A DNA stretch of 64,000 nucleotides, from NCBI RefSeq assembly GCF_000014285.2, contig NC_008343.2, positions 2,032,501-2,096,500 on the forward strand, in the 5' to 3' direction. Under the pieces are notes generated by a model. That model did no database searches, had not been told where the DNA came from, and was given only the letters and a program-made list of their open reading frames with translations. How positions within the stretch are numbered: position 1 is the stretch's first letter; every line of letters begins with the position of its first letter. The position numbers and the translations under genes are program-made. Shown in pieces: positions 1 to 64,000 of the stretch. The DNA comes from Granulibacter bethesdensis CGDNIH1 (GTDB taxonomy: Bacteria; Pseudomonadota; Alphaproteobacteria; Acetobacterales; Acetobacteraceae).

Positions 1-1959
1 CGGTGCACCGATCAGACGGCTGACCGCATGCTTCTCCATGAATTCGCTCATGTCGATGCGGACCATGGCGCGGTCATCATCGAACAGGAACTCGGCCAGA
101 GCCTTGGTTAACTCCGTTTTGCCGACGCCAGTCGGGCCGAGGAACAGGAAACTGCCGATCGGACGATTGGGATCCTGCAATCCGGCCCGCGCACGGCGCA
201 CCGCATTGGCAACGGCCCGCAGCGCATCCTCCTGTCCCACCACACGCTGACGGAGTTCATCTTCCATGCGCATCAGCTTGGCACGTTCGCCTTCCAGCAT
301 CCGATCCACCGGCACGCCGGTCCAGCGGGACACAACCGCAGCAATCTGCTCATCTGTCACCGCCTGACTGACCAGCCTGCTGCCAGCGTTACCGTGCGCG
401 GCATTTTCGGCCTCCGACAGCTTTGCCTGAAGGTCCGGGATCGTGCCGTAGAGAAGCTCGCTCGCCCGTTGAAGATCGCCGCGACGCTGAGCAACCTCGA
501 CTTCGTTGCGCGCCTGATCAAGTTGTTCTTTCAGCTTCTGGCTTTCGGAAACGCGGTCTTTCTCGGCCCGCCATTCGGTGGTCAGGGCAAAGGATTTCTC
601 CTCCAGCTCGGCCAGTTCCTTTTGCAGGCGCTCAAGACGTTCCTTCGCGCCCTGATCATCCTCCCGCTTTAACGCCTCGCGCTCGATCTTGAGCTGAAGG
701 ATGCGACGATCGAGTTCGTCCAGCGCCTCCGGCTTGCTGTCCACCTGCATGCGCAGGCGGCTTGCGGCCTCATCCACCAGATCAATCGCCTTATCCGGCA
801 GGAAACGATCCGTAATATAGCGGTTGGACAAAGTTGCCGCCGCGATCAGGGCAGAGTCCGTGATCCGCACACCGTGGTGAAGTTCGTACTTCTCCTTGAT
901 GCCACGCAGGATCGAGATCGTATCCTCGACGCTCGGCTCCTCTACATAGACAGGCTGAAAGCGGCGAGCGAGAGCCGCATCCTTTTCCACATGCTTTCGA
1001 TATTCATCAAGCGTGGTCGCGCCGATGCAGTGCAGTGCGCCACGGGCCAGTTCCGGTTTCAGCAGATTGGATGCATCCATTGCCCCATCCGCCTTGCCGG
1101 CTCCAACCAGTGTGTGCATCTCATCGATGAACAGAATGACTTCGCCGTTCGCAGACTCAATTTCCTTCAGGACCGCCTTCAGGCGTTCCTCGAACTCCCC
1201 ACGGAACTTGGCACCCGCCACCATCGCACCAAGATCGAGCGCCAGCAGCTTTTTATTGCGCAAAGCCTCCGGCACGTCGCCATTGACGATACGCAGAGCC
1301 AGCCCTTCTACAATCGCAGTCTTGCCGACACCCGGTTCGCCAATCAGAACAGGGTTGTTTTTGGTGCGCCGGGCCAGAACCTGCACCGTACGACGAATTT
1401 CCTCGTCACGACCGATGACCGGATCAAGCTTTCCATCGCGCGCCAGTTGAGTCACGTCACGCGCATACTTCTTGAGCGCATCAAACGTGGCCTCCGCGTT
1501 CTGGCTGGAGACGGTACGGCCCTTACGGAGTTCACCAATGGCGCGTTCAAGCGCCTGAGGAGTGACTTTGGCCTCCTTCAGAATACGCGAGGCTGGACCA
1601 TCCGCCAGAGCAAGCCCCTGCAGCAGGCGGTCCTGAGCCACGTATTCGTCACCGGCCTTCTTCGCGGCCTGTTCCGCTGCGTCCAGCGCACGGATCAAGT
1701 CCGGCGTCGCCTGGGGCTGTCCGGCCCCTGCACCCTGCACTTTCGGCACCCGGGCGATTTCAGCCTCCACGGCACGACGGGCCTCGTCAGGGTCGCCACC
1801 GGCAGTCCTCACAAGACCTGCCGCCGCCCCTTCCTCATCATCCAGTAATGCTTTCAGCAGATGCTCAGTACCGAGGCGCTGATGAAACTCCCGCGCCGCA
1901 ATAGTCTGGGCAGCCTGAAGAAAGCCACGCGACCGCTCGGTAAACTTCTCGATATCCAT
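1..1959 (-). CDS. clpB: ATP-dependent chaperone ClpB (C-terminal part outside window)
   Basis: This is an AAA+ disaggregase that works with DnaK to rescue aggregated proteins in the cytoplasm. The first 653 codons are visible; the family is usually about 860 residues, so the C-terminal part of the second AAA+ domain lies beyond the left edge. The N-terminus [18 protein letters not shown] matches the ClpB N domain, and the frame runs open to a second-domain motif ([14 protein letters not shown]) at the edge. The ATG at 1959 follows a GGAAG ribosome site; another ATG at 1967 is out of frame. The gene stands alone behind a good sigma-32-like promoter. The family call is near certain. Confidence 0.97.
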
Positions 1960-2041
1960 ACTTCCATGTCCCTATATACCCAGGCGACCAGAAGACGCCG
2001 ACCCCTCAAAAGGCAGTCAGGCGTCCCTTTTCCTACAGCTG

Positions 2042-2069
2042 ATATGGCAAAAAAAATCGTCATCTCAAG
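2042..2069 (-). promoter_or_regulatory. Heat-shock (RpoH/sigma-32) promoter of clpB
   Basis: Read on the minus strand, the sequence is CTTGAGA, 13 bases, then TGCCATAT. This is close to the sigma-32 consensus CTTGAAA-N13/14-CCCCATNT and to alphaproteobacterial RpoH sites. It lies about 85 bases upstream of the clpB start codon in the correct orientation. Assignment is by pattern only. Confidence 0.75.
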
Positions 2070-2099
2070 AGGGACCCCCTCTATGGAAACATAACAGAC

Positions 2100-2378
2100 G
2101 TGAAATTTTCATCCTGCCCCAAAGGGTAAAATTTTTTGTGCGATTTTTTAGGAAAGGAGTTTCATTTAAGATTTTTGTCTCAAAATTTAAACCAAATAAT
2201 ACAAATTACCGTCTATAAAATAGATAATTTGTTTTAAAGTAGAGGTATTAGCCTCCTTACTCTGGTTCAAAATAAATCCAATGAAACAATGTGTTTGCCC
2301 TTGCATTTCCACAACACCAACCATCATATTCACACGATTATGATGTTGCACATGGCAAGAAGTTTATAAGAGCCATCT
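2100..2378. other. AT-rich intergenic segment
   Basis: About 280 bases between clpB and the next small gene. It is clearly richer in A and T than its surroundings, with runs such as AAATTTAAACC and TATAAAATAGATAA. No open frame of note was seen. It may hold the promoter of the small gene at 2379, but no single -35/-10 pair stands out. Confidence 0.4.
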
Positions 2379-2630
2379 ATGACCCCCACGAATTCTTCCA
2401 GTCAGTTCCAGAATTACGTAAACGATCTTGACCAGATTGTTGCCAAGGCTCACGAGGATGGCAACCCCGACATAGCCTGCATGGTTTCTTCAATGGCCGA
2501 CGCAATCAGGGCGATGCAGGCTACACAGGATAATGCGCCGGAATGGGGTTATCATGACATGGATATGACGCATGTCGTTCCCTTTCCCCTGATCAGGTCC
2601 GCACCGAAACATCAGGCTAACGGGCGGTAA
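2379..2630 (+). CDS. Small hypothetical protein (83 aa)
   Basis: An 83-residue protein beginning MTPTNSSSQFQNYVNDL; I do not recognise a family. The first 50 residues look helical and soluble, and the C-terminus is rich in His, Met and Pro. No signal peptide or membrane segment is visible. The ribosome site is weak (AAGAG, a few bases too distant). The 3' end overlaps the convergent greB gene by 19 bases. An AT-rich upstream segment suggests its own promoter. It may be a real orphan gene. Confidence 0.5.
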   Translation: MTPTNSSSQFQNYVNDLDQIVAKAHEDGNPDIACMVSSMADAIRAMQATQDNAPEWGYHDMDMTHVVPFPLIRSAPKHQANGR

Positions 2631-3121
2631 TCCACATCGAGAATATCTAGAATTTCCGTCTTGACCGGGGTGATAACCGTTACCTCGTCACCTTTACTGG
2701 CTCCCAGCAGCGCTTTTGCGACCGGTGAAAGCAGGCTGATGCGCCCCAAGGCCATATCGGCCTCATCTGCGCCTACGATTGTTACCTGCACCGTTTCATC
2801 CGCTGCATTAATATAAGTGACTGTGGCGCCAAAATAGATGCGGTCCTTATGCGGTTGCGTTGCAGGATCGATCACCACCGCATTTTCCAGACGTTTGGTC
2901 AGAAATCTGACCCTCCGGTCGATCTCGCGCAGACGTTTTTTTCCATACAGGTAATCACCGTTTTCCGAACGATCCCCATTCCCTGCAGCCCAGGAGACGA
3001 TCTCGACTATTTTCGGTCGCTCCTCTCGCATCAGTTGCTTCAATTCAGCAACCATCTGCGCATGCCCCACCGGAGTCATGTAGAAAGAACCGCCGGATGA
3101 GGGCTTTGGTGATGTGGCCAA
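2612..3121 (-). CDS. greB: Transcription elongation factor GreB
   Basis: A 169-residue Gre factor that reactivates backtracked RNA polymerase by stimulating transcript cleavage. The N-terminal coiled-coil carries the conserved RSENGDYLYGKKRLREIDRR segment (around residues 52-71), with acidic tip residues just before and in it. The C-terminal FKBP-like domain follows (IVGADEADMALGRISLLSP). The GKKRLREIDRRVRFL stretch favours GreB over GreA. There is a short N-terminal extension (SPKPSSGG). It lies 6 bases downstream of the DNA glycosylase gene and is probably cotranscribed with it and fumarase. Confidence 0.92.
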   Translation of the reverse strand: MATSPKPSSGGSFYMTPVGHAQMVAELKQLMREERPKIVEIVSWAAGNGDRSENGDYLYGKKRLREIDRRVRFLTKRLENAVVIDPATQPHKDRIYFGATVTYINAADETVQVTIVGADEADMALGRISLLSPVAKALLGASKGDEVTVITPVKTEILDILDVDYRPLA

Positions 3122-3127
3122 AGGATA

Positions 3128-3763
3128 TTACTTTCCGGCTTTATTGATGAGAAAGCGAGAGGAACGGCTTCCACTCACGAAAACCGACTCCGCCTGATAA
3201 AACCGCCATGGCGTTTCGATGGCCCGTGTGATGCCAATACGCGGACCTGCCGCAATCAGGTCTGATGCTTCACCGGTCTTATGACAGGGCTGAAGGTCGA
3301 AGGGGGGCCTGCACAGGGACAGGCCATCCATTCCGTCAGTGATCCCGAGTGCCTGACACAACCGTCCCGGCCCACGGCACAGATCACGTAACCGGATAGC
3401 ACCGCGGCGGAGCTGCATGGCCTCCAGACCAAACATCGGATGCAACGCCCGGATTAGGACTGCTCCACCGGGAACAGGGCCGCACACGATGTTGAAGCAC
3501 CAGTGAATGCCGTAGGAACGATATACATAAGCGTGTCCAGGAAGCCCGAACATGGACGCATTGCGACGGGTGAGGCCGGAGAAACTGTGAGAGGCCGGAT
3601 CATCCCGATCATACGCCTCCGTTTCAACGATGACGCCGCCGCACCCATCAACCAGCAAGGTCATTCCCACCAGATCCCGGGCAATTTCCGTCACCGGACG
3701 AGTCCAGAACCCGTCCGGCACACCGGTGGAGGTCACGGGCAATGAATCAGGACAATCCTTCAA
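3128..3763 (-). CDS. 3-methyladenine DNA glycosylase (AAG/MPG family)
   Basis: A base-excision repair enzyme that removes alkylated and deaminated purines. The 211-residue frame carries the AAG fold motifs: [16 protein letters not shown] with the catalytic Glu, then [27 protein letters not shown] and the C-terminal [12 protein letters not shown]. The frame opens at a TTG (3763) that overlaps the 3' end of the fumarase gene by 17 bases. Downstream TTG (3742) or GTG (3736) codons are also possible starts, so the N-terminus is uncertain. greB follows after 6 bases. Confidence 0.92.
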
Positions 3764-5399
3764 AGAAATCGTTGCCCTTGTCGTCGATCACGATGAAAGC
3801 CGGGAAATCCTCGACCTCGATCTTCCAGACCGCCTCCATACCGAGTTCAGGATATTCCAGCACTTCGACCTTGCGGATACAGTCCTGCGCCAGACGGGCG
3901 GCCGGGCCACCAACACTGCCGAGATAAAAACCACCATAGGTTTTGCAGGCATCCCGCACTGCTTTCGAGCGATTGCCTTTCGCCAGCATGACGAAACTGC
4001 CGCCCGCTTTCTGGAATGCGTCGACATAGCTGTCCATGCGTCCGGCTGTGGTCGGGCCGAAGCTGCCGGTCGGCATACCATCCGGGGTTTTGGCCGGGCC
4101 TGCATAATAGACGGGGTGGTTTTTGATGTAATCCGGCAGTCCTTCACCAGCCTCCAACCGTTCAGCCAGCTTGGCATGGGCAATGTCGCGGGCCACGACC
4201 ACCGTTCCGGTCAGGGACAAACGGGTCTTCACCGGATGCTTCGACAGTGCGGCCCGAATTTCATCCATCGGGCGGTTCAGATCGATGCGCACCACCTCGC
4301 CACCCAGAATGTCATCGGTTGCTTCCGGCAGGAAGCGGGCCGGATCGGTTTCCAGCTGTTCGAGAAACACACCCTCCGGCGTGATCTTCGCCCGCACCTG
4401 ACGATCGGCCGAGCAGGACACACCGATTGCGATCGGCAGGCTGGCGCCATGACGCGGCAGCCTGACCACCCGCACATCATGACAGAAATACTTACCGCCG
4501 AACTGCGCTCCGATTCCGATGGAACGGGTCAGTTCCAGCACCTGCTGCTCCAACTCCAGATCACGGAAGGCATGGCCGGTCATATCCCCCTGCGTCGGCA
4601 GAGTGTCGAGCCATTTGGTGGAAGCCAGCTTCACCGTTTTCAGTGTGGTCTCCGCACTGGTGCCACCAATGACGATCGCCAGATGATAGGGCGGGCAGGC
4701 GGAGGTGCCGAGCGTCCTGATCTTCGTTTCCAGAAACGGCAGCAGCTTTTCAGGGCTGAGCACCGCGCGCGTCTCCTGAAACAGAAAGGTTTTGTTCGCG
4801 GACCCACCACCTTTGGCGACAAACATCAGCTGGAACTCATCCGCATGATGGCCACCCGGCACGGCAAGAATATCGAACTGAACCGGCAGGTTGTTGCCGG
4901 TATTCTTTTCCTCATACATCGTCAGCGGCGCCATCTGGGAATAGCGCAGGTTGGTCTCGGTATAGGTACGATGCACACCGAGAGAGAGAGCCTCCTCCTC
5001 ATCGCCCTCGACCCAGACATGCTGGCCTTTCTTGCCGAACACGATGGCGGTGCCGGTATCCTGACACATCGGGAGAACGCCACCAGCGGCAATATTCGCG
5101 TTCTTCAGCAGATCAAGCGCTACGAACCGGTCATTGGCGCTGGCCTCGGGATCGTCGAGAATGCGGCGCAACTGGGCCAGATGGGCAGGGCGCAGCAAAT
5201 GCGCAACATCGTGAAATGCCGTGCGGGCCAACTCAGTCAGGGCTTCAGGCGCAATATGCAGGATACGCCGCCCCTCATGCTCCGATACACGGAGGCCCCC
5301 AATATCCAGTTTACGCCATACGGTCTCGTCATGCGTCAGCGGAAACATCGGGCTGTAGGCAAAGCCGGGGAAAGCAGCGTTCGGGGTATGGGCATCCAT
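3747..5399 (-). CDS. fumA: Class I fumarate hydratase (iron-sulfur fumarase)
   Basis: A 550-residue [4Fe-4S] fumarase interconverting fumarate and L-malate in the TCA cycle. The N-terminal alpha domain and C-terminal beta domain are fused, as in FumA/FumB. Three cysteines fit cluster ligands: [24 protein letters not shown] and GVSCSADRQ. The C-terminal part carries [18 protein letters not shown]. Being oxygen-labile, it is often paired with a class II enzyme elsewhere; none is in this window. It lies 53 bases downstream of sspB, and its stop overlaps the glycosylase gene. Confidence 0.95.
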
Positions 5400-5452
5400 G
5401 ATCGGGGGAAGTCCTGAAGCTCAAGGGAGGGGGAGGAGAAAGAAATACCGCT

Positions 5453-6046
5453 TCAGTCCTTACGGCGGCGGAAAGCATCCAGGCTCACGACCTGCGGCGC
5501 GCTCTGGGCCGATGCGCTGTCTTCATTTTCCTGCTCTCCTTCGGCAGTGGCAGGGGAAGCTGTTGAAGACGCGGCAGCAGAGCCGGGGAAGGTTGCAAGC
5601 TTACCGCTTTCGGATCCGTCTTCCGCCTCATCGTCACGTTCATCCTCACTGGCGTTTTCATCACCTGGCTCATCGGCCTGGAAACGAAGGCCCACCCCGA
5701 CATGCGGATCCGCAAAGCCCAGCAATGCGGCAAAGGGGATACGCAGCGTGCTGGCCACACCGCCAAAGGACAGGCCGACGCTGAAACTGTCCGGGCCGAC
5801 CGCCAGATCCCAGAACTGATGCTGAAGCACGATGGTCATTTCGTGCGGATACTGCGCCTTCAGACGGGAGGGGATGGAGACGCCGAAATAATCCGTGCGA
5901 AAAGTAATATAGAAATGATGGCCCTCCGGCATGCCATCATTGGCGACATGCTCCAGCGCGCGGGCAACGACTTGCCTCAGCGCCTGTTCGGTCCATTCAT
6001 CATAGGGGAGCAGGCTCTCCGGCCGCTGTTCCGTGGTATCGGTCAT
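5453..6046 (-). CDS. sspB: ClpXP adaptor SspB (alphaproteobacterial type)
   Basis: A 197-residue adaptor that binds ssrA-tagged proteins and hands them to ClpXP. The N-terminal substrate-binding domain runs to about residue 115 (HHFYITFRTDYFGVSIP, MTIVLQHQFWDL, LSFGGV). An acidic, disordered linker follows (ADEPGDENASEDERDD), ending in a VVSLDAFRRRKD tail that fits the ClpX-tethering motif of this group. I chose the ATG at 6046 because it has GAGGTGA upstream and starts at the conserved domain; the frame stays open to 6148. The gene lies directly downstream of ssrA, which encodes the tag it recognises. Confidence 0.9.
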   Translation of the reverse strand: MTDTTEQRPESLLPYDEWTEQALRQVVARALEHVANDGMPEGHHFYITFRTDYFGVSIPSRLKAQYPHEMTIVLQHQFWDLAVGPDSFSVGLSFGGVASTLRIPFAALLGFADPHVGVGLRFQADEPGDENASEDERDDEAEDGSESGKLATFPGSAAASSTASPATAEGEQENEDSASAQSAPQVVSLDAFRRRKD

Positions 6047-6177
6047 GTCAAAGGTCACCTCAACGCGTTGCCTTGCAATAGCGTGACTCGCCACGCGATG
6101 GAAGCAAGGGAACGGTGGAAGAATGCCACAGCCATCCCGGCAGATCACTGAAGCTGGAAGTGGGGCAAGATGGAAGT

Positions 6178-6450
6178 GGGGGGCTTCTGTTGCCCGGTGC
6201 CCCCCGAACCGCGCTTATCGCTTATGCAGCGACAGCGAGCGCCTCATGATTATCATTGGCACCTGTAATATGGCCCGATAACGGCGGAACCATGCCGGGC
6301 AAAAAACGAGTCTTTACCGCGCGCGTCGAGCCTGTTTCGCCCCCATGAACCCCGCAGAACGGAGTTATATGGTGGAGGCGCCGGGTACCGCCCCCGGGTC
6401 CACTACGCTTATTCCACTCGCCGTTTATCACCATAGTCAGCGAACTGACG
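6178..6450 (-). ncRNA. ssrA: Circularly permuted (two-piece) tmRNA
   Basis: Reading the minus strand, the acceptor piece comes first and ends ...CGCCTCCACCA at 6370, including a T-arm-like CCGGGGGCGGTACCCGG. A short spacer (6345-6369) is followed by the coding piece starting GGGGGCGAAACAGGCTCGACG at 6344. GGGGGCG pairs with CGCCTCC to rebuild the seven-pair acceptor stem, with one G-U. The tag frame, ANDNHEALAVAA plus stop, is at 6222-6260. A strong hairpin (6178-6184 with 6199-6205) lies near the 3' end. The outer limits are approximate. This permuted order is typical of alphaproteobacteria. Confidence 0.93.
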
Positions 6451-6548
6451 ACTTCTATATAAGGTATAACTGCCTGCTTTGGTAGAGGGATGCATCAAAT
6501 TGGCATCATCCCCTCCCCTGACGGTTGGGGGCATGTTAGTGGAAAGCC

Positions 6549-7481
6549 ATGACACTCAGCATAGAACAGCAAGCGGATATTGAAGCCGCCCGTGCCCAGT
6601 CAACCGCCACGCGGCGTGCGACCGTCCCCGCGCTGGAAAATATGCTGTATGAAGCCGTACCGGTGCTGGATCACGGCTTTGTCCGTGTGATTGACTATAT
6701 GGGGGATGATGCCGCCATCGTGCAGGCGGCCCGCGTTTCCTACGGCAAGGGCACCCGCCATGTCACCGAGGATGCCGGGCTGATCCGCTATCTGATGCGC
6801 CACCGGCATTCCACCCCGTTCGAGATGTGCGAGATCAAATATCACATCAAATTGCCGATTTTCGTGGCACGGCAGTGGATTCGCCATCGTACTGCCAATG
6901 TGAACGAATATTCGGCCCGCTACTCGGTGATGGATCGGGAATTCTATATCCCAGCGCCCGAGCATCTGGCGGCACAATCCGTCAGCAACCGGCAGGGACG
7001 TGGCGATGTGCTTCAGGGGGAGGAAGCCGCGACGGTACTGCGTCTGCTGCGCGAGGATGCGGAGACCTGCCACACCCATTACCTCGCCATGCTGAATGAA
7101 AACGGAACCGATCCAGAGCGGCAGGGACTGGCCCGCGAGCTGGCGCGCATGAATCTGACCCTGAACACCTACACCCAGTGGTACTGGAAAACCGACCTGC
7201 ACAACCTGCTGCATTTCCTGTCCCTGCGTGCCGATCCGCATGCGCAGTACGAGATCCGCGTTTATGCAGACGCCATGATACGCAGCGTAGAAGCATGGGT
7301 ACCGCTGGCCATGGCCGCATTCCGCGAATACCGTCTGGGTGCATTCACCTTCTCTGCCGCCATGCTCGCCGTCCTGCGCAGACGGTTGAACGGTGAAGCC
7401 GTCCGTCAGGAAAACAGCGGACTGAGCCGACGGGAATGGCTGGATATGGAAGCCGCTCTGTCTGCTCAGGAAGGCGCGTAA
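6549..7481 (+). CDS. thyX: Flavin-dependent thymidylate synthase
   Basis: A 310-residue FAD enzyme that methylates dUMP to dTMP using methylene-tetrahydrofolate and NAD(P)H. The ThyX signature RHR-x7-S is present as [11 protein letters not shown] (residues 112-122), with [13 protein letters not shown] upstream and the substrate-binding [20 protein letters not shown] downstream. It is slightly longer than typical ThyX because of N- and C-terminal extensions. It is divergent from ssrA and lies 29 bases before a ribokinase gene. Confidence 0.96.
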
Positions 7482-7510
7482 CACTTCCGGAATCGGAAAG
7501 GGCGGCAGAC

Positions 7511-8389
7511 ATGATCGTCTTTGGCTCGATCAATCTCGATCTGCTGTTGTCTGTTCCTTCCCTGCCGGAGCCGGGGCAGACCCTGCTTGCCCTCGACAGC
7601 CAGACCGCACCGGGTGGCAAGGGGGCCAATCAGGCCGTGGCCGCGGCGCAGGATGGTGCCAGCGTGCGAATGATCGGGGCCGTTGGTCAGGATGGTTTTG
7701 CCGACGCTGCCCTATACGGACTGAAACAGGCCGGGGTTGATCTCAGCGCGGTGCGCCAGGTGCAGGACAGAACCGGTCTGGCCTCCATCTGCATTGACCA
7801 TGAAGGACGCAATCACATCGTCGTCGCACCCGGCGCCAATCGCGCCGTGCGGGCAGCGTGGATCGAGGACAACCGGCTGCTCCCCGGCACCGTGCTGGTC
7901 ACGCAGATGGAGGTTCCACCGGACGAAACAGCGGCCGCCCTGCATCGTGCGAAGCAGGCCGGTATGCGGACTGTGCTGAACCTTGCCCCCGCTGTTTCCT
8001 TGCCTCTGGAAACAATGCGATCCGTGGATATTCTGGTGGTCAATGAAGATGAGGCCGCATGGCTGGCCCGTCATCTCCAGACCGATGACAGCGCCGCAGC
8101 CCTTCATGCCTTGCTCGGCAGCACCGTGATCAAGACACTGGGCGCGGACGGCGTCCATATCGCCAATGCGGAAGCAACAACATCCCTGCCCGCTTTCCCG
8201 GTCTCCGCCATCGACACGACCGGTGCTGGAGACTGCTTCGTCGGGGTGCTTGCCGCGGCACTGGAAAGGGGCGCATCCACCATAGAGGCTGCCCGACGCG
8301 CTCTCGTCGCCAGCGCGCTCTGCTGTACCCAGCCCGGCGCACAGACAGCGTCACCGGCGCAGCATGAAATTGAAGCGGCACTGCGGTAA
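7511..8389 (+). CDS. rbsK: Ribokinase (PfkB family)
   Basis: A 292-residue sugar kinase that phosphorylates ribose at O5. N-terminal PfkB signature GGKGANQAVAAAQ and C-terminal DTTGAGDCFVG, with the catalytic Asp, are both present. The ATG at 7511 begins the conserved MIVFGSINLDLL strand; the frame extends upstream into thyX but that part is not conserved. No ribose transporter is adjacent, and a related PfkB substrate cannot be excluded. It converges with the next gene, 14 bases away. Confidence 0.88.
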   Translation: MIVFGSINLDLLLSVPSLPEPGQTLLALDSQTAPGGKGANQAVAAAQDGASVRMIGAVGQDGFADAALYGLKQAGVDLSAVRQVQDRTGLASICIDHEGRNHIVVAPGANRAVRAAWIEDNRLLPGTVLVTQMEVPPDETAAALHRAKQAGMRTVLNLAPAVSLPLETMRSVDILVVNEDEAAWLARHLQTDDSAAALHALLGSTVIKTLGADGVHIANAEATTSLPAFPVSAIDTTGAGDCFVGVLAAALERGASTIEAARRALVASALCCTQPGAQTASPAQHEIEAALR

Positions 8390-8403
8390 ATAACAGGAGC
8401 AAG

Positions 8404-9174
8404 CTACCCGATCAGGCGGCTGATCCCGATGCGCAGCAGACGCGCCATACGCGCGGCCCATTCCGCCTGACCTGCCGCATCGGCAATCAGATCCTGACGG
8501 ATTTCCATCTCCAGATAGGGGAGGCCACGCCGCTCGGCATGGAAGGGCACCGTATAGTCCGTCTCGTCACTCACGCTGTAGGGGGCGTTATCTCCTACCA
8601 CCAGCCCCTTTTCCGCTCGCAGCAGGTCCAGCATGATATGCGGCAGCGCCGTGTGGCGATTATACAGAACGCCTGCCTGCATTCCCCTCACCTCGCCTTT
8701 ATAAACCGGTGTAAAGCTGTGCATGGCCACCAGAACCGTGTTGCGTTCGGCCCGGCGATCCAGCTCGGCGGCGATGCGGGCGTGATACGGGGCATAAATT
8801 TCCCCCCGCCGCGCTTCACGCTCTGCCTCATCGAGCCCTGCGTTACCAGGAATCAAGGTGTCTTCGCTGATCTCGGGAATGGCGCTCGGCACATGCAGCG
8901 GGCGGTTGCAGTCGATGACCAGCCGGGAATAACGCTGCATGATGCAGGTTGCATCCAGATGCTGCGACAAAGCCTCACTCACGCCTGCAATGCCGATATC
9001 CCATGCGATATGCCGGTCCAGCTCCGCCGGAGCCAATCCCAGCAAACCCAGCTGGCGGGGAATGGCGCGGCCGGCATGATCCACCACCAGCAGAATATCC
9101 GTTTCGGCCTCCGGTCGCAGCACCATAACCGGTGCCTCATCCTCGGGGGCCTGCAACAGGCTGTTATGCGCCAT
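8404..9174 (-). CDS. N-formylglutamate amidohydrolase family protein
   Basis: A 256-residue zinc amidohydrolase of the HutG-like N-formylglutamate deformylase family. Conserved segments are LLVVDHAGRAIP, RYSRLVIDCNRP, AMHSFTPVYKG and GLPYLEMEIRQDLI. The ATG at 9174 follows AAGGAACAGGG; an ATG at 9198 in the same frame has a poorer site. No other hut genes are nearby, so a role in histidine breakdown is not supported by context. The family call is sure; the substrate is not. Confidence 0.85.
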   Translation of the reverse strand: MAHNSLLQAPEDEAPVMVLRPEAETDILLVVDHAGRAIPRQLGLLGLAPAELDRHIAWDIGIAGVSEALSQHLDATCIMQRYSRLVIDCNRPLHVPSAIPEISEDTLIPGNAGLDEAEREARRGEIYAPYHARIAAELDRRAERNTVLVAMHSFTPVYKGEVRGMQAGVLYNRHTALPHIMLDLLRAEKGLVVGDNAPYSVSDETDYTVPFHAERRGLPYLEMEIRQDLIADAAGQAEWAARMARLLRIGISRLIG

Positions 9175-9213
9175 CCGCCCTGTTCCTTCTGTCACCATGC
9201 CCTGCGGAGGGTC

Positions 9214-10452
9214 TTATTTCATCAACTGGTTGAGGCGCTCATTCAGCATCGCACCATTTTTAGCCCAGAATGCGGCATCGATTTTCAGCCCCTTCTGCCA
9301 ATGATTGTCCGCCGTGGGCATCCAGCGGATGATCTGCGGTGATAACCCTGCCAGTGCCTCAGGGGAAAAAGTGCCGAGGCCGGTTTGCCCGGCCATGGCC
9401 TGCTGGACCTCCTTACCGGCCCATGTTCTCAGAAAGTCCTGCACCATCAATGGATTGGCCCCGGATGGAGCCGCCCACCAGCCAATCCGGTAGAGATTGC
9501 CGCTCCATTGCACACCATAGCGCAGGGTCTTTCCCGTTGCCGACGGAGCACCCGTTTCAGCTTCCCGGTCCGCAAGAAAAATCCGCTCCGCCGGCGCACT
9601 TTCCATCAGGACCTGTCCGGATGCCATCAGATGCACGGCCTGCGCATCCGTCTCCCACCACACGATATAGGGACGGAGCTGAGCCAGCTTGCGGAAGGCG
9701 CGATCCTGACCGTCCTTGCCGGAAAGCACGTTATAGACATCGCCCGGCGATACCCCGTCAGCCATCAGGGCAATTTCCAGATTGCCTTCCGCCCCACGAT
9801 GCAAGCCGCGCTTGCCCGGATATTTGGCGATATCCCAGAAATCCGACCAGCCTTCCACGGATTGGAATTTGGACACATCCCAGACCAGAACCATGCTGCG
9901 CATCCATGCGCCCAGCCCGCATTTGCCCTGCCCCTGCGGCAACCAGTCTATCCCTGCGGCGGTCGATTTGTGCGGCACAGGATTATGCTGCGGATTGCCT
10001 GCTGTGGCGGATGGTTTCACAATGTCGGGGGATATCGTCGAGAGTGGTGCGGGCGCGGCGTGAGTATTGCCCTGCTCCGCTTCTCCGGTCGCAGCATGAT
10101 GAGGGTCGGAATTGTCCAGCACTTTTGTCAGCGGCAGCACCAGACCATGCTCGCAGGCAGTATCCAGGGCTGCTTCCGGCCATTCAAGCACGCTGTCAGC
10201 CGGCCCATCCAGATGACCGAGTGTATCAGCGTCGCCATTCCACTGGAAGAAACGAAGCTTGAGATGCGTACGTGCTTCCAGATCGACCAGCATGTTTTTG
10301 CGCAGGAAATCCTGATTGACCCCCGGCAGAAAACCTACACCCAGAACAGAAGGCGACGTATCCCGCTTCTCCTGCGCCCCCGCCCCGTAAGTGACAAGGG
10401 TCATGATCGCGGCAACACCAGCCACGATAATGCCAGCAAAGCGAGGTTTCAT
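9214..10452 (-). CDS. Orphan extracellular solute-binding protein
   Basis: A 412-residue exported protein resembling type 1/polyamine-type ABC solute-binding proteins. The N-terminus MKPRFAGIIVAGVAAIMTLV ending GAGAQ is a clear signal peptide. Substrate-binding features include WNGDADTLGHLDGPADSVLEWPEA near the start and FLRTWAGKEVQQAMAG near the end. A Pro/His/Ala-rich insertion lies around residues 115-165 (DPHHAATGEAEQ, NPQHNPVPHKS). No permease or ATPase gene is adjacent. The ligand is unknown; a metal is conceivable given the histidines, but that is inference. Confidence 0.7.
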   Translation of the reverse strand: MKPRFAGIIVAGVAAIMTLVTYGAGAQEKRDTSPSVLGVGFLPGVNQDFLRKNMLVDLEARTHLKLRFFQWNGDADTLGHLDGPADSVLEWPEAALDTACEHGLVLPLTKVLDNSDPHHAATGEAEQGNTHAAPAPLSTISPDIVKPSATAGNPQHNPVPHKSTAAGIDWLPQGQGKCGLGAWMRSMVLVWDVSKFQSVEGWSDFWDIAKYPGKRGLHRGAEGNLEIALMADGVSPGDVYNVLSGKDGQDRAFRKLAQLRPYIVWWETDAQAVHLMASGQVLMESAPAERIFLADREAETGAPSATGKTLRYGVQWSGNLYRIGWWAAPSGANPLMVQDFLRTWAGKEVQQAMAGQTGLGTFSPEALAGLSPQIIRWMPTADNHWQKGLKIDAAFWAKNGAMLNERLNQLMK

Positions 10453-10767
10453 CCGATAGGGTATCCGTCCAAAAACACGCGGGGCTGGCCTCTTTCCGTC
10501 ATGGGGCAGGCAGGATTATTGCAGGCGCGACCACTCATTCCCCGATGCTTCTACACAGGCAGACTGCCGAAAGGGAGAGGAGAAGCATAGATGCGTTCAT
10601 TCCGGCACCCAACCACCTGAACGCTCATGAAGCAACCGCCCATGAGGACGTCGCGTTAAAAGAGGCAACAGGCCCTGCGGCAAGGTCTTTCCTACCAGGA
10701 TCCCAACGATCTCGTGCGGTATTGATTTTGTGCAGGGTCACGCATGACGCACCAAGGAGATAACCTT
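10453..10767. other. Non-coding gap with promoter region
   Basis: About 315 bases between the divergent solute-binding protein and DUF883 genes. I see no convincing gene, repeat or terminator in it. It should hold promoters in both directions. The strong AAGGAGATAACCTT ribosome site of the next gene lies at its right end. Confidence 0.4.
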
Positions 10768-11037
10768 ATGGCGCTATTCCGCCGCTCCCGTTCCTCTGCC
10801 GATGACGCACGGGAGCAGATTTTGCACCTGCGTGAGCAGGTGGAAGCGCTGTTGAACGACCGTGTTACTCCGGCGCTGGCCGATGCAGCCGGCCGGGCCG
10901 AAAGTGCAGCACGGAATGCACAGCGCTATACGCGTGAGCATTCCAGTGTGATTTGTGAGCACGTGAAGGAAAGACCTTTGGTCGCCCTGCTTGCAGCCGG
11001 CGCCGCGGGATGGCTGATTGCCCGTATCTTCCGCTGA
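10768..11037 (+). CDS. DUF883 / YqjD-ElaB family membrane-anchored protein
   Basis: An 89-residue protein with a long amphipathic helix (ADDAREQILHLREQVEALL, then ARNAQRYTREHSS) followed by a C-terminal membrane segment (PLVALLAAGAAGWLIARIF). This is the YqjD/ElaB architecture, in which E. coli members are inner-membrane proteins that bind ribosomes in stationary phase. The ATG at 10768 follows a strong AAGGAGA; an earlier in-frame ATG at 10744 has none. The following gene resembles the usual YqjE partner. Confidence 0.82.
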   Translation: MALFRRSRSSADDAREQILHLREQVEALLNDRVTPALADAAGRAESAARNAQRYTREHSSVICEHVKERPLVALLAAGAAGWLIARIFR

Positions 11038-11052
11038 TACGGGACTCGATTC

Positions 11053-11496
11053 ATGCGCACCCTTCGCCTCGCACGTACCGCCCTTGAGGCGGAGGGACTG
11101 ATCCTCAAACGGCAGGCATGGCAGGTCGCCCTGCGGGTGATCTTCCTGGCCATTGCCCTGCTGTTTCTGGGGGCATCCCTGATGATGCTGCACCTTGTCC
11201 TTTATCTCGCCTTGCAACCTCATGTCCCGCCGATCGGTGCGGCGGGGATCATTCTGGGCGGCGATCTGTTCTTCGTGCTGATTTTCGCTCTGCTGGCACT
11301 GAAAGGCTCTCCTGATCCGATCGCCCATGAAGCAAGGGTGGTGCGCGATCAAGCACGGGCGGAACTGGCTGGTATATTCACGACTGCGGCCACTCTCGCG
11401 CCCCTGGCAAAACGATTTGGAGTGACAGGCATACTCGGGGCCTTGCTGACAGGTGCCATCGCCAATATCGTTGCCCTGTGGAACAAGAAAACCTGA
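11053..11496 (+). CDS. YqjE-like inner-membrane protein (phage-holin-fold family)
   Basis: A 147-residue membrane protein with two strong hydrophobic segments (residues about 25-52 and 62-84) and a short hydrophobic region near the C-terminus. It follows the DUF883 gene by 15 bases, as yqjE follows yqjD in other proteobacteria. The resemblance is in size, topology and position; I cannot confirm the family by alignment. Its last 19 bases overlap the next gene. Confidence 0.65.
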   Translation: MRTLRLARTALEAEGLILKRQAWQVALRVIFLAIALLFLGASLMMLHLVLYLALQPHVPPIGAAGIILGGDLFFVLIFALLALKGSPDPIAHEARVVRDQARAELAGIFTTAATLAPLAKRFGVTGILGALLTGAIANIVALWNKKT

Positions 11497-12557
11497 TTTC
11501 CCCCGCCCCTACTGTCGCAATCCAGGCTGGCACAGTCCAGACTGTCGCAATCCGGCAGAGCGGCCCGACCGGCTGGATCACGCTCAACCGCCCCTCGGCC
11601 CTTAACGCGCTGAATGGGGAAATGGTACGAGCCATTCAGCAGACTCTGAACCTCTGGCGTGATGATCCAGCCGTCACCGCCATCATATTGCAGGGTACCG
11701 GGCGCGCTTTCTGTGCCGGAGCCGATGTGAGGCGTTTACGGGAAGCCGTACTGGCCGACGATATGGACGTCGTGGAAACATTTTTCCGCGAGGAGTATAC
11801 GCTCGATCATACCATTGCGACCTATCCAAAGCCTGTTCTTGCTCTGGTCGACGGATTATGTGTCGGTGGCGGCATGGGGTTGGCAATGCATGCCCATAGT
11901 CTGGTTGCGACCCGCGCTGCCTCCTTCGGTATGCCTGAAACAGCCATCGGCCTGTTTCCGGATGTCGGCGCCAGCCAGGTACTACCGCAGTTGCGAGGCC
12001 GGACCGGACTTTACATGGCACTGACCGGACGCCCCATCCCCGCCGAGATGGCCCATGCTGCCGGACTTCTCACGCATCTCTGGCCCGGAGAAATGTCCGA
12101 GCTTGTCGCCGGTCTGGAAAAACACGGTCTGGCTGCACTGGTGGAAACCGATCTTCCCGTTCCTTCCTCCGCCTTTGACCATGTTTTCTCACGGATCGAC
12201 ACCTGCTTCTCCGGCACTTCGCTCATTGACATTCTCGACGCCCTTGCGGGCGAGACAAGCCAATGGGGGGAGGAAACACTTGCCGCCATACGCGAAAAAT
12301 CACCTGCCGCGCTGTGCTGGACCTTCGAGATGATGCGAACCGGTCAGAAGCTGACGCTTCAACAGGCCCTTAACCGGGATCTGGCCATGGCCATGACCGT
12401 CACCAGATTGCCCGATTTTGCGGAGGGTATTCGTGCCCTGCTGGTAGACAAGGATCGCACACCACATTGGCAGGATGCGCGGGTCGAGGATGTCGATGCC
12501 GCCATGATCGCCAGCGTGTTGCAATCCGCTGCATCCTATCCGGGCACAGTCTGCTGA
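11478..12557 (+). CDS. 3-hydroxyisobutyryl-CoA hydrolase (enoyl-CoA hydratase family)
   Basis: A 359-residue crotonase-fold enzyme; the length and sequence fit HIBCH, which releases 3-hydroxyisobutyrate in valine breakdown. Motifs: ALNALNGEMVRAI, oxyanion-hole segment GRAFCAGADVRRL, and DGLCVGGGMGLAMHAHSLVAT followed by FGMPETAIGLFPDVGAS with the catalytic Glu/Asp. The start is a GTG at 11478 overlapping the previous gene by 19 bases; no later ATG precedes the conserved domain. The 3' end overlaps the convergent cation transporter gene by 22 bases. Confidence 0.87.
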   Translation: MEQENLISPAPTVAIQAGTVQTVAIRQSGPTGWITLNRPSALNALNGEMVRAIQQTLNLWRDDPAVTAIILQGTGRAFCAGADVRRLREAVLADDMDVVETFFREEYTLDHTIATYPKPVLALVDGLCVGGGMGLAMHAHSLVATRAASFGMPETAIGLFPDVGASQVLPQLRGRTGLYMALTGRPIPAEMAHAAGLLTHLWPGEMSELVAGLEKHGLAALVETDLPVPSSAFDHVFSRIDTCFSGTSLIDILDALAGETSQWGEETLAAIREKSPAALCWTFEMMRTGQKLTLQQALNRDLAMAMTVTRLPDFAEGIRALLVDKDRTPHWQDARVEDVDAAMIASVLQSAASYPGTVC

Positions 12558-13483
12558 TCGAAGGCACGGTGGCTCTCGAAGCCCTGCGCCTCAACGAAGA
12601 CCCGCCTGACTTCGGGATAGTTGTTTCTGATACGCTGCTCGATCCGGGAAACGGCGGCTTCAACGGCCCCGGCGCTGCGCTGGTTCTCGAAATCCATGCT
12701 GATCGCCACCAGCACCTCGGACGGGCCAAAATGCATCGTCAGGATTTCATTGGCACAGACCACACCGGGTTCTGATGCCACAATCCGCCGAATATGCTCC
12801 CGCACCGCTAAAGGCGCAGACTCGCCGATCAACAGAGAGCGGCTTTCGCGCGCCAGAAACAGCGCCGTGACCGCCAATATGCCGCCGATCACCAGCGAGG
12901 CTATCGCATCAAACGCCGGCTGATGCAGCCATTGGGCCAGCCCCAACCCGACCCCCGCCGTCAACAAACCCAGCAATGCTGCGGTATCCTCAAACAGGAC
13001 AGTGAACACGGTCGGATCTTTGCTGGCCTGTGCTGCCTCCAGCACACCCAGCCTTCCCTTCTGACGGAGGAAAGCACGCATTGCCAGCAGCCAGACAATG
13101 CCCTCGAACACGAAGCTGCCGCCCAGCACGAGGTAATTCGGCCAGACATGAGTGACAGAAACGGGGTGACGCAGCTTTTCGACCCCCTCGAAGATCGAGA
13201 CACCCGCGCCAAGACCGAAAATCAGCACGGCCACCATGAAGCTCCAGAAATAAAGCTCCAGCCCATGACCGAACGGGTGTTCGGGTGTGGCAGGACGGGC
13301 CGCACATCTCATGCCCCACAGCATCAGCAATTGGTTGCCGGTATCGACCAGCGAGTGCACCGCCTCACTCAACATTGCGGAAGAACCGGTGGAGGCTGCC
13401 GCTGCAAATTTCATGACGGCAATCGCGAAATTACCGCCCAGCGCGGCAAAAACGACGAGACGGGAAGAAGATGCAGATGCCAT
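12536..13483 (-). CDS. Cation diffusion facilitator (CDF) metal efflux protein
   Basis: A 315-residue inner-membrane antiporter expected to export Zn2+ or a similar divalent metal. Membrane segments are visible from residue 8 onwards. The metal site in TM2 reads SEAVHSLVDTGNQ (HxxxD), and TM5 has FEDTAALLGLL (ExxxxxxL, with Asp one residue on), a ZnT9-like variant rather than the FieF HxxxD pair. The C-terminal cytoplasmic domain contains ILTMHFGPSEVLVAISMDF. I start at the ATG at 13483, where homology-like sequence begins (MASASSSRLVVFAALGGN); an ATG at 13510 is an alternative. The frame further upstream crosses a terminator hairpin. Confidence 0.85.
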   Translation of the reverse strand: MASASSSRLVVFAALGGNFAIAVMKFAAAASTGSSAMLSEAVHSLVDTGNQLLMLWGMRCAARPATPEHPFGHGLELYFWSFMVAVLIFGLGAGVSIFEGVEKLRHPVSVTHVWPNYLVLGGSFVFEGIVWLLAMRAFLRQKGRLGVLEAAQASKDPTVFTVLFEDTAALLGLLTAGVGLGLAQWLHQPAFDAIASLVIGGILAVTALFLARESRSLLIGESAPLAVREHIRRIVASEPGVVCANEILTMHFGPSEVLVAISMDFENQRSAGAVEAAVSRIEQRIRNNYPEVRRVFVEAQGFESHRAFDQQTVPG

Positions 13484-13530
13484 CCCGCCACTATGATGAT
13501 CATATGCCATCCTGCAAACGGGCAGATATA

Positions 13531-13558
13531 AAAAAGGCAGCCCGGAAGCTGCCTTTTT
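13531..13558 (-). terminator. Rho-independent terminator after the transglycosylase gene
   Basis: GGCAGC (13536-13541) pairs with GCTGCC (13548-13553), flanked by five A on the left and five T on the right. It could work in both directions. It ends the transcript of the minus-strand gene that stops at 13582 and separates it from the CDF gene. Confidence 0.85.
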
Positions 13559-13581
13559 CAATCAGAGATCGCCAGTCAGGA

Positions 13582-14772
13582 TCAGGACTGGGCGTCCGGG
13601 GACAACACGATGCAGCCGCCTTTGCCATGATTGATTTTACTGCATGCAGCCTGAGCGGATTCCCGTGACATGCCGGTCAACCGCGCCCGATACAGCGTTG
13701 CACCGCGTTGCTTGACGGTGCCCACAGCCGTATGGCCATGAGTCACGGAGGCTTTGGCATTGGCCGCCGCTGCCTTGGCAAGATGCGGGCTGTTATAGGC
13801 TCCCACCTGAATAGCCCATCCCCCGCCTCCAACCCCCCGCGTCTGAATGGGGGACGCTTCCGCCCTGTTGATCAGGCTGAAGCCACCACGACGCGGAGCG
13901 GAAGTCGCCGATGCCAGCTGAACACGCGCGGCAACCGGGGCACCATGTCGACCATAGGAAGAGCCGCCATGCGTGGAGTTGGATGCCATACGCACCGTCT
14001 GAACCCGCCCATGCGTGGCGGTGGAGCGGGATCGCCCATGACTGGAGGAAGATTGATCCAGCGCCGCATAGGCACGGGGGCTGGAAAAATGGCTTCCCCC
14101 CGTAGTCAACTGATCATAGCTGAGCGTGGTAGAAGCCAGCTGCTCGGCCGGAGAACGGCTGATCGGATAGAGACCGTCGATATTCGGAGCGATTGAGGCC
14201 ACATAACGCCGGGTTTCCTGCGGCAGGGAGCGACCGCTATTGACCAGATCATCCACCCGGCCCGGCCCGGCATTGTAAGCCGCCAGAAAAGCCGGAGACC
14301 CATAGAGGTCGTAAAGCTCCCTCAGATAGGCCGTTCCGGCGAGGATATTATTGTGGGGATCATAGGCATCTTCACCGAGGCTGTAACGTACCTTCAGCTC
14401 GTCATAGGTGCCGGGCATCACCTGCATCAGGCCCATCGCGCCAACCGGCGATGTCACGAGATCACCGTTATGGAACAGACGGCCACCGGATTCGACGCGC
14501 ATAACCTCCCTGACCCACCGCTCGGGAACGTCGAAACGCTGAGAAGCCTCGGAAATATAGGGACCCCATGGATCTTCAGCGGAACCGGGAGCAGAATAAT
14601 TGCGGGATGCACGCGCCTGGTATTGCGCTGCCTCCTGACTTTCGTTCACTCTGCCGCTATGATTGCCGCAGGCTGTCATCAGCGCCAGCATGGCAACGCA
14701 GGCGAGTTTTCCGAAAGCGGGCCGGAACGCCTTGCGGCGGAGCGATGCTGAGGGGGGGTGGATCTGATCCAT
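13582..14772 (-). CDS. Lytic transglycosylase lipoprotein with C-terminal SPOR domain
   Basis: A 396-residue cell-wall enzyme that cleaves peptidoglycan glycan strands. The signal peptide ends in a lipobox (ALMTAC, lipidated Cys35), so it should be anchored to a membrane facing the periplasm. The SLT catalytic domain has RVESGG (Glu94), GAMGLMQVMPGTYDEL and FLAAYNAGPGRVDDL. A Ser/His/Gly-rich linker leads to a SPOR domain (from about residue 320, WAIQVGAYNSPHLAKAAA) that binds denuded septal glycan. The ATG at 14772 is chosen because it precedes the lipoprotein signal; the frame opens to 14844. Confidence 0.88.
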   Translation of the reverse strand: MDQIHPPSASLRRKAFRPAFGKLACVAMLALMTACGNHSGRVNESQEAAQYQARASRNYSAPGSAEDPWGPYISEASQRFDVPERWVREVMRVESGGRLFHNGDLVTSPVGAMGLMQVMPGTYDELKVRYSLGEDAYDPHNNILAGTAYLRELYDLYGSPAFLAAYNAGPGRVDDLVNSGRSLPQETRRYVASIAPNIDGLYPISRSPAEQLASTTLSYDQLTTGGSHFSSPRAYAALDQSSSSHGRSRSTATHGRVQTVRMASNSTHGGSSYGRHGAPVAARVQLASATSAPRRGGFSLINRAEASPIQTRGVGGGGWAIQVGAYNSPHLAKAAAANAKASVTHGHTAVGTVKQRGATLYRARLTGMSRESAQAACSKINHGKGGCIVLSPDAQS

Positions 14773-15135
14773 CCGGGCTGTTTCTCCGTCGTGACACAGC
14801 CACATGCATGTGGCCGGAGGGCACGGCGACGCCCATGACTGCAAGGCTGCCGTCGTTGATGTTCCTTTTCAGGAACGGCGTGTAAGTCCTTTATAGGCAG
14901 GCGATTTTGAACACAAGTCGATAATCAGGAAAATCGCATTTTCTTGACGTCCTGATGTTTTTTCATGCTCACTCATGCATCCATGCAACGGCTTGGCAAC
15001 GGCTTGCGCTTGTATCAACCGCCCATTCCGGGCTACTCGCCACACGGATGCAGATGCGGTCCTGACAATAACGGCCCTGTGCTATCCTGGACATGCCGTG
15101 AATAGCGCTGACACCGCTGGGATAAGGTAGACATC
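14773..15135. other. Divergent intergenic region with an 11-bp tandem repeat
   Basis: About 360 bases between the transglycosylase and exporter genes. GCAACGGCTTG occurs twice in tandem at 14985-14995 and 14996-15006. The middle part (14900-14970) is AT-rich and probably holds promoters. No gene or RNA was recognised. Confidence 0.4.
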
Positions 15136-16038
15136 TTGCCGGATCATCTTTCTTCCCCGGATCCTGTGGTCCGGACCACGCAACCGCCTCATCAGGGACA
15201 GAGAAGCGTGCGTGAAACAGAATTTTTTGTGGAAAGCGGCAGCAGTTTCAGGGTGCGCAACCGCCTTGCCATGCAGGATATCGCCGACGGTCTGAAGCTG
15301 ATGCGGCTCGGCTGCACGCTCGGGCTGCTGGATATCAAGGGACGCTATCGCGGCTCCATGCTGGGTCCGTTCTGGATGACCCTCTCCACCGCTGTGATGG
15401 TCCTGGCGCTCGGGCTGCTGTATTCCCAGTTGCTCGGGCAGACCGTCGCCCAATTCCTGCCTTACCTGTCGCTGTCACTGGTGCTCTGGGGTTTTCTGCA
15501 AAACATCATTCAGGATGGCTGTGCTGTTTTTACCTCCTCGGAAGGCATGATCCGTGCCGTCCGCATGCCCTTTTTCGTGCATGCCACACGGTCCATCATC
15601 CGCAATCTGGTGATTCTGGCCCATAACATGCTGGTCTTTATCGCCGTCTTCGCCTTTTTCAGGATTTGGCCGGGCGAGGCTGTGTTCGGTGCCATTCCGG
15701 CCCTTTTGCTCTGGTTGATTGATGGATACGCACTGACCATCATGATGGGGATTCTCTGCGCCCGTTTCCGTGACGTGCCGCCCATCGTCTCCAACCTCGT
15801 GCAGATCGGGTTCTATATCACTCCGATCATCTGGAAGCCGGAACAGCTTCTGTACGGTCGGGACTATCTGCCCCTGAACCCGTTTTACGCCATGCTGGCC
15901 GTTCTGCGTGATCCCTTTCTGGGACTGACGCCCAGCTGGCAGGTATGGACCTCCGCCCTTGTCTACAGCACCCTGCTGTGCATCGGCAGCTGGTTCCTGT
16001 TCGCGCGCGTGCGCGGGCGCATCGCATTCTGGATCTGA
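15136..16038 (+). CDS. ABC-2 type polysaccharide export permease (Wzm/KpsM-like)
   Basis: A 300-residue inner-membrane permease with about six transmembrane segments. LLDIKGRYRGSMLGPFWMTL near the N-terminus and ITPIIWKPEQLLYGRDYLPLNPFYAMLA near the C-terminus are typical of Wzm/RfbD-type exporters of O-antigen or capsule. The frame starts at a TTG (15136, moderate AAGG upstream); a GTG at 15208 is also possible. The ATPase gene starts 5 bases after its stop, so the two form a transporter operon. No glycosyltransferases are adjacent. Confidence 0.88.
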   Translation: MPDHLSSPDPVVRTTQPPHQGQRSVRETEFFVESGSSFRVRNRLAMQDIADGLKLMRLGCTLGLLDIKGRYRGSMLGPFWMTLSTAVMVLALGLLYSQLLGQTVAQFLPYLSLSLVLWGFLQNIIQDGCAVFTSSEGMIRAVRMPFFVHATRSIIRNLVILAHNMLVFIAVFAFFRIWPGEAVFGAIPALLLWLIDGYALTIMMGILCARFRDVPPIVSNLVQIGFYITPIIWKPEQLLYGRDYLPLNPFYAMLAVLRDPFLGLTPSWQVWTSALVYSTLLCIGSWFLFARVRGRIAFWI

Positions 16039-16043
16039 CCAAC

Positions 16044-16829
16044 ATGGCCTTTTTGGAAGCCCGCAATGTCGGAGTGGATTTTCCGCTCTATCATGGCAAC
16101 GCCCGCAGCCTGAAACGGGCCGTGTTCAACGCCGCCTCGGCCGGACGGTTCGGGCAGGATGCCCGCAAGCGCACGGTCGTGCAGGCGCTTCAGGATATCA
16201 GCTTTACACTCCGTCCCGGTGACAGGCTGGGGCTGGTCGGCAGTAATGGCGCGGGCAAGACCACCTTGCTGCGCGTGCTGGCCGGTATCTATGAGCCCAC
16301 GACCGGCAGCGTGAGGGCCAGCGGTACCATCAACGCCCTGCTCGATACCACGATGGGCACCAATTCCGACCTCAGCGGCCATGACAATATTCGTCTGCGC
16401 GGCATGTATTCCGGCCTGTCCCGCGACGAAATCACCGCGCTGGAAAAAGACGTCGAGACCTTTGCCGATCTGAAAGAATTCATGCACCTGCCGATGCGGG
16501 TCTATTCCTCCGGCATGACGATCCGGCTGGCTTTTGGACTGGCCACTTCGATCCGCCCGCAGATCCTGCTGATGGATGAGTGGTTCTCGGCCGGGGATTT
16601 CAGCTTCATGAGCCGCGCCAAGGCGCGCATGGAGGGGCTGGTCAGAGACTCCGAAATTCTGGTCCTGTCGAGCCATTCGCATGACACGGTCGCGGAATGG
16701 TGCAACCGGGTCATCTGGATGGATCAGGGGCGCATCGTCGCGGATGGTGCTCCGAAGGATGTGCTGGAAGCCTATCTCGGTCGTCCGCTCAAAGAGGCCG
16801 AACGCGCCGACGCCTTTGTTCCATCGTAA
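16044..16829 (+). CDS. ABC transporter ATPase for polysaccharide export (Wzt/KpsT-like)
   Basis: A 261-residue ATPase partner of the preceding permease. Walker A GSNGAGKTTLL, ABC signature YSSGMTIRLAF, Walker B ILLMDEW and switch His in VLSSHSHD are all present. As in KpsT/Wzt proteins, the signature is YSSGM. It lacks the long C-terminal carbohydrate-binding domain of some Wzt proteins, so substrate recognition before chain modification is unlikely. The ATG at 16044 follows the permease stop closely. A lipoprotein gene follows after 10 bases. Confidence 0.9.
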   Translation: MAFLEARNVGVDFPLYHGNARSLKRAVFNAASAGRFGQDARKRTVVQALQDISFTLRPGDRLGLVGSNGAGKTTLLRVLAGIYEPTTGSVRASGTINALLDTTMGTNSDLSGHDNIRLRGMYSGLSRDEITALEKDVETFADLKEFMHLPMRVYSSGMTIRLAFGLATSIRPQILLMDEWFSAGDFSFMSRAKARMEGLVRDSEILVLSSHSHDTVAEWCNRVIWMDQGRIVADGAPKDVLEAYLGRPLKEAERADAFVPS

Positions 16830-16839
16830 GGACATCACC

Positions 16840-17484
16840 ATGACGGCACCATGCAGGCAGGCCATGCCGGGGGTCATGCGGCGTTTCCGTGCCGCCCGTT
16901 TGCTGATGCTGCTGGGCACGGCCCCGGTGCTTGCCCCGCTGGGTGCCTGCGCCGCCAATACCGGCCTGACCAATCTGAGACCCATCACCCTGCGGGATGG
17001 CTCCAACACCGTGGTGCACTTCGTCCCGGACGGGCGTGTCGGGTTGATCGTCGCCGCCCATAGTGGCAGCGCGCCGGCCCGTAATGATGTTTTCGTCGTT
17101 CTGCTACCCTCGCCCATGGCGGGAGAAGGCTGGAATATCGTCTCCATCAATGCCGGACCGACCCTTCGCGGAGCCGGGCAGGCTGCGGTTCAGGACACGA
17201 TTACCGCCGCTCAGGACGGCATTCCCGGCCTGCGCGCCGTCCGCTTTGCCCGTGGCAAAATGAACGGGATTCCACAGACTTTCCTGCTCGCCGCCATGAA
17301 GGACGGGGACGGACGCAGCCCCGTCACGCTGGAAATTTACCGGCTCAGCGAAGGTAACCGCACAGGCGGCGAGCAATTCATACAGGTGCGGCAGTTCCGC
17401 TCCAGCCGCCATTACTGCTCGGCGGCGGATGCTTTGTCACGGGAATTCGGCCTGCCCTCCGACTCACCCGATAGCGCCTGCTGA
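16840..17484 (+). CDS. Hypothetical lipoprotein linked to polysaccharide exporter
   Basis: A 214-residue exported protein I do not recognise. After MTAPCRQAMPGVMRRFRAAR comes a hydrophobic stretch ending in a lipobox-like APLGAC (Cys near residue 38). The mature part is beta-rich in appearance (LRDGSNTVVHFVPDGRVGLIVAAH) and ends with two cysteines and a Ser/Asp tail. It starts 10 bases after the Wzt-like gene and is probably in the same operon. A role with the exporter is inferred only from position. Confidence 0.65.
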   Translation: MTAPCRQAMPGVMRRFRAARLLMLLGTAPVLAPLGACAANTGLTNLRPITLRDGSNTVVHFVPDGRVGLIVAAHSGSAPARNDVFVVLLPSPMAGEGWNIVSINAGPTLRGAGQAAVQDTITAAQDGIPGLRAVRFARGKMNGIPQTFLLAAMKDGDGRSPVTLEIYRLSEGNRTGGEQFIQVRQFRSSRHYCSAADALSREFGLPSDSPDSAC

Positions 17485-17621
17485 GCCTGCACAGCATCCT
17501 GTTCCTGCGCCTCCAGCACAGCGCGTTGCGTCATGGCATTATCGCCATGCATTCATCACTCTTTCTGCTAGAAAGATCGTGTTGATCAGGCATGCCCATC
17601 TCATATCGACCGGACAAAATC

Positions 17622-18374
17622 ATGACGAGACGCCTTACGCTGTGCCGCCACCTTCTGACAGCGACATTGCTGACAACCCCCGCCGTCTTTACGGCTTTCC
17701 TGCCTGCGGCTTATGCGGCAGAGGACGAAGCCGCCCGCACGGGATGGTATTTCCCGGCCCAAACCCTGCCGCTGGCAAAAGTGCTGGCTCCCCCGCCTGC
17801 CCCCGGCTCCGCCGCGCAGGAAAAGGATCTGAAGACCGTGCGCAAGGCTGAAGCCGCCCGCACACCGGAGTTGATCGCGGCCGTCAAGGCAGACGCCCAT
17901 ATCAGCGTCTATCGCTTTGCCGATGTCATGGGGCCGGGCTTCAAGCCGGAGAATCTGCCGCTGGCCGACAAGATGTTCAGGCATATGTCCGACGATATTC
18001 GTATCGCCATCATGGATGCCAAGAAAGAATTCAACAGGCCCCGACCCTTCGTGGCGGATCCGAAAATCACCACCATCGTGCCGCAGCCGCCCAATGCCTC
18101 CTATCCCAGCGGACATACGGCCTTTGCCTTTGCCAATGCCATCGTGCTCTCCGCCATGGTGCCAGAGAAGGCCGCCGAGATTTTTGCCCGTGCTCATCTT
18201 TACGGGCTGCACCGCATTATGGGCGGGGTACATTTTCCGACCGATGTCGAGGCAGGCAAGGTCTCCGGCAGCGTGATCGGCAGTAATTTCCTGCAATCTC
18301 CCCGGTTTCAGGCTGATTTCACCGCTGCCCGCAAGGAAGTGCGACATGCGCTGGGCCTGCCTGAAACACCCTGA
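17622..18374 (+). CDS. Class A non-specific acid phosphatase (PAP2/PhoN-like)
   Basis: A 250-residue periplasmic phosphatase. The signal peptide ends near FLPAAYAAEDEA. The three-part PAP2 phosphatase motif is complete: KKEFNRPRPF, PSGHTAF and GLHRIMGGVHFPTD (catalytic His residues in the second and third). The order and spacing match PhoN-type enzymes, which release phosphate from organic esters outside the cytoplasm. The ATG at 17622 precedes the signal peptide directly; an ATG-like codon at 17592 is further upstream. A strong terminator follows. Confidence 0.9.
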   Translation: MTRRLTLCRHLLTATLLTTPAVFTAFLPAAYAAEDEAARTGWYFPAQTLPLAKVLAPPPAPGSAAQEKDLKTVRKAEAARTPELIAAVKADAHISVYRFADVMGPGFKPENLPLADKMFRHMSDDIRIAIMDAKKEFNRPRPFVADPKITTIVPQPPNASYPSGHTAFAFANAIVLSAMVPEKAAEIFARAHLYGLHRIMGGVHFPTDVEAGKVSGSVIGSNFLQSPRFQADFTAARKEVRHALGLPETP

Positions 18375-18402
18375 TCCCATACAAGACTGAACATGGCAGG
18401 AA

Positions 18403-18434
18403 GGAGGACCGGCATGACCGGTCCTCCATTTTTT
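18403..18434 (+). terminator. Rho-independent terminator after the phosphatase gene
   Basis: GGAGGACCGG (18403-18412) and CCGGTCCTCC (18418-18427) form a perfect ten-pair stem with a five-base loop, followed by ATTTTTT. It ends the phosphatase transcript and faces the convergent permease gene. Confidence 0.93.
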
Positions 18435-18462
18435 ATCGACCAACCTGACGCGATGGCCGGGA

Positions 18463-20109
18463 TCAGGCAGACAGCAGCCGCCCGGCGATCACCGCCAGCA
18501 CACCCCCCAGCAAAGCCAGATAAGGCAGCAGACCGGCACGGCTTTCCACGCCTTCCTCTTTCTGCATATGCAGATCCTTGATCGCGGCTTCGGGGAAGAC
18601 GCCTTTATCCTGCACGTAATGACGGAACAGGAAGACCGGGATGACCATCGCCGCAACGATGATGCCGGTCAGCAAGGTACCACTGCCCCATACACCTGCA
18701 CCCATCCCCATCAGGAAAGCGTTGACGAAACCCAGCACCGCCCCGGTTCCCAGCAGCCAGGCCGGGCATTTGAACGGACGAGCCAGAAACGGACGATCAA
18801 TCCGATGCAGCCAGCCTGCATTGAGGTTCATGAAGCTGAAAATGATATAGCCGACATTGGAAGCCGCCAGCACGAATACGTTATCGCTCAGCAGCAGCAG
18901 CAACATGTTAAAGCAGAGATCTGTCCACATCGCATGGGTCGGCGCACCATGATGGTTCACATGCGACAGATAGCGCGGCAGCCAGCCATCGACCGATCCC
19001 TGATACAGCGTGCGCGATGACCCGGCCATGGCCGTCATGATCGATAGCAGCAAAGTCAGCACGAGCATGACAACGATGATATTCAGCATAACCCCCTGTG
19101 CCCCGATCATCGCCGCCATGGCACGGCCAACCCCCATGCCACTGTAAATGTCGGGTGCCAGCATGCCATCCAGCCCCAGAGCGCCCTGGAAAGCCAGTGG
19201 AACCAGGGTGAACACCCCCAGACAGAGCAGACCGGAAAAGAAGATCGCCTTGAACGTATCCGTGCTGGGATTACGGAATTCCCGCGTGTAGCAAACAGCG
19301 GTTTCAAACCCGTACGTGGACCAGGCCGCAATAAACAGGCCACCCGCCATCAGCGAAAGACCGGCCATGTCCCAATGCCCGGCCACAACCTTGCCCGCCG
19401 CGTCATGGGCCAAAGGCGCAAAAGGCGTGAAATGGCTGGCCGGCAGATCCCCGGTCAGCAGCGGCACCAGCCCGATGATCAACAACGGCAACAGAGACAC
19501 CACCGCAAAAATCATCTGGATACGGGCAGAGGCCAGAATCCCGCGATGCTGGATAGCAAACACACACAGCATCAGCACAGCCGCGAGCCCAAAAGTGGCG
19601 TTGATCCGGAGAGTCAGACCATCCTTGATCATCCCCAGATCAAACAGGGTCCATTGCCAGCTGTTCACAACACTATCCGCCGGGAACAGCACAGACAGAA
19701 TATAGCCGGCCCCCAGCGATGTGCCGATGGCCAGCACCGGCGACCATGCGAACCAGTTACACCAGACCGAAAGCGGCGCGATCAGCTTGCTGTAGCGCAC
19801 CCAGGCCACAGCACCATAAACAGATGCCCCACCTGATTTTTCCGGGAAAAGCCCGGCAATTTCCGCATAGGTAAAAGACTGCAAAAATCCGAACAGGATT
19901 GAAATAATCCAGATTGCCCAGGAAGGATTGCCCACCGTCGCGGCAATCGAGCCGATCGTGAACAGAACCAGGGCAGGCACGCCGCTGGAAACCCAGAACG
20001 CATCTACCCATGTCAGTGAACGGACCAGCTCATTGCCGGTTTTTGTCACCGTCTCGCCTACTGCCTTACCGCCTGCAGGCAACGCGATATCCAAAGCACC
20101 CTCACTCAT
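18463..20109 (-). CDS. APC superfamily amino acid/amine permease
   Basis: A 548-residue inner-membrane permease with about 12-14 hydrophobic segments. N-terminal APC features include SLTWVDAFWVSSGVPALVLF and FPEKSGGASVYGAVAWVRY, and STYGFETAVCYTREFRNPS lies midway. The start ATG follows GGAGGAGCGTC. It lies between the phosphatase and the LuxR-type regulator that borders the methylamine genes, and shares the regulator's strand. An amine substrate is plausible from this position; it could equally be an ordinary amino acid carrier. Confidence 0.85.
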   Translation of the reverse strand: MSEGALDIALPAGGKAVGETVTKTGNELVRSLTWVDAFWVSSGVPALVLFTIGSIAATVGNPSWAIWIISILFGFLQSFTYAEIAGLFPEKSGGASVYGAVAWVRYSKLIAPLSVWCNWFAWSPVLAIGTSLGAGYILSVLFPADSVVNSWQWTLFDLGMIKDGLTLRINATFGLAAVLMLCVFAIQHRGILASARIQMIFAVVSLLPLLIIGLVPLLTGDLPASHFTPFAPLAHDAAGKVVAGHWDMAGLSLMAGGLFIAAWSTYGFETAVCYTREFRNPSTDTFKAIFFSGLLCLGVFTLVPLAFQGALGLDGMLAPDIYSGMGVGRAMAAMIGAQGVMLNIIVVMLVLTLLLSIMTAMAGSSRTLYQGSVDGWLPRYLSHVNHHGAPTHAMWTDLCFNMLLLLLSDNVFVLAASNVGYIIFSFMNLNAGWLHRIDRPFLARPFKCPAWLLGTGAVLGFVNAFLMGMGAGVWGSGTLLTGIIVAAMVIPVFLFRHYVQDKGVFPEAAIKDLHMQKEEGVESRAGLLPYLALLGGVLAVIAGRLLSA

Positions 20110-20287
20110 GACGCTCCTCCATACTCATAAGGTCATGACGTGGCTTTTCCCGTCGGTGATGCCTGACACCCTTCAGGATGCGATCACCTTAATTTTCTTG
20201 ATAGGAAATATTATTTCTAAAAATCGTAACCTGATCAAAACCGATGCGCAAGCGGACAAATCAGGTTCAAGGCAACAGAAAGGCAAA

Positions 20288-21373
20288 TTAATCCGCTTTT
20301 TTTGCTTTTTGACGGCTGCGGGAGGCTGCCGTCACGGTGCGTACCACTTCCTCTGGCTCATCCAGTAAAGGGCTGAACAACGCGACCAGCGCACGTTCCG
20401 ATGTCACATTCGCCTTTCGATAAAGGCGAAGTTTATAGTTTTTGACAGTTCCTTTTCCGATCCCGAGACTCTGCGCAATCTCCCCGGTTGAGCGGCGCTG
20501 CAAAATCAATGTCAGCAAGGAGCGCTCCCTGCCCGTCAGCATGGCGATATCAGGCAATGGAAAAGAAGCATGTTCCGCAGGCGTCGTGTCCTGCACGGGT
20601 TTGCTCAGCAGCACGATTCCACGTCCACCCGGTGCCAGAGAAAAATCCTTATCAAAACACGCCACTTGAACATGGTATTTTTCATCAAAAGGAAAAAGAC
20701 CAGGTTTGTCAGGCAATGCCGCGCAATCATTGAGATCCGGTGATAAACGAGCCGCCTGCCGCCATGCAGTATTGGCAAAGATCGGTACGCCGACACGATC
20801 CAGAATTAATAAAGGGTCGGTATGCAAATGGCTGGAGCCACGATGGGCCGTCTCCACGGCCTTTTCTTCTCCAAACATGCGCGCCAGATGTGTCCGGTGC
20901 AAAGCTTCCAGAATCGGGAACAGGGCCTCGGCCCCCTGCCTGTCCTGATCGCTGAAGCGTCCCTCTGCCAGAACCAGAAACAGCACGATACAGGCCCGAC
21001 CGGCAGAAGGCAGAAACACGCCCATCTCGTCACTGACGCGTACCCGCGGAGCATAAACGTCGCCATAGACCGTGCTGTCAGGCCCGAGAACCTGCCGCAG
21101 AACATACACGCCAGGCTGATGATGGCGCGCCCAGTGTTGGGCAAAAGGATCCGCGTGATGATACCGCGTCAGGTAAAATTCACGGATATGGACCGGCACG
21201 TTCACCGTATGCACCACATCCTGCCGTGAATGCGCCGTATAGCGGATGATCCAGGCATTATCGTGTCCGATCACAGCACGCAGCAGATCCAGCAAAACCT
21301 CATAAAATCGGCGGCTGCCGACCTTTCTGATCGTGACGGCCAGTTCCCGGCAGAATGCCGCTTGCCCGGGCAT
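20288..21373 (-). CDS. LuxR-family transcriptional regulator
   Basis: A regulator of about 361 residues with a C-terminal LuxR-type HTH: LTGRERSLLTLILQRRSTGEIAQ then LGIGKGTVKNYKLRLYRKANV. The N-terminal two-thirds show no phospho-acceptor receiver and no recognisable acyl-homoserine-lactone domain. I choose the ATG at 21373; the frame stays open to a GTG at 21499, but that would run across a perfect 18-bp dyad in the promoter region of the divergent methylamine operon. It is the obvious candidate regulator of tdm-tmm-dmm. The signal it senses is unknown. Confidence 0.85.
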   Translation of the reverse strand: MPGQAAFCRELAVTIRKVGSRRFYEVLLDLLRAVIGHDNAWIIRYTAHSRQDVVHTVNVPVHIREFYLTRYHHADPFAQHWARHHQPGVYVLRQVLGPDSTVYGDVYAPRVRVSDEMGVFLPSAGRACIVLFLVLAEGRFSDQDRQGAEALFPILEALHRTHLARMFGEEKAVETAHRGSSHLHTDPLLILDRVGVPIFANTAWRQAARLSPDLNDCAALPDKPGLFPFDEKYHVQVACFDKDFSLAPGGRGIVLLSKPVQDTTPAEHASFPLPDIAMLTGRERSLLTLILQRRSTGEIAQSLGIGKGTVKNYKLRLYRKANVTSERALVALFSPLLDEPEEVVRTVTAASRSRQKAKKAD

Positions 21374-21490
21374 CACCCGTGCCGGGAAAACAACTGACTG
21401 CTTGCCAGCATCATGATTGCCCAAAAACTGCTCCCCACCCCGCCGAGACAAAGCGCATTTGCCTGAAAAACAGACATCTATCCGTTTTTG

Positions 21491-21508
21491 TAGTGCCACT
21501 TGGCACTA
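21491..21508. promoter_or_regulatory. Perfect inverted repeat, probable operator of the methylamine operon
   Basis: TAGTGCCACTTGGCACTA is a perfect dyad: two 8-base arms around CT. It lies 69 bases upstream of the tdm start codon and about 120 bases upstream of the regulator start, in the only divergent gap of this region. Its size fits a LuxR-type dimer site. Binding is inferred, not shown. Confidence 0.65.
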
Positions 21509-21576
21509 TTGTGAATGGACCTGCCAGGCAATTACCTTTCCTGCAAGACAACATTACTGAACAGAGGAAATGTTCC

Positions 21577-23859
21577 TTGGACATCTTTCCTGCTGATACA
21601 CCTACTCCTAGCAGAAGCAGTGCCATTCTTCGTGGCGGCCAATGGACAGTGCTGACAATACCGGCAGGCGGGTCGCTCATGCTGGTCAATATCGAAGGCG
21701 GCCAGAAAGTCGATCTGTATTGTCTTTCAACAGCTTCCCTCATTTTGCCGGAGGATGCCAGCGTTTCTCCTTCTCCGGACATGCTGGCGGGTCTGGTAAG
21801 TGCGCAGGAACGCACCGGCACAGTATTGGCACGCTATACGGATGCAGAGTTGGCCATCATGGGATGGAGGCTGTTTGACGACAGCACACCCGATAAGACC
21901 GCCTTGAGTGTCACGGCCCGCCATGATGCAGTCTGTGTGCTGATATCAGCCAAAACTGTGATGACGCCAGACAGCCACAATACAGCAACAGATATTGCTA
22001 TTCATATTACACAGGATGAAACAGCGCTGCGTCTTCCGGCACCGCTGGCACCGGTCAAGGCCGAAATTCATATTCCGCCCGCCAGCGCACGCGCCTACAC
22101 CGTCAAGGCCGGTGACTACATACAGATTATCGACGTGCAGGGTAAACAATGCTCTGACTTTCTGGCTTTTGATGCACAGAGTCTGAAAAATGGCGATCTG
22201 AACGGGCTGGATGCCGCGGTAACACGCACCTTCACCGGCGTTGCCAATCCAAGCCCAGGCGTCCATGCGCGATATTTCGATCGCACTATGAAGCCGCTGG
22301 TCGAGATCGTACAGGATACAGTCGGGCGCCATGATGCATTCCTGCTGGCCTGTAACGCGCGATATTACGAAACGCAGGGATATCCCGGACATACAAACTG
22401 CACTGATAATTTCAATGCAGTCCTCGAGGATCATGGAATCAAACCTCAGATAACCTGGCCTGCCATCAATTTCTTTTTCAATACACAGGTCAATCCTGAC
22501 GGGACCATCTCTCTGGAAGAACCATGGTCAAGGCCGGGTGACTACGTACTGTTGCGGGCTATGACCGATCTGGTCTGTGCCAGCTCCGCATGCCCTGACG
22601 ATATAGACCCGGCCAATGGTTGGATGCCTACGGATATCCATGTGCGCATATACGATGCCTCGGCGCAGTTTTCCAAAGGCATTGGCCATCGCATCACGCG
22701 CCATACGGAGGCACGATTGACAAGGGAATCAGGTTTTCACAGCCGTACATCACCTCTGGCAAAGGAGATGATCGACTATCAAGGCTTCTGGCTTCCACGG
22801 GAATACAGCGGCAGTGGAGCCATTGAAGAATACTGGGCCTGTCGGGAAAAAGCCGCCCTGTTCGACCTGACGGCCCTCAGAAAATTCGAAATCACCGGCC
22901 CGGATGCAGAGAAACTTCTGAACTATGCTGTTACACGCGACATCAGCAAGCTTTCCATAGGGCAGATCGTCTATACAGCACTTTGTCATCCGCATGGCGG
23001 TATGATCGACGATGCCACCGTGTTCCGCATGAGCCAGCACACATTCCGTCTTATATGTGGGCGGGAATGGTGCGGCACCTGGTTGCGTATGCTGGCCAGT
23101 GAAAAAGACTTCAAAGTCTGGGTTCGAAGCTCAACAGACCAGCTTCACAATATCTCCCTGCAGGGACCGCTGAGCAGAATAATCCTCAGCACGGTTTTTA
23201 GTCCTTATCTGACTCAACCTGATGCAAAAGACCTGAAATGGTTTCATTTTTCAACTGGCATGCTTGGAAAGCATGATCCCTCTCCTGTCATGATTTCCAG
23301 AACTGGGTACACCGGAGAACTGGGATACGAAATTTTTTGCCATCCCCAACATGCGGGTTCTGTATGGGATGCCGTGATGGAGGCCGGTAAAAATCATGCT
23401 CTCAAACCAGCGGGACTGGATGCTCTGAATATGCTGCGTATTGAAGCGGGACTGGCGTTTGCTGGGTACGAATTCTGTGATCAGACCGATCCTTTTGAGG
23501 CGGGAATAGGCTTTGTCGTCAGTCAGAAAAAACAAAGCGATTATGTTGGTAAAACTGCCCTTCTGGAACGTGGTAGCGCTTATCGCAACAGGCTGGCAGG
23601 ACTTGTGATCGAAGGCAATGACACCGTTTTTCATGGCGATGGCGTTTATAATGGAATGGCACAGGTTGGCATTATCACCAGCCCGGTGTTTTCGCCCATC
23701 CTTGGCTCCCAAATTGCCTTGGCACGAATTGATCCGTCGGTTGCCGTATCTGGAACCCAAATTGAGATAGGAAAAGATAACGGCATGCAGCTGCGTATTC
23801 CGGCCCATGTCGTAGGATTTCCTCACTATGACCCACAAAAAACAAAAGTCCGCTCCTGA
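21577..23859 (+). CDS. tdm: Trimethylamine-N-oxide demethylase (DUF1989-GcvT fusion)
   Basis: A 760-residue enzyme splitting trimethylamine N-oxide into dimethylamine and formaldehyde. The N-terminal half holds DUF1989-like sequence, including IPPASARAYTVKAGDYIQII and the signature GRHDAFLLACNARYYE...GHTNCTDNF (about residues 250-280), with a degenerate repeat before it. The C-terminal half (from about 400) is a GcvT-type tetrahydrofolate domain (ISRTGYTGELGYEIF, LRIEAGLAFAGYEF), expected to capture the formaldehyde. This domain order matches Tdm of Methylocella. The start is taken as TTG at 21577 because AGAGGAAA lies 7 bases upstream; an open frame extends to 21355 without a ribosome site. 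Confidence 0.9.
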   Translation: MDIFPADTPTPSRSSAILRGGQWTVLTIPAGGSLMLVNIEGGQKVDLYCLSTASLILPEDASVSPSPDMLAGLVSAQERTGTVLARYTDAELAIMGWRLFDDSTPDKTALSVTARHDAVCVLISAKTVMTPDSHNTATDIAIHITQDETALRLPAPLAPVKAEIHIPPASARAYTVKAGDYIQIIDVQGKQCSDFLAFDAQSLKNGDLNGLDAAVTRTFTGVANPSPGVHARYFDRTMKPLVEIVQDTVGRHDAFLLACNARYYETQGYPGHTNCTDNFNAVLEDHGIKPQITWPAINFFFNTQVNPDGTISLEEPWSRPGDYVLLRAMTDLVCASSACPDDIDPANGWMPTDIHVRIYDASAQFSKGIGHRITRHTEARLTRESGFHSRTSPLAKEMIDYQGFWLPREYSGSGAIEEYWACREKAALFDLTALRKFEITGPDAEKLLNYAVTRDISKLSIGQIVYTALCHPHGGMIDDATVFRMSQHTFRLICGREWCGTWLRMLASEKDFKVWVRSSTDQLHNISLQGPLSRIILSTVFSPYLTQPDAKDLKWFHFSTGMLGKHDPSPVMISRTGYTGELGYEIFCHPQHAGSVWDAVMEAGKNHALKPAGLDALNMLRIEAGLAFAGYEFCDQTDPFEAGIGFVVSQKKQSDYVGKTALLERGSAYRNRLAGLVIEGNDTVFHGDGVYNGMAQVGIITSPVFSPILGSQIALARIDPSVAVSGTQIEIGKDNGMQLRIPAHVVGFPHYDPQKTKVRS

Positions 23860-23892
23860 CTGTTCACTTTATCCAAGACACGGATGTTCATC

Positions 23893-25254
23893 ATGAAAAA
23901 GAAAATTGCCATTATCGGTGGTGGCCCAAGCGGTCTGGCATTTCTTCGCGCTATGGAAAGTGCGCGTAAAGCAGGGGCAGAGGTTCCAGAGTATGTCTGT
24001 TACGAGAAACAGGCAGATTGTGGCGGACTCTGGAACTATACATGGCGTACCGGCCTGGATGAATTCGGTGAACCGGTGCATGGCAGCATGTATCGTTTTC
24101 TGTGGTCTAATGGACCGAAAGAATGTCTTGAATTCGCAGATTATTCCTTTGAAGAGCATTTCGGCCGCGCCATTCCATCCTATCCACCTCGTGCTGTCCT
24201 GCATGATTATATCAAGGGCCGGATTGAAAAATCCGGTGTCAGACAATTCATCAAATTCCATCATGCTGTCAAATGGATTGACTATAGTCAGGAAAGTCGC
24301 ACCTTTTCTGTGACGGTCAAGGATTTAAAGACAGATACGCTCAAGACCGATACGTTTGACCATGTGGTCATTGCGACCGGACATTTTTCCGTTCCAAACG
24401 TGCCATATTTCGAGGGTTTCGAAAGCTTCCCCGGTCGTATCATGCATGCACATGATTTTCGGGATGCCAATGAATTCTCTGGTAAAGACATCCTGATGGT
24501 CGGAAGCTCCTATTCAGCGGAAGATATTGGAACGCAGTGTGCGAAATATGGCTGTCGCTCGGTAACGTTCAGCTATCGCACCCGCCCGATGGGATTTCAG
24601 TGGCCGGAAGGGTTTGAGGAAAAACCCCTTCTGACTCATGTCAAAGGCAACATAGCTTATTTCAAAGACGGGACTTCAAAAAAGGTAGATTCCATTATCC
24701 TCTGCACAGGATACCAACATTCATTTCCCTTCCTGCCGGATTCCATGCGCCTGAAAACCAATAATCGCCTGTATCCGCTTAATCTGTACAAGGGTATTTT
24801 CTGGAAGGGGAATACAGATCTCATCTATATTGGCATGCAGGATCAGTATTACACTTTCAATATGTTTGATGCACAAGCATGGCTGGCACGGGATGCCATT
24901 CTTGGACGCTACATCCTTCCGGATGCCGCTACACAGGATGCCGACATAAAACACTGGAGAGCACTGGAAGAAAAAATTCAAAATCCTTACCAGGCGATTG
25001 ATTTCCAGACCGAATATGTCCGCGATCTTCTAGCACTGACGGATTATCCCCATCTTGATGTCGACCGGATTGCAGCCCTGTTCAAGGAATGGGAGCACCA
25101 TAAGGAGGAAGGGATCATTACGTATCGTGATCGCAGTTATCCCTCCACCCTGACTGGCACGATGGCACCCAGCCACCACACGAAATGGATGGATGCCAAA
25201 GATGACAGCATGGAAGCGTTTCTGAATCACCCCCGTCTGGAGGCCGCAGAATGA
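23893..25254 (+). CDS. tmm: Trimethylamine monooxygenase (flavin-containing)
   Basis: A 453-residue FAD/NADPH enzyme oxidising trimethylamine to its N-oxide. FAD motif IIGGGPSG (residues 7-14), the FMO fingerprint [11 protein letters not shown] (about 179-189, FxGxxxHxxxF), the NADPH motif [11 protein letters not shown] and the ILCTGY motif are present. The stretch [19 protein letters not shown] and nearby [15 protein letters not shown] closely resemble known Tmm proteins. An ATG at 23884 in the same frame is an alternative start. It lies 33 bases after tdm, and its stop overlaps the next start by 4 bases. Confidence 0.93.
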
Positions 25255-26360
25255 CCATCTCATACCCGGAACGCCACTCCGCCCTTACCAGCCGTCATGT
25301 GGCACTCGGATCAAAGATGGATGCATCCTGGAATGGGATGCCTATCCCTCAGAACTATGTATCAAACCCTTATGATGAGACCGTTCTCGTCAGAACCAAA
25401 GCAGGGCTTTTTGATGTTACGGCATTGCAGATCATCAATGTCTCCGGCCCTGATGCCATGGCTGTTCTTAATAATCTGGTGACATCAGATCTTGCAAAAA
25501 TTTCCTCTGGCAGCTCCCTGATTACCAGCATTGTCAATGATGAAGGCGGCATCATTGATGACGTCATTATCTATGTTGATAGCAAGACCGAGTTCCGTGT
25601 TTCTCATGGTGGCGGCACACTTGAGCCGGTGCTCATGAAGGATATTGTCGGGCATAATGTAGTTGCTGAGCGGGATGATGATGTCCACATCCTCTCCCTG
25701 CAAGGCCCCCTCTCAGGAGATATTCTGCAACCCCATACAGAATTACCTTTATCTTCGCTATCCTATTTCTCCCATGCCCAAACAACCTTGTTCGGAAAAC
25801 CGGTCAGAATTGCACGTGGTGGATATTCCGGAGAGACGGGATATGAGGTGTTCTGCACTTCAGAAGAAGCAGGCCCAATCTGGGACATGATCCTGGAGGC
25901 CGGAAAATCCTATGGTGCGGCTCCAGTGAGCTGGTCCTGCCTTGATATCGTCCGCCTTGAGGGAGGATTGCTGTTTTTCCCCTATGATATGCCGGCGGAA
26001 AATACCACCCCATGGGAGGTCAATATGGGATGGTCCATTGACCTCCAGAAAACAGCTTTCCGTGGCAAGAAAGCACTGGAAGCATTACGCGGCCAGGAAC
26101 GCAGCACGATTATCGGTCTGGAAGTACTCAGCAAGGAAGCAGCCGAGGCCGGCACTCCCATTTTCCATGATGGTGTTCAGGTCGGACAGGTAACCAGCAG
26201 TATCTTCAGCCAATATCTGATGAAATCTCTGGCTATTGCCACGATTAAGCCCTCCCTGTCTGCGCTCGGCACCGCGGTATCTGTAGGAGAATCAGCACAA
26301 GCAAATATCGTTCGCATGCCATTCTATGATCCCCTGCGACTGAGAACCCATCCACGATAA
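25251..26360 (+). CDS. dmmD: GcvT-type tetrahydrofolate protein of dimethylamine oxidation
   Basis: A 369-residue GcvT/aminomethyltransferase-family protein. Conserved segments are [43 protein letters not shown] and [17 protein letters not shown]. It is a stand-alone relative of the tdm C-terminal domain and is not the glycine-cleavage T protein, since no gcvH or gcvP is nearby. In the dmmDABC systems of marine Roseobacters the equivalent protein accompanies the dimethylamine monooxygenase, probably handling formaldehyde with tetrahydrofolate. It overlaps tmm by 4 bases (ATGA). The symbol follows the operon context. Confidence 0.85.
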
Positions 26361-26378
26361 AAAGGGAGAGCGGCAGAC

Positions 26379-26948
26379 ATGCTTCTCAGTAAGCCAGTCT
26401 ATCAGGATCTGAAAATTGATCCGACAGGAAGCAGACATTTGTTTGTTTTTGACCGGTCTGCCGCTCAATGGAGAAGCAGATCTGATATCTGCACTCATTC
26501 CTCCTTTTACGTGATGCCTGACAGCCGGATCATGCCGGAACAGGCACCGGATGCAGAGACAAACAGTCTCTGCCTTCCGTTCCGCTCTGAGACCCAGTTG
26601 CTGAGCTATCTTGAGTCTTATCTTGGGACAGAGACCATGGGCCTGAGGCTCTATGCAGCTGGCCAGGAAAGTTTCGTATGGGATTGTTACCGCGTGGCAC
26701 AGCAGGCTGGTATGACCCGCCCGGAAATTCATCTGGCCGTCTCAGGAGAAGTCAGCAGGCGGGTTTACTGTGTTCACTGTCAGACCATCAATCATGGCGC
26801 AAAAAGCACACTCATCCAATGTGATGGCTGCAACGCAACTCTTTTTGTCCGTGATCATTTCTCGCGTGAGCATGGCGCCTATATGGGTTTTCAGGTTGAT
26901 GCTGAAAACCCCGGCGAAATTCCTTCGGCCGAGGCACTTTCCCTATGA
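26379..26948 (+). CDS. dmmA: Dimethylamine monooxygenase subunit DmmA-like
   Basis: A 189-residue protein. The C-terminal part has a zinc-ribbon-like pair, CVHCQT and CDGCNATLFVRDHFS, as in DmmA family proteins; the N-terminal part is unlike anything I know well. It has a GGGAG ribosome site and overlaps the reductase gene by 4 bases. Its role in the dimethylamine monooxygenase complex, which converts dimethylamine to monomethylamine and formaldehyde, is taken from family and operon position. The exact function of the subunit is not settled. Confidence 0.8.
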   Translation: MLLSKPVYQDLKIDPTGSRHLFVFDRSAAQWRSRSDICTHSSFYVMPDSRIMPEQAPDAETNSLCLPFRSETQLLSYLESYLGTETMGLRLYAAGQESFVWDCYRVAQQAGMTRPEIHLAVSGEVSRRVYCVHCQTINHGAKSTLIQCDGCNATLFVRDHFSREHGAYMGFQVDAENPGEIPSAEALSL

Positions 26949-27919
26949 CAGAGCACAAAAATACACCCCGTCAGATAGATGTCAGGCTGTCTGATATAGA
27001 GCCACTTTCTCCCACTTTGAAACGCCTGACTTTTGTTCCCATAAAAGTTGCTGCTTTTCCCGTTATCCCGACAGGCAGCCATATCATCGTGTCGATACCA
27101 GGGAGAAGACGGTCTCATAAAAACGCTTATTCCCTGATCGGACCGGCAGATAAGACAGATTCCTATCAGATTGTCGTTCGAAAGGTGGATAAAAGCCGTG
27201 GTGGTTCAAACTGGATTCATGAGCAGGCCAAGATAGGCGACAAACTTCAGATCAGCTGGCCATCCAGCCTCTTTCCCCTTTCCAATGTGGCGCGTCATCA
27301 TCTTCTGATCAGCGGCGGGATCGGGATTACCCCCATTCTGTCGCATCTGCACGCCCTGACCGCCCGGGGCGCCTCGTTCAGCCTGCATCATGCCTGTAAA
27401 GCTGAAGACAAGAATGCCTTTTTGACCCTGCTGGCTCCTTTCCATGGCCATGACATCACCCTTTACGTGGCTGATGATCCATCATCCTCCCGACTGGATC
27501 TTCAGGCCGTGATGGGCAGACAGCCTCTGGGTACCGTTCTCTACACATGCGGCCCACAAAAGCTGACCGATGCCATCATGGAGACAGGCCGCACACTGGG
27601 ATGGCCTGCGTCAAGCCTTCAGACTGAAAGTTTCGGTGGGGCTCGGGCCGGTACAGCGTTTACCCTGCATGCACGCCGAGCGGGGAAAACCATTCTTGTG
27701 GATGAAGAGAGCAGCATTCTGGAGGCTCTGGAAAGCGCTGGTATCCAGCCGACCTATCTCTGCCGTGGTGGAGCCTGTGGTCAATGCCTGACCAGTGTGA
27801 TTGATGGCATTCCAGAACATCGCGACGACTTTCTGGATGAGCAGGAACGCGCCACAAACAAAAAAATCATGATCTGTGTTTCAAGGGCATGCAGCCCTTC
27901 TCTGACCCTTGATATTTGA
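26945..27919 (+). CDS. dmmB: Dimethylamine monooxygenase reductase (flavin, 2Fe-2S)
   Basis: A 324-residue phthalate-dioxygenase-reductase-type protein that passes electrons from NAD(P)H to the oxygenase. The N-terminal flavin domain has KNAYSLIGPADK, the NAD domain has SGGIGITPILSHLHAL, and the C-terminal ferredoxin has CRGGACGQC (C-x4-C-x2-C) with a fourth Cys near the end (MICVSRAC). Domain order is FMN-NAD-2Fe2S, typical of PDR/VanB reductases. It lies between dmmA and dmmC. Confidence 0.9.
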   Translation: MTEHKNTPRQIDVRLSDIEPLSPTLKRLTFVPIKVAAFPVIPTGSHIIVSIPGRRRSHKNAYSLIGPADKTDSYQIVVRKVDKSRGGSNWIHEQAKIGDKLQISWPSSLFPLSNVARHHLLISGGIGITPILSHLHALTARGASFSLHHACKAEDKNAFLTLLAPFHGHDITLYVADDPSSSRLDLQAVMGRQPLGTVLYTCGPQKLTDAIMETGRTLGWPASSLQTESFGGARAGTAFTLHARRAGKTILVDEESSILEALESAGIQPTYLCRGGACGQCLTSVIDGIPEHRDDFLDEQERATNKKIMICVSRACSPSLTLDI

Positions 27920-27947
27920 TTTACCGATAAAAGAAGGGATTTCTGTC

Positions 27948-29006
27948 ATGACTGTGCAGTTCAAGCCGGATGAAACGTTCCGGGGTAATTATAACTTCAA
28001 AAACAGCGATGAAGCGATACTCAGTTTCCCGTTTCCGTTTCCTGAAGATAAATACATGTATTCAATGAATGCCGAACCACATGTCAGATCCGGACCATCC
28101 CCATCCTATCATCATGCATTCGACATTGATGAGCACTACATCGCTGAATGCAGGGAGCGCGCAATCATTCTGGAGCAAGACCCGAAACGCTGTCAGGTCA
28201 TGCCACATCTTCAGATTGCCGAATGGGATACGCTTGAACTCCTGATGGATTCCCTGTCTACCGACTACCCTCAATGGTTCAGCCTGACGAAGGCTGCTGA
28301 CAAATGGTGCTGGGTCAATCGTCTTCTGACGATTGAGCAGAATTTCATTTTTGGTGATGCATCTACGCTGCCTTTACCACCCTTCGAGTATATCACCAGA
28401 CAGGTTCAAGGAGATTTCACCCTTCAGGATCAGCGAGATAACAATCTGTTCATCGAAGGCGGAATGGTAACTTCTCAGGCGGATTGGTCACTCAATTTCG
28501 ACAAAGGCATGAGCTTTCATGAATGGCATGCGCCTGTGCCCTTAGCCCATGATATGGGGGTCTTTGATCGAGCCCTCAAATTTCTGCTCAAACTGCAATA
28601 TGGGCAGCCTGTGCGACGTCTGAATTGGACTTTGACCGTTAATCCACGCCTCGATACGTCCCCAGAGAATTATGCAGTCTGGGGACCGGATCGTATGACG
28701 GTAACACCTGAAAATGTAAAACAGAAAGTGCATCTTCGTGTCGAGTTGCAAAGTCTGTTCCGTCTGCCACGCAGCAATGCCATCCTGTTCTCCATTCGCG
28801 GCTATCTGGCCAGTATAGAAGAAATTCAGCGCGTTCCGAAATGGCGCCGCCGACTGCATCGTGTGATACGGGATCTAAACCCTTCGATCCGAACCTATAA
28901 GGGTTTCTCCCGCTATTACGACACGCTGGTATCTGCTCTAGCAGCAGGGGATGATGGGTTACCAACATCTTCAGGTATTCAGCCTGATATTGACAGGCTC
29001 TCGTAA
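27948..29006 (+). CDS. dmmC: Heme-dependent oxidative N-demethylase (DUF3445)
   Basis: A 352-residue protein of the DUF3445 heme-dependent N-demethylase family, the expected oxygenase component of dimethylamine monooxygenase. Characteristic stretches include WCWVNRLLTIEQNFIFGD, then DWSLNFDKGMSFHEWHAPVP and LHLRVELQSLFRLP-like sequence (VHLRVELQSLFRLPRSNA). The ATG at 27948 follows AGAAGGGA; a TTG-initiated frame at 27909 is less likely. It is the last gene of the operon and is followed directly by a strong terminator. Heme ligation is family knowledge, not visible here. Confidence 0.87.
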   Translation: MTVQFKPDETFRGNYNFKNSDEAILSFPFPFPEDKYMYSMNAEPHVRSGPSPSYHHAFDIDEHYIAECRERAIILEQDPKRCQVMPHLQIAEWDTLELLMDSLSTDYPQWFSLTKAADKWCWVNRLLTIEQNFIFGDASTLPLPPFEYITRQVQGDFTLQDQRDNNLFIEGGMVTSQADWSLNFDKGMSFHEWHAPVPLAHDMGVFDRALKFLLKLQYGQPVRRLNWTLTVNPRLDTSPENYAVWGPDRMTVTPENVKQKVHLRVELQSLFRLPRSNAILFSIRGYLASIEEIQRVPKWRRRLHRVIRDLNPSIRTYKGFSRYYDTLVSALAAGDDGLPTSSGIQPDIDRLS

Positions 29007-29007
29007 C

Positions 29008-29044
29008 AAAAAAGGCCCTGCTCTTTAAAGCAGGGCCTTTTAAA
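29008..29044. terminator. Bidirectional terminator between dmmC and fmdB
   Basis: AAAGGCCCTGCT (29011-29022) and AGCAGGGCCTTT (29029-29040) form a perfect 12-pair stem with a six-base loop, flanked by A and T runs. It separates the two convergent operons. Confidence 0.93.
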
Positions 29045-29052
29045 TGGAAATC

Positions 29053-29388
29053 TTAGTGACTGATCATCCATGGTCGTTGGGCAGGAAAACTTTTAGCGGC
29101 TGGCGGTGAGTCCGCCGTCAATTTCGATTTTCCCTTCGTTGTGGTACAGCAGGAGCATCCGGATGGATGACTCCCGCGTGATCGGCGCGGCGCATGCATA
29201 CTGCGCTCATTGGTAGCAAATGCAGTTCGCCGGGCAGAATCCATAGCGGCAAATGATGGTGCGGTGAGTAACACACGCGGAGCAGATGTGCCGCAATCCG
29301 GGCAGCACGCAGGCTGCTCGAACTCCGACATCGGACGCATCACAGTAAAAACGCCGCATGACTCACAATGATAGTCATAGACCGGCAT
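29053..29388 (-). CDS. fmdB: FmdB family zinc-ribbon protein
   Basis: A 111-residue protein. The N-terminus MPVYDYHCESCGVF and the CCPDCG pair make the FmdB zinc ribbon, named from the formamidase operon of Methylophilus, where it was proposed to be regulatory. A second Cys cluster (PSGCSCCTTTKGK) in the C-terminal tail is unusual for such a short protein. A perfect GGAGG lies before the ATG. It is the last gene of the urt-fmd operon, 11 bases after fmdA. Confidence 0.88.
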   Translation of the reverse strand: MPVYDYHCESCGVFTVMRPMSEFEQPACCPDCGTSAPRVLLTAPSFAAMDSARRTAFATNERSMHAPRRSRGSHPSGCSCCTTTKGKSKLTADSPPAAKSFPAQRPWMISH

Positions 29389-29399
29389 AGGAGACCTCC

Positions 29400-30632
29400 T
29401 TACAGATCCTGCGCAATCGGCATATCCACCAGGCCAGGTGTTACACCACCGCTGGGACCATCCGCACCCGGATTGATATCAAAGTCAAAAATTTCCGTGG
29501 GTACCCAGAGCGTGGCACAGGAATTGGGAATATCGACCACACCGCTGATATGACCCTGTACCGGTGCAGTGCCGAGGATCGAATATCCCTGTGCACCGGA
29601 ATATCCAAATTTCTTCAGATACTCGATAGCATTGAGGCAAGCCTGACGATAGGCGACATTGACATCAAGGTAATGTTGTTCGCCTTGCTCATCGACTGAA
29701 ATACCCTCGAAGATCAAATAGTCACTGTAAACGGGTTTGATGGGACTCGGCTTGAAGATCGGATTTTTGATTCCATACTTTGCCATTCCATCCTTGATCA
29801 GATTCACACGCATATGAATCCAGCCTGGCATTTCGATAGCGCCACAGAAGGTAATTTCACCATCGCCCTGGCTGAAGTGAAGATCACCAACGGATAGACC
29901 GGCCCCTGGAACATAAACCGGGAAGAATACCCGGGCCCCTCGTGACAGATCCTTAATATCGCAATTGCCTCCATGCTCACGAGGAGGAACGGTGCGGGCA
30001 CCATGAGCGGCGGCGGCATCACGTGCCTCACCTTTGAGACGCCCCATATGGGCTGTCGGCTCAAAAGGCGGATTGGCCAAAGGTGGCACACGATTTGGGT
30101 TGGTTGCGATCAGCGCTTTCTCCCGCGCATTCCATTTTTCCAGCAGATCGGGAGATGGCAGGCATCCTATCAGGCCTGGATGAATCAGGCCGGCATAATT
30201 TACGCCGGGAACGTGGCGAGAAGAGGCAAACATGCCATGGAAATCCCAGATTGATTTCTGGGCTAAAGGAAAATGGTCCGTCAGAAAGCCGCCACCATTC
30301 TTTTTGGAGAAAAACCCGTTAAAGCCCCACGCATTATGCGGGAATGCACCAATATCCAGAAAGTCGACAACCAACAGATCACCCGGCTGAGCCCCCTCGA
30401 CACCGATCGGGCCGCTGAGATAATGTACGGTTGTCAAATCGACATCCCGAACATCTTCGGCTGAGTCATTATTTTTTATGAATCCGCCTGTCCAGTCATA
30501 GCATTCGACAATAAAATCGTCTCCTGGCTTGACTGTGGCAACCATTGGAATGTCATGATGCCACCGATTATGCACCATATCATTACTGATAGCGGGTTGT
30601 GACAGGTCGATTTTGATGATCGTATCAGTCAT
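29400..30632 (-). CDS. fmdA: Formamidase (acetamidase/formamidase family)
   Basis: A 410-residue cytoplasmic amidase hydrolysing formamide, and perhaps acetamide, to ammonia and the acid. Family marks include HNRWHHDIPMVATVKPGDDF, REHGGNCDIKDLSRGARVFFP and VGDLHFSQGDGEITFCGAIE. Its length matches FmdA of Methylophilus methylotrophus. It sits behind a five-gene ABC importer, with fmdB after it. Because no urease is present, this enzyme is the likely consumer of what the importer brings in. Confidence 0.93.
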   Translation of the reverse strand: MTDTIIKIDLSQPAISNDMVHNRWHHDIPMVATVKPGDDFIVECYDWTGGFIKNNDSAEDVRDVDLTTVHYLSGPIGVEGAQPGDLLVVDFLDIGAFPHNAWGFNGFFSKKNGGGFLTDHFPLAQKSIWDFHGMFASSRHVPGVNYAGLIHPGLIGCLPSPDLLEKWNAREKALIATNPNRVPPLANPPFEPTAHMGRLKGEARDAAAAHGARTVPPREHGGNCDIKDLSRGARVFFPVYVPGAGLSVGDLHFSQGDGEITFCGAIEMPGWIHMRVNLIKDGMAKYGIKNPIFKPSPIKPVYSDYLIFEGISVDEQGEQHYLDVNVAYRQACLNAIEYLKKFGYSGAQGYSILGTAPVQGHISGVVDIPNSCATLWVPTEIFDFDINPGADGPSGGVTPGLVDMPIAQDL

Positions 30633-30678
30633 GGCATCATCCCGTTGAACAAATGTTTGATTTTTTCCGGTTATATTT

Positions 30679-31368
30679 TTAGACAGCCAGGAAACGGGCT
30701 ACTTTTTCCTGATCAAGATTTTCTTTTGTATCCTGATGAACAATCTTGCCACCTTCAATTACCATGATCCGATCAGCAACATCCAGTGCAAAGGATAAAA
30801 CCTGTTCAGACACAAAAATTGAAAGCCCTTTCTGATCACGTATTCTACGCAGTGTTCTGGCCATTTCGAGAATAATGGAGGGCTGAATACCTTCAGTCGG
30901 TTCATCCAGAAGCAGAACCTTTGGCTCAGTGGCCAGAGCACGGGCAATGGCAAGCTGTTGCTGCTGGCCGCCCGATAGGTTTCCGCCACGGCGTCGACCC
31001 ATTTCTTTCAAAACCGGGAAAAGTTCATATAAATCAGAAGGTATTTTCAATTTTCCTCTTACAAAAAGACCTGTTTCAATGTTTTCTGTCACTGTCATCG
31101 TTGAAAAAATCATACGCCCCTGCGGAACATAGGCAATGCCGGTTTCAACACGGCGGTGGCTTTTCATCGTCGTGATATCGGTGCCATCCAGCATGATCTT
31201 CCCCCCGCTACCGGGAACCATCCCGATCAGCGATTTCATCAGCGTCGATTTTCCCATGCCATTGCGACCAACAATAGCCACAATTTCTCCTGCACCAATA
31301 TCAAGATCAATCCCGTGCAGAACTTCACTTTGACCATATGACACGCGCAATTCGTTTGTAGTCAGCAT
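30679..31368 (-). CDS. urtE: Amide/urea ABC transporter ATPase UrtE
   Basis: A 229-residue ATPase of the LivF/UrtE branch. Walker A VGRNGMGKSTLMKSL, signature LSGGQQQQLAIARAL, Walker B VLLLDEPTEGIQPS and the switch segment (FVSEQ) fit UrtE; the usual switch His is replaced by Gln-containing SEQ, as is common in this branch. The ATG at 31368 follows AGGAGA; the frame extends to a TTG overlapping urtD. It pairs with UrtD to drive the importer. Confidence 0.93.
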   Translation of the reverse strand: MLTTNELRVSYGQSEVLHGIDLDIGAGEIVAIVGRNGMGKSTLMKSLIGMVPGSGGKIMLDGTDITTMKSHRRVETGIAYVPQGRMIFSTMTVTENIETGLFVRGKLKIPSDLYELFPVLKEMGRRRGGNLSGGQQQQLAIARALATEPKVLLLDEPTEGIQPSIILEMARTLRRIRDQKGLSIFVSEQVLSFALDVADRIMVIEGGKIVHQDTKENLDQEKVARFLAV

Positions 31369-31379
31369 AGCGTGTCTCC

Positions 31380-32126
31380 TCAATGTCCCAGATAGACTTC
31401 AATAACTTTCGGGTCATTCTTTACATGTGCCATGGTTCCATCTGACAAAACCTGCCCCTGATGAAGAACCGTTACTTTATGGGCAATATCCTCCACAAAA
31501 CCCATGTCGTGCTCGATAACCAGTACAGAGCGACCTTCAATGATCCTGTGCAGCAGCTCAGCGGTTTTCTGCCGCTCGGCTACGCTCATACCTGCAACCG
31601 GCTCATCGAGCATGAGAAGTTCAGGATCCTGAATCAGCAGCATTCCTATTTCCAGCCATTGTTTCTGACCATGGCTAAGATACTCGGCCCGTTCATGAAG
31701 ACGATCCTGAAGGAAAATCATCTCGCTGATTTCCTCAATTCTGGAACGGACTTCTGCGTCACACCGAAAGCTTAATGCTCCAAACACAGATCGGCCACGC
31801 GGATAAGAAATCTCAAGATTCTCGAAAACCGTGAGATCTTCATAAATCGATGGGTTCTGGAATTTACGCCCTACTCCTGCACGAACAATCTGATGCTCCT
31901 TCAAGGTGGTCAGTTCATGATTACGGAACCTTATAGACCCTGATGATGCTTTTGTTCGCCCGCAGATGAGGTCAAGAACTGTGGTTTTCCCTGCTCCATT
32001 TGGACCAATGATCACGCGGATTTCATTGCGATCAACGTAGAAGGACAGATCATTAACGGCCTTGAAACCATCGAATGAAACGGTCAATCCCTCCACAGCC
32101 AGAAGAAAATCTGTTTCTGATGACAT
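31380..32126 (-). CDS. urtD: Amide/urea ABC transporter ATPase UrtD
   Basis: A 248-residue ATPase of the LivG/UrtD type. Walker A IGPNGAGKTTVLDLI, UrtD-specific VGRKFQNPSIYEDLTVFENL, signature LSHGQKQWLEIGM, Walker B LLMLDEPVAGMS and the switch His in VIEHDM are all present. The LSHGQ signature and KFQNPSIYEDLT text are typical of UrtD rather than LivG. It lies 14 bases after urtC in the operon. Confidence 0.93.
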   Translation of the reverse strand: MSSETDFLLAVEGLTVSFDGFKAVNDLSFYVDRNEIRVIIGPNGAGKTTVLDLICGRTKASSGSIRFRNHELTTLKEHQIVRAGVGRKFQNPSIYEDLTVFENLEISYPRGRSVFGALSFRCDAEVRSRIEEISEMIFLQDRLHERAEYLSHGQKQWLEIGMLLIQDPELLMLDEPVAGMSVAERQKTAELLHRIIEGRSVLVIEHDMGFVEDIAHKVTVLHQGQVLSDGTMAHVKNDPKVIEVYLGH

Positions 32127-32140
32127 GACAGCTTTCTCCC

Positions 32141-33286
32141 TTACTTCACAACCACAGGCGTATCGGTCGAAGAAAGTACTTCTTTGGCTGCATTATTCTG
32201 TCTGTTACCCATGCCGAGCAGGCGGCTGACATAGGGATCGAGATAGCTGCGATACAATCCGGCCAGACCGTTGGGGAACACCATTGTCACAATGATGAAC
32301 AATGCGCCCATTGCAAACAGCCAGGCATTGGGGAACGCTTCTGAAAGGGTGGAGCGGGCCCAGTTTACCAGCAAGGTTCCATACAGCGCACCCAGCAGAG
32401 AGGTACGCCCACCGACAGCAGCGAAAATCACCATTTCGATAGAAGGAACGATTCCGACAAAACTCGGGGACATGAAGCCAACCTGGAGGGTAAACATTGC
32501 GCCTCCCACTCCGGCCAGAGCTGCCGCAACACAAAAGGCAAAAATCTTGAAACTCGCAACGTCATAGCCCGAGAAGCGAACCCGATCCTCCCGATCGCGC
32601 ATTGCCAGCAGAATACGACCGAGCTTTGATCGCCTGATAAACTGAAGCAGAATCAGACTGCCCAGAAGCAGGCCGCAGCAGACGAAATACAGCACGTTTC
32701 TGGCATGATCTGTACGGATATCCCAACCATGAAAGCTGCGCAGATCGGTGATTCCATTGACCCCACCGGTATATCCCTGTTGGCCAATGATCAGAATGGT
32801 CAGAATGGCGGCAATGGCTTGCGTGATGATGGCGAAATATGTGCCGCCTACCCGCCGCCGAAACATGGCGATTGCGATCACCAGTGCCAGCACCATCGGC
32901 ACTGCAGGAACTGCAAAAATGGTAAAGGCAAGGCTGTGAAACGGCTTCCAGAACCATGGCAGTGAGGTAATCTGGTTCCAGTCCATGAAATCAGGAATAC
33001 CTGGTGTAGACTGGATTTTGGTCGCTTCCGGCGTTGATGATTCCAGCTTCAGATACATGGCCATGCAGTAGCCGCCGAGACCAAAAAACACGCCCTGACC
33101 AAGACTGAGAATACCCGCGTCACCCCAGCACAGCACCAGACCGAGCGCTACGAAACCATAGGTCAGATACTTTCCGAACAGGTTCAGGCGAAACGTATCG
33201 AGACCAAGGGGAAACACAACAAGGATCAGAAAGGCAAACAAGCCGATACACAGAATATCTTTGCGATTGAGGAAACTGCTGTTCAT
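32141..33286 (-). CDS. urtC: Amide/urea ABC transporter permease UrtC
   Basis: A 381-residue inner-membrane permease of the LivM/UrtC type with about 9-10 hydrophobic segments. Typical text includes CWGDAGILSLGQGVFFGLGGYCMAMYL, GGTYFAIITQAIAAIL and MVFPNGLAGL. UrtC-type WGDAGILSLGQ near the first membrane segments distinguishes it from amino acid LivM. It lies between urtB and urtD with short gaps. Confidence 0.92.
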   Translation of the reverse strand: MNSSFLNRKDILCIGLFAFLILVVFPLGLDTFRLNLFGKYLTYGFVALGLVLCWGDAGILSLGQGVFFGLGGYCMAMYLKLESSTPEATKIQSTPGIPDFMDWNQITSLPWFWKPFHSLAFTIFAVPAVPMVLALVIAIAMFRRRVGGTYFAIITQAIAAILTILIIGQQGYTGGVNGITDLRSFHGWDIRTDHARNVLYFVCCGLLLGSLILLQFIRRSKLGRILLAMRDREDRVRFSGYDVASFKIFAFCVAAALAGVGGAMFTLQVGFMSPSFVGIVPSIEMVIFAAVGGRTSLLGALYGTLLVNWARSTLSEAFPNAWLFAMGALFIIVTMVFPNGLAGLYRSYLDPYVSRLLGMGNRQNNAAKEVLSSTDTPVVVK

Positions 33287-33300
33287 GTGAAATATGCTCC

Positions 33301-34227
33301 TCAGCGCCGAACCTTGAGAACAAACAGACCCTGCGGACGGATCATCAGAATAATGATAACCGACAGCAGCACGATTACCTGAGCCATCGAACCACTGAGG
33401 AAGAATTCCAGCGTGGACCGTGCCTGGGAAATCGTGAATGCGGAGGCAATCGTACCGAGCAGGCTCGATGCACCGCCGAAGACCACGACAAGGAATGTAT
33501 CGACAATGTAAAGCTGGCCGGCAGTCGGGCTGGTGGATCCGATCATCGTAAACGCAGCCCCGGCCACACCCGCGATGCCACAGCCGAGGCCGAAAGTCCG
33601 ACGATCCACCCTTTCTGTATCAATCCCGACAGCTGCCGCCATCGGGCGGTTCTGCACAACAGCCCGCACCTGCTTGCCCCATCCCGAGCGAAACATCAGC
33701 AGATAGACCCCGACTGTGATCAGTGTAGTGAGACCCATCACCAACAGACCATTGATGGGAATTTCGATACTTTCGGAAAGATGAGTTGCCCCCATCATCC
33801 ATTCAGGCAGATTGACGCCGACTTCACGCGCCCCGAAAACCGAGCGATAGATCTGCTGCATGATCAGACTGAGACCCCATGTCGCCAGCAGACTGTCGAG
33901 CGGTCTTTTGTAGAGATGACGTATCATCAGCCATTCCACCAGCATCCCGGCAAGGCCCGAGGCGCAGAAAGCCAGCACGACGGCAATAGGGAAATAGATT
34001 GCAAATGCACCGGGAATAAACTGAGAAAAAAGCTGTGACGTCAGATAGGTCACATAAGCGCCCAGGATCATGAATTCCCCATGCGCCATATTGATGACGC
34101 CCATCTGGCCAAAGATAATGGCCATGCCGAGCGCCATCAACACAAAGACGGAGAACAGGATAAGCCCGGAAAACCCCTGCATCACAAAGATGGAACCGAG
34201 TTCACTTATCGAGTAGCCACCCATCAA
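33301..34227 (-). CDS. urtB: Amide/urea ABC transporter permease UrtB
   Basis: A 308-residue inner-membrane permease of the LivH/UrtB type. The segment MALGMAIIFGQMGVINMAHGEFMILGAY is the family hallmark, and a second conserved part reads AVGIDTERVDRRTFGLGCGIAGVAGA. About eight membrane spans are visible. It lacks the long N-terminal exported domain found in some UrtB proteins. It lies 40 bases after urtA. Confidence 0.93.
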   Translation of the reverse strand: MMGGYSISELGSIFVMQGFSGLILFSVFVLMALGMAIIFGQMGVINMAHGEFMILGAYVTYLTSQLFSQFIPGAFAIYFPIAVVLAFCASGLAGMLVEWLMIRHLYKRPLDSLLATWGLSLIMQQIYRSVFGAREVGVNLPEWMMGATHLSESIEIPINGLLVMGLTTLITVGVYLLMFRSGWGKQVRAVVQNRPMAAAVGIDTERVDRRTFGLGCGIAGVAGAAFTMIGSTSPTAGQLYIVDTFLVVVFGGASSLLGTIASAFTISQARSTLEFFLSGSMAQVIVLLSVIIILMIRPQGLFVLKVRR

Positions 34228-34267
34228 CCTGTCCTCCGTGTTTCACTGCCTTATTCAGCCAGGTTTC

Positions 34268-35551
34268 TCACTGATATCCTTTGGGGAACGGATCAGGCTT
34301 GATCAGATCCGGCGTTTCCCACACCACTTTGAACTGGCCATCCAGCTGGGCCTGTCCAACCCGTGTGCGGCTCCACAGATGATGATTGGGATCAATTTTG
34401 ACGTAACCTTCCGGCGCGGTTTTCAGCTCCAGGCCTGGCGACGCGGCAATAACTTTGTCTACATCGAAACTGCCGGCTTTTTCACAGGCCATTTTCCAAA
34501 GGAACGGACCAAGATAGGCGGCCTGTGTGACATCGCCGATGACGCTTTTCGGTCCATAGGCTTCCTTGAAGGCGGCGACGAATTTCTCGTTGTTGGGGTT
34601 CTTCAAGGACTGGAAATACTTCATGCATGAATAAGCGCCGGCAATATTTTCGCCGCCAATCCCAAGAACCTCGTCTTCCGTCACGGAAATGGTCAGCACG
34701 GTCTGTTTGCTCAGATCAATGCCAGCCGCTTTCAGTTGCTTGTAGAATGCGACATTGGACCCACCAACCACGGCAGCATAGATGACATCCGGCTTTTTCA
34801 GACGGAACTTGTTGATCACCGAATTGAACTGGGTATGGCCGAGGGGGAAATAATCCTCGCCCACCACCTTACAGCCCGGCAGATGATTTTCGATGTGCTT
34901 GCGGGCGATTTTCATCGACGTACGCGGCCAGATGTAATCGGAGCCGATAAGATAGAAGGTTTTTGCTCCCTTCACCTTGTTGACCCAGTCCAGCCCGGCG
35001 ATAATCTGCTGTGTTGCTTCCTGCCCGGTGTAGAAAACGTTCTTGGACTGTTCGAGGCCTTCATAGAAGGTGGGATAATACAGCAGCCCGTTATACTGTT
35101 CGAACACCGGCAGCACCGCCTTGCGCGAGGCAGAGGTCCAACAGCCGAAAACCGTAGCGCATTTGTCGTTCACCAGCAGCTTGCGAGCTTTTTCAGCAAA
35201 AGTCGGCCAGTCACTGGCGCCGTCTTCCTGAATATACTTGATCTGCCGGCCCAGCACGCCACCCGCCGCGTTGATCTGGGAAATGGCGAGTTTCTCCGCC
35301 TCAATGGAGCCGGTTTCGCTGAGCGCCATGGTACCGGTGGAGGAATGCAGGATACCCACTGTCACCGTGTCATCGGTCACAGCCAGCCCGGTCTTGTCGA
35401 TTGCCGCGGTGGCGGGTTTGCCATCCGCCCATGATGTGCCGGGCAGCAGGGCAGCGGCCGGCAGTGCGGCCATGCCCTGCAACAGGCGGCGACGCAGGCC
35501 GGAACGGGGAGTGTCCATATCGGAGGCATCAAAGGGGGAATGATCGGCCAT
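34268..35551 (-). CDS. urtA: Amide/urea ABC transporter substrate-binding protein UrtA
   Basis: A protein of about 427 residues resembling UrtA/FmdD periplasmic binding proteins. The N-terminus carries GLRRRLLQG followed by a hydrophobic run, so a twin-arginine signal is likely. Mature features: VTVGILHSSTGTMALSE, EDGASDWPTFAEKARKL, VFGCWTSASRKAVLPVFE and NNLLYYPTFYEG-like sequence (NGLLYYPTFYEGLEQSKN). The family binds urea or short-chain amides; formamidase in the same operon favours amides. I place the start at the ATG at 35551 (AGGA upstream); an ATG at 35572 is the alternative. An 18-bp palindrome lies 80 bases upstream. Confidence 0.92.
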   Translation of the reverse strand: MADHSPFDASDMDTPRSGLRRRLLQGMAALPAAALLPGTSWADGKPATAAIDKTGLAVTDDTVTVGILHSSTGTMALSETGSIEAEKLAISQINAAGGVLGRQIKYIQEDGASDWPTFAEKARKLLVNDKCATVFGCWTSASRKAVLPVFEQYNGLLYYPTFYEGLEQSKNVFYTGQEATQQIIAGLDWVNKVKGAKTFYLIGSDYIWPRTSMKIARKHIENHLPGCKVVGEDYFPLGHTQFNSVINKFRLKKPDVIYAAVVGGSNVAFYKQLKAAGIDLSKQTVLTISVTEDEVLGIGGENIAGAYSCMKYFQSLKNPNNEKFVAAFKEAYGPKSVIGDVTQAAYLGPFLWKMACEKAGSFDVDKVIAASPGLELKTAPEGYVKIDPNHHLWSRTRVGQAQLDGQFKVVWETPDLIKPDPFPKGYQ

Positions 35552-35633
35552 ATGTTTTGTCCTGACGGTCATGTCGGAGGAAAAAATCGTTTCCGCTTCG
35601 CGACATACTGGTCCGGCCGGACGCCAATCATGG

Positions 35634-35651
35634 ATACGTCATATGACGTAT
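35634..35651. promoter_or_regulatory. Perfect 18-bp palindrome in the urtA/sensor divergent promoter region
   Basis: ATACGTCATATGACGTAT is a perfect palindrome, located between the divergent urtA and sensor kinase genes. It is a good candidate operator for the LuxR-type response regulator encoded at 39268. The site lies inside the longer alternative reading of the kinase frame, which is one reason to prefer the kinase start at 35765. Confidence 0.65.
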
Positions 35652-35764
35652 GGCAACGCATAGCGGATGAAGGGAGGCTCCCTCACCATACACGGCCATA
35701 CGGTGGCGAGGATGGTAAAAGGTCAGGCGAAAAAACCGGGCCATTATGGCATACTGCCCCCGAC

Positions 35765-38700
35765 ATGACCCAAAGACCGCTCCCTGAATCGCCGGAAGGC
35801 AGCCCCTGGATTTCCCGTCAGCGCATTGTCCGCATCCGCAGGGATTATAATCGCTGGGTCGCTGATGAAACGCTGGAAGATTATGCGCTACGCTTTACAG
35901 CGAGGCGTGCCCGGCGCTGGAGCGGCCTGCGCATTGCCAATACCGCGCTCAGTGCCATCTCCTTCCTCGCGTTGGAAGCCATTGGTGGCACGATCACGGT
36001 GGGATACGGCTTTACCAATGCCGTCAGCGCCATTTTCGCGGTCGGGTTGCTGATTTTTCTGGCCGGACTGCCGATCAGCCTGCAGGCGGCCCGGGCCGGG
36101 GTCGATATTGATCTGCTCACCCGTGGCGCAGGGTTCGGGTATATCGGCTCCACCATCACATCGCTGATCTATGCCAGTTTTACCTTCCTGTTCTTTGCGT
36201 TGGAAAGCGTCATTCTGGCCTCGATGCTGAAAATCTGCTTCGGCATTCCGCTTTATGCGGCCTATCTGATCTGCTCTGTCGTCGTGATCCCGGTGGTGGT
36301 ACGCGGTATTTCCGCCATCAACCGTGTCCAGCTCTGGACCCAGCCTTTATGGCTGGTACTGCACTGCATACCCTTCATCGCCATTGCTCTCAACGGGCGC
36401 GACATTCTGGGTCTCTGGGTTGGTTTTGCGGGGATTTCACCCCTTTCCGGCATGCCCGGCGGTCATGGGTTCGACTGGCTGGGCTTTGGGGCAGCGGCCT
36501 CGATCATCATGTCCCTGATCACGCAAATCGGGGAGCAGATCGATTATCTGCGCTTTATCCCGGCAGAGACACAGGAACGTCACAGGTTCCGCTGGACCAT
36601 GACCGTTCTGGCGGGGGGAGCCGGGTGGATTTTTCCCGGCATGCTGAAAATGCTGGCCGGGTCGTTTCTGGCGGTTTTTGCCATCCATGCGGGTATTCCC
36701 GCCATGGAAGCCATTCAGCCAGCCTGGATGTACCGGATCGCTTTCGGCTCGCTGGGCCTGCATCCGACAGCCGCGCTGTTTCTGGCAGCGCTGTTCGTGT
36801 TCATCTCCCAGTTCAAGATCAACGTGACCAACGCCTATGCAGGCTCCATCGCATGGTCGAATTTTTTTTCCCGCCTGACCCATGCCCATCCGGGACGGGT
36901 GGTATGGCTGATCTTCAACATTGCCATTGCGCTGGCACTCATGGAGCTGGGTGTCTTTCAGGCCATCGAAGCCACGCTGCATAATTACTCCAGCATCGCC
37001 GCGGCCTGGATGGGAGCACTCGTTTCGGATCTGACAATGAACCGGGCCCTGGGACTGGCTCCGCGACAGATCGAGTTCAAACGTGCCCATCTGCCGGACG
37101 TCAATCCGGTCGGAGTTGGAGCGATGCTGACCGCCATTACGGTTTCCCTCTGCGCTCAGGCCGGATGGTTCGGTGTTGCGGCTGGCGTGTTCTCGCCTTT
37201 TCTCGGCTTTGCAACCGCCTTTGCGGCAGCACCTGTGATCGCATGGGTAACGGGGGGTAAAACCTATCTGGCGCGCAAACCCAGGCGGAGCTGGGCGCAT
37301 CGCCAAAGTCTGCATTGCGTGGTCTGCGAAAACGACTTCGAACCGGAGGATTCGGCCTATTGCCCCGCTTATGGCGACGCAATCTGCTCATTGTGCTGTT
37401 CCCTCGATGCACGGTGCGATGATCTCTGCAAGAAACCGGAGACGAGGCTTTCAGTCCAGTGGCACCGCATCCGACAATGGCTTACCCCCACCCGCCTGCA
37501 ACCTGTGCTGAACAGTCTGGGAGGACGCTACTGCATTGTCTTTGCGATGCTGGGAGGCAGCACCGGCCTGATGTTGCTGGGGATTTATCACCAGACTGTT
37601 TCCGGCCTGACCCGGACGGACCCTCTGTTACGCAGCGCCTTCTGGCAGGCATGGTGCGTCATGCTGCTGATTTCAGGCATTGCCGCGTGGCTGCTGGTTC
37701 TGGCGCTTCAAAGCCGACATGTCGCACGAGAGGAAAGCCGCCGTCAGACCGCGCTGCTGATGAACGAGATCCGCGCCCATCGCCGCACCGATGCCAAGCT
37801 GCAGAAAGCCAAGGAAGCGGCGGAATCCGCCAACCTCGCCAAAAGCCGTTTCGTGGTCGGGGCCAGTCATGAACTGCGCTCCCCCCTGAATGCGATTCTC
37901 GGCTATGCGCAGTTGATGGATGGGGATGAAACCCTGCCCCCCAGATGGCAGCGCGCCATCGGCATCATGCGCCGCAGCGGAGAACATCTGGCCGGGCTGA
38001 TCGAGGGTCTGCTGGATATCTCGAAAATCGAGGCCGGACGGATCGATGTGGCCCGTGATGCCGTCAGGCTCGGTGATTTTCTGGATCAGATTGTCAGCAT
38101 GTTCCGCATTCAGGCGGAGGCGAAAGGCATCGACTTCATCTTCGATCGCCCGGAGACACTGCCGGATCAGGTCTATACCGATGAGCGCAGGTTAAGGCAG
38201 ATTCTGATCAATCTGCTGTCCAATGCCATCAAGTTCACACGCTACGGACGGGTAACTTTCCGTGTGCGGTGGCGCAGCCAGATTGCCGATCTCGACATTA
38301 CCGATACCGGGATCGGTATTGACGAACAGGAGCTGGAACGGATTTTCGAGCCGTTCCACCGCACATCCGGCGCCCTGCATGCCAGTATGCCCGGAATCGG
38401 ACTGGGACTGACGATTACCAAACTGCTGGTGCAGATTCTGGGCGGCGACATCACCGTGCAATCAAAGCTGGGCGAAGGCAGCACTTTTCATATCCGCCTG
38501 ATGCTCTCGGAAGTACAGCAGAGTACGGAAGCGCCTGCGGAAACGCTTCAGCCTACATCTGCCACCATTGCCGCGACGCTACGCCCGGGCATGACTGCGA
38601 TCATTGCGGATGATGATCCGGTCCATCGTGATATGATGAGCGATATTCTGGCACCTTTGGGAATCACCGCCATTCAGGCCGTCAACGGTCAGGCCTGTCT

Positions 38701-39271
38701 TGAACTGGCTGAAGAGCAGCGGCGCGCTGGCAACGTCGTTGCCCTGTTCCTGCTCGACATCCAGATGCCGGGGTTAAATGGATGGGAAGTCGCGCGCTAT
38801 CTGCGTGAATCTGGTTTCAGTGAAGCGACCATTCTGATCATCTCCGCCAATTCCGGGGCCATCAGCGGCGGCAGCATGGCAGGCGATCATCATGACGGGC
38901 TGTTGAGCAAACCTGTTGATATCAGCATGCTCTATGCGTTTCTGCATCAGCGACTGCATCTGCAAAATAAAACGATCGCAAAAAGCGAGCCGTTGCCGAT
39001 CATCGGCGCCACGGCCCTGCCGCCGGAGCAGGGTCTGACCAAACTCGATGCCAGACAGCGTAATGAGTTGCGCCAGCTCCTCGCCATCGGATACATGCGC
39101 GGTCTGCGCAACAAAATGGAGGATATCGCCACGACCCACCCGGATACCCGTCCCGATATCGACCGGCTGCGCCATCTGGCGGATCAATTCGACCTCAATG
39201 GTCTGTCAGCCCTGCTGGATCATACTTCGGCAGAATCGTCCCCTCTTCTTTCAGACAGCAATGCTCCATGA
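35765..39271 (+). CDS. NCS1 permease-fused hybrid sensor histidine kinase
   Basis: A 1168-residue membrane sensor. Residues about 40-500 form a polytopic domain resembling NCS1 (purine/cytosine/allantoin) permeases: LEAIGGTITVGYGFTNAVSA, then KINVTNAYAGSIAWSNFFSR. Residues about 516-558 carry eight cysteines (CxxC-x11-C-x7-CxxCC-x5-C-x3-C), a likely metal module. Two more membrane spans precede a coiled segment, HisKA (SHELRSPLN, His702), HATPase (NLLSNAIKFT, DTGIGID, GIGLGL), a receiver (LLDIQMPGLNG, Asp998) and a helical tail. The ATG at 35765 is favoured; an in-frame ATG at 35630 is possible. It overlaps the response regulator gene by 4 bases. Ligand unknown; amides or urea are inferred from neighbours. 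Confidence 0.85.
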   Translation: MTQRPLPESPEGSPWISRQRIVRIRRDYNRWVADETLEDYALRFTARRARRWSGLRIANTALSAISFLALEAIGGTITVGYGFTNAVSAIFAVGLLIFLAGLPISLQAARAGVDIDLLTRGAGFGYIGSTITSLIYASFTFLFFALESVILASMLKICFGIPLYAAYLICSVVVIPVVVRGISAINRVQLWTQPLWLVLHCIPFIAIALNGRDILGLWVGFAGISPLSGMPGGHGFDWLGFGAAASIIMSLITQIGEQIDYLRFIPAETQERHRFRWTMTVLAGGAGWIFPGMLKMLAGSFLAVFAIHAGIPAMEAIQPAWMYRIAFGSLGLHPTAALFLAALFVFISQFKINVTNAYAGSIAWSNFFSRLTHAHPGRVVWLIFNIAIALALMELGVFQAIEATLHNYSSIAAAWMGALVSDLTMNRALGLAPRQIEFKRAHLPDVNPVGVGAMLTAITVSLCAQAGWFGVAAGVFSPFLGFATAFAAAPVIAWVTGGKTYLARKPRRSWAHRQSLHCVVCENDFEPEDSAYCPAYGDAICSLCCSLDARCDDLCKKPETRLSVQWHRIRQWLTPTRLQPVLNSLGGRYCIVFAMLGGSTGLMLLGIYHQTVSGLTRTDPLLRSAFWQAWCVMLLISGIAAWLLVLALQSRHVAREESRRQTALLMNEIRAHRRTDAKLQKAKEAAESANLAKSRFVVGASHELRSPLNAILGYAQLMDGDETLPPRWQRAIGIMRRSGEHLAGLIEGLLDISKIEAGRIDVARDAVRLGDFLDQIVSMFRIQAEAKGIDFIFDRPETLPDQVYTDERRLRQILINLLSNAIKFTRYGRVTFRVRWRSQIADLDITDTGIGIDEQELERIFEPFHRTSGALHASMPGIGLGLTITKLLVQILGGDITVQSKLGEGSTFHIRLMLSEVQQSTEAPAETLQPTSATIAATLRPGMTAIIADDDPVHRDMMSDILAPLGITAIQAVNGQACLELAEEQRRAGNVVALFLLDIQMPGLNGWEVARYLRESGFSEATILIISANSGAISGGSMAGDHHDGLLSKPVDISMLYAFLHQRLHLQNKTIAKSEPLPIIGATALPPEQGLTKLDARQRNELRQLLAIGYMRGLRNKMEDIATTHPDTRPDIDRLRHLADQFDLNGLSALLDHTSAESSPLLSDSNAP

Positions 39272-40188
39272 CACCACGCGACATCGTCCTGCTGGTCGAT
39301 GATACACCGGGCAGTCTGTCCGTCCTGCATGATGCGCTGGATATGGCCGGCTATACCGTTCTGGTTGCACAATCAGGGCAGGCTGCCCTGACGCTGATCG
39401 AACAGGTCACACCCGATATCATTCTGCTGGATGCGATTATGCCGGGCCTGGATGGGTTTGAAACCTGCCGCCGCCTGAAACAGCATCCAACCTATGCCAT
39501 GATTCCGGTCATTTTCATGACCGGCCTGACCGACACCAAACATGTGGTGCAGGCTCTGCAATGCGGCGGGGTAGATTACGTGACCAAACCTGTCTCTCCG
39601 GAACAGGTGCTGGCCCGCATTACCGTGCATCTCGGCAATGCGCGTCTGATGCAGAGTGCGCATGTCGCACTTGATCGCGCCGGGCGCTATCTGTTTGCCG
39701 TCGATGCCACCGGGCATATTTCATGGAGCACCCCACAGGCGGCTCTTCTGCTGGGCGCTTCAGATGGCAGACCGGTGCTACCTGCTTTTCTGCTGCCCTG
39801 GATCGCCGAATGCGCCAGCGGTGAAGCGATGACCGGCAGCCGCCGGGTCGTTGTGGAAAGCCGGCTTTCTCCTGAAGGCACGGGATCGCGGGAGGTGGAG
39901 ATCGTGTTCTTCGGCACCTCACGCGAGGACGAGATCCTGATGCGCCTGATCATCAATGATCCAGCCGAGGAGCAGACTATCCTGCATCAGCGTCTGCCCG
40001 TGACGGCACGGGAGGCTGAAGTTCTGCTATGGATCGGCCGAGGCAAACAGAACCGTGACATTGCCGATATTCTGGGTCTGAGTCCGCGCACCGTGAACAA
40101 GCATCTGGAACAGATCTACACCAAGATCGGGGTCGAAAACCGGGCTGCTGCCGCAGCCGTTGTCATGAAATTGCTGGCCTCCCGCTGA
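39268..40188 (+). CDS. Response regulator with LuxR-type DNA-binding domain
   Basis: A 306-residue regulator. The N-terminal receiver has acidic residues Asp11/Asp12, phospho-acceptor Asp55 (IILLDAIMPGLDG) and Lys near 104 (YVTKPVSPEQ). A middle segment resembles a short PAS domain (GRYLFAVDATGHISWSTP). The C-terminal HTH reads LPVTAREAEVLLWIGRGKQNRDIA and LGLSPRTVNKHLEQIYTKIGV. It overlaps the sensor kinase gene by 4 bases, so the two are one two-component system. It probably controls the amide genes on both sides. This is a DNA-binding protein, unlike the RNA-binding AmiR of Pseudomonas amidase operons. Confidence 0.92.
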   Translation: MTPRDIVLLVDDTPGSLSVLHDALDMAGYTVLVAQSGQAALTLIEQVTPDIILLDAIMPGLDGFETCRRLKQHPTYAMIPVIFMTGLTDTKHVVQALQCGGVDYVTKPVSPEQVLARITVHLGNARLMQSAHVALDRAGRYLFAVDATGHISWSTPQAALLLGASDGRPVLPAFLLPWIAECASGEAMTGSRRVVVESRLSPEGTGSREVEIVFFGTSREDEILMRLIINDPAEEQTILHQRLPVTAREAEVLLWIGRGKQNRDIADILGLSPRTVNKHLEQIYTKIGVENRAAAAAVVMKLLASR

Positions 40189-40265
40189 CGGGTTTTCATT
40201 CTTCCGAAACCGGACGAGGTCAATAAGCAGAACAACGTATCCTCTGCCATCGAACAGAAGAGCAG

Positions 40266-40311
40266 CATGCATCATCATTTTCTGTCGCGGGGAACAGGCT
40301 CATGATGCATG
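40266..40311 (+). promoter_or_regulatory. Inverted repeat enclosing the amiE ribosome site and start codon
   Basis: CATGCATCAT (40266-40275) is exactly complementary to ATGATGCATG (40302-40311). The right arm contains the amiE start codon and the loop contains the GGGGAA ribosome site. In mRNA this ten-pair stem could limit translation. No T-run follows, so it is not a standard terminator. Function is inferred. Confidence 0.4.
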
Positions 40312-41333
40312 GTGACATTTCCAGCTCTGCCGATACAGTCGGCGTTGCTGTCGTCAATTACAAAATGCCGCGTCTGCATACGATCGAGGACGTACGCAGC
40401 AATGCCCATGCCATTGCCGAGATGATCATCGGCATGAAAACCGGTCTGCCGGGCATGGATCTGGTGATTTTCCCGGAATACAGCACCCACGGCATCATGT
40501 ATGATGAGGCCGAAATGATGGAAACCGCCGTTTCCATCCCCGGACCGGAGACCGATATTCTGGCCGATGCCTGCCGCCGGGCCAAAGTATGGGGCGTGTT
40601 CTCCCTGACTGGCGAGCGGCATGAGCAGCACCCGGAAAAACGGCCCTACAACACGCTGATCCTGATCGACGATACCGGAAAAATCGTTCAGAAATACCGC
40701 AAGATCATTCCGTGGACACCGATCGAAGGCTGGTATCCAGGCGATCAGACCTACGTGTCTGAGGGTCCGAAAGGGATGAAAATCAGCCTCATCATCTGCG
40801 ATGACGGCAATTATCCTGAAATCTGGCGTGATTGCGCCATGCGTGGTGCAGAGCTGATCGTACGCTGTCAGGGTTATATGTATCCCGCAAAGGAACAGCA
40901 GATATTGATGGCCAAAGCGATGGCATGGGCCAACAACGTCTATGTGGCCGTGGCCAATGCGGCTGGATTTGACGGGGTGTATTCCTATTTCGGCCATTCC
41001 GCGATCATCGGGTTCGACGGACGCACCCTGGGTGAATGCGGGACGGAGGAAAACGGCATCCAGTATGCCCAGCTTTCCAAAGCCCTGATCCGCGATGCCC
41101 GCAGGAACGGGCAATCGCAGAACCATCTCTACAAGCTGTTGCACCGTGGGTATACCGGCACCATTGCCTCCCGCGAGAATATCAGCGGCAAGGCGGAATG
41201 CCCCTATTCCTTCTACCGCGACTGGATCACCGATCCTGAAGGCACACGCGCCAAAGTCGAAGCCCTGACCCGCAGTGAACCCGGTGTTGCCGATTGTCCG
41301 GTTGCCGGTGTGCCGACACCGACAGGGTCATAA
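40302..41333 (+). CDS. amiE: Aliphatic amidase
   Basis: A 343-residue nitrilase-fold amidase that hydrolyses short aliphatic amides such as acetamide and propionamide to ammonia and the acid. It is very like Pseudomonas Ami[21 protein letters not shown] at the start, catalytic Glu59 (FPEYSTHG), Lys134 (KYRKIIPW), Glu142 and Cys166 ([10 protein letters not shown]). The start at 40302 matches the Pseudomonas N-terminus. The 113-base gap after the response regulator contains an inverted repeat over its start. It complements FmdA in extracting nitrogen from amides. Confidence 0.95.
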
Positions 41334-41336
41334 TTT

Positions 41337-41804
41337 TTAACGCGCAGCAGAGGGTCTGATCACCGCCAGCATGACGAGCATGGCTTCTGCGGCAATGGCG
41401 ATGCCAACCGGGAGCCGAACCATCCCGCTACTGAACCATGCTCCGGCCGCATAAAGCGGTATGATCACCAGTGCCGGGACCAGATCACCTGCATGCCGGA
41501 GCCGAAGGGCAAGACCTGACACAATCAGGCAAGCCCCCGGAACGGATTTTATGGCAACGTCCCATGGATGGAGCCGGATAAACCCGTTTCCAAGTGGCCC
41601 TTGCTGACCAATCCCCGTTGGCAGCATCACCTCCAGCAGCCAATGCATGATGTTTGCTGCATCACGCAGACTGTCCAGCACCATCGTCGCCAGCAGGATC
41701 AGAACCAATGGCAGCAATGCCAGCGATGCCGCGCATAATGCGGCCATGATACCTGCCCATCCCAATCCGGCACGAAAAACATGCCTCATTCCCGCGCTAT
41801 CCAT
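41337..41804 (-). CDS. Hypothetical membrane protein (155 aa)
   Basis: An unrecognised protein with about four hydrophobic segments: AGIMAALCAASLALLPLVLI near the start, then ACLIVSGLAL, LVPALVIIPLYAAGAW and IAIAAEAMLVMLAVI. It is convergent with amiE (3 bases apart) and divergent from the LysR gene. The ATG at 41804 is used; the frame also opens at a TTG at 41819. Ribosome sites are weak. It may be a simple small integral membrane protein; no role can be stated. Confidence 0.55.
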   Translation of the reverse strand: MDSAGMRHVFRAGLGWAGIMAALCAASLALLPLVLILLATMVLDSLRDAANIMHWLLEVMLPTGIGQQGPLGNGFIRLHPWDVAIKSVPGACLIVSGLALRLRHAGDLVPALVIIPLYAAGAWFSSGMVRLPVGIAIAAEAMLVMLAVIRPSAAR

Positions 41805-41885
41805 CAAACCGCCCGGCAAAGGGCATGCTTGTCAAAACAGGTTCCGGCCCAGAATAATACCGAAGACTGATGACGGGACATATCA

Positions 41886-42785
41886 ATGCTCGATGTGCTG
41901 CGGGCAATGCGGGTTTTTCTCCGGGTTGCCGAATTGGGCTCATTTTCCGCGGCAGCGCGGGGGATCAACATGTCCCAACCGATGATCTCCCGGCAAATCG
42001 GCATGCTGGAGGATCATTTCGGCACGCAACTGGTGCAGCGCTCCACCCGCCACCTGCATCTGACCGAGGAAGGGGAGGCCCTGCGAGAACATGCCCGCCG
42101 CATCATCGATCAGCTGGAAGCCGCTGAGGAAGCGATTGGCCGGGGTGCCAGACCCCCTTCCGGACGGGTGCGTCTCAGTTCACCTACTGCATTCGGCCTG
42201 TATCTGTCCGGGCAGATGGCCGCCTTTCATCAGCTGTATCCCGATATCGACATTGCCCTGAGACTGAGCGACGAAACCGTCAATCTGATTGAGGATGGAC
42301 TTGATCTGGCGCTGTATGTCGGTGGAGTGCCTGAAACGTCCATGATCGTTCGGAAAATCGGCAGCGCGCGGCGCCTGCTGGTTGCCGCCCCTTGCTATAT
42401 GGATGGGCGGGCTGAACCTTCCTCCCCTGCGCAGTTGAAGGATTTCGACTGCCTGACCTATGCCGGACCGGGCAGCGATACCGCATGGGCCTTCATCACC
42501 GGCGGCGTCTCCTCACCCCTGCCGGTCCATAGCTGGTTTTCCAGCAGCAGCAGCGAGGCCACGCGCCGTGCCGCTCTGGCGGGGGCCGGTATTGCCGCCC
42601 TGCCCCATTACATGGTGGAGCAGGATCTTCAGGAAGGGCGACTGATCGAATTGTTGCCACAGGATCGGATGGAACCATTGGCCGTGTTTGTCGCCTATGC
42701 CTCAACACGCCATCTGGCTCCACGCTGTCGGGTGCTGATCGATTTTATCGCCCGCACCTTCAAAAATGCTCCGGGAACGATCTGA
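41886..42785 (+). CDS. LysR-family transcriptional regulator
   Basis: A 299-residue LysR regulator. The N-terminal winged HTH reads MRVFLRVAELGSFSAAARG then MSQPMISRQIGMLEDHFGTQL, with the linker helix after. The effector domain follows from about residue 92 (GRVRLSSPTAFGLYLSGQMAAF, ALAGAGIAALPHYMVEQDL). It resembles the CrgA/AaeR-type branch that regulates oxidoreductases. It is divergent from the small membrane protein gene; its target is not evident. Confidence 0.92.
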   Translation: MLDVLRAMRVFLRVAELGSFSAAARGINMSQPMISRQIGMLEDHFGTQLVQRSTRHLHLTEEGEALREHARRIIDQLEAAEEAIGRGARPPSGRVRLSSPTAFGLYLSGQMAAFHQLYPDIDIALRLSDETVNLIEDGLDLALYVGGVPETSMIVRKIGSARRLLVAAPCYMDGRAEPSSPAQLKDFDCLTYAGPGSDTAWAFITGGVSSPLPVHSWFSSSSSEATRRAALAGAGIAALPHYMVEQDLQEGRLIELLPQDRMEPLAVFVAYASTRHLAPRCRVLIDFIARTFKNAPGTI

Positions 42786-42860
42786 TTTCATCCTGTGCTG
42801 TCTGATTTTGGATGAAACAGGCCGCAAACGGCTTCAGTCTGCAAAGGACCTCACGCGCCC

Positions 42861-44303
42861 ATGTCACGGAAAACCATTCTGATTGCCGCGCCTTTGATCA
42901 TCGCCGCCGTCGGGACCGGAGGCTACTGGTGGATGCATCAGAAGGTGGAAAATCGACTTCTGATGGAATTGCAGGCCTTTCAGAACAGACTCCGGCCTGA
43001 CGGAAGCATGACCTATTCCAGTGCGGAACCAGCCTTGTGGCAGCGGGGCGTCATTCTGCATGACGTGACGCTGCACTATCAAACGCACCTCATCACGGCC
43101 CGCACGGTCTCCGCCCATGACGTATCCGGCAATACCACCCATGCCGTATCCGGCAATACCATCGGACAGCTCGATCTGGAGGATGTCACCGAAACAGAGC
43201 CTGAAGAGCGGGCGACAGCAACCGCCAGACACGTGACGGTCAAGGCGCTGACCATCCCCGATAAAGGGGAAGAAGAAGCGATGGCCCCAGAAAAACTGCG
43301 CTTTGACCGGTTGGATATGGCCGAATGGGCAGTGGTTTTCCTGCCCCACCCGCCCAAGGCCAACGATGAGGATGCAGAGGGAAAAGAACGTCCCGTCCAG
43401 GCCCGTTTCGAAACCTTTACCATCGACCACTGGGGGATGGGTCAGACCTCCGATCTTCGCTTCACGGGGCTGGATGCCCTGATCCCGCAAGCAAGCCAGA
43501 CGGCGCATCTGACAGTCCGGCAAAGCGCACTGACCGGGGCTGATCTGGCCGCCCTGATCGAGGATGCCCGGCATGGTCGCCCTCGATCCTCTCTTGGTCA
43601 GAATGTGGTCTTTGAAACCAGCGGCATCAAACTGGAACAGTCCTCTACTGCTTTTTCATGCGGACATGCCCGTTCCCGGGAAACGCACTCTGCTGCCGGA
43701 GATGTGGAGACGGATGTTGCCGTGGAGGATCTGACCATTCCTTCCGTTCAGGAGACCATTGCCCCGCTGACGCATACGGACATCCTGCGGCAGCTTGGAT
43801 ATACAAGTCTGTCCGGTTCTTTTGCCATGCAAAGCCACTACACCGCAGGAAACCAGACATGGCGGCTCCGCTCGCTGCGGGCGGATGTCCAGAAGGCAGG
43901 AACCCTGACGATATCCGGGGCGCTGGTCGGTTTACCGCCTGCAGCGCTGGATACCGGGGGACCGCTGGCTTTTCTTCAGGCCAGACTCTCTACACTGAGC
44001 CTCACATGGAATGAGGCAGGACTGATGAAAAACATCGTCACCATGATCAGCCGGCAGCGCCAGGCAACACCGGAACAGGTACAGCAGGCAACGCTCCAGC
44101 AGATGGACATGCTGTCTCAAAGTGCCCCGGCGAAAATCATGCCGGCTCTGGACGCAGTGAAAGCTTTTCTGCGCGATCCACGTTTTCTGAGCCTTTCGGC
44201 GACGATGGATCCTCCGGCCCCGCTCCTGTCCCTGCTCAACCCGAATGACAGCCTGTTAAGCGGCATGACCATCAGCGCCACGGCCGATCCTGTCATAAAA
44301 TAA
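42861..44303 (+). CDS. Hypothetical exported protein, DUF945-like in layout
   Basis: A 480-residue protein I do not recognise with certainty. A single N-terminal membrane segment (ILIAAPLIIAAVGTGGYWWM) acts as anchor or signal; the rest is predicted periplasmic and beta-rich with many HVTV/LTI strands. This resembles DUF945/YdgA or AsmA-like envelope proteins in layout only. A 24-base tandem duplication gives a doubled VSGNT at about residues 89-101. It is preceded by LysR (75 bases) and followed by a long non-coding gap. Confidence 0.6.
   Translation: MSRKTILIAAPLIIAAVGTGGYWWMHQKVENRLLMELQAFQNRLRPDGSMTYSSAEPALWQRGVILHDVTLHYQTHLITARTVSAHDVSGNTTHAVSGNTIGQLDLEDVTETEPEERATATARHVTVKALTIPDKGEEEAMAPEKLRFDRLDMAEWAVVFLPHPPKANDEDAEGKERPVQARFETFTIDHWGMGQTSDLRFTGLDALIPQASQTAHLTVRQSALTGADLAALIEDARHGRPRSSLGQNVVFETSGIKLEQSSTAFSCGHARSRETHSAAGDVETDVAVEDLTIPSVQETIAPLTHTDILRQLGYTSLSGSFAMQSHYTAGNQTWRLRSLRADVQKAGTLTISGALVGLPPAALDTGGPLAFLQARLSTLSLTWNEAGLMKNIVTMISRQRQATPEQVQQATLQQMDMLSQSAPAKIMPALDAVKAFLRDPRFLSLSATMDPPAPLLSLLNPNDSLLSGMTISATADPVIK
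43121..43161 (+). repeat. In-frame 24-base tandem duplication
   Basis: CGTATCCGGCAATACCA occurs at 43121-43137 and again at 43145-43161, a period of 24 bases (8 codons). It keeps the reading frame and doubles the VSGNT motif of the surrounding unknown protein. It looks like a recent slippage duplication. Confidence 0.8.
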
Positions 44304-44570
44304 TATCTCCTTAGGTATACTCTTCGATATCTTACAGAATTGTCATAAACCGGGCGGAAACAGAGTAAAATCCGACATAGTTCAGCCTTTATTTTTGAAC
44401 TGAGCGGCAGATCAGGCGTTAAGATTTCGCAATCCACCGGCATTTATGGGGTTGTATTCGCCATCATGGCAGACAGAAGGGTATCTGTCCGGATTGTCAC
44501 TTGAGAGAGACGGGTTCCGTTCATACACTTGATCCATCGACTTCAGATGTCTTCCCCAACTGATCAACTG
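44304..44570. other. Non-coding gap, possible small RNA or long 3' leader
   Basis: About 270 bases with no convincing gene, followed by a terminator at 44571-44600. A loose dyad, AGTTCA ... TGAACT, is near 44380-44400. A terminator this far from the upstream stop could belong to a small RNA transcribed from within the gap. I recognise no known RNA family. Confidence 0.3.
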
Positions 44571-44600
44571 CGGGGCCGGAAAACCGGCTCCGTTTTTTTT
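44571..44600 (+). terminator. Rho-independent terminator upstream of carD
   Basis: CGGGGCCGG pairs with CCGGCTCCG (nine pairs, one G-U) around an AAAA loop, followed by eight T. The carD start is 150 bases downstream, so carD must have its own promoter after this point, or be read through it. Confidence 0.8.
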
Positions 44601-44751
44601 GCCTGCCACAAGGATGTAAAAAAACACGCAGGAATGATGCCCTACCGCACATGAGGACCTGCAAAATCGTGCAGGATCGTGTATGATTGCTCCAGCAATA
44701 TGACCTGCTTCGCCTGATCGGGGCGTTGAGACCGGAGCACCAGAAGAAACA

Positions 44752-45402
44752 ATGGCAGTCGTCGTTATCACCAAGGCTATGACCGATGAGGCCTTCGCCG
44801 CCACCGCTGCACAGAGCAGCCCTGCTGCCAAGCAGTTTAAAACCGGCGATGCGGTGGTCTATCCGGGCCATGGTGTAGGCCGTGTCGATCATGTCGGTAT
44901 GCAGGATGTTGCGGGCCACAAGATCGAGATGATCCAGATATCTTTCGCTGAAAACCAGATGACCATCCGCCTGCCCGCCGCCAAGGTGGCAACGACCGGC
45001 TTGCGCAAGCTGTCCAGCAAGGCCGATGCGGAAAAAGCGATTGCCGCCCTGTCCGGCCGACCGCGAATCAGCAAGGTCATGTGGTCCAAACGGGCACAGG
45101 AATATCAGGCGCGAATCAACTCCGGCGATTTGCTGGCACTGGCCGAGTTGCTGCGTGATCTACGCCGCAACGCAGGCAGTCAGGATGGCAGCTTCAGCGA
45201 GCGGCAGATTTTTGAAACGGCCCTTGATCGCTTTGCCTCCGAAATTGCCACCGTGCGCGGTGAGGACAAGGCCGATACCTCCCAGCAACTGATTGCACTG
45301 CTGATCAAAGCGCAACCTGCCTCGGTTGCCGCCGCTGCCGAAAAAGCCGCCGCCAAGGAAAAAGCCGAAGCCAAGGACGGGGATACCGAGGCGGAAGACT
45401 GA
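44752..45402 (+). CDS. carD: CarD family transcriptional regulator
   Basis: A 216-residue RNA-polymerase-binding regulator that stabilises open promoter complexes. The N-terminal RNAP-interaction domain shows FKTGDAVVYPGHGVGRVDHV and VRLPAAKV-like sequence (IRLPAAKVATTGLRKL); the C-terminal helical DNA-binding domain has MWSKRAQEYQARINSGDLLALAELLRD. The tail is low-complexity Ala/Lys/Glu (AAAEKAAAKEKAEAKDG). An ATG at 44779 is another possible start. Alphaproteobacterial CdnL/CarD supports growth and stress adaptation. Confidence 0.92.
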   Translation: MAVVVITKAMTDEAFAATAAQSSPAAKQFKTGDAVVYPGHGVGRVDHVGMQDVAGHKIEMIQISFAENQMTIRLPAAKVATTGLRKLSSKADAEKAIAALSGRPRISKVMWSKRAQEYQARINSGDLLALAELLRDLRRNAGSQDGSFSERQIFETALDRFASEIATVRGEDKADTSQQLIALLIKAQPASVAAAAEKAAAKEKAEAKDGDTEAED

Positions 45403-45423
45403 TCCCCCTCCACAGCAGGCGTT

Positions 45424-47103
45424 TTACCCGTAGACCGTCATCGCCTCTCCCCCTGGCTCCCGGCTCAGGGGGGTCGCACTGCCGGTGATGCTGAGCGCCA
45501 CGGCCTCGGCAATGCGAATACCGTCCACTCCGGCGGAGAGAATCCCCCCTGCGTATCCCGCCCCTTCCCCGGCCGGAAACAAGCCCGACGTATTCAGGCT
45601 CTGCCCTGTTCCATCGCGCCGGACCCGCACGGGGGAGGAGGTGCGGGTTTCCACCGCCGTCATCACCGCATCATCCATTGCGAAGCCCTTGATGCGTTTG
45701 TCAAAAGCGGGCAGCGCCTCCCTGATCGCCGCAACGGCGAAATCCGGCAGACAGGTGGACAGATCCGTCAGCGTCACACCGGGACGGTAGGAAGGCGGTA
45801 CGCTGCCCAATGAGACAGAGGGCCGTCCGGCCAGAAAATCCCCGACCTTCTGTGCCGGCGCTTTATAACCACCGCCCCCGGCCTCGAACGCACGGCGCTC
45901 CCAATGACGCTGGAAGGCAATGCCCGCCAGCGGGTCCATCGTCGCGTCCCCCGGAAAATCCTCCGGCGTGATCCCGACCACGATCCCGGCATTGGCGTTG
46001 CGCTCGGCGCGCAGATACTGGCTCATGCCGTTGGTGACGACATGCCCGGGCTCGGAGGTCGCCGCCACCACCGTCCCCCCCGGACACATACAGAAGCTGT
46101 ATACATCCCGGCCGTTGGAGGCATGATGGACCAGCTTGTAATCCGCCGCCCCCAGCAAGGGATGACGCGAAAAATCCCCGAAACGGTTGCGGTCGATCAG
46201 AGCCTGCGGATGCTCGATCCGCACACCGATCGAAAGCGGCTTGGCCTCCATATAGACGCCCCGCGCATGCAGCATCCCGAACGTATCGCGGGCACTGTGA
46301 CCAACCGCGAGAATGACGTGATCGGTGGCGATGCGCGCTCCATTATTCAGCACCACACCCCGGACCTGCCGGCGACCATCCGCCAACACCTCGATATCCA
46401 GATCGGTGACCTGCGTTTCAAAGCGGTACTCTCCACCCAGCGCCTCGATACTGGCCCGGATACGTTCCACCATCGTCACCAGACGAAACGTGCCGATATG
46501 GGGTTTGCTGATGGTCAGGATTTCCTCAGGCGCACCCGCCGCAACGAACTCCGTCAGCACCTTGCGGCCATAGAAATGCGGATCCCGGATCTGGCTGTAG
46601 AGCTTTCCATCCGAGAAAGTACCCGCCCCGCCTTCACCGAACTGCACGTTAGAGCCGGGATCAAGCTCCCCACGCCGCCACAACCCCCACGTATCCTTGG
46701 TGCGGGGCCGCACTGACTTGCCACGCTCCAGAATGATCGGACGAAAGCCGGTCTGCGCCAGTATCAACGCGGCCATCAGCCCGCATGGACCAGCCCCGAT
46801 CACCACAGGTCTGGAGGGCAGATTCTGGGGAGCCTGCGCCACGAAGCGATAGCCGGTATCGGGGGCAGGCATCACGCGGTGATCCGCCGCACAGCGCGCC
46901 AGCACTGCCTGCTCGTCCTTCACCGCCACATCCACCGTGTAGATCAGCGCGATGGAGGAACGCCTGCGGGCATCATAGCCGCGACGAAACACCGTGCTGC
47001 TCAACAGCACATCCGGCGTAATGCCCAGCCGGGCGATCACCGCCTCATCCAGCGCAGCCGGGCCATGATCAAGGGGGAGTCTCAGTTCAGTCAGGCGTAA
47101 CAT
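45424..47103 (-). CDS. FAD-dependent oxidoreductase (COG2509-type)
   Basis: A 559-residue flavoprotein of unknown substrate. N-terminal MLRLTELRLPLDHG with the IALIYTVDV region is the usual extra domain of this family; the FAD motif is VIGAGPCGLMAALILAQTG, followed by FGEGGAGTFSDGKLYSQI, GHSARDTFGMLH and C-terminal GLFPAGEGAGYAGGILSAGVDG. The ATG at 47103 starts the conserved region; the frame reaches 47199. Homologues in many bacteria are annotated only as FAD-dependent proteins. It converges with carD. Confidence 0.85.
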   Translation of the reverse strand: MLRLTELRLPLDHGPAALDEAVIARLGITPDVLLSSTVFRRGYDARRRSSIALIYTVDVAVKDEQAVLARCAADHRVMPAPDTGYRFVAQAPQNLPSRPVVIGAGPCGLMAALILAQTGFRPIILERGKSVRPRTKDTWGLWRRGELDPGSNVQFGEGGAGTFSDGKLYSQIRDPHFYGRKVLTEFVAAGAPEEILTISKPHIGTFRLVTMVERIRASIEALGGEYRFETQVTDLDIEVLADGRRQVRGVVLNNGARIATDHVILAVGHSARDTFGMLHARGVYMEAKPLSIGVRIEHPQALIDRNRFGDFSRHPLLGAADYKLVHHASNGRDVYSFCMCPGGTVVAATSEPGHVVTNGMSQYLRAERNANAGIVVGITPEDFPGDATMDPLAGIAFQRHWERRAFEAGGGGYKAPAQKVGDFLAGRPSVSLGSVPPSYRPGVTLTDLSTCLPDFAVAAIREALPAFDKRIKGFAMDDAVMTAVETRTSSPVRVRRDGTGQSLNTSGLFPAGEGAGYAGGILSAGVDGIRIAEAVALSITGSATPLSREPGGEAMTVYG

Positions 47104-47296
47104 CGGCAGGAAAAATCCGCTTTCTCGCCCGGCGGCGATATGCCGGTCCGGTGCTTCAGCCTGTGCTAGAGGAAAATGCCCGTTCATGAAAACCGGCAAT
47201 CATGAGAGGCAGACGGAAAAACACGCCAACCACCGGCCACCCCCCGCGTTATAGTCTGCTACCAAGCATGACCGTACGGATCAGGAGACCATCCGC

Positions 47297-48160
47297 ATGA
47301 CCGAAAGCAGCCAGAGCCGGGATTCAGCCGGTGCCCTGACCCCCGCCAGTCTCAGCCTGACCCCTGCCGATGCCGCGACGCTGGAAGAAGCCGTCCGCGC
47401 CCTGCATGACAGTCGCGGCCTGCTGGTGCGTGGGGCCGATCTGGTGGCAGGGCTGATCGGTCAGGCAGCGACCTTTGGTATCAACCGCCTGTCGCTGACG
47501 CGGCGCTATGCCGAAAAAATCCAGGGTCTGGCAGAGGCTGCCCTGCGGCGTGCTTTCGATGTGGCCATTCTGGGGATCGACCACGGCAGCCGCCTGTCCA
47601 GCGCGGGAGGTGCACGTTTCGTCGCAGCAACCAGCGGTGCACTGGGCGGCCTGGCAGGCATGGCCGGTTTTCTGCCCGATGCAACCGCGACGACCCTCCT
47701 GATCATGCGCAACATCGCCACTATCGCCCGGGAAGAAGGGGAAGATCTGAGCCAGCCGGAGGCGCGGGAGGCATGCCTTCAGGTGTTTGCCTTCGGGGGG
47801 CCTGCGCTGGGAAGGCTTGGAACGCTGTCAGAGGAAGCCGATACCGGATACTGGTCCGCGCGCCTGTTCCTGCAGGGCCGTCCGCTGGTCATGCTGTTTT
47901 CAGAGGTCGCCAGCCGTTATGGCGTGCGGATCGGGGAAAAATTCGCCATGCAGGCCATACCGCTGATCGGGGCCGCTGGCGGAGCGGTGGTGAATACCGT
48001 GTTTCTGGATCATTATCGCAGGCTGGCCAAAGTGCATTTCACCATTCGCCGTCTGGAGCGGCAATACGGTACTGTAGCAGTGCAGAGTCTCGCTCGCACG
48101 ATTTCCGACCGTATCCGCTATGGCAATGCCCTGCCGGAGGATGCCTCGGCGGCTGCCTGA
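47297..48160 (+). CDS. EcsC family protein
   Basis: A 287-residue protein resembling the EcsC family of unknown function. Central hydrophobic glycine-rich helices (ATSGALGGLAGMAGFLPDA and AMQAIPLIGAAGGAVVNTVF) are typical and could associate with membranes. Other conserved parts: LLIMRNIATIAREEGEDL and AFGGPALGRLG. It is followed by an MscS-type channel 54 bases on, with which it could be cotranscribed. No catalytic residues are recognised. Confidence 0.8.
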   Translation: MTESSQSRDSAGALTPASLSLTPADAATLEEAVRALHDSRGLLVRGADLVAGLIGQAATFGINRLSLTRRYAEKIQGLAEAALRRAFDVAILGIDHGSRLSSAGGARFVAATSGALGGLAGMAGFLPDATATTLLIMRNIATIAREEGEDLSQPEAREACLQVFAFGGPALGRLGTLSEEADTGYWSARLFLQGRPLVMLFSEVASRYGVRIGEKFAMQAIPLIGAAGGAVVNTVFLDHYRRLAKVHFTIRRLERQYGTVAVQSLARTISDRIRYGNALPEDASAAA

Positions 48161-48214
48161 TTTGATTCTTCCCATGATTGACAAGGGGCCTGCTTCCATG
48201 GTCCCCCATTGCCC

Positions 48215-50692
48215 ATGAGTCAGAAACGCCACGGCCCGATATGGCTGCTCCCTGTCCTGCTCATGATGCTGGTGATCTGGCCGGCTTGCCTGCGGGCGGA
48301 AAACCGGGCGGAAGATGCAGCCCCTCCGCGCCCTGCCCCGTCATCCCTGACGCCCGATCAGACCAAAGCCGCGCTGGAAGTGCTGGGGGATGCCCGCAAA
48401 CGGGACGAACTCATCAGGATTCTTCAGACGCTGCCAACAGACAGAGCCGACAAGGCTTCTTCCTCCGACCGGGCGCAGCCACCCAAAGCGGCTGATGATA
48501 AAGCGGGCCATACCAATCCAGCGGCTGCAACCACCCCCCCGCCGGAGCAGACTAAAAAAGACACGCCGACAACGCCGAATGCAGCCTCTGCAAAACCCGA
48601 TACAGCCGGGCTTGCTCCCAACAGCCTGGGCGCGGAGTTGATCAAATCGTCCGGCTCGGCACTGGATGATGCTGCTGTCAGGCTCAAGCATTCCATACGC
48701 TCCATCGCGGAAGCGCCGCTTTTTTATTACTGGCTGCAAGGGCAGATGAGCCAGCCGGAGCGAAAGCTGTTGCTGGTGCGCAGCCTGGTCGCACTGACTG
48801 CCTGCATGGTGGCGGGTGGTCTGGCGGCATGGGGGACCGTCGTGCTGACGGCGCCATTCCTGAACCGTCTGTTTGCCCGACATGCCGCTTCATCCTCCGC
48901 TGAAACAGAAGAGGGTTTTCTGCCATCCGAATCATCGGATGAAGATGCAGAACAGGTGGATGAGGAGGATAGAGAGGAAGAAACCCCTCCCGAGCGGTCG
49001 CAACAGCATATTCATGCGGAACGGGTCCTGTCTCGTTTTCCCTCCATTCTGCTGGCAGCCATCATCACCGCCCTGCCAGTTGGTGCATTTCTGGTGACGG
49101 CAGGCGCGCTTTTATGGCTGACCACCTCCCCTGAAATTCGCGGTCCTGCAACGGCCTGTATCAAGGCAACCGTTTTCGGTGCCATGGTACTGGTATTGGG
49201 ACGCACCATGCTGCGCCCGGAGACAAAAGCCCTCCGGCTGATCAGGATACAGGACTCCCTCGCGCAATATGGCTATCGCTGGTTGCGACGCCTGATCATC
49301 GTCGAGACGATCGGGGCCGCCATTGCCGGAATCGGTGCCAGTCTGGGTCTGTATAATCTTGCCGTCGAGGCTATTCTCAAAATCACGGCACTGGCCATCT
49401 ACCTCTGTCTCGTCATCATCATCCTGCAAAAACGGACGTCCGTGGCGAAGCGCATCTCCCATGGTGCGGAAGGCCGGGGATCATGGGCAGCGCTGCGCCG
49501 TACTCTGGCCCCCATTTGGCACTGGCCAGCCCTGATCGGCCTCGCAGCCTTCTGGCTGGTCTGGGCTTTGGAAATGGAAGACGGCCTGCACAGGCTGGCA
49601 CATGGCGCCATTGTGACGATTTCCATCCTGACAGCGGCAAGGATTATCTCGCTGCTGCTGCTCGGCCTGCTGTCACGCATTGTCCGACCATCCCCCGAGA
49701 GCCGCGAACGGCATCCGGAAATCGCGTTGCGGGCGGATCTCTATTATCCCTATCTGAAACGGCTTCTCTCCGCCTTGCTGGCTGTGGCCACGCTGGTAAT
49801 CCTGCTGCAAAGCTGGGGTATTCCCACCCTGATATGGTTCAATCAGGGTGCCGTCGGCAGTCGTCTTCTCTCCGCGCTGATTACCATCGGCGTGACGGTC
49901 ACGCTGGCGGTCATCATCTGGGAAAGCGTCAATATCGCCAGCGAGAAGCATCTCGCCCGCCTGACCGCCAGCGCCCAGTACGTGCGCAGCGCCAGAATGC
50001 GCACCCTGCTGCCCATGTTCCGCACGGCACTGCTGATCGTCATTCTGGCGATCATCATCATGACCGTGCTGAGCGAAATCGGCGTCAATATCGCTCCGTT
50101 ATTGGCCGGTGCAGGCATTGTCGGCGTTGCCATCGGCTTCGGCTCCCAGAAACTGGTGCAGGATCTGATCACCGGCATTTTCCTGCTGCTGGAAAATGCC
50201 ATGCAGGTTGGAGACAGTGTGACCCTGAGCGGCCTGTCCGGGACGGTAGAGCATCTGTCCATCCGCACCATTCGGCTGAGAGCGGGGGATGGCTCCGTGC
50301 ATATCATCCCGTTCAGCTCCGTCTCCACCGTGACCAATGCCAATCGCGGTATCGGCAATGCTGCCATCAGCGTGACGCTCGCACTGGGGGAGGATACAGC
50401 GAAGGTCAGCCAGATCATCAGGGATATCGGTGCCGAGCTGCGAGAAGAAGAAGAATTCTCCGACAGGATCACCGGCGATCTGAGCGTATTCGGCGTCGAT
50501 AAAGTGGATGCCTCCGGTGTCACCATCACCGGACAGATTCCCTGCACCGATACAGGTCGCACCCCGGTGCTGCGCGAATTCAACCGGCGGATGTATCAGC
50601 GTTTTCAGGAAGCCGGTATCCGCTTCGCCATCCCACAGCAGGCTGTGACCGTACTCTCTGGCGATATACCTGACGCCACACCAACAGGCTGA
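48215..50692 (+). CDS. Large MscS-family mechanosensitive channel
   Basis: An 825-residue inner-membrane protein. A signal peptide (LLPVLLMMLVIWPACLRAE) leads to a Pro/Ala/Thr/Lys-rich periplasmic region up to about residue 140. Several membrane segments follow, interrupted by a strongly acidic loop around residues 228-265 (SSDEDAEQVDEEDREEE). The MscS core is at the C-terminal end: pore helix LLAGAGIVGVAIGFGSQKLV, then GIFLLLENAMQVGDSV and the beta domain. This layout is like YbiO/KefA-type channels that open on osmotic downshift. The ATG at 48215 is used; the frame also opens at TTG 48209. Confidence 0.9.
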   Translation: MSQKRHGPIWLLPVLLMMLVIWPACLRAENRAEDAAPPRPAPSSLTPDQTKAALEVLGDARKRDELIRILQTLPTDRADKASSSDRAQPPKAADDKAGHTNPAAATTPPPEQTKKDTPTTPNAASAKPDTAGLAPNSLGAELIKSSGSALDDAAVRLKHSIRSIAEAPLFYYWLQGQMSQPERKLLLVRSLVALTACMVAGGLAAWGTVVLTAPFLNRLFARHAASSSAETEEGFLPSESSDEDAEQVDEEDREEETPPERSQQHIHAERVLSRFPSILLAAIITALPVGAFLVTAGALLWLTTSPEIRGPATACIKATVFGAMVLVLGRTMLRPETKALRLIRIQDSLAQYGYRWLRRLIIVETIGAAIAGIGASLGLYNLAVEAILKITALAIYLCLVIIILQKRTSVAKRISHGAEGRGSWAALRRTLAPIWHWPALIGLAAFWLVWALEMEDGLHRLAHGAIVTISILTAARIISLLLLGLLSRIVRPSPESRERHPEIALRADLYYPYLKRLLSALLAVATLVILLQSWGIPTLIWFNQGAVGSRLLSALITIGVTVTLAVIIWESVNIASEKHLARLTASAQYVRSARMRTLLPMFRTALLIVILAIIIMTVLSEIGVNIAPLLAGAGIVGVAIGFGSQKLVQDLITGIFLLLENAMQVGDSVTLSGLSGTVEHLSIRTIRLRAGDGSVHIIPFSSVSTVTNANRGIGNAAISVTLALGEDTAKVSQIIRDIGAELREEEEFSDRITGDLSVFGVDKVDASGVTITGQIPCTDTGRTPVLREFNRRMYQRFQEAGIRFAIPQQAVTVLSGDIPDATPTG

Positions 50693-50701
50693 AAACCATC
50701 G

Positions 50702-50738
50702 AAAAAAGGCGGCGCCATCACAACAGCGCCGCCTTTTT
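50702..50738. terminator. Bidirectional terminator between mscS-like gene and cysD
   Basis: GGCGGCGC (50708-50715) pairs with GCGCCGCC (50726-50733), flanked by six A and five T. It serves both convergent genes. Confidence 0.9.
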
Positions 50739-50761
50739 CATGGTCCTGCACTATTGCGAGA

Positions 50762-51688
50762 TCAGAAATAACCCTCGCGCTTCTTATGTTCCATCGAGGC
50801 GCTTTCATCGCGATCAATGATACGACCGCCGCGCTCGGAAACCGCGGCATTCGACAATTCTTCGATCACGCCATCAATATCCGTGACCGTGCTTTCCAGC
50901 GCTCCGGTCAGCGGCCAGCAACCCAGCGTGCGGAAACGCACCATGCGCGGGCGGATTTCCTCACCCGGCTTCAGATCAATCCGGTCATCGTCGATCATGA
51001 TCAGTGTGCCATCCCGCTCAAGCACAGGACGCTCTGCCGCATAATACAGCGGCACGATCGGAATGTTCTCGGCCCGGATGTATTCCCACACATCCATTTC
51101 CGTCCAGTTGGACAGCGGGAAAACGCGCGCCGTCTCCCCCGGGCCGAGGCGGGTATTATACAGATCCCACAATTCAGGGCGCTGCGCTTTCGGGTCCCAT
51201 GCCTGGCTGGCACTACGGATAGAGACCACACGCTCCTTGGCCCGGCTTTTTTCCTCGTCACGGCGGGCACCACCGAATGCGAAATCATAACCGCCTGCTT
51301 TCAGAGCCTGTTTCAACGCCTCTGTCTTCATCACCTGCGTGTAGATGGAGGCACCATGGTCGAACGGATTGATCCCCGCCGCACGGCCTTCCTCATTGGT
51401 ATGCACAATCAGCTTGATACCGTATTCCTTGGCGATGCGGTCGCGAAAGGCGATCATCTCCCCGAATTTCCATTTGGTATCAATGTGCAGCAGCGGGAAC
51501 GGCATCGGCATCGGGTAAAACGCCTTGCGCGCCAGATGCAGCAGCACGGAACTGTCTTTACCGATCGAATACAGCATCACGGGGTGGCGTGCTTCCGCAA
51601 CGACCTCACGGATGATGTGGATGCTTTCATCTTCCAACCGCTTCAGCGGGGAGGACGGATCGAGCGTGGCGGCTTTCGTGGCGGTCAT
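50762..51688 (-). CDS. cysD: Sulfate adenylyltransferase small subunit CysD
   Basis: A 308-residue PP-loop ATPase that adenylylates sulfate to APS, normally as a heterodimer with the GTPase CysN. The PP-loop [17 protein letters not shown], the [16 protein letters not shown] segment and the C-terminal EHKKREGYF are fully CysD-like. A terminator follows 23 bases after its stop and the upstream gene is ispE, so no cysN or cysNC is adjacent. The partner must be elsewhere on the chromosome or the arrangement is unusual. Confidence 0.95.
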
Positions 51689-51741
51689 GGTCAGTCCGAT
51701 TATGGCAAAAGTGAGTAACAGCGTATCGTCCAGGCGGGGCT

Positions 51742-52650
51742 TTACAGGGTCGTTTTATCCAGCGCAGAAGCCGTCTTATACAGGCCGCCGCCCCAGCACC
51801 AGCCACCCATCCCACTCTGCGCCTGCAACAGCTGCGCGGCATCACGCGCGGCATCGGGATGATCGAACAAGGTGAAGCAGGTTGCCCCCGAGCCTGACAT
51901 GCGCGTCAGGCGGGCGCCTGGCAACCCTTCCAGAGCATGGAGCAGTATCCCGATGGCGGGACAAAGCCGCATGGCGGGAGGCTGAAGATCATTGCGGGAT
52001 AATTGCAGATCACGCAGCAGCGCCGCCATGTCCGGCCAGCGTGATGCCAGCGTGGCCTCCGGCGTGAAACCGTGCTCACGGTTGCGAAACACCTCCGGCG
52101 TTGACACCGGCACACCCGGATTGGCCAGCAACAGACCGATCTCCGGCATGGCAGGCAGCGCCTCCAACCTTTCACCGATACCACGCATCCGGTAGGTGCC
52201 GGGTTCGAGACAGACCGGTACGTCAGCCCCCAGCGAGGTCGCAATACGGTGCAGATCCTCCGCCGCGGGAGATACCCCCCATACACGGCTCAACAGCCGC
52301 AGCGCTGCCGCGGCATCAGAGGAGCCTCCACCAATGCCGGATGCGACCGGCAGGCGCTTGTCGAGCATGATGGTTCCACGCGGTTTGATCCCGGCAAGCG
52401 CAGCCAGTGCACGGCCCGCCCGTAACACCAGATTATCGGGCTCGGCCCGCAGCGTCTCTGCCCCCGGCCCTTCCAGCTGCAAACCCAACCCGGCCGCCTG
52501 ATCGCCATCCCGATAGCGCAGCACATCACAGGCTTCGGCGAAGACCGCGAGACTGTCGAGCAGATGATATCCGTCCGACCGCCTCCCTGTCACATGGAGG
52601 TACAGGTTGATCTTTGCCGGAGCGAAAGCAACGTTCTGATCAACGATCAT
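51742..52650 (-). CDS. ispE: 4-diphosphocytidyl-2-C-methyl-D-erythritol kinase
   Basis: A 302-residue GHMP kinase in the MEP isoprenoid pathway. The N-terminal [21 protein letters not shown], the ATP-binding [18 protein letters not shown] and the C-terminal [12 protein letters not shown] motifs are complete. The ATG at 52650 directly precedes the conserved lysine segment. It starts 3 bases after the stop of the upstream TPR lipoprotein gene, so the two are cotranscribed, as commonly seen in alphaproteobacteria. Confidence 0.96.
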
Positions 52651-52653
52651 GAG

Positions 52654-54411
52654 TCAGGGGGCAATTTTGGTCGTGGACGCATCCGCATCCTGATTCGCCT
52701 GTTCCAACCGGGATTCAAGCCGTGGCCGCTCGGTCGGATCGGGATTGAGGCTCAGGGCACGCTGCCATTGATAACGTGCTTCCAGCTTGCGCCCTGTCTC
52801 CCAGTAGGCATCGCCGAGATGACCGTTGATGGTCGGGTCATTCGGCACCAGCTCCGCCGCGCGTTCCAGATAACGCACCGCCGCGCGCCGGTCCCCCTGA
52901 CGCAGCAGCACCCAACCAAGGCTGTCGATGATCGCGCCGTCATTGGGCCTGATCTCCACTGCACGCTGGATTAGCTGACGGGCACGATCCAGATGCATTC
53001 CCTGTTCCGTCCAGGAATATCCCAGATAGTTCAGCACGGCCGCCTGATCGGGAGACAGGCTGAGTGCCTTCTGAAAATCCGCCTCGGCCCGCGGCCATTG
53101 ATGCAGCCGCTCCAGCGTCACCCCACGATTGTAGAACACACTCCAATCATGCGATTGCGGGTGGGGCAGCAGAGCAATGGCCTTGTCATACGCGTTCAGG
53201 GCGGCTTCGAACTGCTGCTTGTTACGCAGGATGTCGCCACGCAGGACCAGCGGAAACGCAAAACTGGGGAACTGCTTCGACAGCTTGTCAAGAATGGCCA
53301 GCGCCTGATCGGTATGACCGGTTTCATCCAGCAGCACCACCCGACGCACCTGAGCCAGAGGAGCCAACGGATCGCTGTCCTTGATACCGCTGAGCTGTTC
53401 CAATGCTCCTTGCTTATGCTTGTCAGCATCGAGAATATCGGCGGAGAGCAGCTTGGCTTCCGTAAAATCAGGACGCAGATCCAGAGCCATGCGCAGCAAC
53501 AGGCGAGATGCGTCCGCCCCTTCCGGCTGCTGGCGCAGCGTCGCGGCCAAGGCCAGATAGGCCTCGGCAATGCCATCTGCGGGTGTGGGGACAACCGGCT
53601 TCGCACTGGCTTCGATCAGCGCAGGGATCGCCATTCCCAGCACCTCTCCCCCACTTCCCAGATTGTTCAACAGACGAATGGCGGCTTCAGGGTGCCCTTC
53701 TCTGGTTTGCCAGCTGGCCATGATGCGGACCAGACGCAGATTCTCCGCCCCCAGACTATGGGCCGCAATGTCATAGAACGAGGCCGCTTCCTGCTTCCGA
53801 CCGGCCTGATCAGCGATCAAGGCTGCATGCAGCGCGTAGATACCCTGAAGCTGTCCGCCCTGAATATGCGGCAGCAAGGTTTTCAATGCACCATTGATCC
53901 GGTCGGCGCCAGCCTGTGTCCAGGCGGAAAACAGGGGCTGAAGAAGCTGGGTCAAACCATTCTGACCGATGCCCGCATAGCGCTGGGATGCTGCATCCCA
54001 ATCCCCATCCCGCACGGAATCATTGGCCAGTACCAATTGGGCCGCCGGATTTTCGGGCAGTTGCCGGGCCAGATTAACGGCCTCCGGCCGCCCGGCCATG
54101 AGACAGGCGATAAAGGCCTGCCTTACCAGATCACGGTTACCCGGATCGGCTTTCATCGCCTGCAACAGCGAATCGGCTGCCTGATTGAAAGCCCCCTGCA
54201 ATGCTGCATGTCGTCCGGCGAGAAAATCACCGTACGCCCGCGCGCTGGCATCCTCGGCAGCACTCTGATGCGCCCCCGCAGAGGATGAAATATGCAGCAA
54301 ATGGCCGATCCCCGAAGACGACCCGCTTCCTACGCCAGAAGCAGCACATCCCGCTAACAAACTGGCTGCCAGCAATATGCCGCGCCTCCATGTTGTCCTC
54401 ATGGGTGTCAT
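52654..54411 (-). CDS. TPR-repeat lipoprotein
   Basis: A protein of about 585 residues. The N-terminus MRTTWRRGILLAASLLAGC ends in a lipobox (LLAGC), so it should be a lipoprotein on the periplasmic side. The rest is a long series of tetratricopeptide repeats, clearest from about residue 400 on (AALNAYDKAIALLP, RAEADFQKALSLSPDQAAVL, AVRYLERAAELVPNDP). It is a scaffold-type protein; partners are unknown. ATG codons at 54411 and 54402 are the likely starts; the open frame continues to 54678 without features. It forms a unit with ispE. Confidence 0.85.
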   Translation of the reverse strand: MTPMRTTWRRGILLAASLLAGCAASGVGSGSSSGIGHLLHISSSAGAHQSAAEDASARAYGDFLAGRHAALQGAFNQAADSLLQAMKADPGNRDLVRQAFIACLMAGRPEAVNLARQLPENPAAQLVLANDSVRDGDWDAASQRYAGIGQNGLTQLLQPLFSAWTQAGADRINGALKTLLPHIQGGQLQGIYALHAALIADQAGRKQEAASFYDIAAHSLGAENLRLVRIMASWQTREGHPEAAIRLLNNLGSGGEVLGMAIPALIEASAKPVVPTPADGIAEAYLALAATLRQQPEGADASRLLLRMALDLRPDFTEAKLLSADILDADKHKQGALEQLSGIKDSDPLAPLAQVRRVVLLDETGHTDQALAILDKLSKQFPSFAFPLVLRGDILRNKQQFEAALNAYDKAIALLPHPQSHDWSVFYNRGVTLERLHQWPRAEADFQKALSLSPDQAAVLNYLGYSWTEQGMHLDRARQLIQRAVEIRPNDGAIIDSLGWVLLRQGDRRAAVRYLERAAELVPNDPTINGHLGDAYWETGRKLEARYQWQRALSLNPDPTERPRLESRLEQANQDADASTTKIAP

Positions 54412-54586
54412 GGCGGGTACATTTCCGGCCCGGCTCAAAAATCCGGGAAATCGCATATCCGGCAGGAGAGAATTCTGTGACATGCACGGCATCTTATCCA
54501 TCCCCAGCCCCGCCGCCAATCGGCAGGAAGAACAGTTTCTTTTCTTCGCACTTGCATCTGTGCGGTTTCGGTCGGAATAACCGCTC

Positions 54587-55435
54587 ATGGATGCGCTCGC
54601 GGCTTTGCACCTGCAACTGGAATGGGGGGCGGACGAGGCACTCGGTGACTCGCCGGTGGACCGCTTCACCATTGTCACGGCCCCTGCTCAGGCGCATTCC
54701 GGCATCGCCCCTGCGGAGCTGCAAACGGTGCCAGCCGCAGCCCCACATCCTGAACCGCACAGTGTCCCTGTCCAGGCCGTTCAAAGACCCGCACCCTTTG
54801 CAGGTACCGCATCACTGTTACCGCAACAGGGTGCCGCCCGTCTGGCGGCGGATATAGCGGCCGAGGCATCCACTCTGGACGCTTTACGCGCTGCGATGGA
54901 GCAATTCGATGCCTGTCCGCTCAAGGCCACAGCCACGCAGCTGGTTTTTTCAGACGGCACCTATGAAGCCGGGCTGATGCTGATTGGTGAAGCACCCGGG
55001 GCGGAAGAAGACCGGGCCGGAAAACCGTTTGTCGGCCCTTCCGGGAAATTTCTGGACCGCATGCTGGCCAGTGCAGGGATGACGCGGGAACGGGATTTCG
55101 TCATTGCCAATCTGATTCCATGGCGCCCCCCCGGAAACCGCAACCCAACCGAAACCGAAATTCTCCAATGCCTGCCCTTCCTGCTGCGCCATATCGCGCT
55201 GGCGCGCCCCCGGATGCTGGTGTGTCTGGGAGGTGTATCGGCCAAGGCTCTGACCGGCAGCACTGTGGGAATAAGACGGCTGCGAGGCAAATGGACGGAT
55301 ATTACCATCCCCGGACTGGATTCGCCGTTGCCGATGCTGCCGATGCTCCATCCGGCCTATCTGCTGCGGAATCCGGGTGCCAAGCGGGAAGCCTGGGCAG
55401 ATATACTGACCCTTCGAAAAGCACTGGATGGCTGA
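54587..55435 (+). CDS. Uracil-DNA glycosylase (family 4-like)
   Basis: A 282-residue base-excision repair enzyme removing uracil from DNA. Motif A is GEAPGAEEDRAGKPFVGPSG (from residue 134) and motif B is near the end, MLHPAYLLRNPGAKR. ANLIPWRPPGNRNPTETE lies between. A 90-residue Pro/Ala-rich N-terminal extension precedes the catalytic domain. At the usual iron-sulfur CxxC position only one Cys is present (DACPLKATATQ), as in other alphaproteobacterial members I recall, so the cluster may be absent or altered. It is divergent from the TPR gene. Confidence 0.87.
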   Translation: MDALAALHLQLEWGADEALGDSPVDRFTIVTAPAQAHSGIAPAELQTVPAAAPHPEPHSVPVQAVQRPAPFAGTASLLPQQGAARLAADIAAEASTLDALRAAMEQFDACPLKATATQLVFSDGTYEAGLMLIGEAPGAEEDRAGKPFVGPSGKFLDRMLASAGMTRERDFVIANLIPWRPPGNRNPTETEILQCLPFLLRHIALARPRMLVCLGGVSAKALTGSTVGIRRLRGKWTDITIPGLDSPLPMLPMLHPAYLLRNPGAKREAWADILTLRKALDG

Positions 55436-55580
55436 TATGCTACCAGAGCATATTTTTGCTGAAACCGTTGAAAAACGTTGCGTTCCCCCCTTCACGAAGC
55501 GATTTGGCAATGATATTTGTCGCGCTGTGAAGCCCTGAAAGCTTGCCTGCACCGCTTTTGGCGTGTAGCGCACCCCCATC

Positions 55581-57419
55581 ATGCGTGGGATCAGACAATC
55601 GATCTCCCGACTGGCAGGTGCGCGTGCCCTGCTGGCGGGAGCGGCTTTTCTGGCCAGTGCGGCCAGTGGGCATGCTCAGTCCATGGATGAAGTGGCGATG
55701 GCGATGCCGCGGATCCATCCTCCTCAATTCGGCGTCCCCGGGCTGCCGCAACCGCTGTCGCCCAGCGATGCAGCCCTGGTACGGCATATTTTCGATGCAC
55801 AGGCTCATGGCGACCTGACGGAAGCCAGACAGGCGACCGACAGGCTTGATGCGAACTTTCCACTCGGCAAGGCCATGCTCGGCCATATACTGGCTGACCG
55901 CTATCTGGGTTCGTTCCACAAAAGCACACCTGCCGAGCTGAAAGACTGGTTGGCCCATTATCCGAACCATCCTTCCGCCCCGGCAATCCATGCTCTGCTG
56001 CTGACCAAGGCAGACAAAAAGGATACGCTTCCCCCAGCCCCCCAGCTGGTCACCTTCGACCCGACGCCCGGCAACGACCCCGTTCCCGAGGATGACACGC
56101 CTCAGGATCTGAGCTTCAAACGCCTGCCGGGACTGGATCACAGCGTTCATGAACGTGCAGGCTCCGGCCATGCCGATGCAGCCCTGCGGATGATTGCCGC
56201 CAACACGTCAATCTCCGCAACTTACGGGGCACAGCTTCGTGCCGAAGTCGCGCAAATTCTGTTCACACTCAATCAGGACAATGAAGCGCTGCGGATCGCG
56301 CTGGACGCCGAACAACAGGGGCATGGCAAGGTCGGGCTGGGCAGTTACGTGTCCGGGCTGCTGCTATGGCGCAAGGCCGAGTATCAACAGGCCATGGCGC
56401 ATTTCGAGGCGACATGGAGCGCGGAGATGACGTCAGCCGCCATTCGCACCGCCGGAGCGTTCTGGGCGGCACGCTCCCATCTGCGCAGCCACGATCCAGC
56501 CAATTATGCTGTCTGGATGCATCGGGCTGCTGAGCAGCCGCGCACGTTCTATGGCTTGCTGGCCCGTCGTGTTCTGGGGGTGGGGATCGAAGGTTCACTC
56601 TCCCTGACCAGAGAAACCCTCGGCACGGCCGATCTGGAAGCCATCTCGGCCACCGAAGCCGGAACAACCGCCTTCGCCCTGCTTCAGGTGGAGCAGCCGG
56701 ATCGGGCAGAGCAGGAATTCAGGCGTCTGGCCGGGCAATCGCGCGATAATACCGCCATGATCCACGCGCTGATGCTGGTGGCCGACAAGGCCGGTCTGCA
56801 TGATCTCAGTGCCCAGCTTGCGGCCCTTAATCAGGCAGCCGATGGGCATCCGCATGATTATGCACGCTTCCCGGTGCCTGCCCTGAAACCACAGGGCGGT
56901 TTCAGCATTTCTCCGGCACTGGTCTATGGCCTGACCAGAGTGGAATCCAACTTCAACGCCTCAGCCGTATCCGCCGTCGGCGCGCGCGGGTTGATGCAGT
57001 TAATGCCGCAAACCGCGAATTACGTCGCAGAGACACATACCGGTGCAGCACGGCTCCATGACCCGGCGGTCAATCTGAAGCTGGGACAGCGCTACGTGGC
57101 CTATCTGGCGGATAGCGATGTAACGGGTGGAGACCTGCTGCGCATCCTCGCCAGTTATAATAGCGGGCCGAACAGCTTTGCCCGCTGGGGCGCCCAGATC
57201 CAGCATCATGATGACCCGCTTCTGTTCATCGAAGCCGTTCCGCTCGCGGAAACCCGCAGCTTCATCCAGCGTACCCTGACATATAGCTGGATCTACGCGG
57301 CGAGGCTTGGCATTGACGCGCCCGGTCTGGACGAACTGGCAGCCGGGATTTTTCCGCATTTCACGGCGACAACCCCGGACAGCCAGAGCCTGAACCGTAT
57401 GAAAATCAGACTTCACTGA
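55581..57419 (+). CDS. Soluble lytic murein transglycosylase
   Basis: A 612-residue periplasmic enzyme. The signal peptide ends near FLASAASGHAQS. A long alpha-helical superhelix follows (AAEQPRTFYGLLARRVLG is the Slt70-like linker mark), then the C-terminal SLT catalytic domain: YGLTRVESNFNASAVSAVGA with Glu455, RGLMQLMPQTANYVAE and LASYNSGPNSFARWG. The length and order match Slt70. The ATG at 55581 opens the signal peptide. It could recycle peptidoglycan or edit it during growth; a second, lipoprotein-type transglycosylase is at 13582. Confidence 0.92.
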   Translation: MRGIRQSISRLAGARALLAGAAFLASAASGHAQSMDEVAMAMPRIHPPQFGVPGLPQPLSPSDAALVRHIFDAQAHGDLTEARQATDRLDANFPLGKAMLGHILADRYLGSFHKSTPAELKDWLAHYPNHPSAPAIHALLLTKADKKDTLPPAPQLVTFDPTPGNDPVPEDDTPQDLSFKRLPGLDHSVHERAGSGHADAALRMIAANTSISATYGAQLRAEVAQILFTLNQDNEALRIALDAEQQGHGKVGLGSYVSGLLLWRKAEYQQAMAHFEATWSAEMTSAAIRTAGAFWAARSHLRSHDPANYAVWMHRAAEQPRTFYGLLARRVLGVGIEGSLSLTRETLGTADLEAISATEAGTTAFALLQVEQPDRAEQEFRRLAGQSRDNTAMIHALMLVADKAGLHDLSAQLAALNQAADGHPHDYARFPVPALKPQGGFSISPALVYGLTRVESNFNASAVSAVGARGLMQLMPQTANYVAETHTGAARLHDPAVNLKLGQRYVAYLADSDVTGGDLLRILASYNSGPNSFARWGAQIQHHDDPLLFIEAVPLAETRSFIQRTLTYSWIYAARLGIDAPGLDELAAGIFPHFTATTPDSQSLNRMKIRLH

Positions 57420-57726
57420 ACAAAGCAGCAGAGGTGATTTTCAGACCTTGCAGTGCCATAGCTATCTTTTGGCAAGACTGCCATTCTCGTTCATAAGCAG
57501 CCCCAGATGCATAGAAGCGATACATCGCCTGATTAATATCAACAATGCCTGCCACCAGTTGCAGGCAAAGCTCGACACCCAATGCGAATGCGTGAAGGTA
57601 ATGACAACCCTTATTCCCGGCTTGATGGGAAAAAGGATTATTGGCTGAAAATTCTTTCAGCCGATCAACCAGGGGTGATGGCTTGCAGATAACTATTCCT
57701 GATTCCTGCAGTGCATTTTCTGACAT
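57406..57726 (-). CDS. Hypothetical protein in AT-rich segment
   Basis: A possible 106-residue protein starting MSENALQESGIVICKP; no family is recognised. The middle is mildly hydrophobic (LHAFALGVELCLQLVAGIVDI) and it has four cysteines. Base composition is clearly more AT-rich than its neighbours. The 3' end overlaps the transglycosylase gene by 14 bases. The frame extends to 57771. It may be a real acquired gene or a chance frame. Confidence 0.4.
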   Translation of the reverse strand: MSENALQESGIVICKPSPLVDRLKEFSANNPFSHQAGNKGCHYLHAFALGVELCLQLVAGIVDINQAMYRFYASGAAYEREWQSCQKIAMALQGLKITSAALFSEV

Positions 57727-58003
57727 TGGTGTATAATTTTTCCAAATTCCAAAAAATGCAGAGAAAAACAAAAGATTTTTTGCAGCACCAAATCATCTTT
57801 TCAACATGATACGAGCTGTCTTTTTCCAGCATCGCGACATGATGAATATTACCCTCCTCCGATAACCGAATGATACAAGGCGGGTTTTTGGGGACAATAT
57901 CTGAACGCCTTATCAACCCGGTCTACGCACACATTTGATACTCACAGCGCCGTCAGATTGCTCTAAGAAAGAATCCTTCAGATGTATCAGGGGAGCTTGC
58001 GGC
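57727..58003. other. AT-rich gap upstream of moaB
   Basis: About 280 bases, AT-rich in the left half. A minus-strand frame of 83 codons crosses it (57665-57916) but has no family resemblance and overlaps the preceding candidate. No repeat or RNA was recognised. The moaB promoter is probably near the right end. Confidence 0.35.
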
Positions 58004-58534
58004 ATGTCGCGCATTGATGAGACCAGAGCCTTTGTAGCGGTCAACATTGCCATCCTGACGGTTTCCGATACCCGTACGCTGGCCAATGATACGTCCGGAG
58101 ATGCGCTTGCCACGATGATCGGGGAAGCAGGCCACACTGTGTTCACGCGGGAAATCATCAAGGATGATGCGGATGCGCTGGAGGCCACTTTCCGCGGCTG
58201 GATCGCCAACCCCGAAATCGACGTGATCATTTCCTCCGGCGGCACCGGCGTCACCGGTCGCGATGTCACGCCGGAAGCACTCGACCGCGTGCTGGAAAAA
58301 AAGATCGAAGGGTTTGGCGAGTTGTTCCGTATGCTGAGTTACCAGAAAATCGGTACCTCGACGATCCAGTCACGCGCGTTGGCAGGCGTTGCCAACGGAA
58401 CCTATATCTTTGCGCTGCCCGGCAGCACCGGCGCGGTGAAAGATGCCTGGCAGGATATTCTGCGCTGGCAGCTGGATATCCGTCACCGCCCCTGCAATTT
58501 TGTGGAACTGATGCCACGCCTGAAAGAACGTTGA
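58004..58534 (+). CDS. moaB: Molybdenum cofactor biosynthesis protein B
   Basis: A 176-residue MoaB/Mog-fold protein, expected to adenylylate molybdopterin or assist that step. Conserved text: VNIAILTVSDTRTLANDTSGD, SSGGTGVTGRDVTPEAL and GTSTIQSRALAGVANGTYIFALPGS. The ATG at 58004 has GGGGAG upstream; the open frame extends to 57935 without it. No other moa genes are adjacent. It converges with the isocyanide hydratase-like gene. Confidence 0.94.
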   Translation: MSRIDETRAFVAVNIAILTVSDTRTLANDTSGDALATMIGEAGHTVFTREIIKDDADALEATFRGWIANPEIDVIISSGGTGVTGRDVTPEALDRVLEKKIEGFGELFRMLSYQKIGTSTIQSRALAGVANGTYIFALPGSTGAVKDAWQDILRWQLDIRHRPCNFVELMPRLKER

Positions 58535-58538
58535 GCCA

Positions 58539-59225
58539 TCACTCTGTCAGTTTTTGTGCCGTGATACGGTCAATGATCTGCCGTCTTGCGGCACGCCCCT
58601 CTGCCAGCATCTCCTCCACCTCGGCGCGTATGGCAGGAGGCGCCTGTTCCGGACGCCCGGACTGGAATGGCGGTGCCGGCGCATATTCCATCTGAAGCTG
58701 AACGGACTGGGCCAATGCCTCCCCGCTCATGGCGGCGATGACACTGAGCGCAAGGTCAAGCCCGGCTGTCACGCCGCCGCCGGTCAGTAGCTTTCCATCC
58801 CGCACAACGCGCGCCTGCACCGGCTCCGCCCCGAAAGCAGCCAGAAAATCATGCGCCGCCCAGTAGGTGGTCGCTTTCTTCCCGCGCAGCAATCCTGCCG
58901 CCCCCAGCACCAGCGCCCCCGTGCAGACAGAGCAGACGAAGCGTGCCGTTTCCGCCTGTTTGACGAGCCAGCTCAGCACCTCCCGATCTTCCAGCAGAGC
59001 GTTGATCCCCCTGCCGCCGGGGATACAGATCACATCAAGCTGGGGCGCTTCGGAAAGCTTCGTGTCGGCCTCGATACGCATACCGCCTTCTGCCATGACC
59101 GGGCCGGTCTCTTTCCACAGCAAATGCACCTGCGCATCGGGGACATGCCGGAAGGCCTCCCACGGAGCCGTCAGGTCGAGCTGCGTGATTGCCGGAAACA
59201 ACAATACCCCAATATGAATTGTCAT
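58539..59225 (-). CDS. inhA: Isocyanide hydratase-like DJ-1/PfpI family protein
   Basis: A 228-residue GATase1-like protein close to cyclohexyl-isocyanide hydratase InhA, which converts isocyanides to N-formamides. LDLTAPWEAFRHVP supplies the conserved Asp and VCSVCTGALVLGAAGLL the nucleophilic Cys-Thr. The segment GKKATTYWAAHDFL is also typical. The start overlaps the CLC transporter stop by 4 bases (ATGA), so the two are translationally coupled. Family members are broad; the substrate is not proven. An N-formamide product would fit the amide theme of the window only loosely. Confidence 0.78.
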   Translation of the reverse strand: MTIHIGVLLFPAITQLDLTAPWEAFRHVPDAQVHLLWKETGPVMAEGGMRIEADTKLSEAPQLDVICIPGGRGINALLEDREVLSWLVKQAETARFVCSVCTGALVLGAAGLLRGKKATTYWAAHDFLAAFGAEPVQARVVRDGKLLTGGGVTAGLDLALSVIAAMSGEALAQSVQLQMEYAPAPPFQSGRPEQAPPAIRAEVEEMLAEGRAARRQIIDRITAQKLTE

Positions 59226-60661
59226 TTGCCTTCCTCCTGCACGGTCTTCCTGACCGGAGACGGGACGGGGATCGTCATGGCGAAGCGCCGCGCCAGCGCA
59301 CCATAAAGGGCGCGGCGGCACACCAAACGCGACACCGCAAACGCCATCATCGAAGTGGCCATCAACGGTATCAGCATCGACTGATTATCCGCCATCTCCA
59401 TCACGATGACGGCCGCCGTAATCGGGGCCTGCACCACACCGGAAAAATACGCCACCATCCCCAGCAGCACCACCGATCCGGCGGCAAGGCCCGGCACCAG
59501 CCGCGCGACCCATTCCCCAAGCCCGGCCCCAATAGCAAGGGAAGGCGCGAAAATCCCGCCCGGAATCCCGCTGAGATAGGATGCGGCCGAGGCCACCAGT
59601 TTCAACAGTGCGAATTTCAGCCCTTCTGTATCGCCCGGAAGGCCGGTCACCATATCACGCGCCTGCTCATATCCCGTGCCGTATGTCTCACCATGAGAGA
59701 GCAGGCCGGTGATCGCCACGATCAGGCCGCACAATGCCGCAAACAGCACCGGATACTGTTTCACCAACCTCCCGAGCGCCCCAGGAAAGCCCTTCGCGGC
59801 ACGGATCAGCAAGGCACTGAAAGAACCACCCAGCAGGCCCCCCAGTACCGCACAGATCACCATGGCCATCACTTCCGATGGTCCGAACCGCATCGTCGCA
59901 TCAATATGGCCGAAATAACTGTAATTCCCTACCAGAGCGATCGTTACAACGCCGGAAATCACCACGGCCGCCAGGGTATTGCCGGAGGTTCTGGCCTCAT
60001 AGGAATGGCTCAACTCCTCGATCGCAAACACGATGCCGGCAAGCGGGGTGTTGAAGGCAGCGGCGATCCCGGCCGCGCCCCCTGCCAGCACAACGCTGCG
60101 TCGTAATTCCGGCGTCGGCAGATGCAGCAAGCGACCCAGCGCATGCATCACGGAGGCCCCCACCTGCACGGTTGGCCCTTCCCTGCCGATAGAGGCGCCG
60201 CTGGCAAGACCCAGCAGGGTCAGCAGAATTTTACCGACAGCGATGCGCAGGGACAAAATCCTGTCCACCTGCCGCACATCCGCCAGATCAAGCGAGGCAA
60301 TCACCTGCGGAATCCCGCTTCCCTGTGAACCGGGGAAGACATGTCGCGCCAGCAGAAACGAGACAACCAGCCCGCATGGCGCCAGAATCAGAATGATCCA
60401 GGCACCATGGGCGATCACCGCGCTGAACACATCCTGCGCCCGGTCCGCCAGTTTTGCGAACGCGATGGCGGTCAGCGAAACTGCCACGGCACCACCCCAG
60501 AACACCATCCGCCGCACCCAAAGCCGTGTGGACATCATCGGCGACCGCCTTAGCCGCCGCGCCCGGGCCGAGCGTGTCATGCGGCGCACTGAATCAGACA
60601 GGGATGAAGCACTGTCATGCTCTGTTCCATTCGAGCATGGCGTATCCGATTGTTCATTCAT
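59222..60661 (-). CDS. CLC family chloride channel/antiporter
   Basis: A 479-residue membrane protein. The three CLC selectivity segments are clear: GSQGSGIPQ, GREGPTVQ with the gating Glu, and GGIFAPSLAIG. The N-terminal 50 residues are basic and cytoplasmic. About ten to eleven hydrophobic segments follow. H+/Cl- exchange in bacteria supports acid resistance, useful to an acid-producing bacterium. It precedes the isocyanide hydratase-like gene with a 4-base overlap and is divergent from the radical SAM gene. Confidence 0.95.
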   Translation of the reverse strand: MNEQSDTPCSNGTEHDSASSLSDSVRRMTRSARARRLRRSPMMSTRLWVRRMVFWGGAVAVSLTAIAFAKLADRAQDVFSAVIAHGAWIILILAPCGLVVSFLLARHVFPGSQGSGIPQVIASLDLADVRQVDRILSLRIAVGKILLTLLGLASGASIGREGPTVQVGASVMHALGRLLHLPTPELRRSVVLAGGAAGIAAAFNTPLAGIVFAIEELSHSYEARTSGNTLAAVVISGVVTIALVGNYSYFGHIDATMRFGPSEVMAMVICAVLGGLLGGSFSALLIRAAKGFPGALGRLVKQYPVLFAALCGLIVAITGLLSHGETYGTGYEQARDMVTGLPGDTEGLKFALLKLVASAASYLSGIPGGIFAPSLAIGAGLGEWVARLVPGLAAGSVVLLGMVAYFSGVVQAPITAAVIVMEMADNQSMLIPLMATSMMAFAVSRLVCRRALYGALARRFAMTIPVPSPVRKTVQEEGK

Positions 60662-60722
60662 TGTTCTGGACTCCTTGCCCGGATCGCATTAATCTGCAAA
60701 AAGAACATAAAGGGAACAAACG

Positions 60723-61973
60723 ATGGGCCGCCAATCGTCATCCCCCCATTCAGACCATGCCTGTGACGCCGCCATGCCATGCCCCTCTCATGCCCCGATG
60801 GAACTGCCTGAGGCAATGCCATCTCTGGCCAGAAAAGGGCGAGGCGCTGTATCGGAACCCGGTATCCGCTATGACCGTTACCAACCCGTTCCATGGGATG
60901 ATGGCTGGGGTAGTCTGGAAGATGCCCAAGCCGCGCTGCCGACGACCCTGATCCGCGACAGCAGCCGCACGGCTATCAGTTGGAATGACAGCCCGGATAT
61001 CGGTTTCGATCGTGCCATCAACCCTTATCGCGGCTGCGAACATGGCTGCATCTACTGCTTCGCTCGCCCCACCCATGCCTATCTCGGCTACTCGCCGGGG
61101 CTGGATTTCGAAACCAAGCTTCTGTTCAAGCCGGAAATCGCCTCCCTGTTGAGCAAGGCGCTCAGCCGCCCTTCCTACGTGCCACGCCCCATCGCGCTGG
61201 GCAGCAATACCGATCCTTATCAGCCGGTGGAACGCAGCCTGCGCCTGACCCGCTCGATCCTCGACGTGCTGGAGCGGTTCGAACACCCCGTCACCATCGT
61301 CACCAAATCAGCCGGCGTGCTGCGAGATCGCGATATTCTGGCACGGCTGGCGGAGCGAAAACTGGTCAGGGTCTATCTCTCTGTGACAACGCTGGACCCA
61401 ACCCTGTCCCGGCTGATGGAACCGCGGGCGGCCAGCCCGTCCAGACGTATTCAGACCCTTGAAGCCTTGCAACAGGCGGGCATTCCGACCGGTGTGCTGG
61501 CAGCACCCATGATTCCCGGCCTGAACGATGCAGAACTCGAATCCATTCTGGAGCAGGCCGCCAAAGTCGGGGCCAGACAGGCAGGCTATATTCTGCTTCG
61601 CCTGCCGCAGGAGGTCGCCCCCATGTTCCGGGACTGGCTGGAGCATCACTTCCCTGCCAAAGCCCGTAAAGTGCTGAACCTGATCCGGGGCATGCGAGGT
61701 GGAAAGCTGAACAATGCGGAATTTCATAGCCGTTTCCGCGGGGATGGTCCCTATGCCGCCATGCTGCGCAGCCGTTTTCAGCGTGCGGTCAAGGCTTACA
61801 GGCTTAATACAGCCATGGAACCGCTGGACGTGACCCGGTTCTCACATGCCGCACAAAACTCCTCAGGAACGGATGAAGCAGTCTCCGATCCATCCAGCCC
61901 ATCACCATCCCAGCTTAGCAGGCAAAACACGAAACAGGCCGACAGACAGGCGCGGCAACTGTCTTTATTTTAA
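60723..61973 (+). CDS. PA0069/Rv2578c-type radical SAM protein
   Basis: A 416-residue iron-sulfur protein. The cluster motif is INPYRGCEHGCIYCFARPTH (CxxxCxxC, around residues 109-116), followed by LGSNTDPYQPVE and VTIVTKSAGVLRD. This matches the widespread PA0069 family of radical SAM proteins, whose reaction is unknown; some relatives are called DNA repair photolyase-like. The first 45 residues and the Ser/Gln-rich tail are not conserved. It is divergent from the CLC gene. Confidence 0.88.
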   Translation: MGRQSSSPHSDHACDAAMPCPSHAPMELPEAMPSLARKGRGAVSEPGIRYDRYQPVPWDDGWGSLEDAQAALPTTLIRDSSRTAISWNDSPDIGFDRAINPYRGCEHGCIYCFARPTHAYLGYSPGLDFETKLLFKPEIASLLSKALSRPSYVPRPIALGSNTDPYQPVERSLRLTRSILDVLERFEHPVTIVTKSAGVLRDRDILARLAERKLVRVYLSVTTLDPTLSRLMEPRAASPSRRIQTLEALQQAGIPTGVLAAPMIPGLNDAELESILEQAAKVGARQAGYILLRLPQEVAPMFRDWLEHHFPAKARKVLNLIRGMRGGKLNNAEFHSRFRGDGPYAAMLRSRFQRAVKAYRLNTAMEPLDVTRFSHAAQNSSGTDEAVSDPSSPSPSQLSRQNTKQADRQARQLSLF

Positions 61974-62102
61974 AATCAGCAAGAGCCTGCTGAACACTAT
62001 CTGGCAGTCCGTGGATTCGGCTGCCTGAGAAAGGCATGCCCTTTTCAGCAAAAGCAGTCGCAGCCCCGTCATGTCGGCAGTCGTGAATCACGGAGGGAGC
62101 CG

Positions 62103-62590
62103 TTGAACGTATATGCACCCTTGCTTCACGCCGTGAATGTCGGCGGCACCGGCAAACTGCCGATGACGACGCTGACGTAGATATGCGAGACAATTGGATT
62201 CAAAAAAGTCAAAACCTATAAAGCAAGAAGACAGAGCAGCAGGTGCGATCCGCCCTTGAAGATCAGCTCTATGTTTACGCTGGCAAAAGCGTGGGGGTGA
62301 TCGTGCGGACCGCTACCGAGATCGCCGACACACTGGCCCGCAACCCTTTTACAGATTCACCCGACAACCGTGTCATGGCGTTGTTCGTCGATCGGGTGCT
62401 CCCAGCCGATCCACTCGATCATGTCCCTGGGCTCAAGAATGAGCCGGTGCGATCGGGAAAACGAGAGCTTTTCGCCCTCTACCCGGACGGGATGGCGCAT
62501 ACTCACCTTCACCTACCCCTCGAAAAATCGGGAACAGCGCGAAATATGAACACGGTTGCAAAACTTGCGGAGATAACGGCAGTCATGTGA
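62103..62590 (+). pseudogene. Broken DUF1697 family gene
   Basis: A GGAGGGAG site precedes a TTG at 62103 starting LNVYAPLLHAVNVGGTGKLP, the typical DUF1697 N-terminus. The frame meets TAG at 62178-62180 (codon 26), then continues ICETIGFKKVKTY. Near 62220 about 9-10 codons (the usual IASGNVVF stretch) are missing with a shift of frame. The rest (SKKTEQQVRSALEDQLYVY ... GTARNMNTVAKLAEI) is intact to 62590. Both defects mean no full-length product is possible. Function of the intact family is unknown. Confidence 0.88.
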
Positions 62591-62779
62591 TCCGGTCGCA
62601 TCCTCTCACCCCACCTTTTTCAACTGCACCGCATATTTTTATGACGTCCGGGATTCCACGACGCGGAATCCGTCTGGTAAGGCAAAGATGCGACTCGGCG
62701 GTTCAACAGGGTTTGAAGGCTCCGCCAGAGGCTTTGCATCTCCTGCCGCTCTTGCGTGCAGGGGGCTGAGAGGGGGCGG

Positions 62780-64000
<1,221 letters not shown>

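Follow-up and report, generated by a model that had tools for sequence, protein, structure and literature searches.

Histidine kinases fused to transporters are known with SLC5-STAC and with Amt membrane domains. In Methylophilus, the fmdCABDEF cluster codes for a formamidase, a putative regulator, an amide/urea porin and an importer, and is induced by formamide and urea, according to the passages of a review dealing with it (PMC10781810). For NCS1 transporters, metformin is described as a non-heterocyclic ligand of MetT (PMC13390362), and the urea/amide substrate class is not reported in the passages on these carriers in two papers (PMC9379551, PMC13390362). In a literature search, with subscription journals mostly outside its reach, no paper was found on an NCS1-type histidine kinase, in agreement with the earlier note on this DNA, which had called such kinases little described, and none on a sensor for urt/fmd loci. 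Here, a locus in the window, the whole stretch of 64,000 nucleotides of Granulibacter bethesdensis CGDNIH1 that was analysed, is compared with these systems. Its kinase is probably (roughly 0.7) a membrane receptor for urea and/or short-chain amides, whose phosphorelay would govern genes for urea/amide uptake and hydrolysis.

The longest open reading frame of the kinase gene extends from 35540 to 39271 (1243 aa), and its residue numbers are used except for the model helices. Relatives begin at about residue 90 in the alignment, and the urtA reading frame reaches to 35572, inside the long kinase frame. Therefore, the start at Met76 (35765), which had already been chosen in the earlier note, is preferred. 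Pfam searches detected HisKA (767-833), HATPase_c (880-989) and Response_reg (1021-1133), and with the phospho-acceptor residues present the protein is a hybrid histidine kinase. After correction for the offset, His702, Asp998 and the cysteines at 516-558 of the earlier description are His777 within HisKA, Asp1073 within the receiver and C593-C630. In the model, helices 568-595 and 603 onward agree with the two extra spans proposed to lie between the cysteines and the DHp helix. No PAS domain was matched in the kinase by Pfam at E<=0.001, and residues 1142-1243 of the tail (approximately 1134-1243), searched alone, gave a match at chance level (Rnk_N, E 6.8). The response regulator gene shares 4 bp with the kinase stop, as had been claimed, and its product scored 1.8e-28 for Response_reg and 5.2e-17 for GerE, assigning it to the NarL/LuxR type. 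The amide importer/formamidase operon and the amidase thought to lie on either side were recovered as homologues of urtA to urtE, FmdA, an FmdB-type protein and an aliphatic amidase (Table 1).

Table 1. Features of the kinase locus (positions in the window; residues of the long reading frame)
Feature	Position	Strand	Basis
FmdB-type zinc ribbon protein	29053..29388	-	TIGR02605 and NF053663 above cut-off
Formamidase fmdA	29400..30632	-	NF045496 above cut-off
urtE-like ATPase	30679..31383	-	TIGR03410 above cut-off
urtD-like ATPase	31380..32126	-	TIGR03411 above cut-off
urtC-like permease	32141..33286	-	TIGR03408 above cut-off
urtB-like permease	33301..34227	-	TIGR03409 above cut-off
urtA-like substrate-binding protein, divergent from kinase, start uncertain	34268..35572	-	TIGR03407 above cut-off
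Palindrome ATACGTCA-TA-TGACGTAT, proposed regulator operator	35634..35651		Site search; TACGTCA-NN-TGACGTA at 35635-35650
Hybrid sensor histidine kinase, permease-type receptor	35765..39271	+	ORF, Pfam domains, start of relatives
Predicted NCS1-type LeuT-fold membrane domain, approximately residues 105-586	35852..37297	+	AlphaFold model, Foldseek
Eight-Cys module C593-C630, C-x2-C-x11-C-x7-C-x2-C-C-x5-C-x3-C	37316..37429	+	Conservation, model
Two predicted membrane spans, approximately residues 660-722, into DHp helix	37517..37705	+	AlphaFold model helices
HisKA with His777	37838..38038	+	Pfam
HATPase_c	38177..38506	+	Pfam
Receiver with Asp1073	38600..38938	+	Pfam
Response regulator, receiver and GerE/LuxR-type HTH	39268..40188	+	Pfam
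Aliphatic amidase amiE, 113 bp past response regulator gene	40302..41333	+	NF009802 above cut-off

The AlphaFold model of the membrane domain (mean pLDDT 83) has a transporter fold, contrary to the possibility that this part is unrelated to transporters. Foldseek retrieved CodB (E 6e-9) and Mhp1 (2.1e-8), and in the VIA structure ranking CodB (Z 31.7 over 397 residues) and Mhp1 (27.8) preceded the first family outside NCS1 (23.3) and the SLC5-type chains at about 21 (9bfi 21.8, 5nva 21.2, 7uuz 20.6). The predicted fold is thus of the NCS1 type, as the earlier note had supposed; NCS1 and SLC5-type carriers belong to one superfamily, so that fold alone is not sufficient to dismiss an SLC5 identity. 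The profile check suggested at that time did not add to this result, and kinship to NCS1 could not be established by sequence alone. The membrane part matched no Pfam family at E<=10, PF02133 included, no NCBIfam model at E<=1, TIGR00800 included, and as a single sequence no PDB entry. Five solo permeases, related proteins lacking the kinase, had no Pfam family above chance, phmmer found no PDB match for one solo permease or for the NCS1-like protein L092, and a profile containing only fused and solo rows detected no PDB sequence at E<=10. CodB (E 4.8e-6) was reached only after two NCS1-like rows had been added as a bridge. The sequence link runs solely via L092 (27% identity, E 2.5e-15), which itself hits PF02133 at 6.4e-10. 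Given this single link and the missing family matches, the term NCS1-type fold is used rather than NCS1 member; the domain is too divergent for the Pfam NCS1 model. F142 and T215 align with substrate-contact positions of CodB, F142 with Phe33, a residue contacting cytosine (PMC9379551). A lysine close to the Na2 site, K426, was weighed and dropped; the TM8 alignment to CodB is ambiguous and does not place the Na2 ligands with confidence.

The eight cysteines following this domain are invariant in the 118 fused rows covering the module, except C626 with 117 and one gap. The module is probably metal-binding. Modelled alone it reached pLDDT 71, and the fold search gave nothing below E 0.34 and zinc-finger-like matches at best, so that the structure prediction proposed earlier yielded a model and only a weak hint at its class. 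The three solo permeases of the 8-Cys type, which lack a kinase, have the full set of eight as well, and seven further solos retain four. The module described before is indeed there; it is not kinase-specific and belongs to the permease lineage.

Comparison of receptor and solo forms revealed two sides of one branch in the tree (support 96), and the best reading is that the receptor and a urea/amide permease are of one lineage. Rooting with distant NCS1 rows was rejected, since the outgroup-side branches amount to 2.6 to 10 changes per column and long branches meet; in a tree with no safe root, a derivation of the receptor from a permease is unsupported. Many polar residues are common to both forms, and fixed differences are found in the alignment at the TM1 break and in TM8: position 142 is F in 119/119 receptors and Y in 10/10 solos, position 146 is E in 119/119 receptors and Q or F in solos, position 145 is L in 114/119 receptors and D in 10/10 solos, and position 434 is A in 118/118 receptors and S in 10/10 solos. 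To call these lost transport residues would be too strong, because the sites were chosen for differing and D145 is no common feature of NCS1 proteins, the five distant rows having F, Y, W, Y and Y. Three solo permeases (L089, L129 and L091) occur with fmdA and without urtA, and six of the seven four-Cys solos are located beside urease. In Acinetobacter ursingii, a complete urease cluster follows the solo permease gene directly, both being read in one direction.

The fused kinase system is widespread in alpha-, beta- and gammaproteobacteria, with many plasmids among its carriers. Among 200 genomes of the order, 53 gave a match to the membrane part, a count that takes in the own genome and solo permeases. 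A solo permease as query matched 59 of 398 genomes of the phylum, mostly in fused forms and in a few cases weakly via distant NCS1-like proteins. Plasmid records with a match numbered 531 of 72,556, solo forms included, and in those listed with annotation the gene is mostly named 'ATP-binding protein'. The gene setting was determined for the 82 fused loci with at least 5 kb upstream, using urea/amide reference genes only; the urease and class-2 urt references were checked by family. Such genes adjoin 81 loci, 48 with the amide set (formamidase, amidase or urt genes), 31 with urea genes only (class-2 UrtA and/or urease alpha subunit) and two with both. The single locus without them by these references has full flanks (L086). 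Homologues are therefore not located away from amide or urea genes, and the amide setting described in the earlier note holds in a wider form, 31 loci being urea-only. Most loci already possess an ABC importer or a solo permease. A response regulator match directly follows the kinase in 56 of 58 loci, the contigs of the other two ending within the kinase, and GerE was detected by Pfam in the regulator of the own locus and in three of three relatives tested. In one genome (G105) the kinase gene is in two pieces, which is due to an insertion and not to a split by nature: the reading frames between them belong to the integrase and resolvase families and, by a weak match, to the relaxase family. 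In the pocket, differences that set the urea class apart from the amide class could not be separated from phylogeny (the label needs three changes, 36 rows).

A palindrome absent from the earlier note is located between urtA and the kinase gene. Its inverted repeat of 7-2-7 nucleotides, TAC...GTA, has the layout of a NarL-family site, and it is proposed as operator of the adjacent response regulator. At up to two mismatches it is present in 60 of 92 upstream regions, own included (42 of 71 after thinning), and in none of 20 dinucleotide shuffles; 32 regions lack it. It is rarer in urea-type loci (18/32; 8/22 thinned) than in amide-type loci (40/54; 32/44 thinned), and matches with three mismatches were no commoner in the loci than in shuffles (37 versus 35). 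The own genome contains two sites at up to two mismatches, both exact, versus five places for the reversed-pattern control. In 22 genomes, hand-picked among those with matches and scanned at up to one mismatch, 21 distinct sites were detected, all in context, and six places with the reversed pattern. Sixteen sites precede the matched start of a fused kinase by at most 350 bp, and the others lie two before fmdA, one before amiE and two before an OprB porin. Seven of the 22 genomes have none at this threshold: G177 and G415 with the fused kinase only, in the parts examined, G067, G148 and G189 with solo and fused forms, and G045 and G090 with a solo permease alone. No sigma-70 promoter signal exceeded shuffles.

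In the proposed mechanism, urea and/or a short-chain amide would bind in the central carrier cavity of the NCS1-fold domain. The resulting conformational shift may be relayed to the DHp helix by the C-terminal Cys (metal) module together with the two-span hairpin, and would alter kinase activity. Phosphate would move via the internal receiver to the adjacent NarL-type regulator, which would bind TACGTCA-NN-TGACGTA and control urtABCDE-fmdAB together with the kinase and regulator genes, and in some genomes possibly also separate fmdA, amiE and porin promoters.

Several other explanations were weighed. The domain could still carry urea or amide across the membrane and the kinase read this transport, a mode that has been proposed for CbrA; this would modify the preferred reading and not oppose it. 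The complete fold of the model, the polar residues common with solo permeases and histidine transport by CbrA (PMC7096432) speak for such a transceptor, which is nevertheless rather unlikely in view of the sensor-only residues fixed at the TM1 break and TM8, the importer or solo permease already at most loci, and Ks-Amt5, in which the recruited carrier binds ligand without translocating it (PMC5764959). That the kinase responds to nitrogen status or ammonium instead of urea/amide seems distinctly improbable: the setting of 81 of 82 loci surveyed for urea/amide genes and a fold that is not Amt argue against it, although the Methylophilus cluster is repressed by ammonia (PMC10781810) and CbrA kinase activity in vitro is unchanged by histidine (PMC7096432), which means that the substrate of a carrier need not be the signal.

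It is very doubtful that the Cys module is a redox or metal sensor and the permease a mere anchor. Near invariance in fused forms would fit, but the cysteines recur in kinase-less permeases and the gene setting indicates urea/amide, not metal or redox. Finally, the palindrome could be bound by another regulator (LysR or global), the kinase/regulator pair having other targets. The upstream regions lacking the site despite a kinase, and the matches of control patterns, are in line with this; it is judged unlikely given the NarL-family layout, the adjacent regulator in 56 of 58 loci and the context of all 21 strong sites.

Preferring the urea/amide receptor, we lean towards regarding these proteins as an undescribed, widespread group of receptor kinases in which a carrier of NCS1 fold and its metal module form the sensor, sharing a lineage with a solo clade of candidate NCS1-type urea/amide carriers, acting on a regulon via the palindrome, and representing the missing sensor of formamide/urea induction. 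The Methylophilus cluster has common content with the own locus, and the review describing it names no sensor kinase in the passages concerned (PMC10781810). A candidate sensor and operator for this induction would thereby be available in alpha-, beta- and gammaproteobacteria and on plasmids. Fused and solo proteins would also lend themselves to comparison, one fold serving as receptor in the former and probably as carrier in the latter with few fixed differences, so that the long-standing question of how a carrier becomes a receptor could be tested directly. NCS1 transporters such as CodB, Mhp1 and MetT have the fold predicted for the kinase membrane domain, but they differ in lacking a fused kinase, in matching PF02133 and in the TM6 aromatic residue Phe204, which is Leu326 in the kinase. 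A further difference is the proposed non-heterocyclic ligand, a kind shown for MetT with metformin (PMC13390362). Ks-Amt5 is alike in that an uptake transporter was recruited as sensor for a small nitrogen compound, but it has the Amt fold and lacks PAS, HAMP and STAC linkers, and a Cys module is not mentioned in the sections concerning it (PMC5764959). The SLC5-STAC kinases CbrA, CrbS and RpuS likewise combine a LeuT-like secondary carrier with a histidine kinase and a response regulator; CbrA has STAC and PAS where the own kinase has the eight-Cys module and the two-span hairpin, and the own system differs further in a carrier of NCS1 type by fold ranking, the urea/amide setting and a NarL-type regulator. 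If this reading is true, a third transporter fold would join SLC5 and Amt among the known carrier-derived kinases.

No Pfam family was found for the membrane part of the kinase (residues 93-590) even at E<=10, and no PDB chain was found by phmmer. An AlphaFold model of residues 93-835 was obtained from a 52-row alignment (window plus 51 relatives), with a mean pLDDT of 83 and a pTM of 0.79. Its five best Foldseek matches were all CodB or Mhp1 chains (E 6e-9 to 2.3e-7), and VIA-align yielded Z 31.7 for CodB (397 aligned, 3.7 A) and 27.8, 26.9 and 25.1 for Mhp1, followed by an amino-acid carrier at 23.3. This ranking supports the NCS1-like transporter domain proposed in the earlier note from the sequence alone. 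At the sequence level, the link to NCS1 is provided by a bridging relative (L092, E 2.5e-15 against the query in its genome), which hits PF02133 at 6.4e-10. Profiles lacking the bridging NCS1-like rows revealed no PDB match, and CodB appeared at E 4.8e-6 once two such rows were included. Based on the fold matches and this bridge-dependent link, the modelled membrane domain is of the NCS1-type fold, in a clade outside the Pfam model.

The kinase part contains HisKA, HATPase_c and receiver domains (Pfam), and the phospho-acceptors named earlier, His702 and Asp998, correspond to His777 and Asp1073 of the long ORF. The downstream start is the better one, since relatives begin around residue 90 of the long ORF and the urtA ORF on the opposite strand extends to 35572. 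As also noted before, the adjacent gene specifies a response regulator, and amide genes flank the pair. The regulator has receiver and GerE domains. The left flank, encoded on the opposite strand, comprises homologues of urtA-urtB-urtC-urtD-urtE together with genes for formamidase and an FmdB-type protein, and an aliphatic amidase gene lies on the right.

Coordinates of kinase genes, palindromes and related permease genes
Feature	Sequence	Position	Strand	Remark
Fused kinase, long ORF	window	35540-39271	+	1243 aa
Preferred kinase start	window	35765		
Regulator gene, start	window	39268		overlaps kinase stop
Palindrome	window	35635-35650		exact
Second palindrome	own genome (G000)	C1:2605015 (= L172:8016-8031)		exact
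Fused kinase, Klebsiella plasmid	L193	10992-14372		
Permease-kinase without receiver	L135	8899-11556		
Permease-kinase without receiver	L136	8663-11347		
4-Cys solo, Acinetobacter ursingii plasmid	L194	7950-9557		

The eight-Cys module recognized earlier is conserved in 118 of 118 fused rows covering it (C626 in 117). Among kinase-less permeases of the same lineage (solos), all eight cysteines are present in 3/3 of the 8-Cys form, and C593, C596, C616 and C619 in 7/7 of the 4-Cys form; in five distant NCS1-like rows the module is gapped or absent, and a single stray Cys aligns with it. Modelled separately (pLDDT 71), the module gave only zinc-finger-like fold matches, with E of at least 0.34. 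A zinc-type module belonging to the permease lineage is the likeliest interpretation.

A scan of genome contigs detected 58 loci in alpha-, beta- and gammaproteobacteria. The membrane part was matched in 53 of 200 genomes of the order and 59 of 398 of the phylum, counts which include solos and a few weak distant NCS1-like matches. Of 72,556 plasmid records, 531 match, 342 being Klebsiella by first word; 307 of the 531 are predicted to be conjugative. In the listed Klebsiella rows, the gene is labelled 'ATP-binding protein', 'ArcB', 'PotE' or 'response regulator'. On the one Klebsiella plasmid examined, formamidase-urtEDCBA is divergent from the fused kinase. In genome G105 (L097, L098), the kinase gene is interrupted by a mobile element of ~14 kb with integrase-, resolvase- and weakly relaxase-family ORFs, which separates the permease part from the Cys module. 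Two variants near formamidase (L135, L136) combine permease and kinase without a receiver, followed by a separate gene that encodes a receiver plus a histidine kinase.

For the neighbourhood survey, ORFs of 92 distinct fused loci (57 of the 58, L081 being cut short, plus 2 and 33 further; window excluded) were labelled by BLAST, with urease proteins and those of the window as references; the references for urease and class-2 Urt were verified by family. Loci with FmdA, AmiE or class-1 UrtA were considered amide type, those with class-2 UrtA and/or UreC urea type; class-2 Urt proteins are ~36-53% identical to those of the window, depending on the subunit. Amide and/or urea genes are present at 81 of the 82 loci whose upstream flank is 5 kb or longer: 48 loci are of amide type, 31 of urea type and two of both, and one has neither (L086). 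Among ten loci with shorter flanks, four showed neither set (L048, L064, L065, L140). The class labels need three changes on a tree of 36 labelled rows.

The 92 upstream regions searched for a candidate operator came from 91 loci plus the window and were at most 450 bp long. Of these, 52 contain the dyad TACGT-N6-ACGTA; across 20 shuffles, the most frequent dyad reached 3-5. With at most two mismatches, TACGTCA-NN-TGACGTA is found in 60 of 92 regions (amide type 40/54, urea type 18/32) versus none in 20 dinucleotide shuffles, and in 42 of 71 regions after thinning. Over the loci, 31, 28, 24 and 37 sites with 0, 1, 2 and 3 mismatches compare with 0, 0, 5 and 35 in one shuffle. In the own genome only two sites with at most two mismatches, both exact, were detected (reversed control, 5). 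The second precedes an OprB-family porin gene by ~125 bp, just past a pyruvate dehydrogenase (quinone) gene, and is kept in the two further genomes of the genus that were searched. Amide and urea porins have been described for the Methylophilus fmd cluster (PMC10781810). Among 22 genomes chosen from those containing matches, 21 sites with at most one mismatch were located, upstream of the fused kinase gene (16), fmdA (2), amiE (1) and porin (2); seven genomes had none, and the reversed pattern gave 6. The one examined plasmid of Klebsiella carries a one-mismatch copy between urtA and kinase. In Pseudomonas and related gamma loci, a weaker second or third copy (1-3 mismatches) often lies ~21-25 bp away, before urtA (L049, L050, L052, L057, L058, L063, L079).

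The gene positions of the solos suggest that they carry urea or amides. The three 8-Cys solos (L089, L129, L091) have the fused kinase, the regulator and fmdA nearby, with amiE in addition in one case and urease in two, and no urtA match in these stretches. At these loci, where a solo replaces the urt ABC importer beside fmdA, no palindrome with at most two mismatches was found, and their regulators may use another site. Six of seven 4-Cys solos are near urease; an eighth (L194), which bears the annotation 'allantoin permease', is immediately followed by a complete urease cluster (ureE to ureC) of the same orientation and is a candidate NCS1-type urea carrier.

Thinned rows were placed in a quick tree without a root, from which the five distant rows and long-branched L139 were left out; 72 fused rows, counting the interrupted one, and 10 solo rows fall on opposite sides of one branch (support 96). 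At sites picked because they differ, 119 fused versus 10 solo rows show F (119) versus Y (10) at position 142, L (114; M 3, C 2) versus D (10) at 145, E (119) versus Q or F at 146, A (118) versus G at 164, G (116) versus N at 187, and A (118/118) versus S (10) at 434. Aligned with E. coli CodB, S138 and S141 match the Na2 carbonyls Gly29 and Phe32, F142 matches Phe33, and L326 and F218 replace Phe204 and Trp108. In the Proteus protein, whose numbering was taken as equal, Phe33 is described as contacting cytosine, and Phe204 and Trp108 as the aromatics sandwiching it (PMC9379551). A receptor cavity without the TM6 aromatic would suit a small ligand.

Taking domain order, predicted fold, gene setting and palindrome together, we infer that a ligand in the carrier cavity would cause a conformational change, passed through Cys module and two-span hairpin to the DHp helix, then to the internal receiver and the regulator, which would act at the palindrome on transcription of import and hydrolysis genes. 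No NCS1-type sensor kinase was found in the published work searched. For a Pseudomonas amiE-fmdAB-urtABCDE locus, a 2026 paper reports that amiC and amiR are absent; the terms 'histidine kinase' and 'two-component' do not occur in its main text. Carrier-fused kinases as such are already known from SLC5-STAC proteins (CbrA, CrbS, RpuS) and from Ks-Amt5, which is reported to bind ammonium without translocating it.
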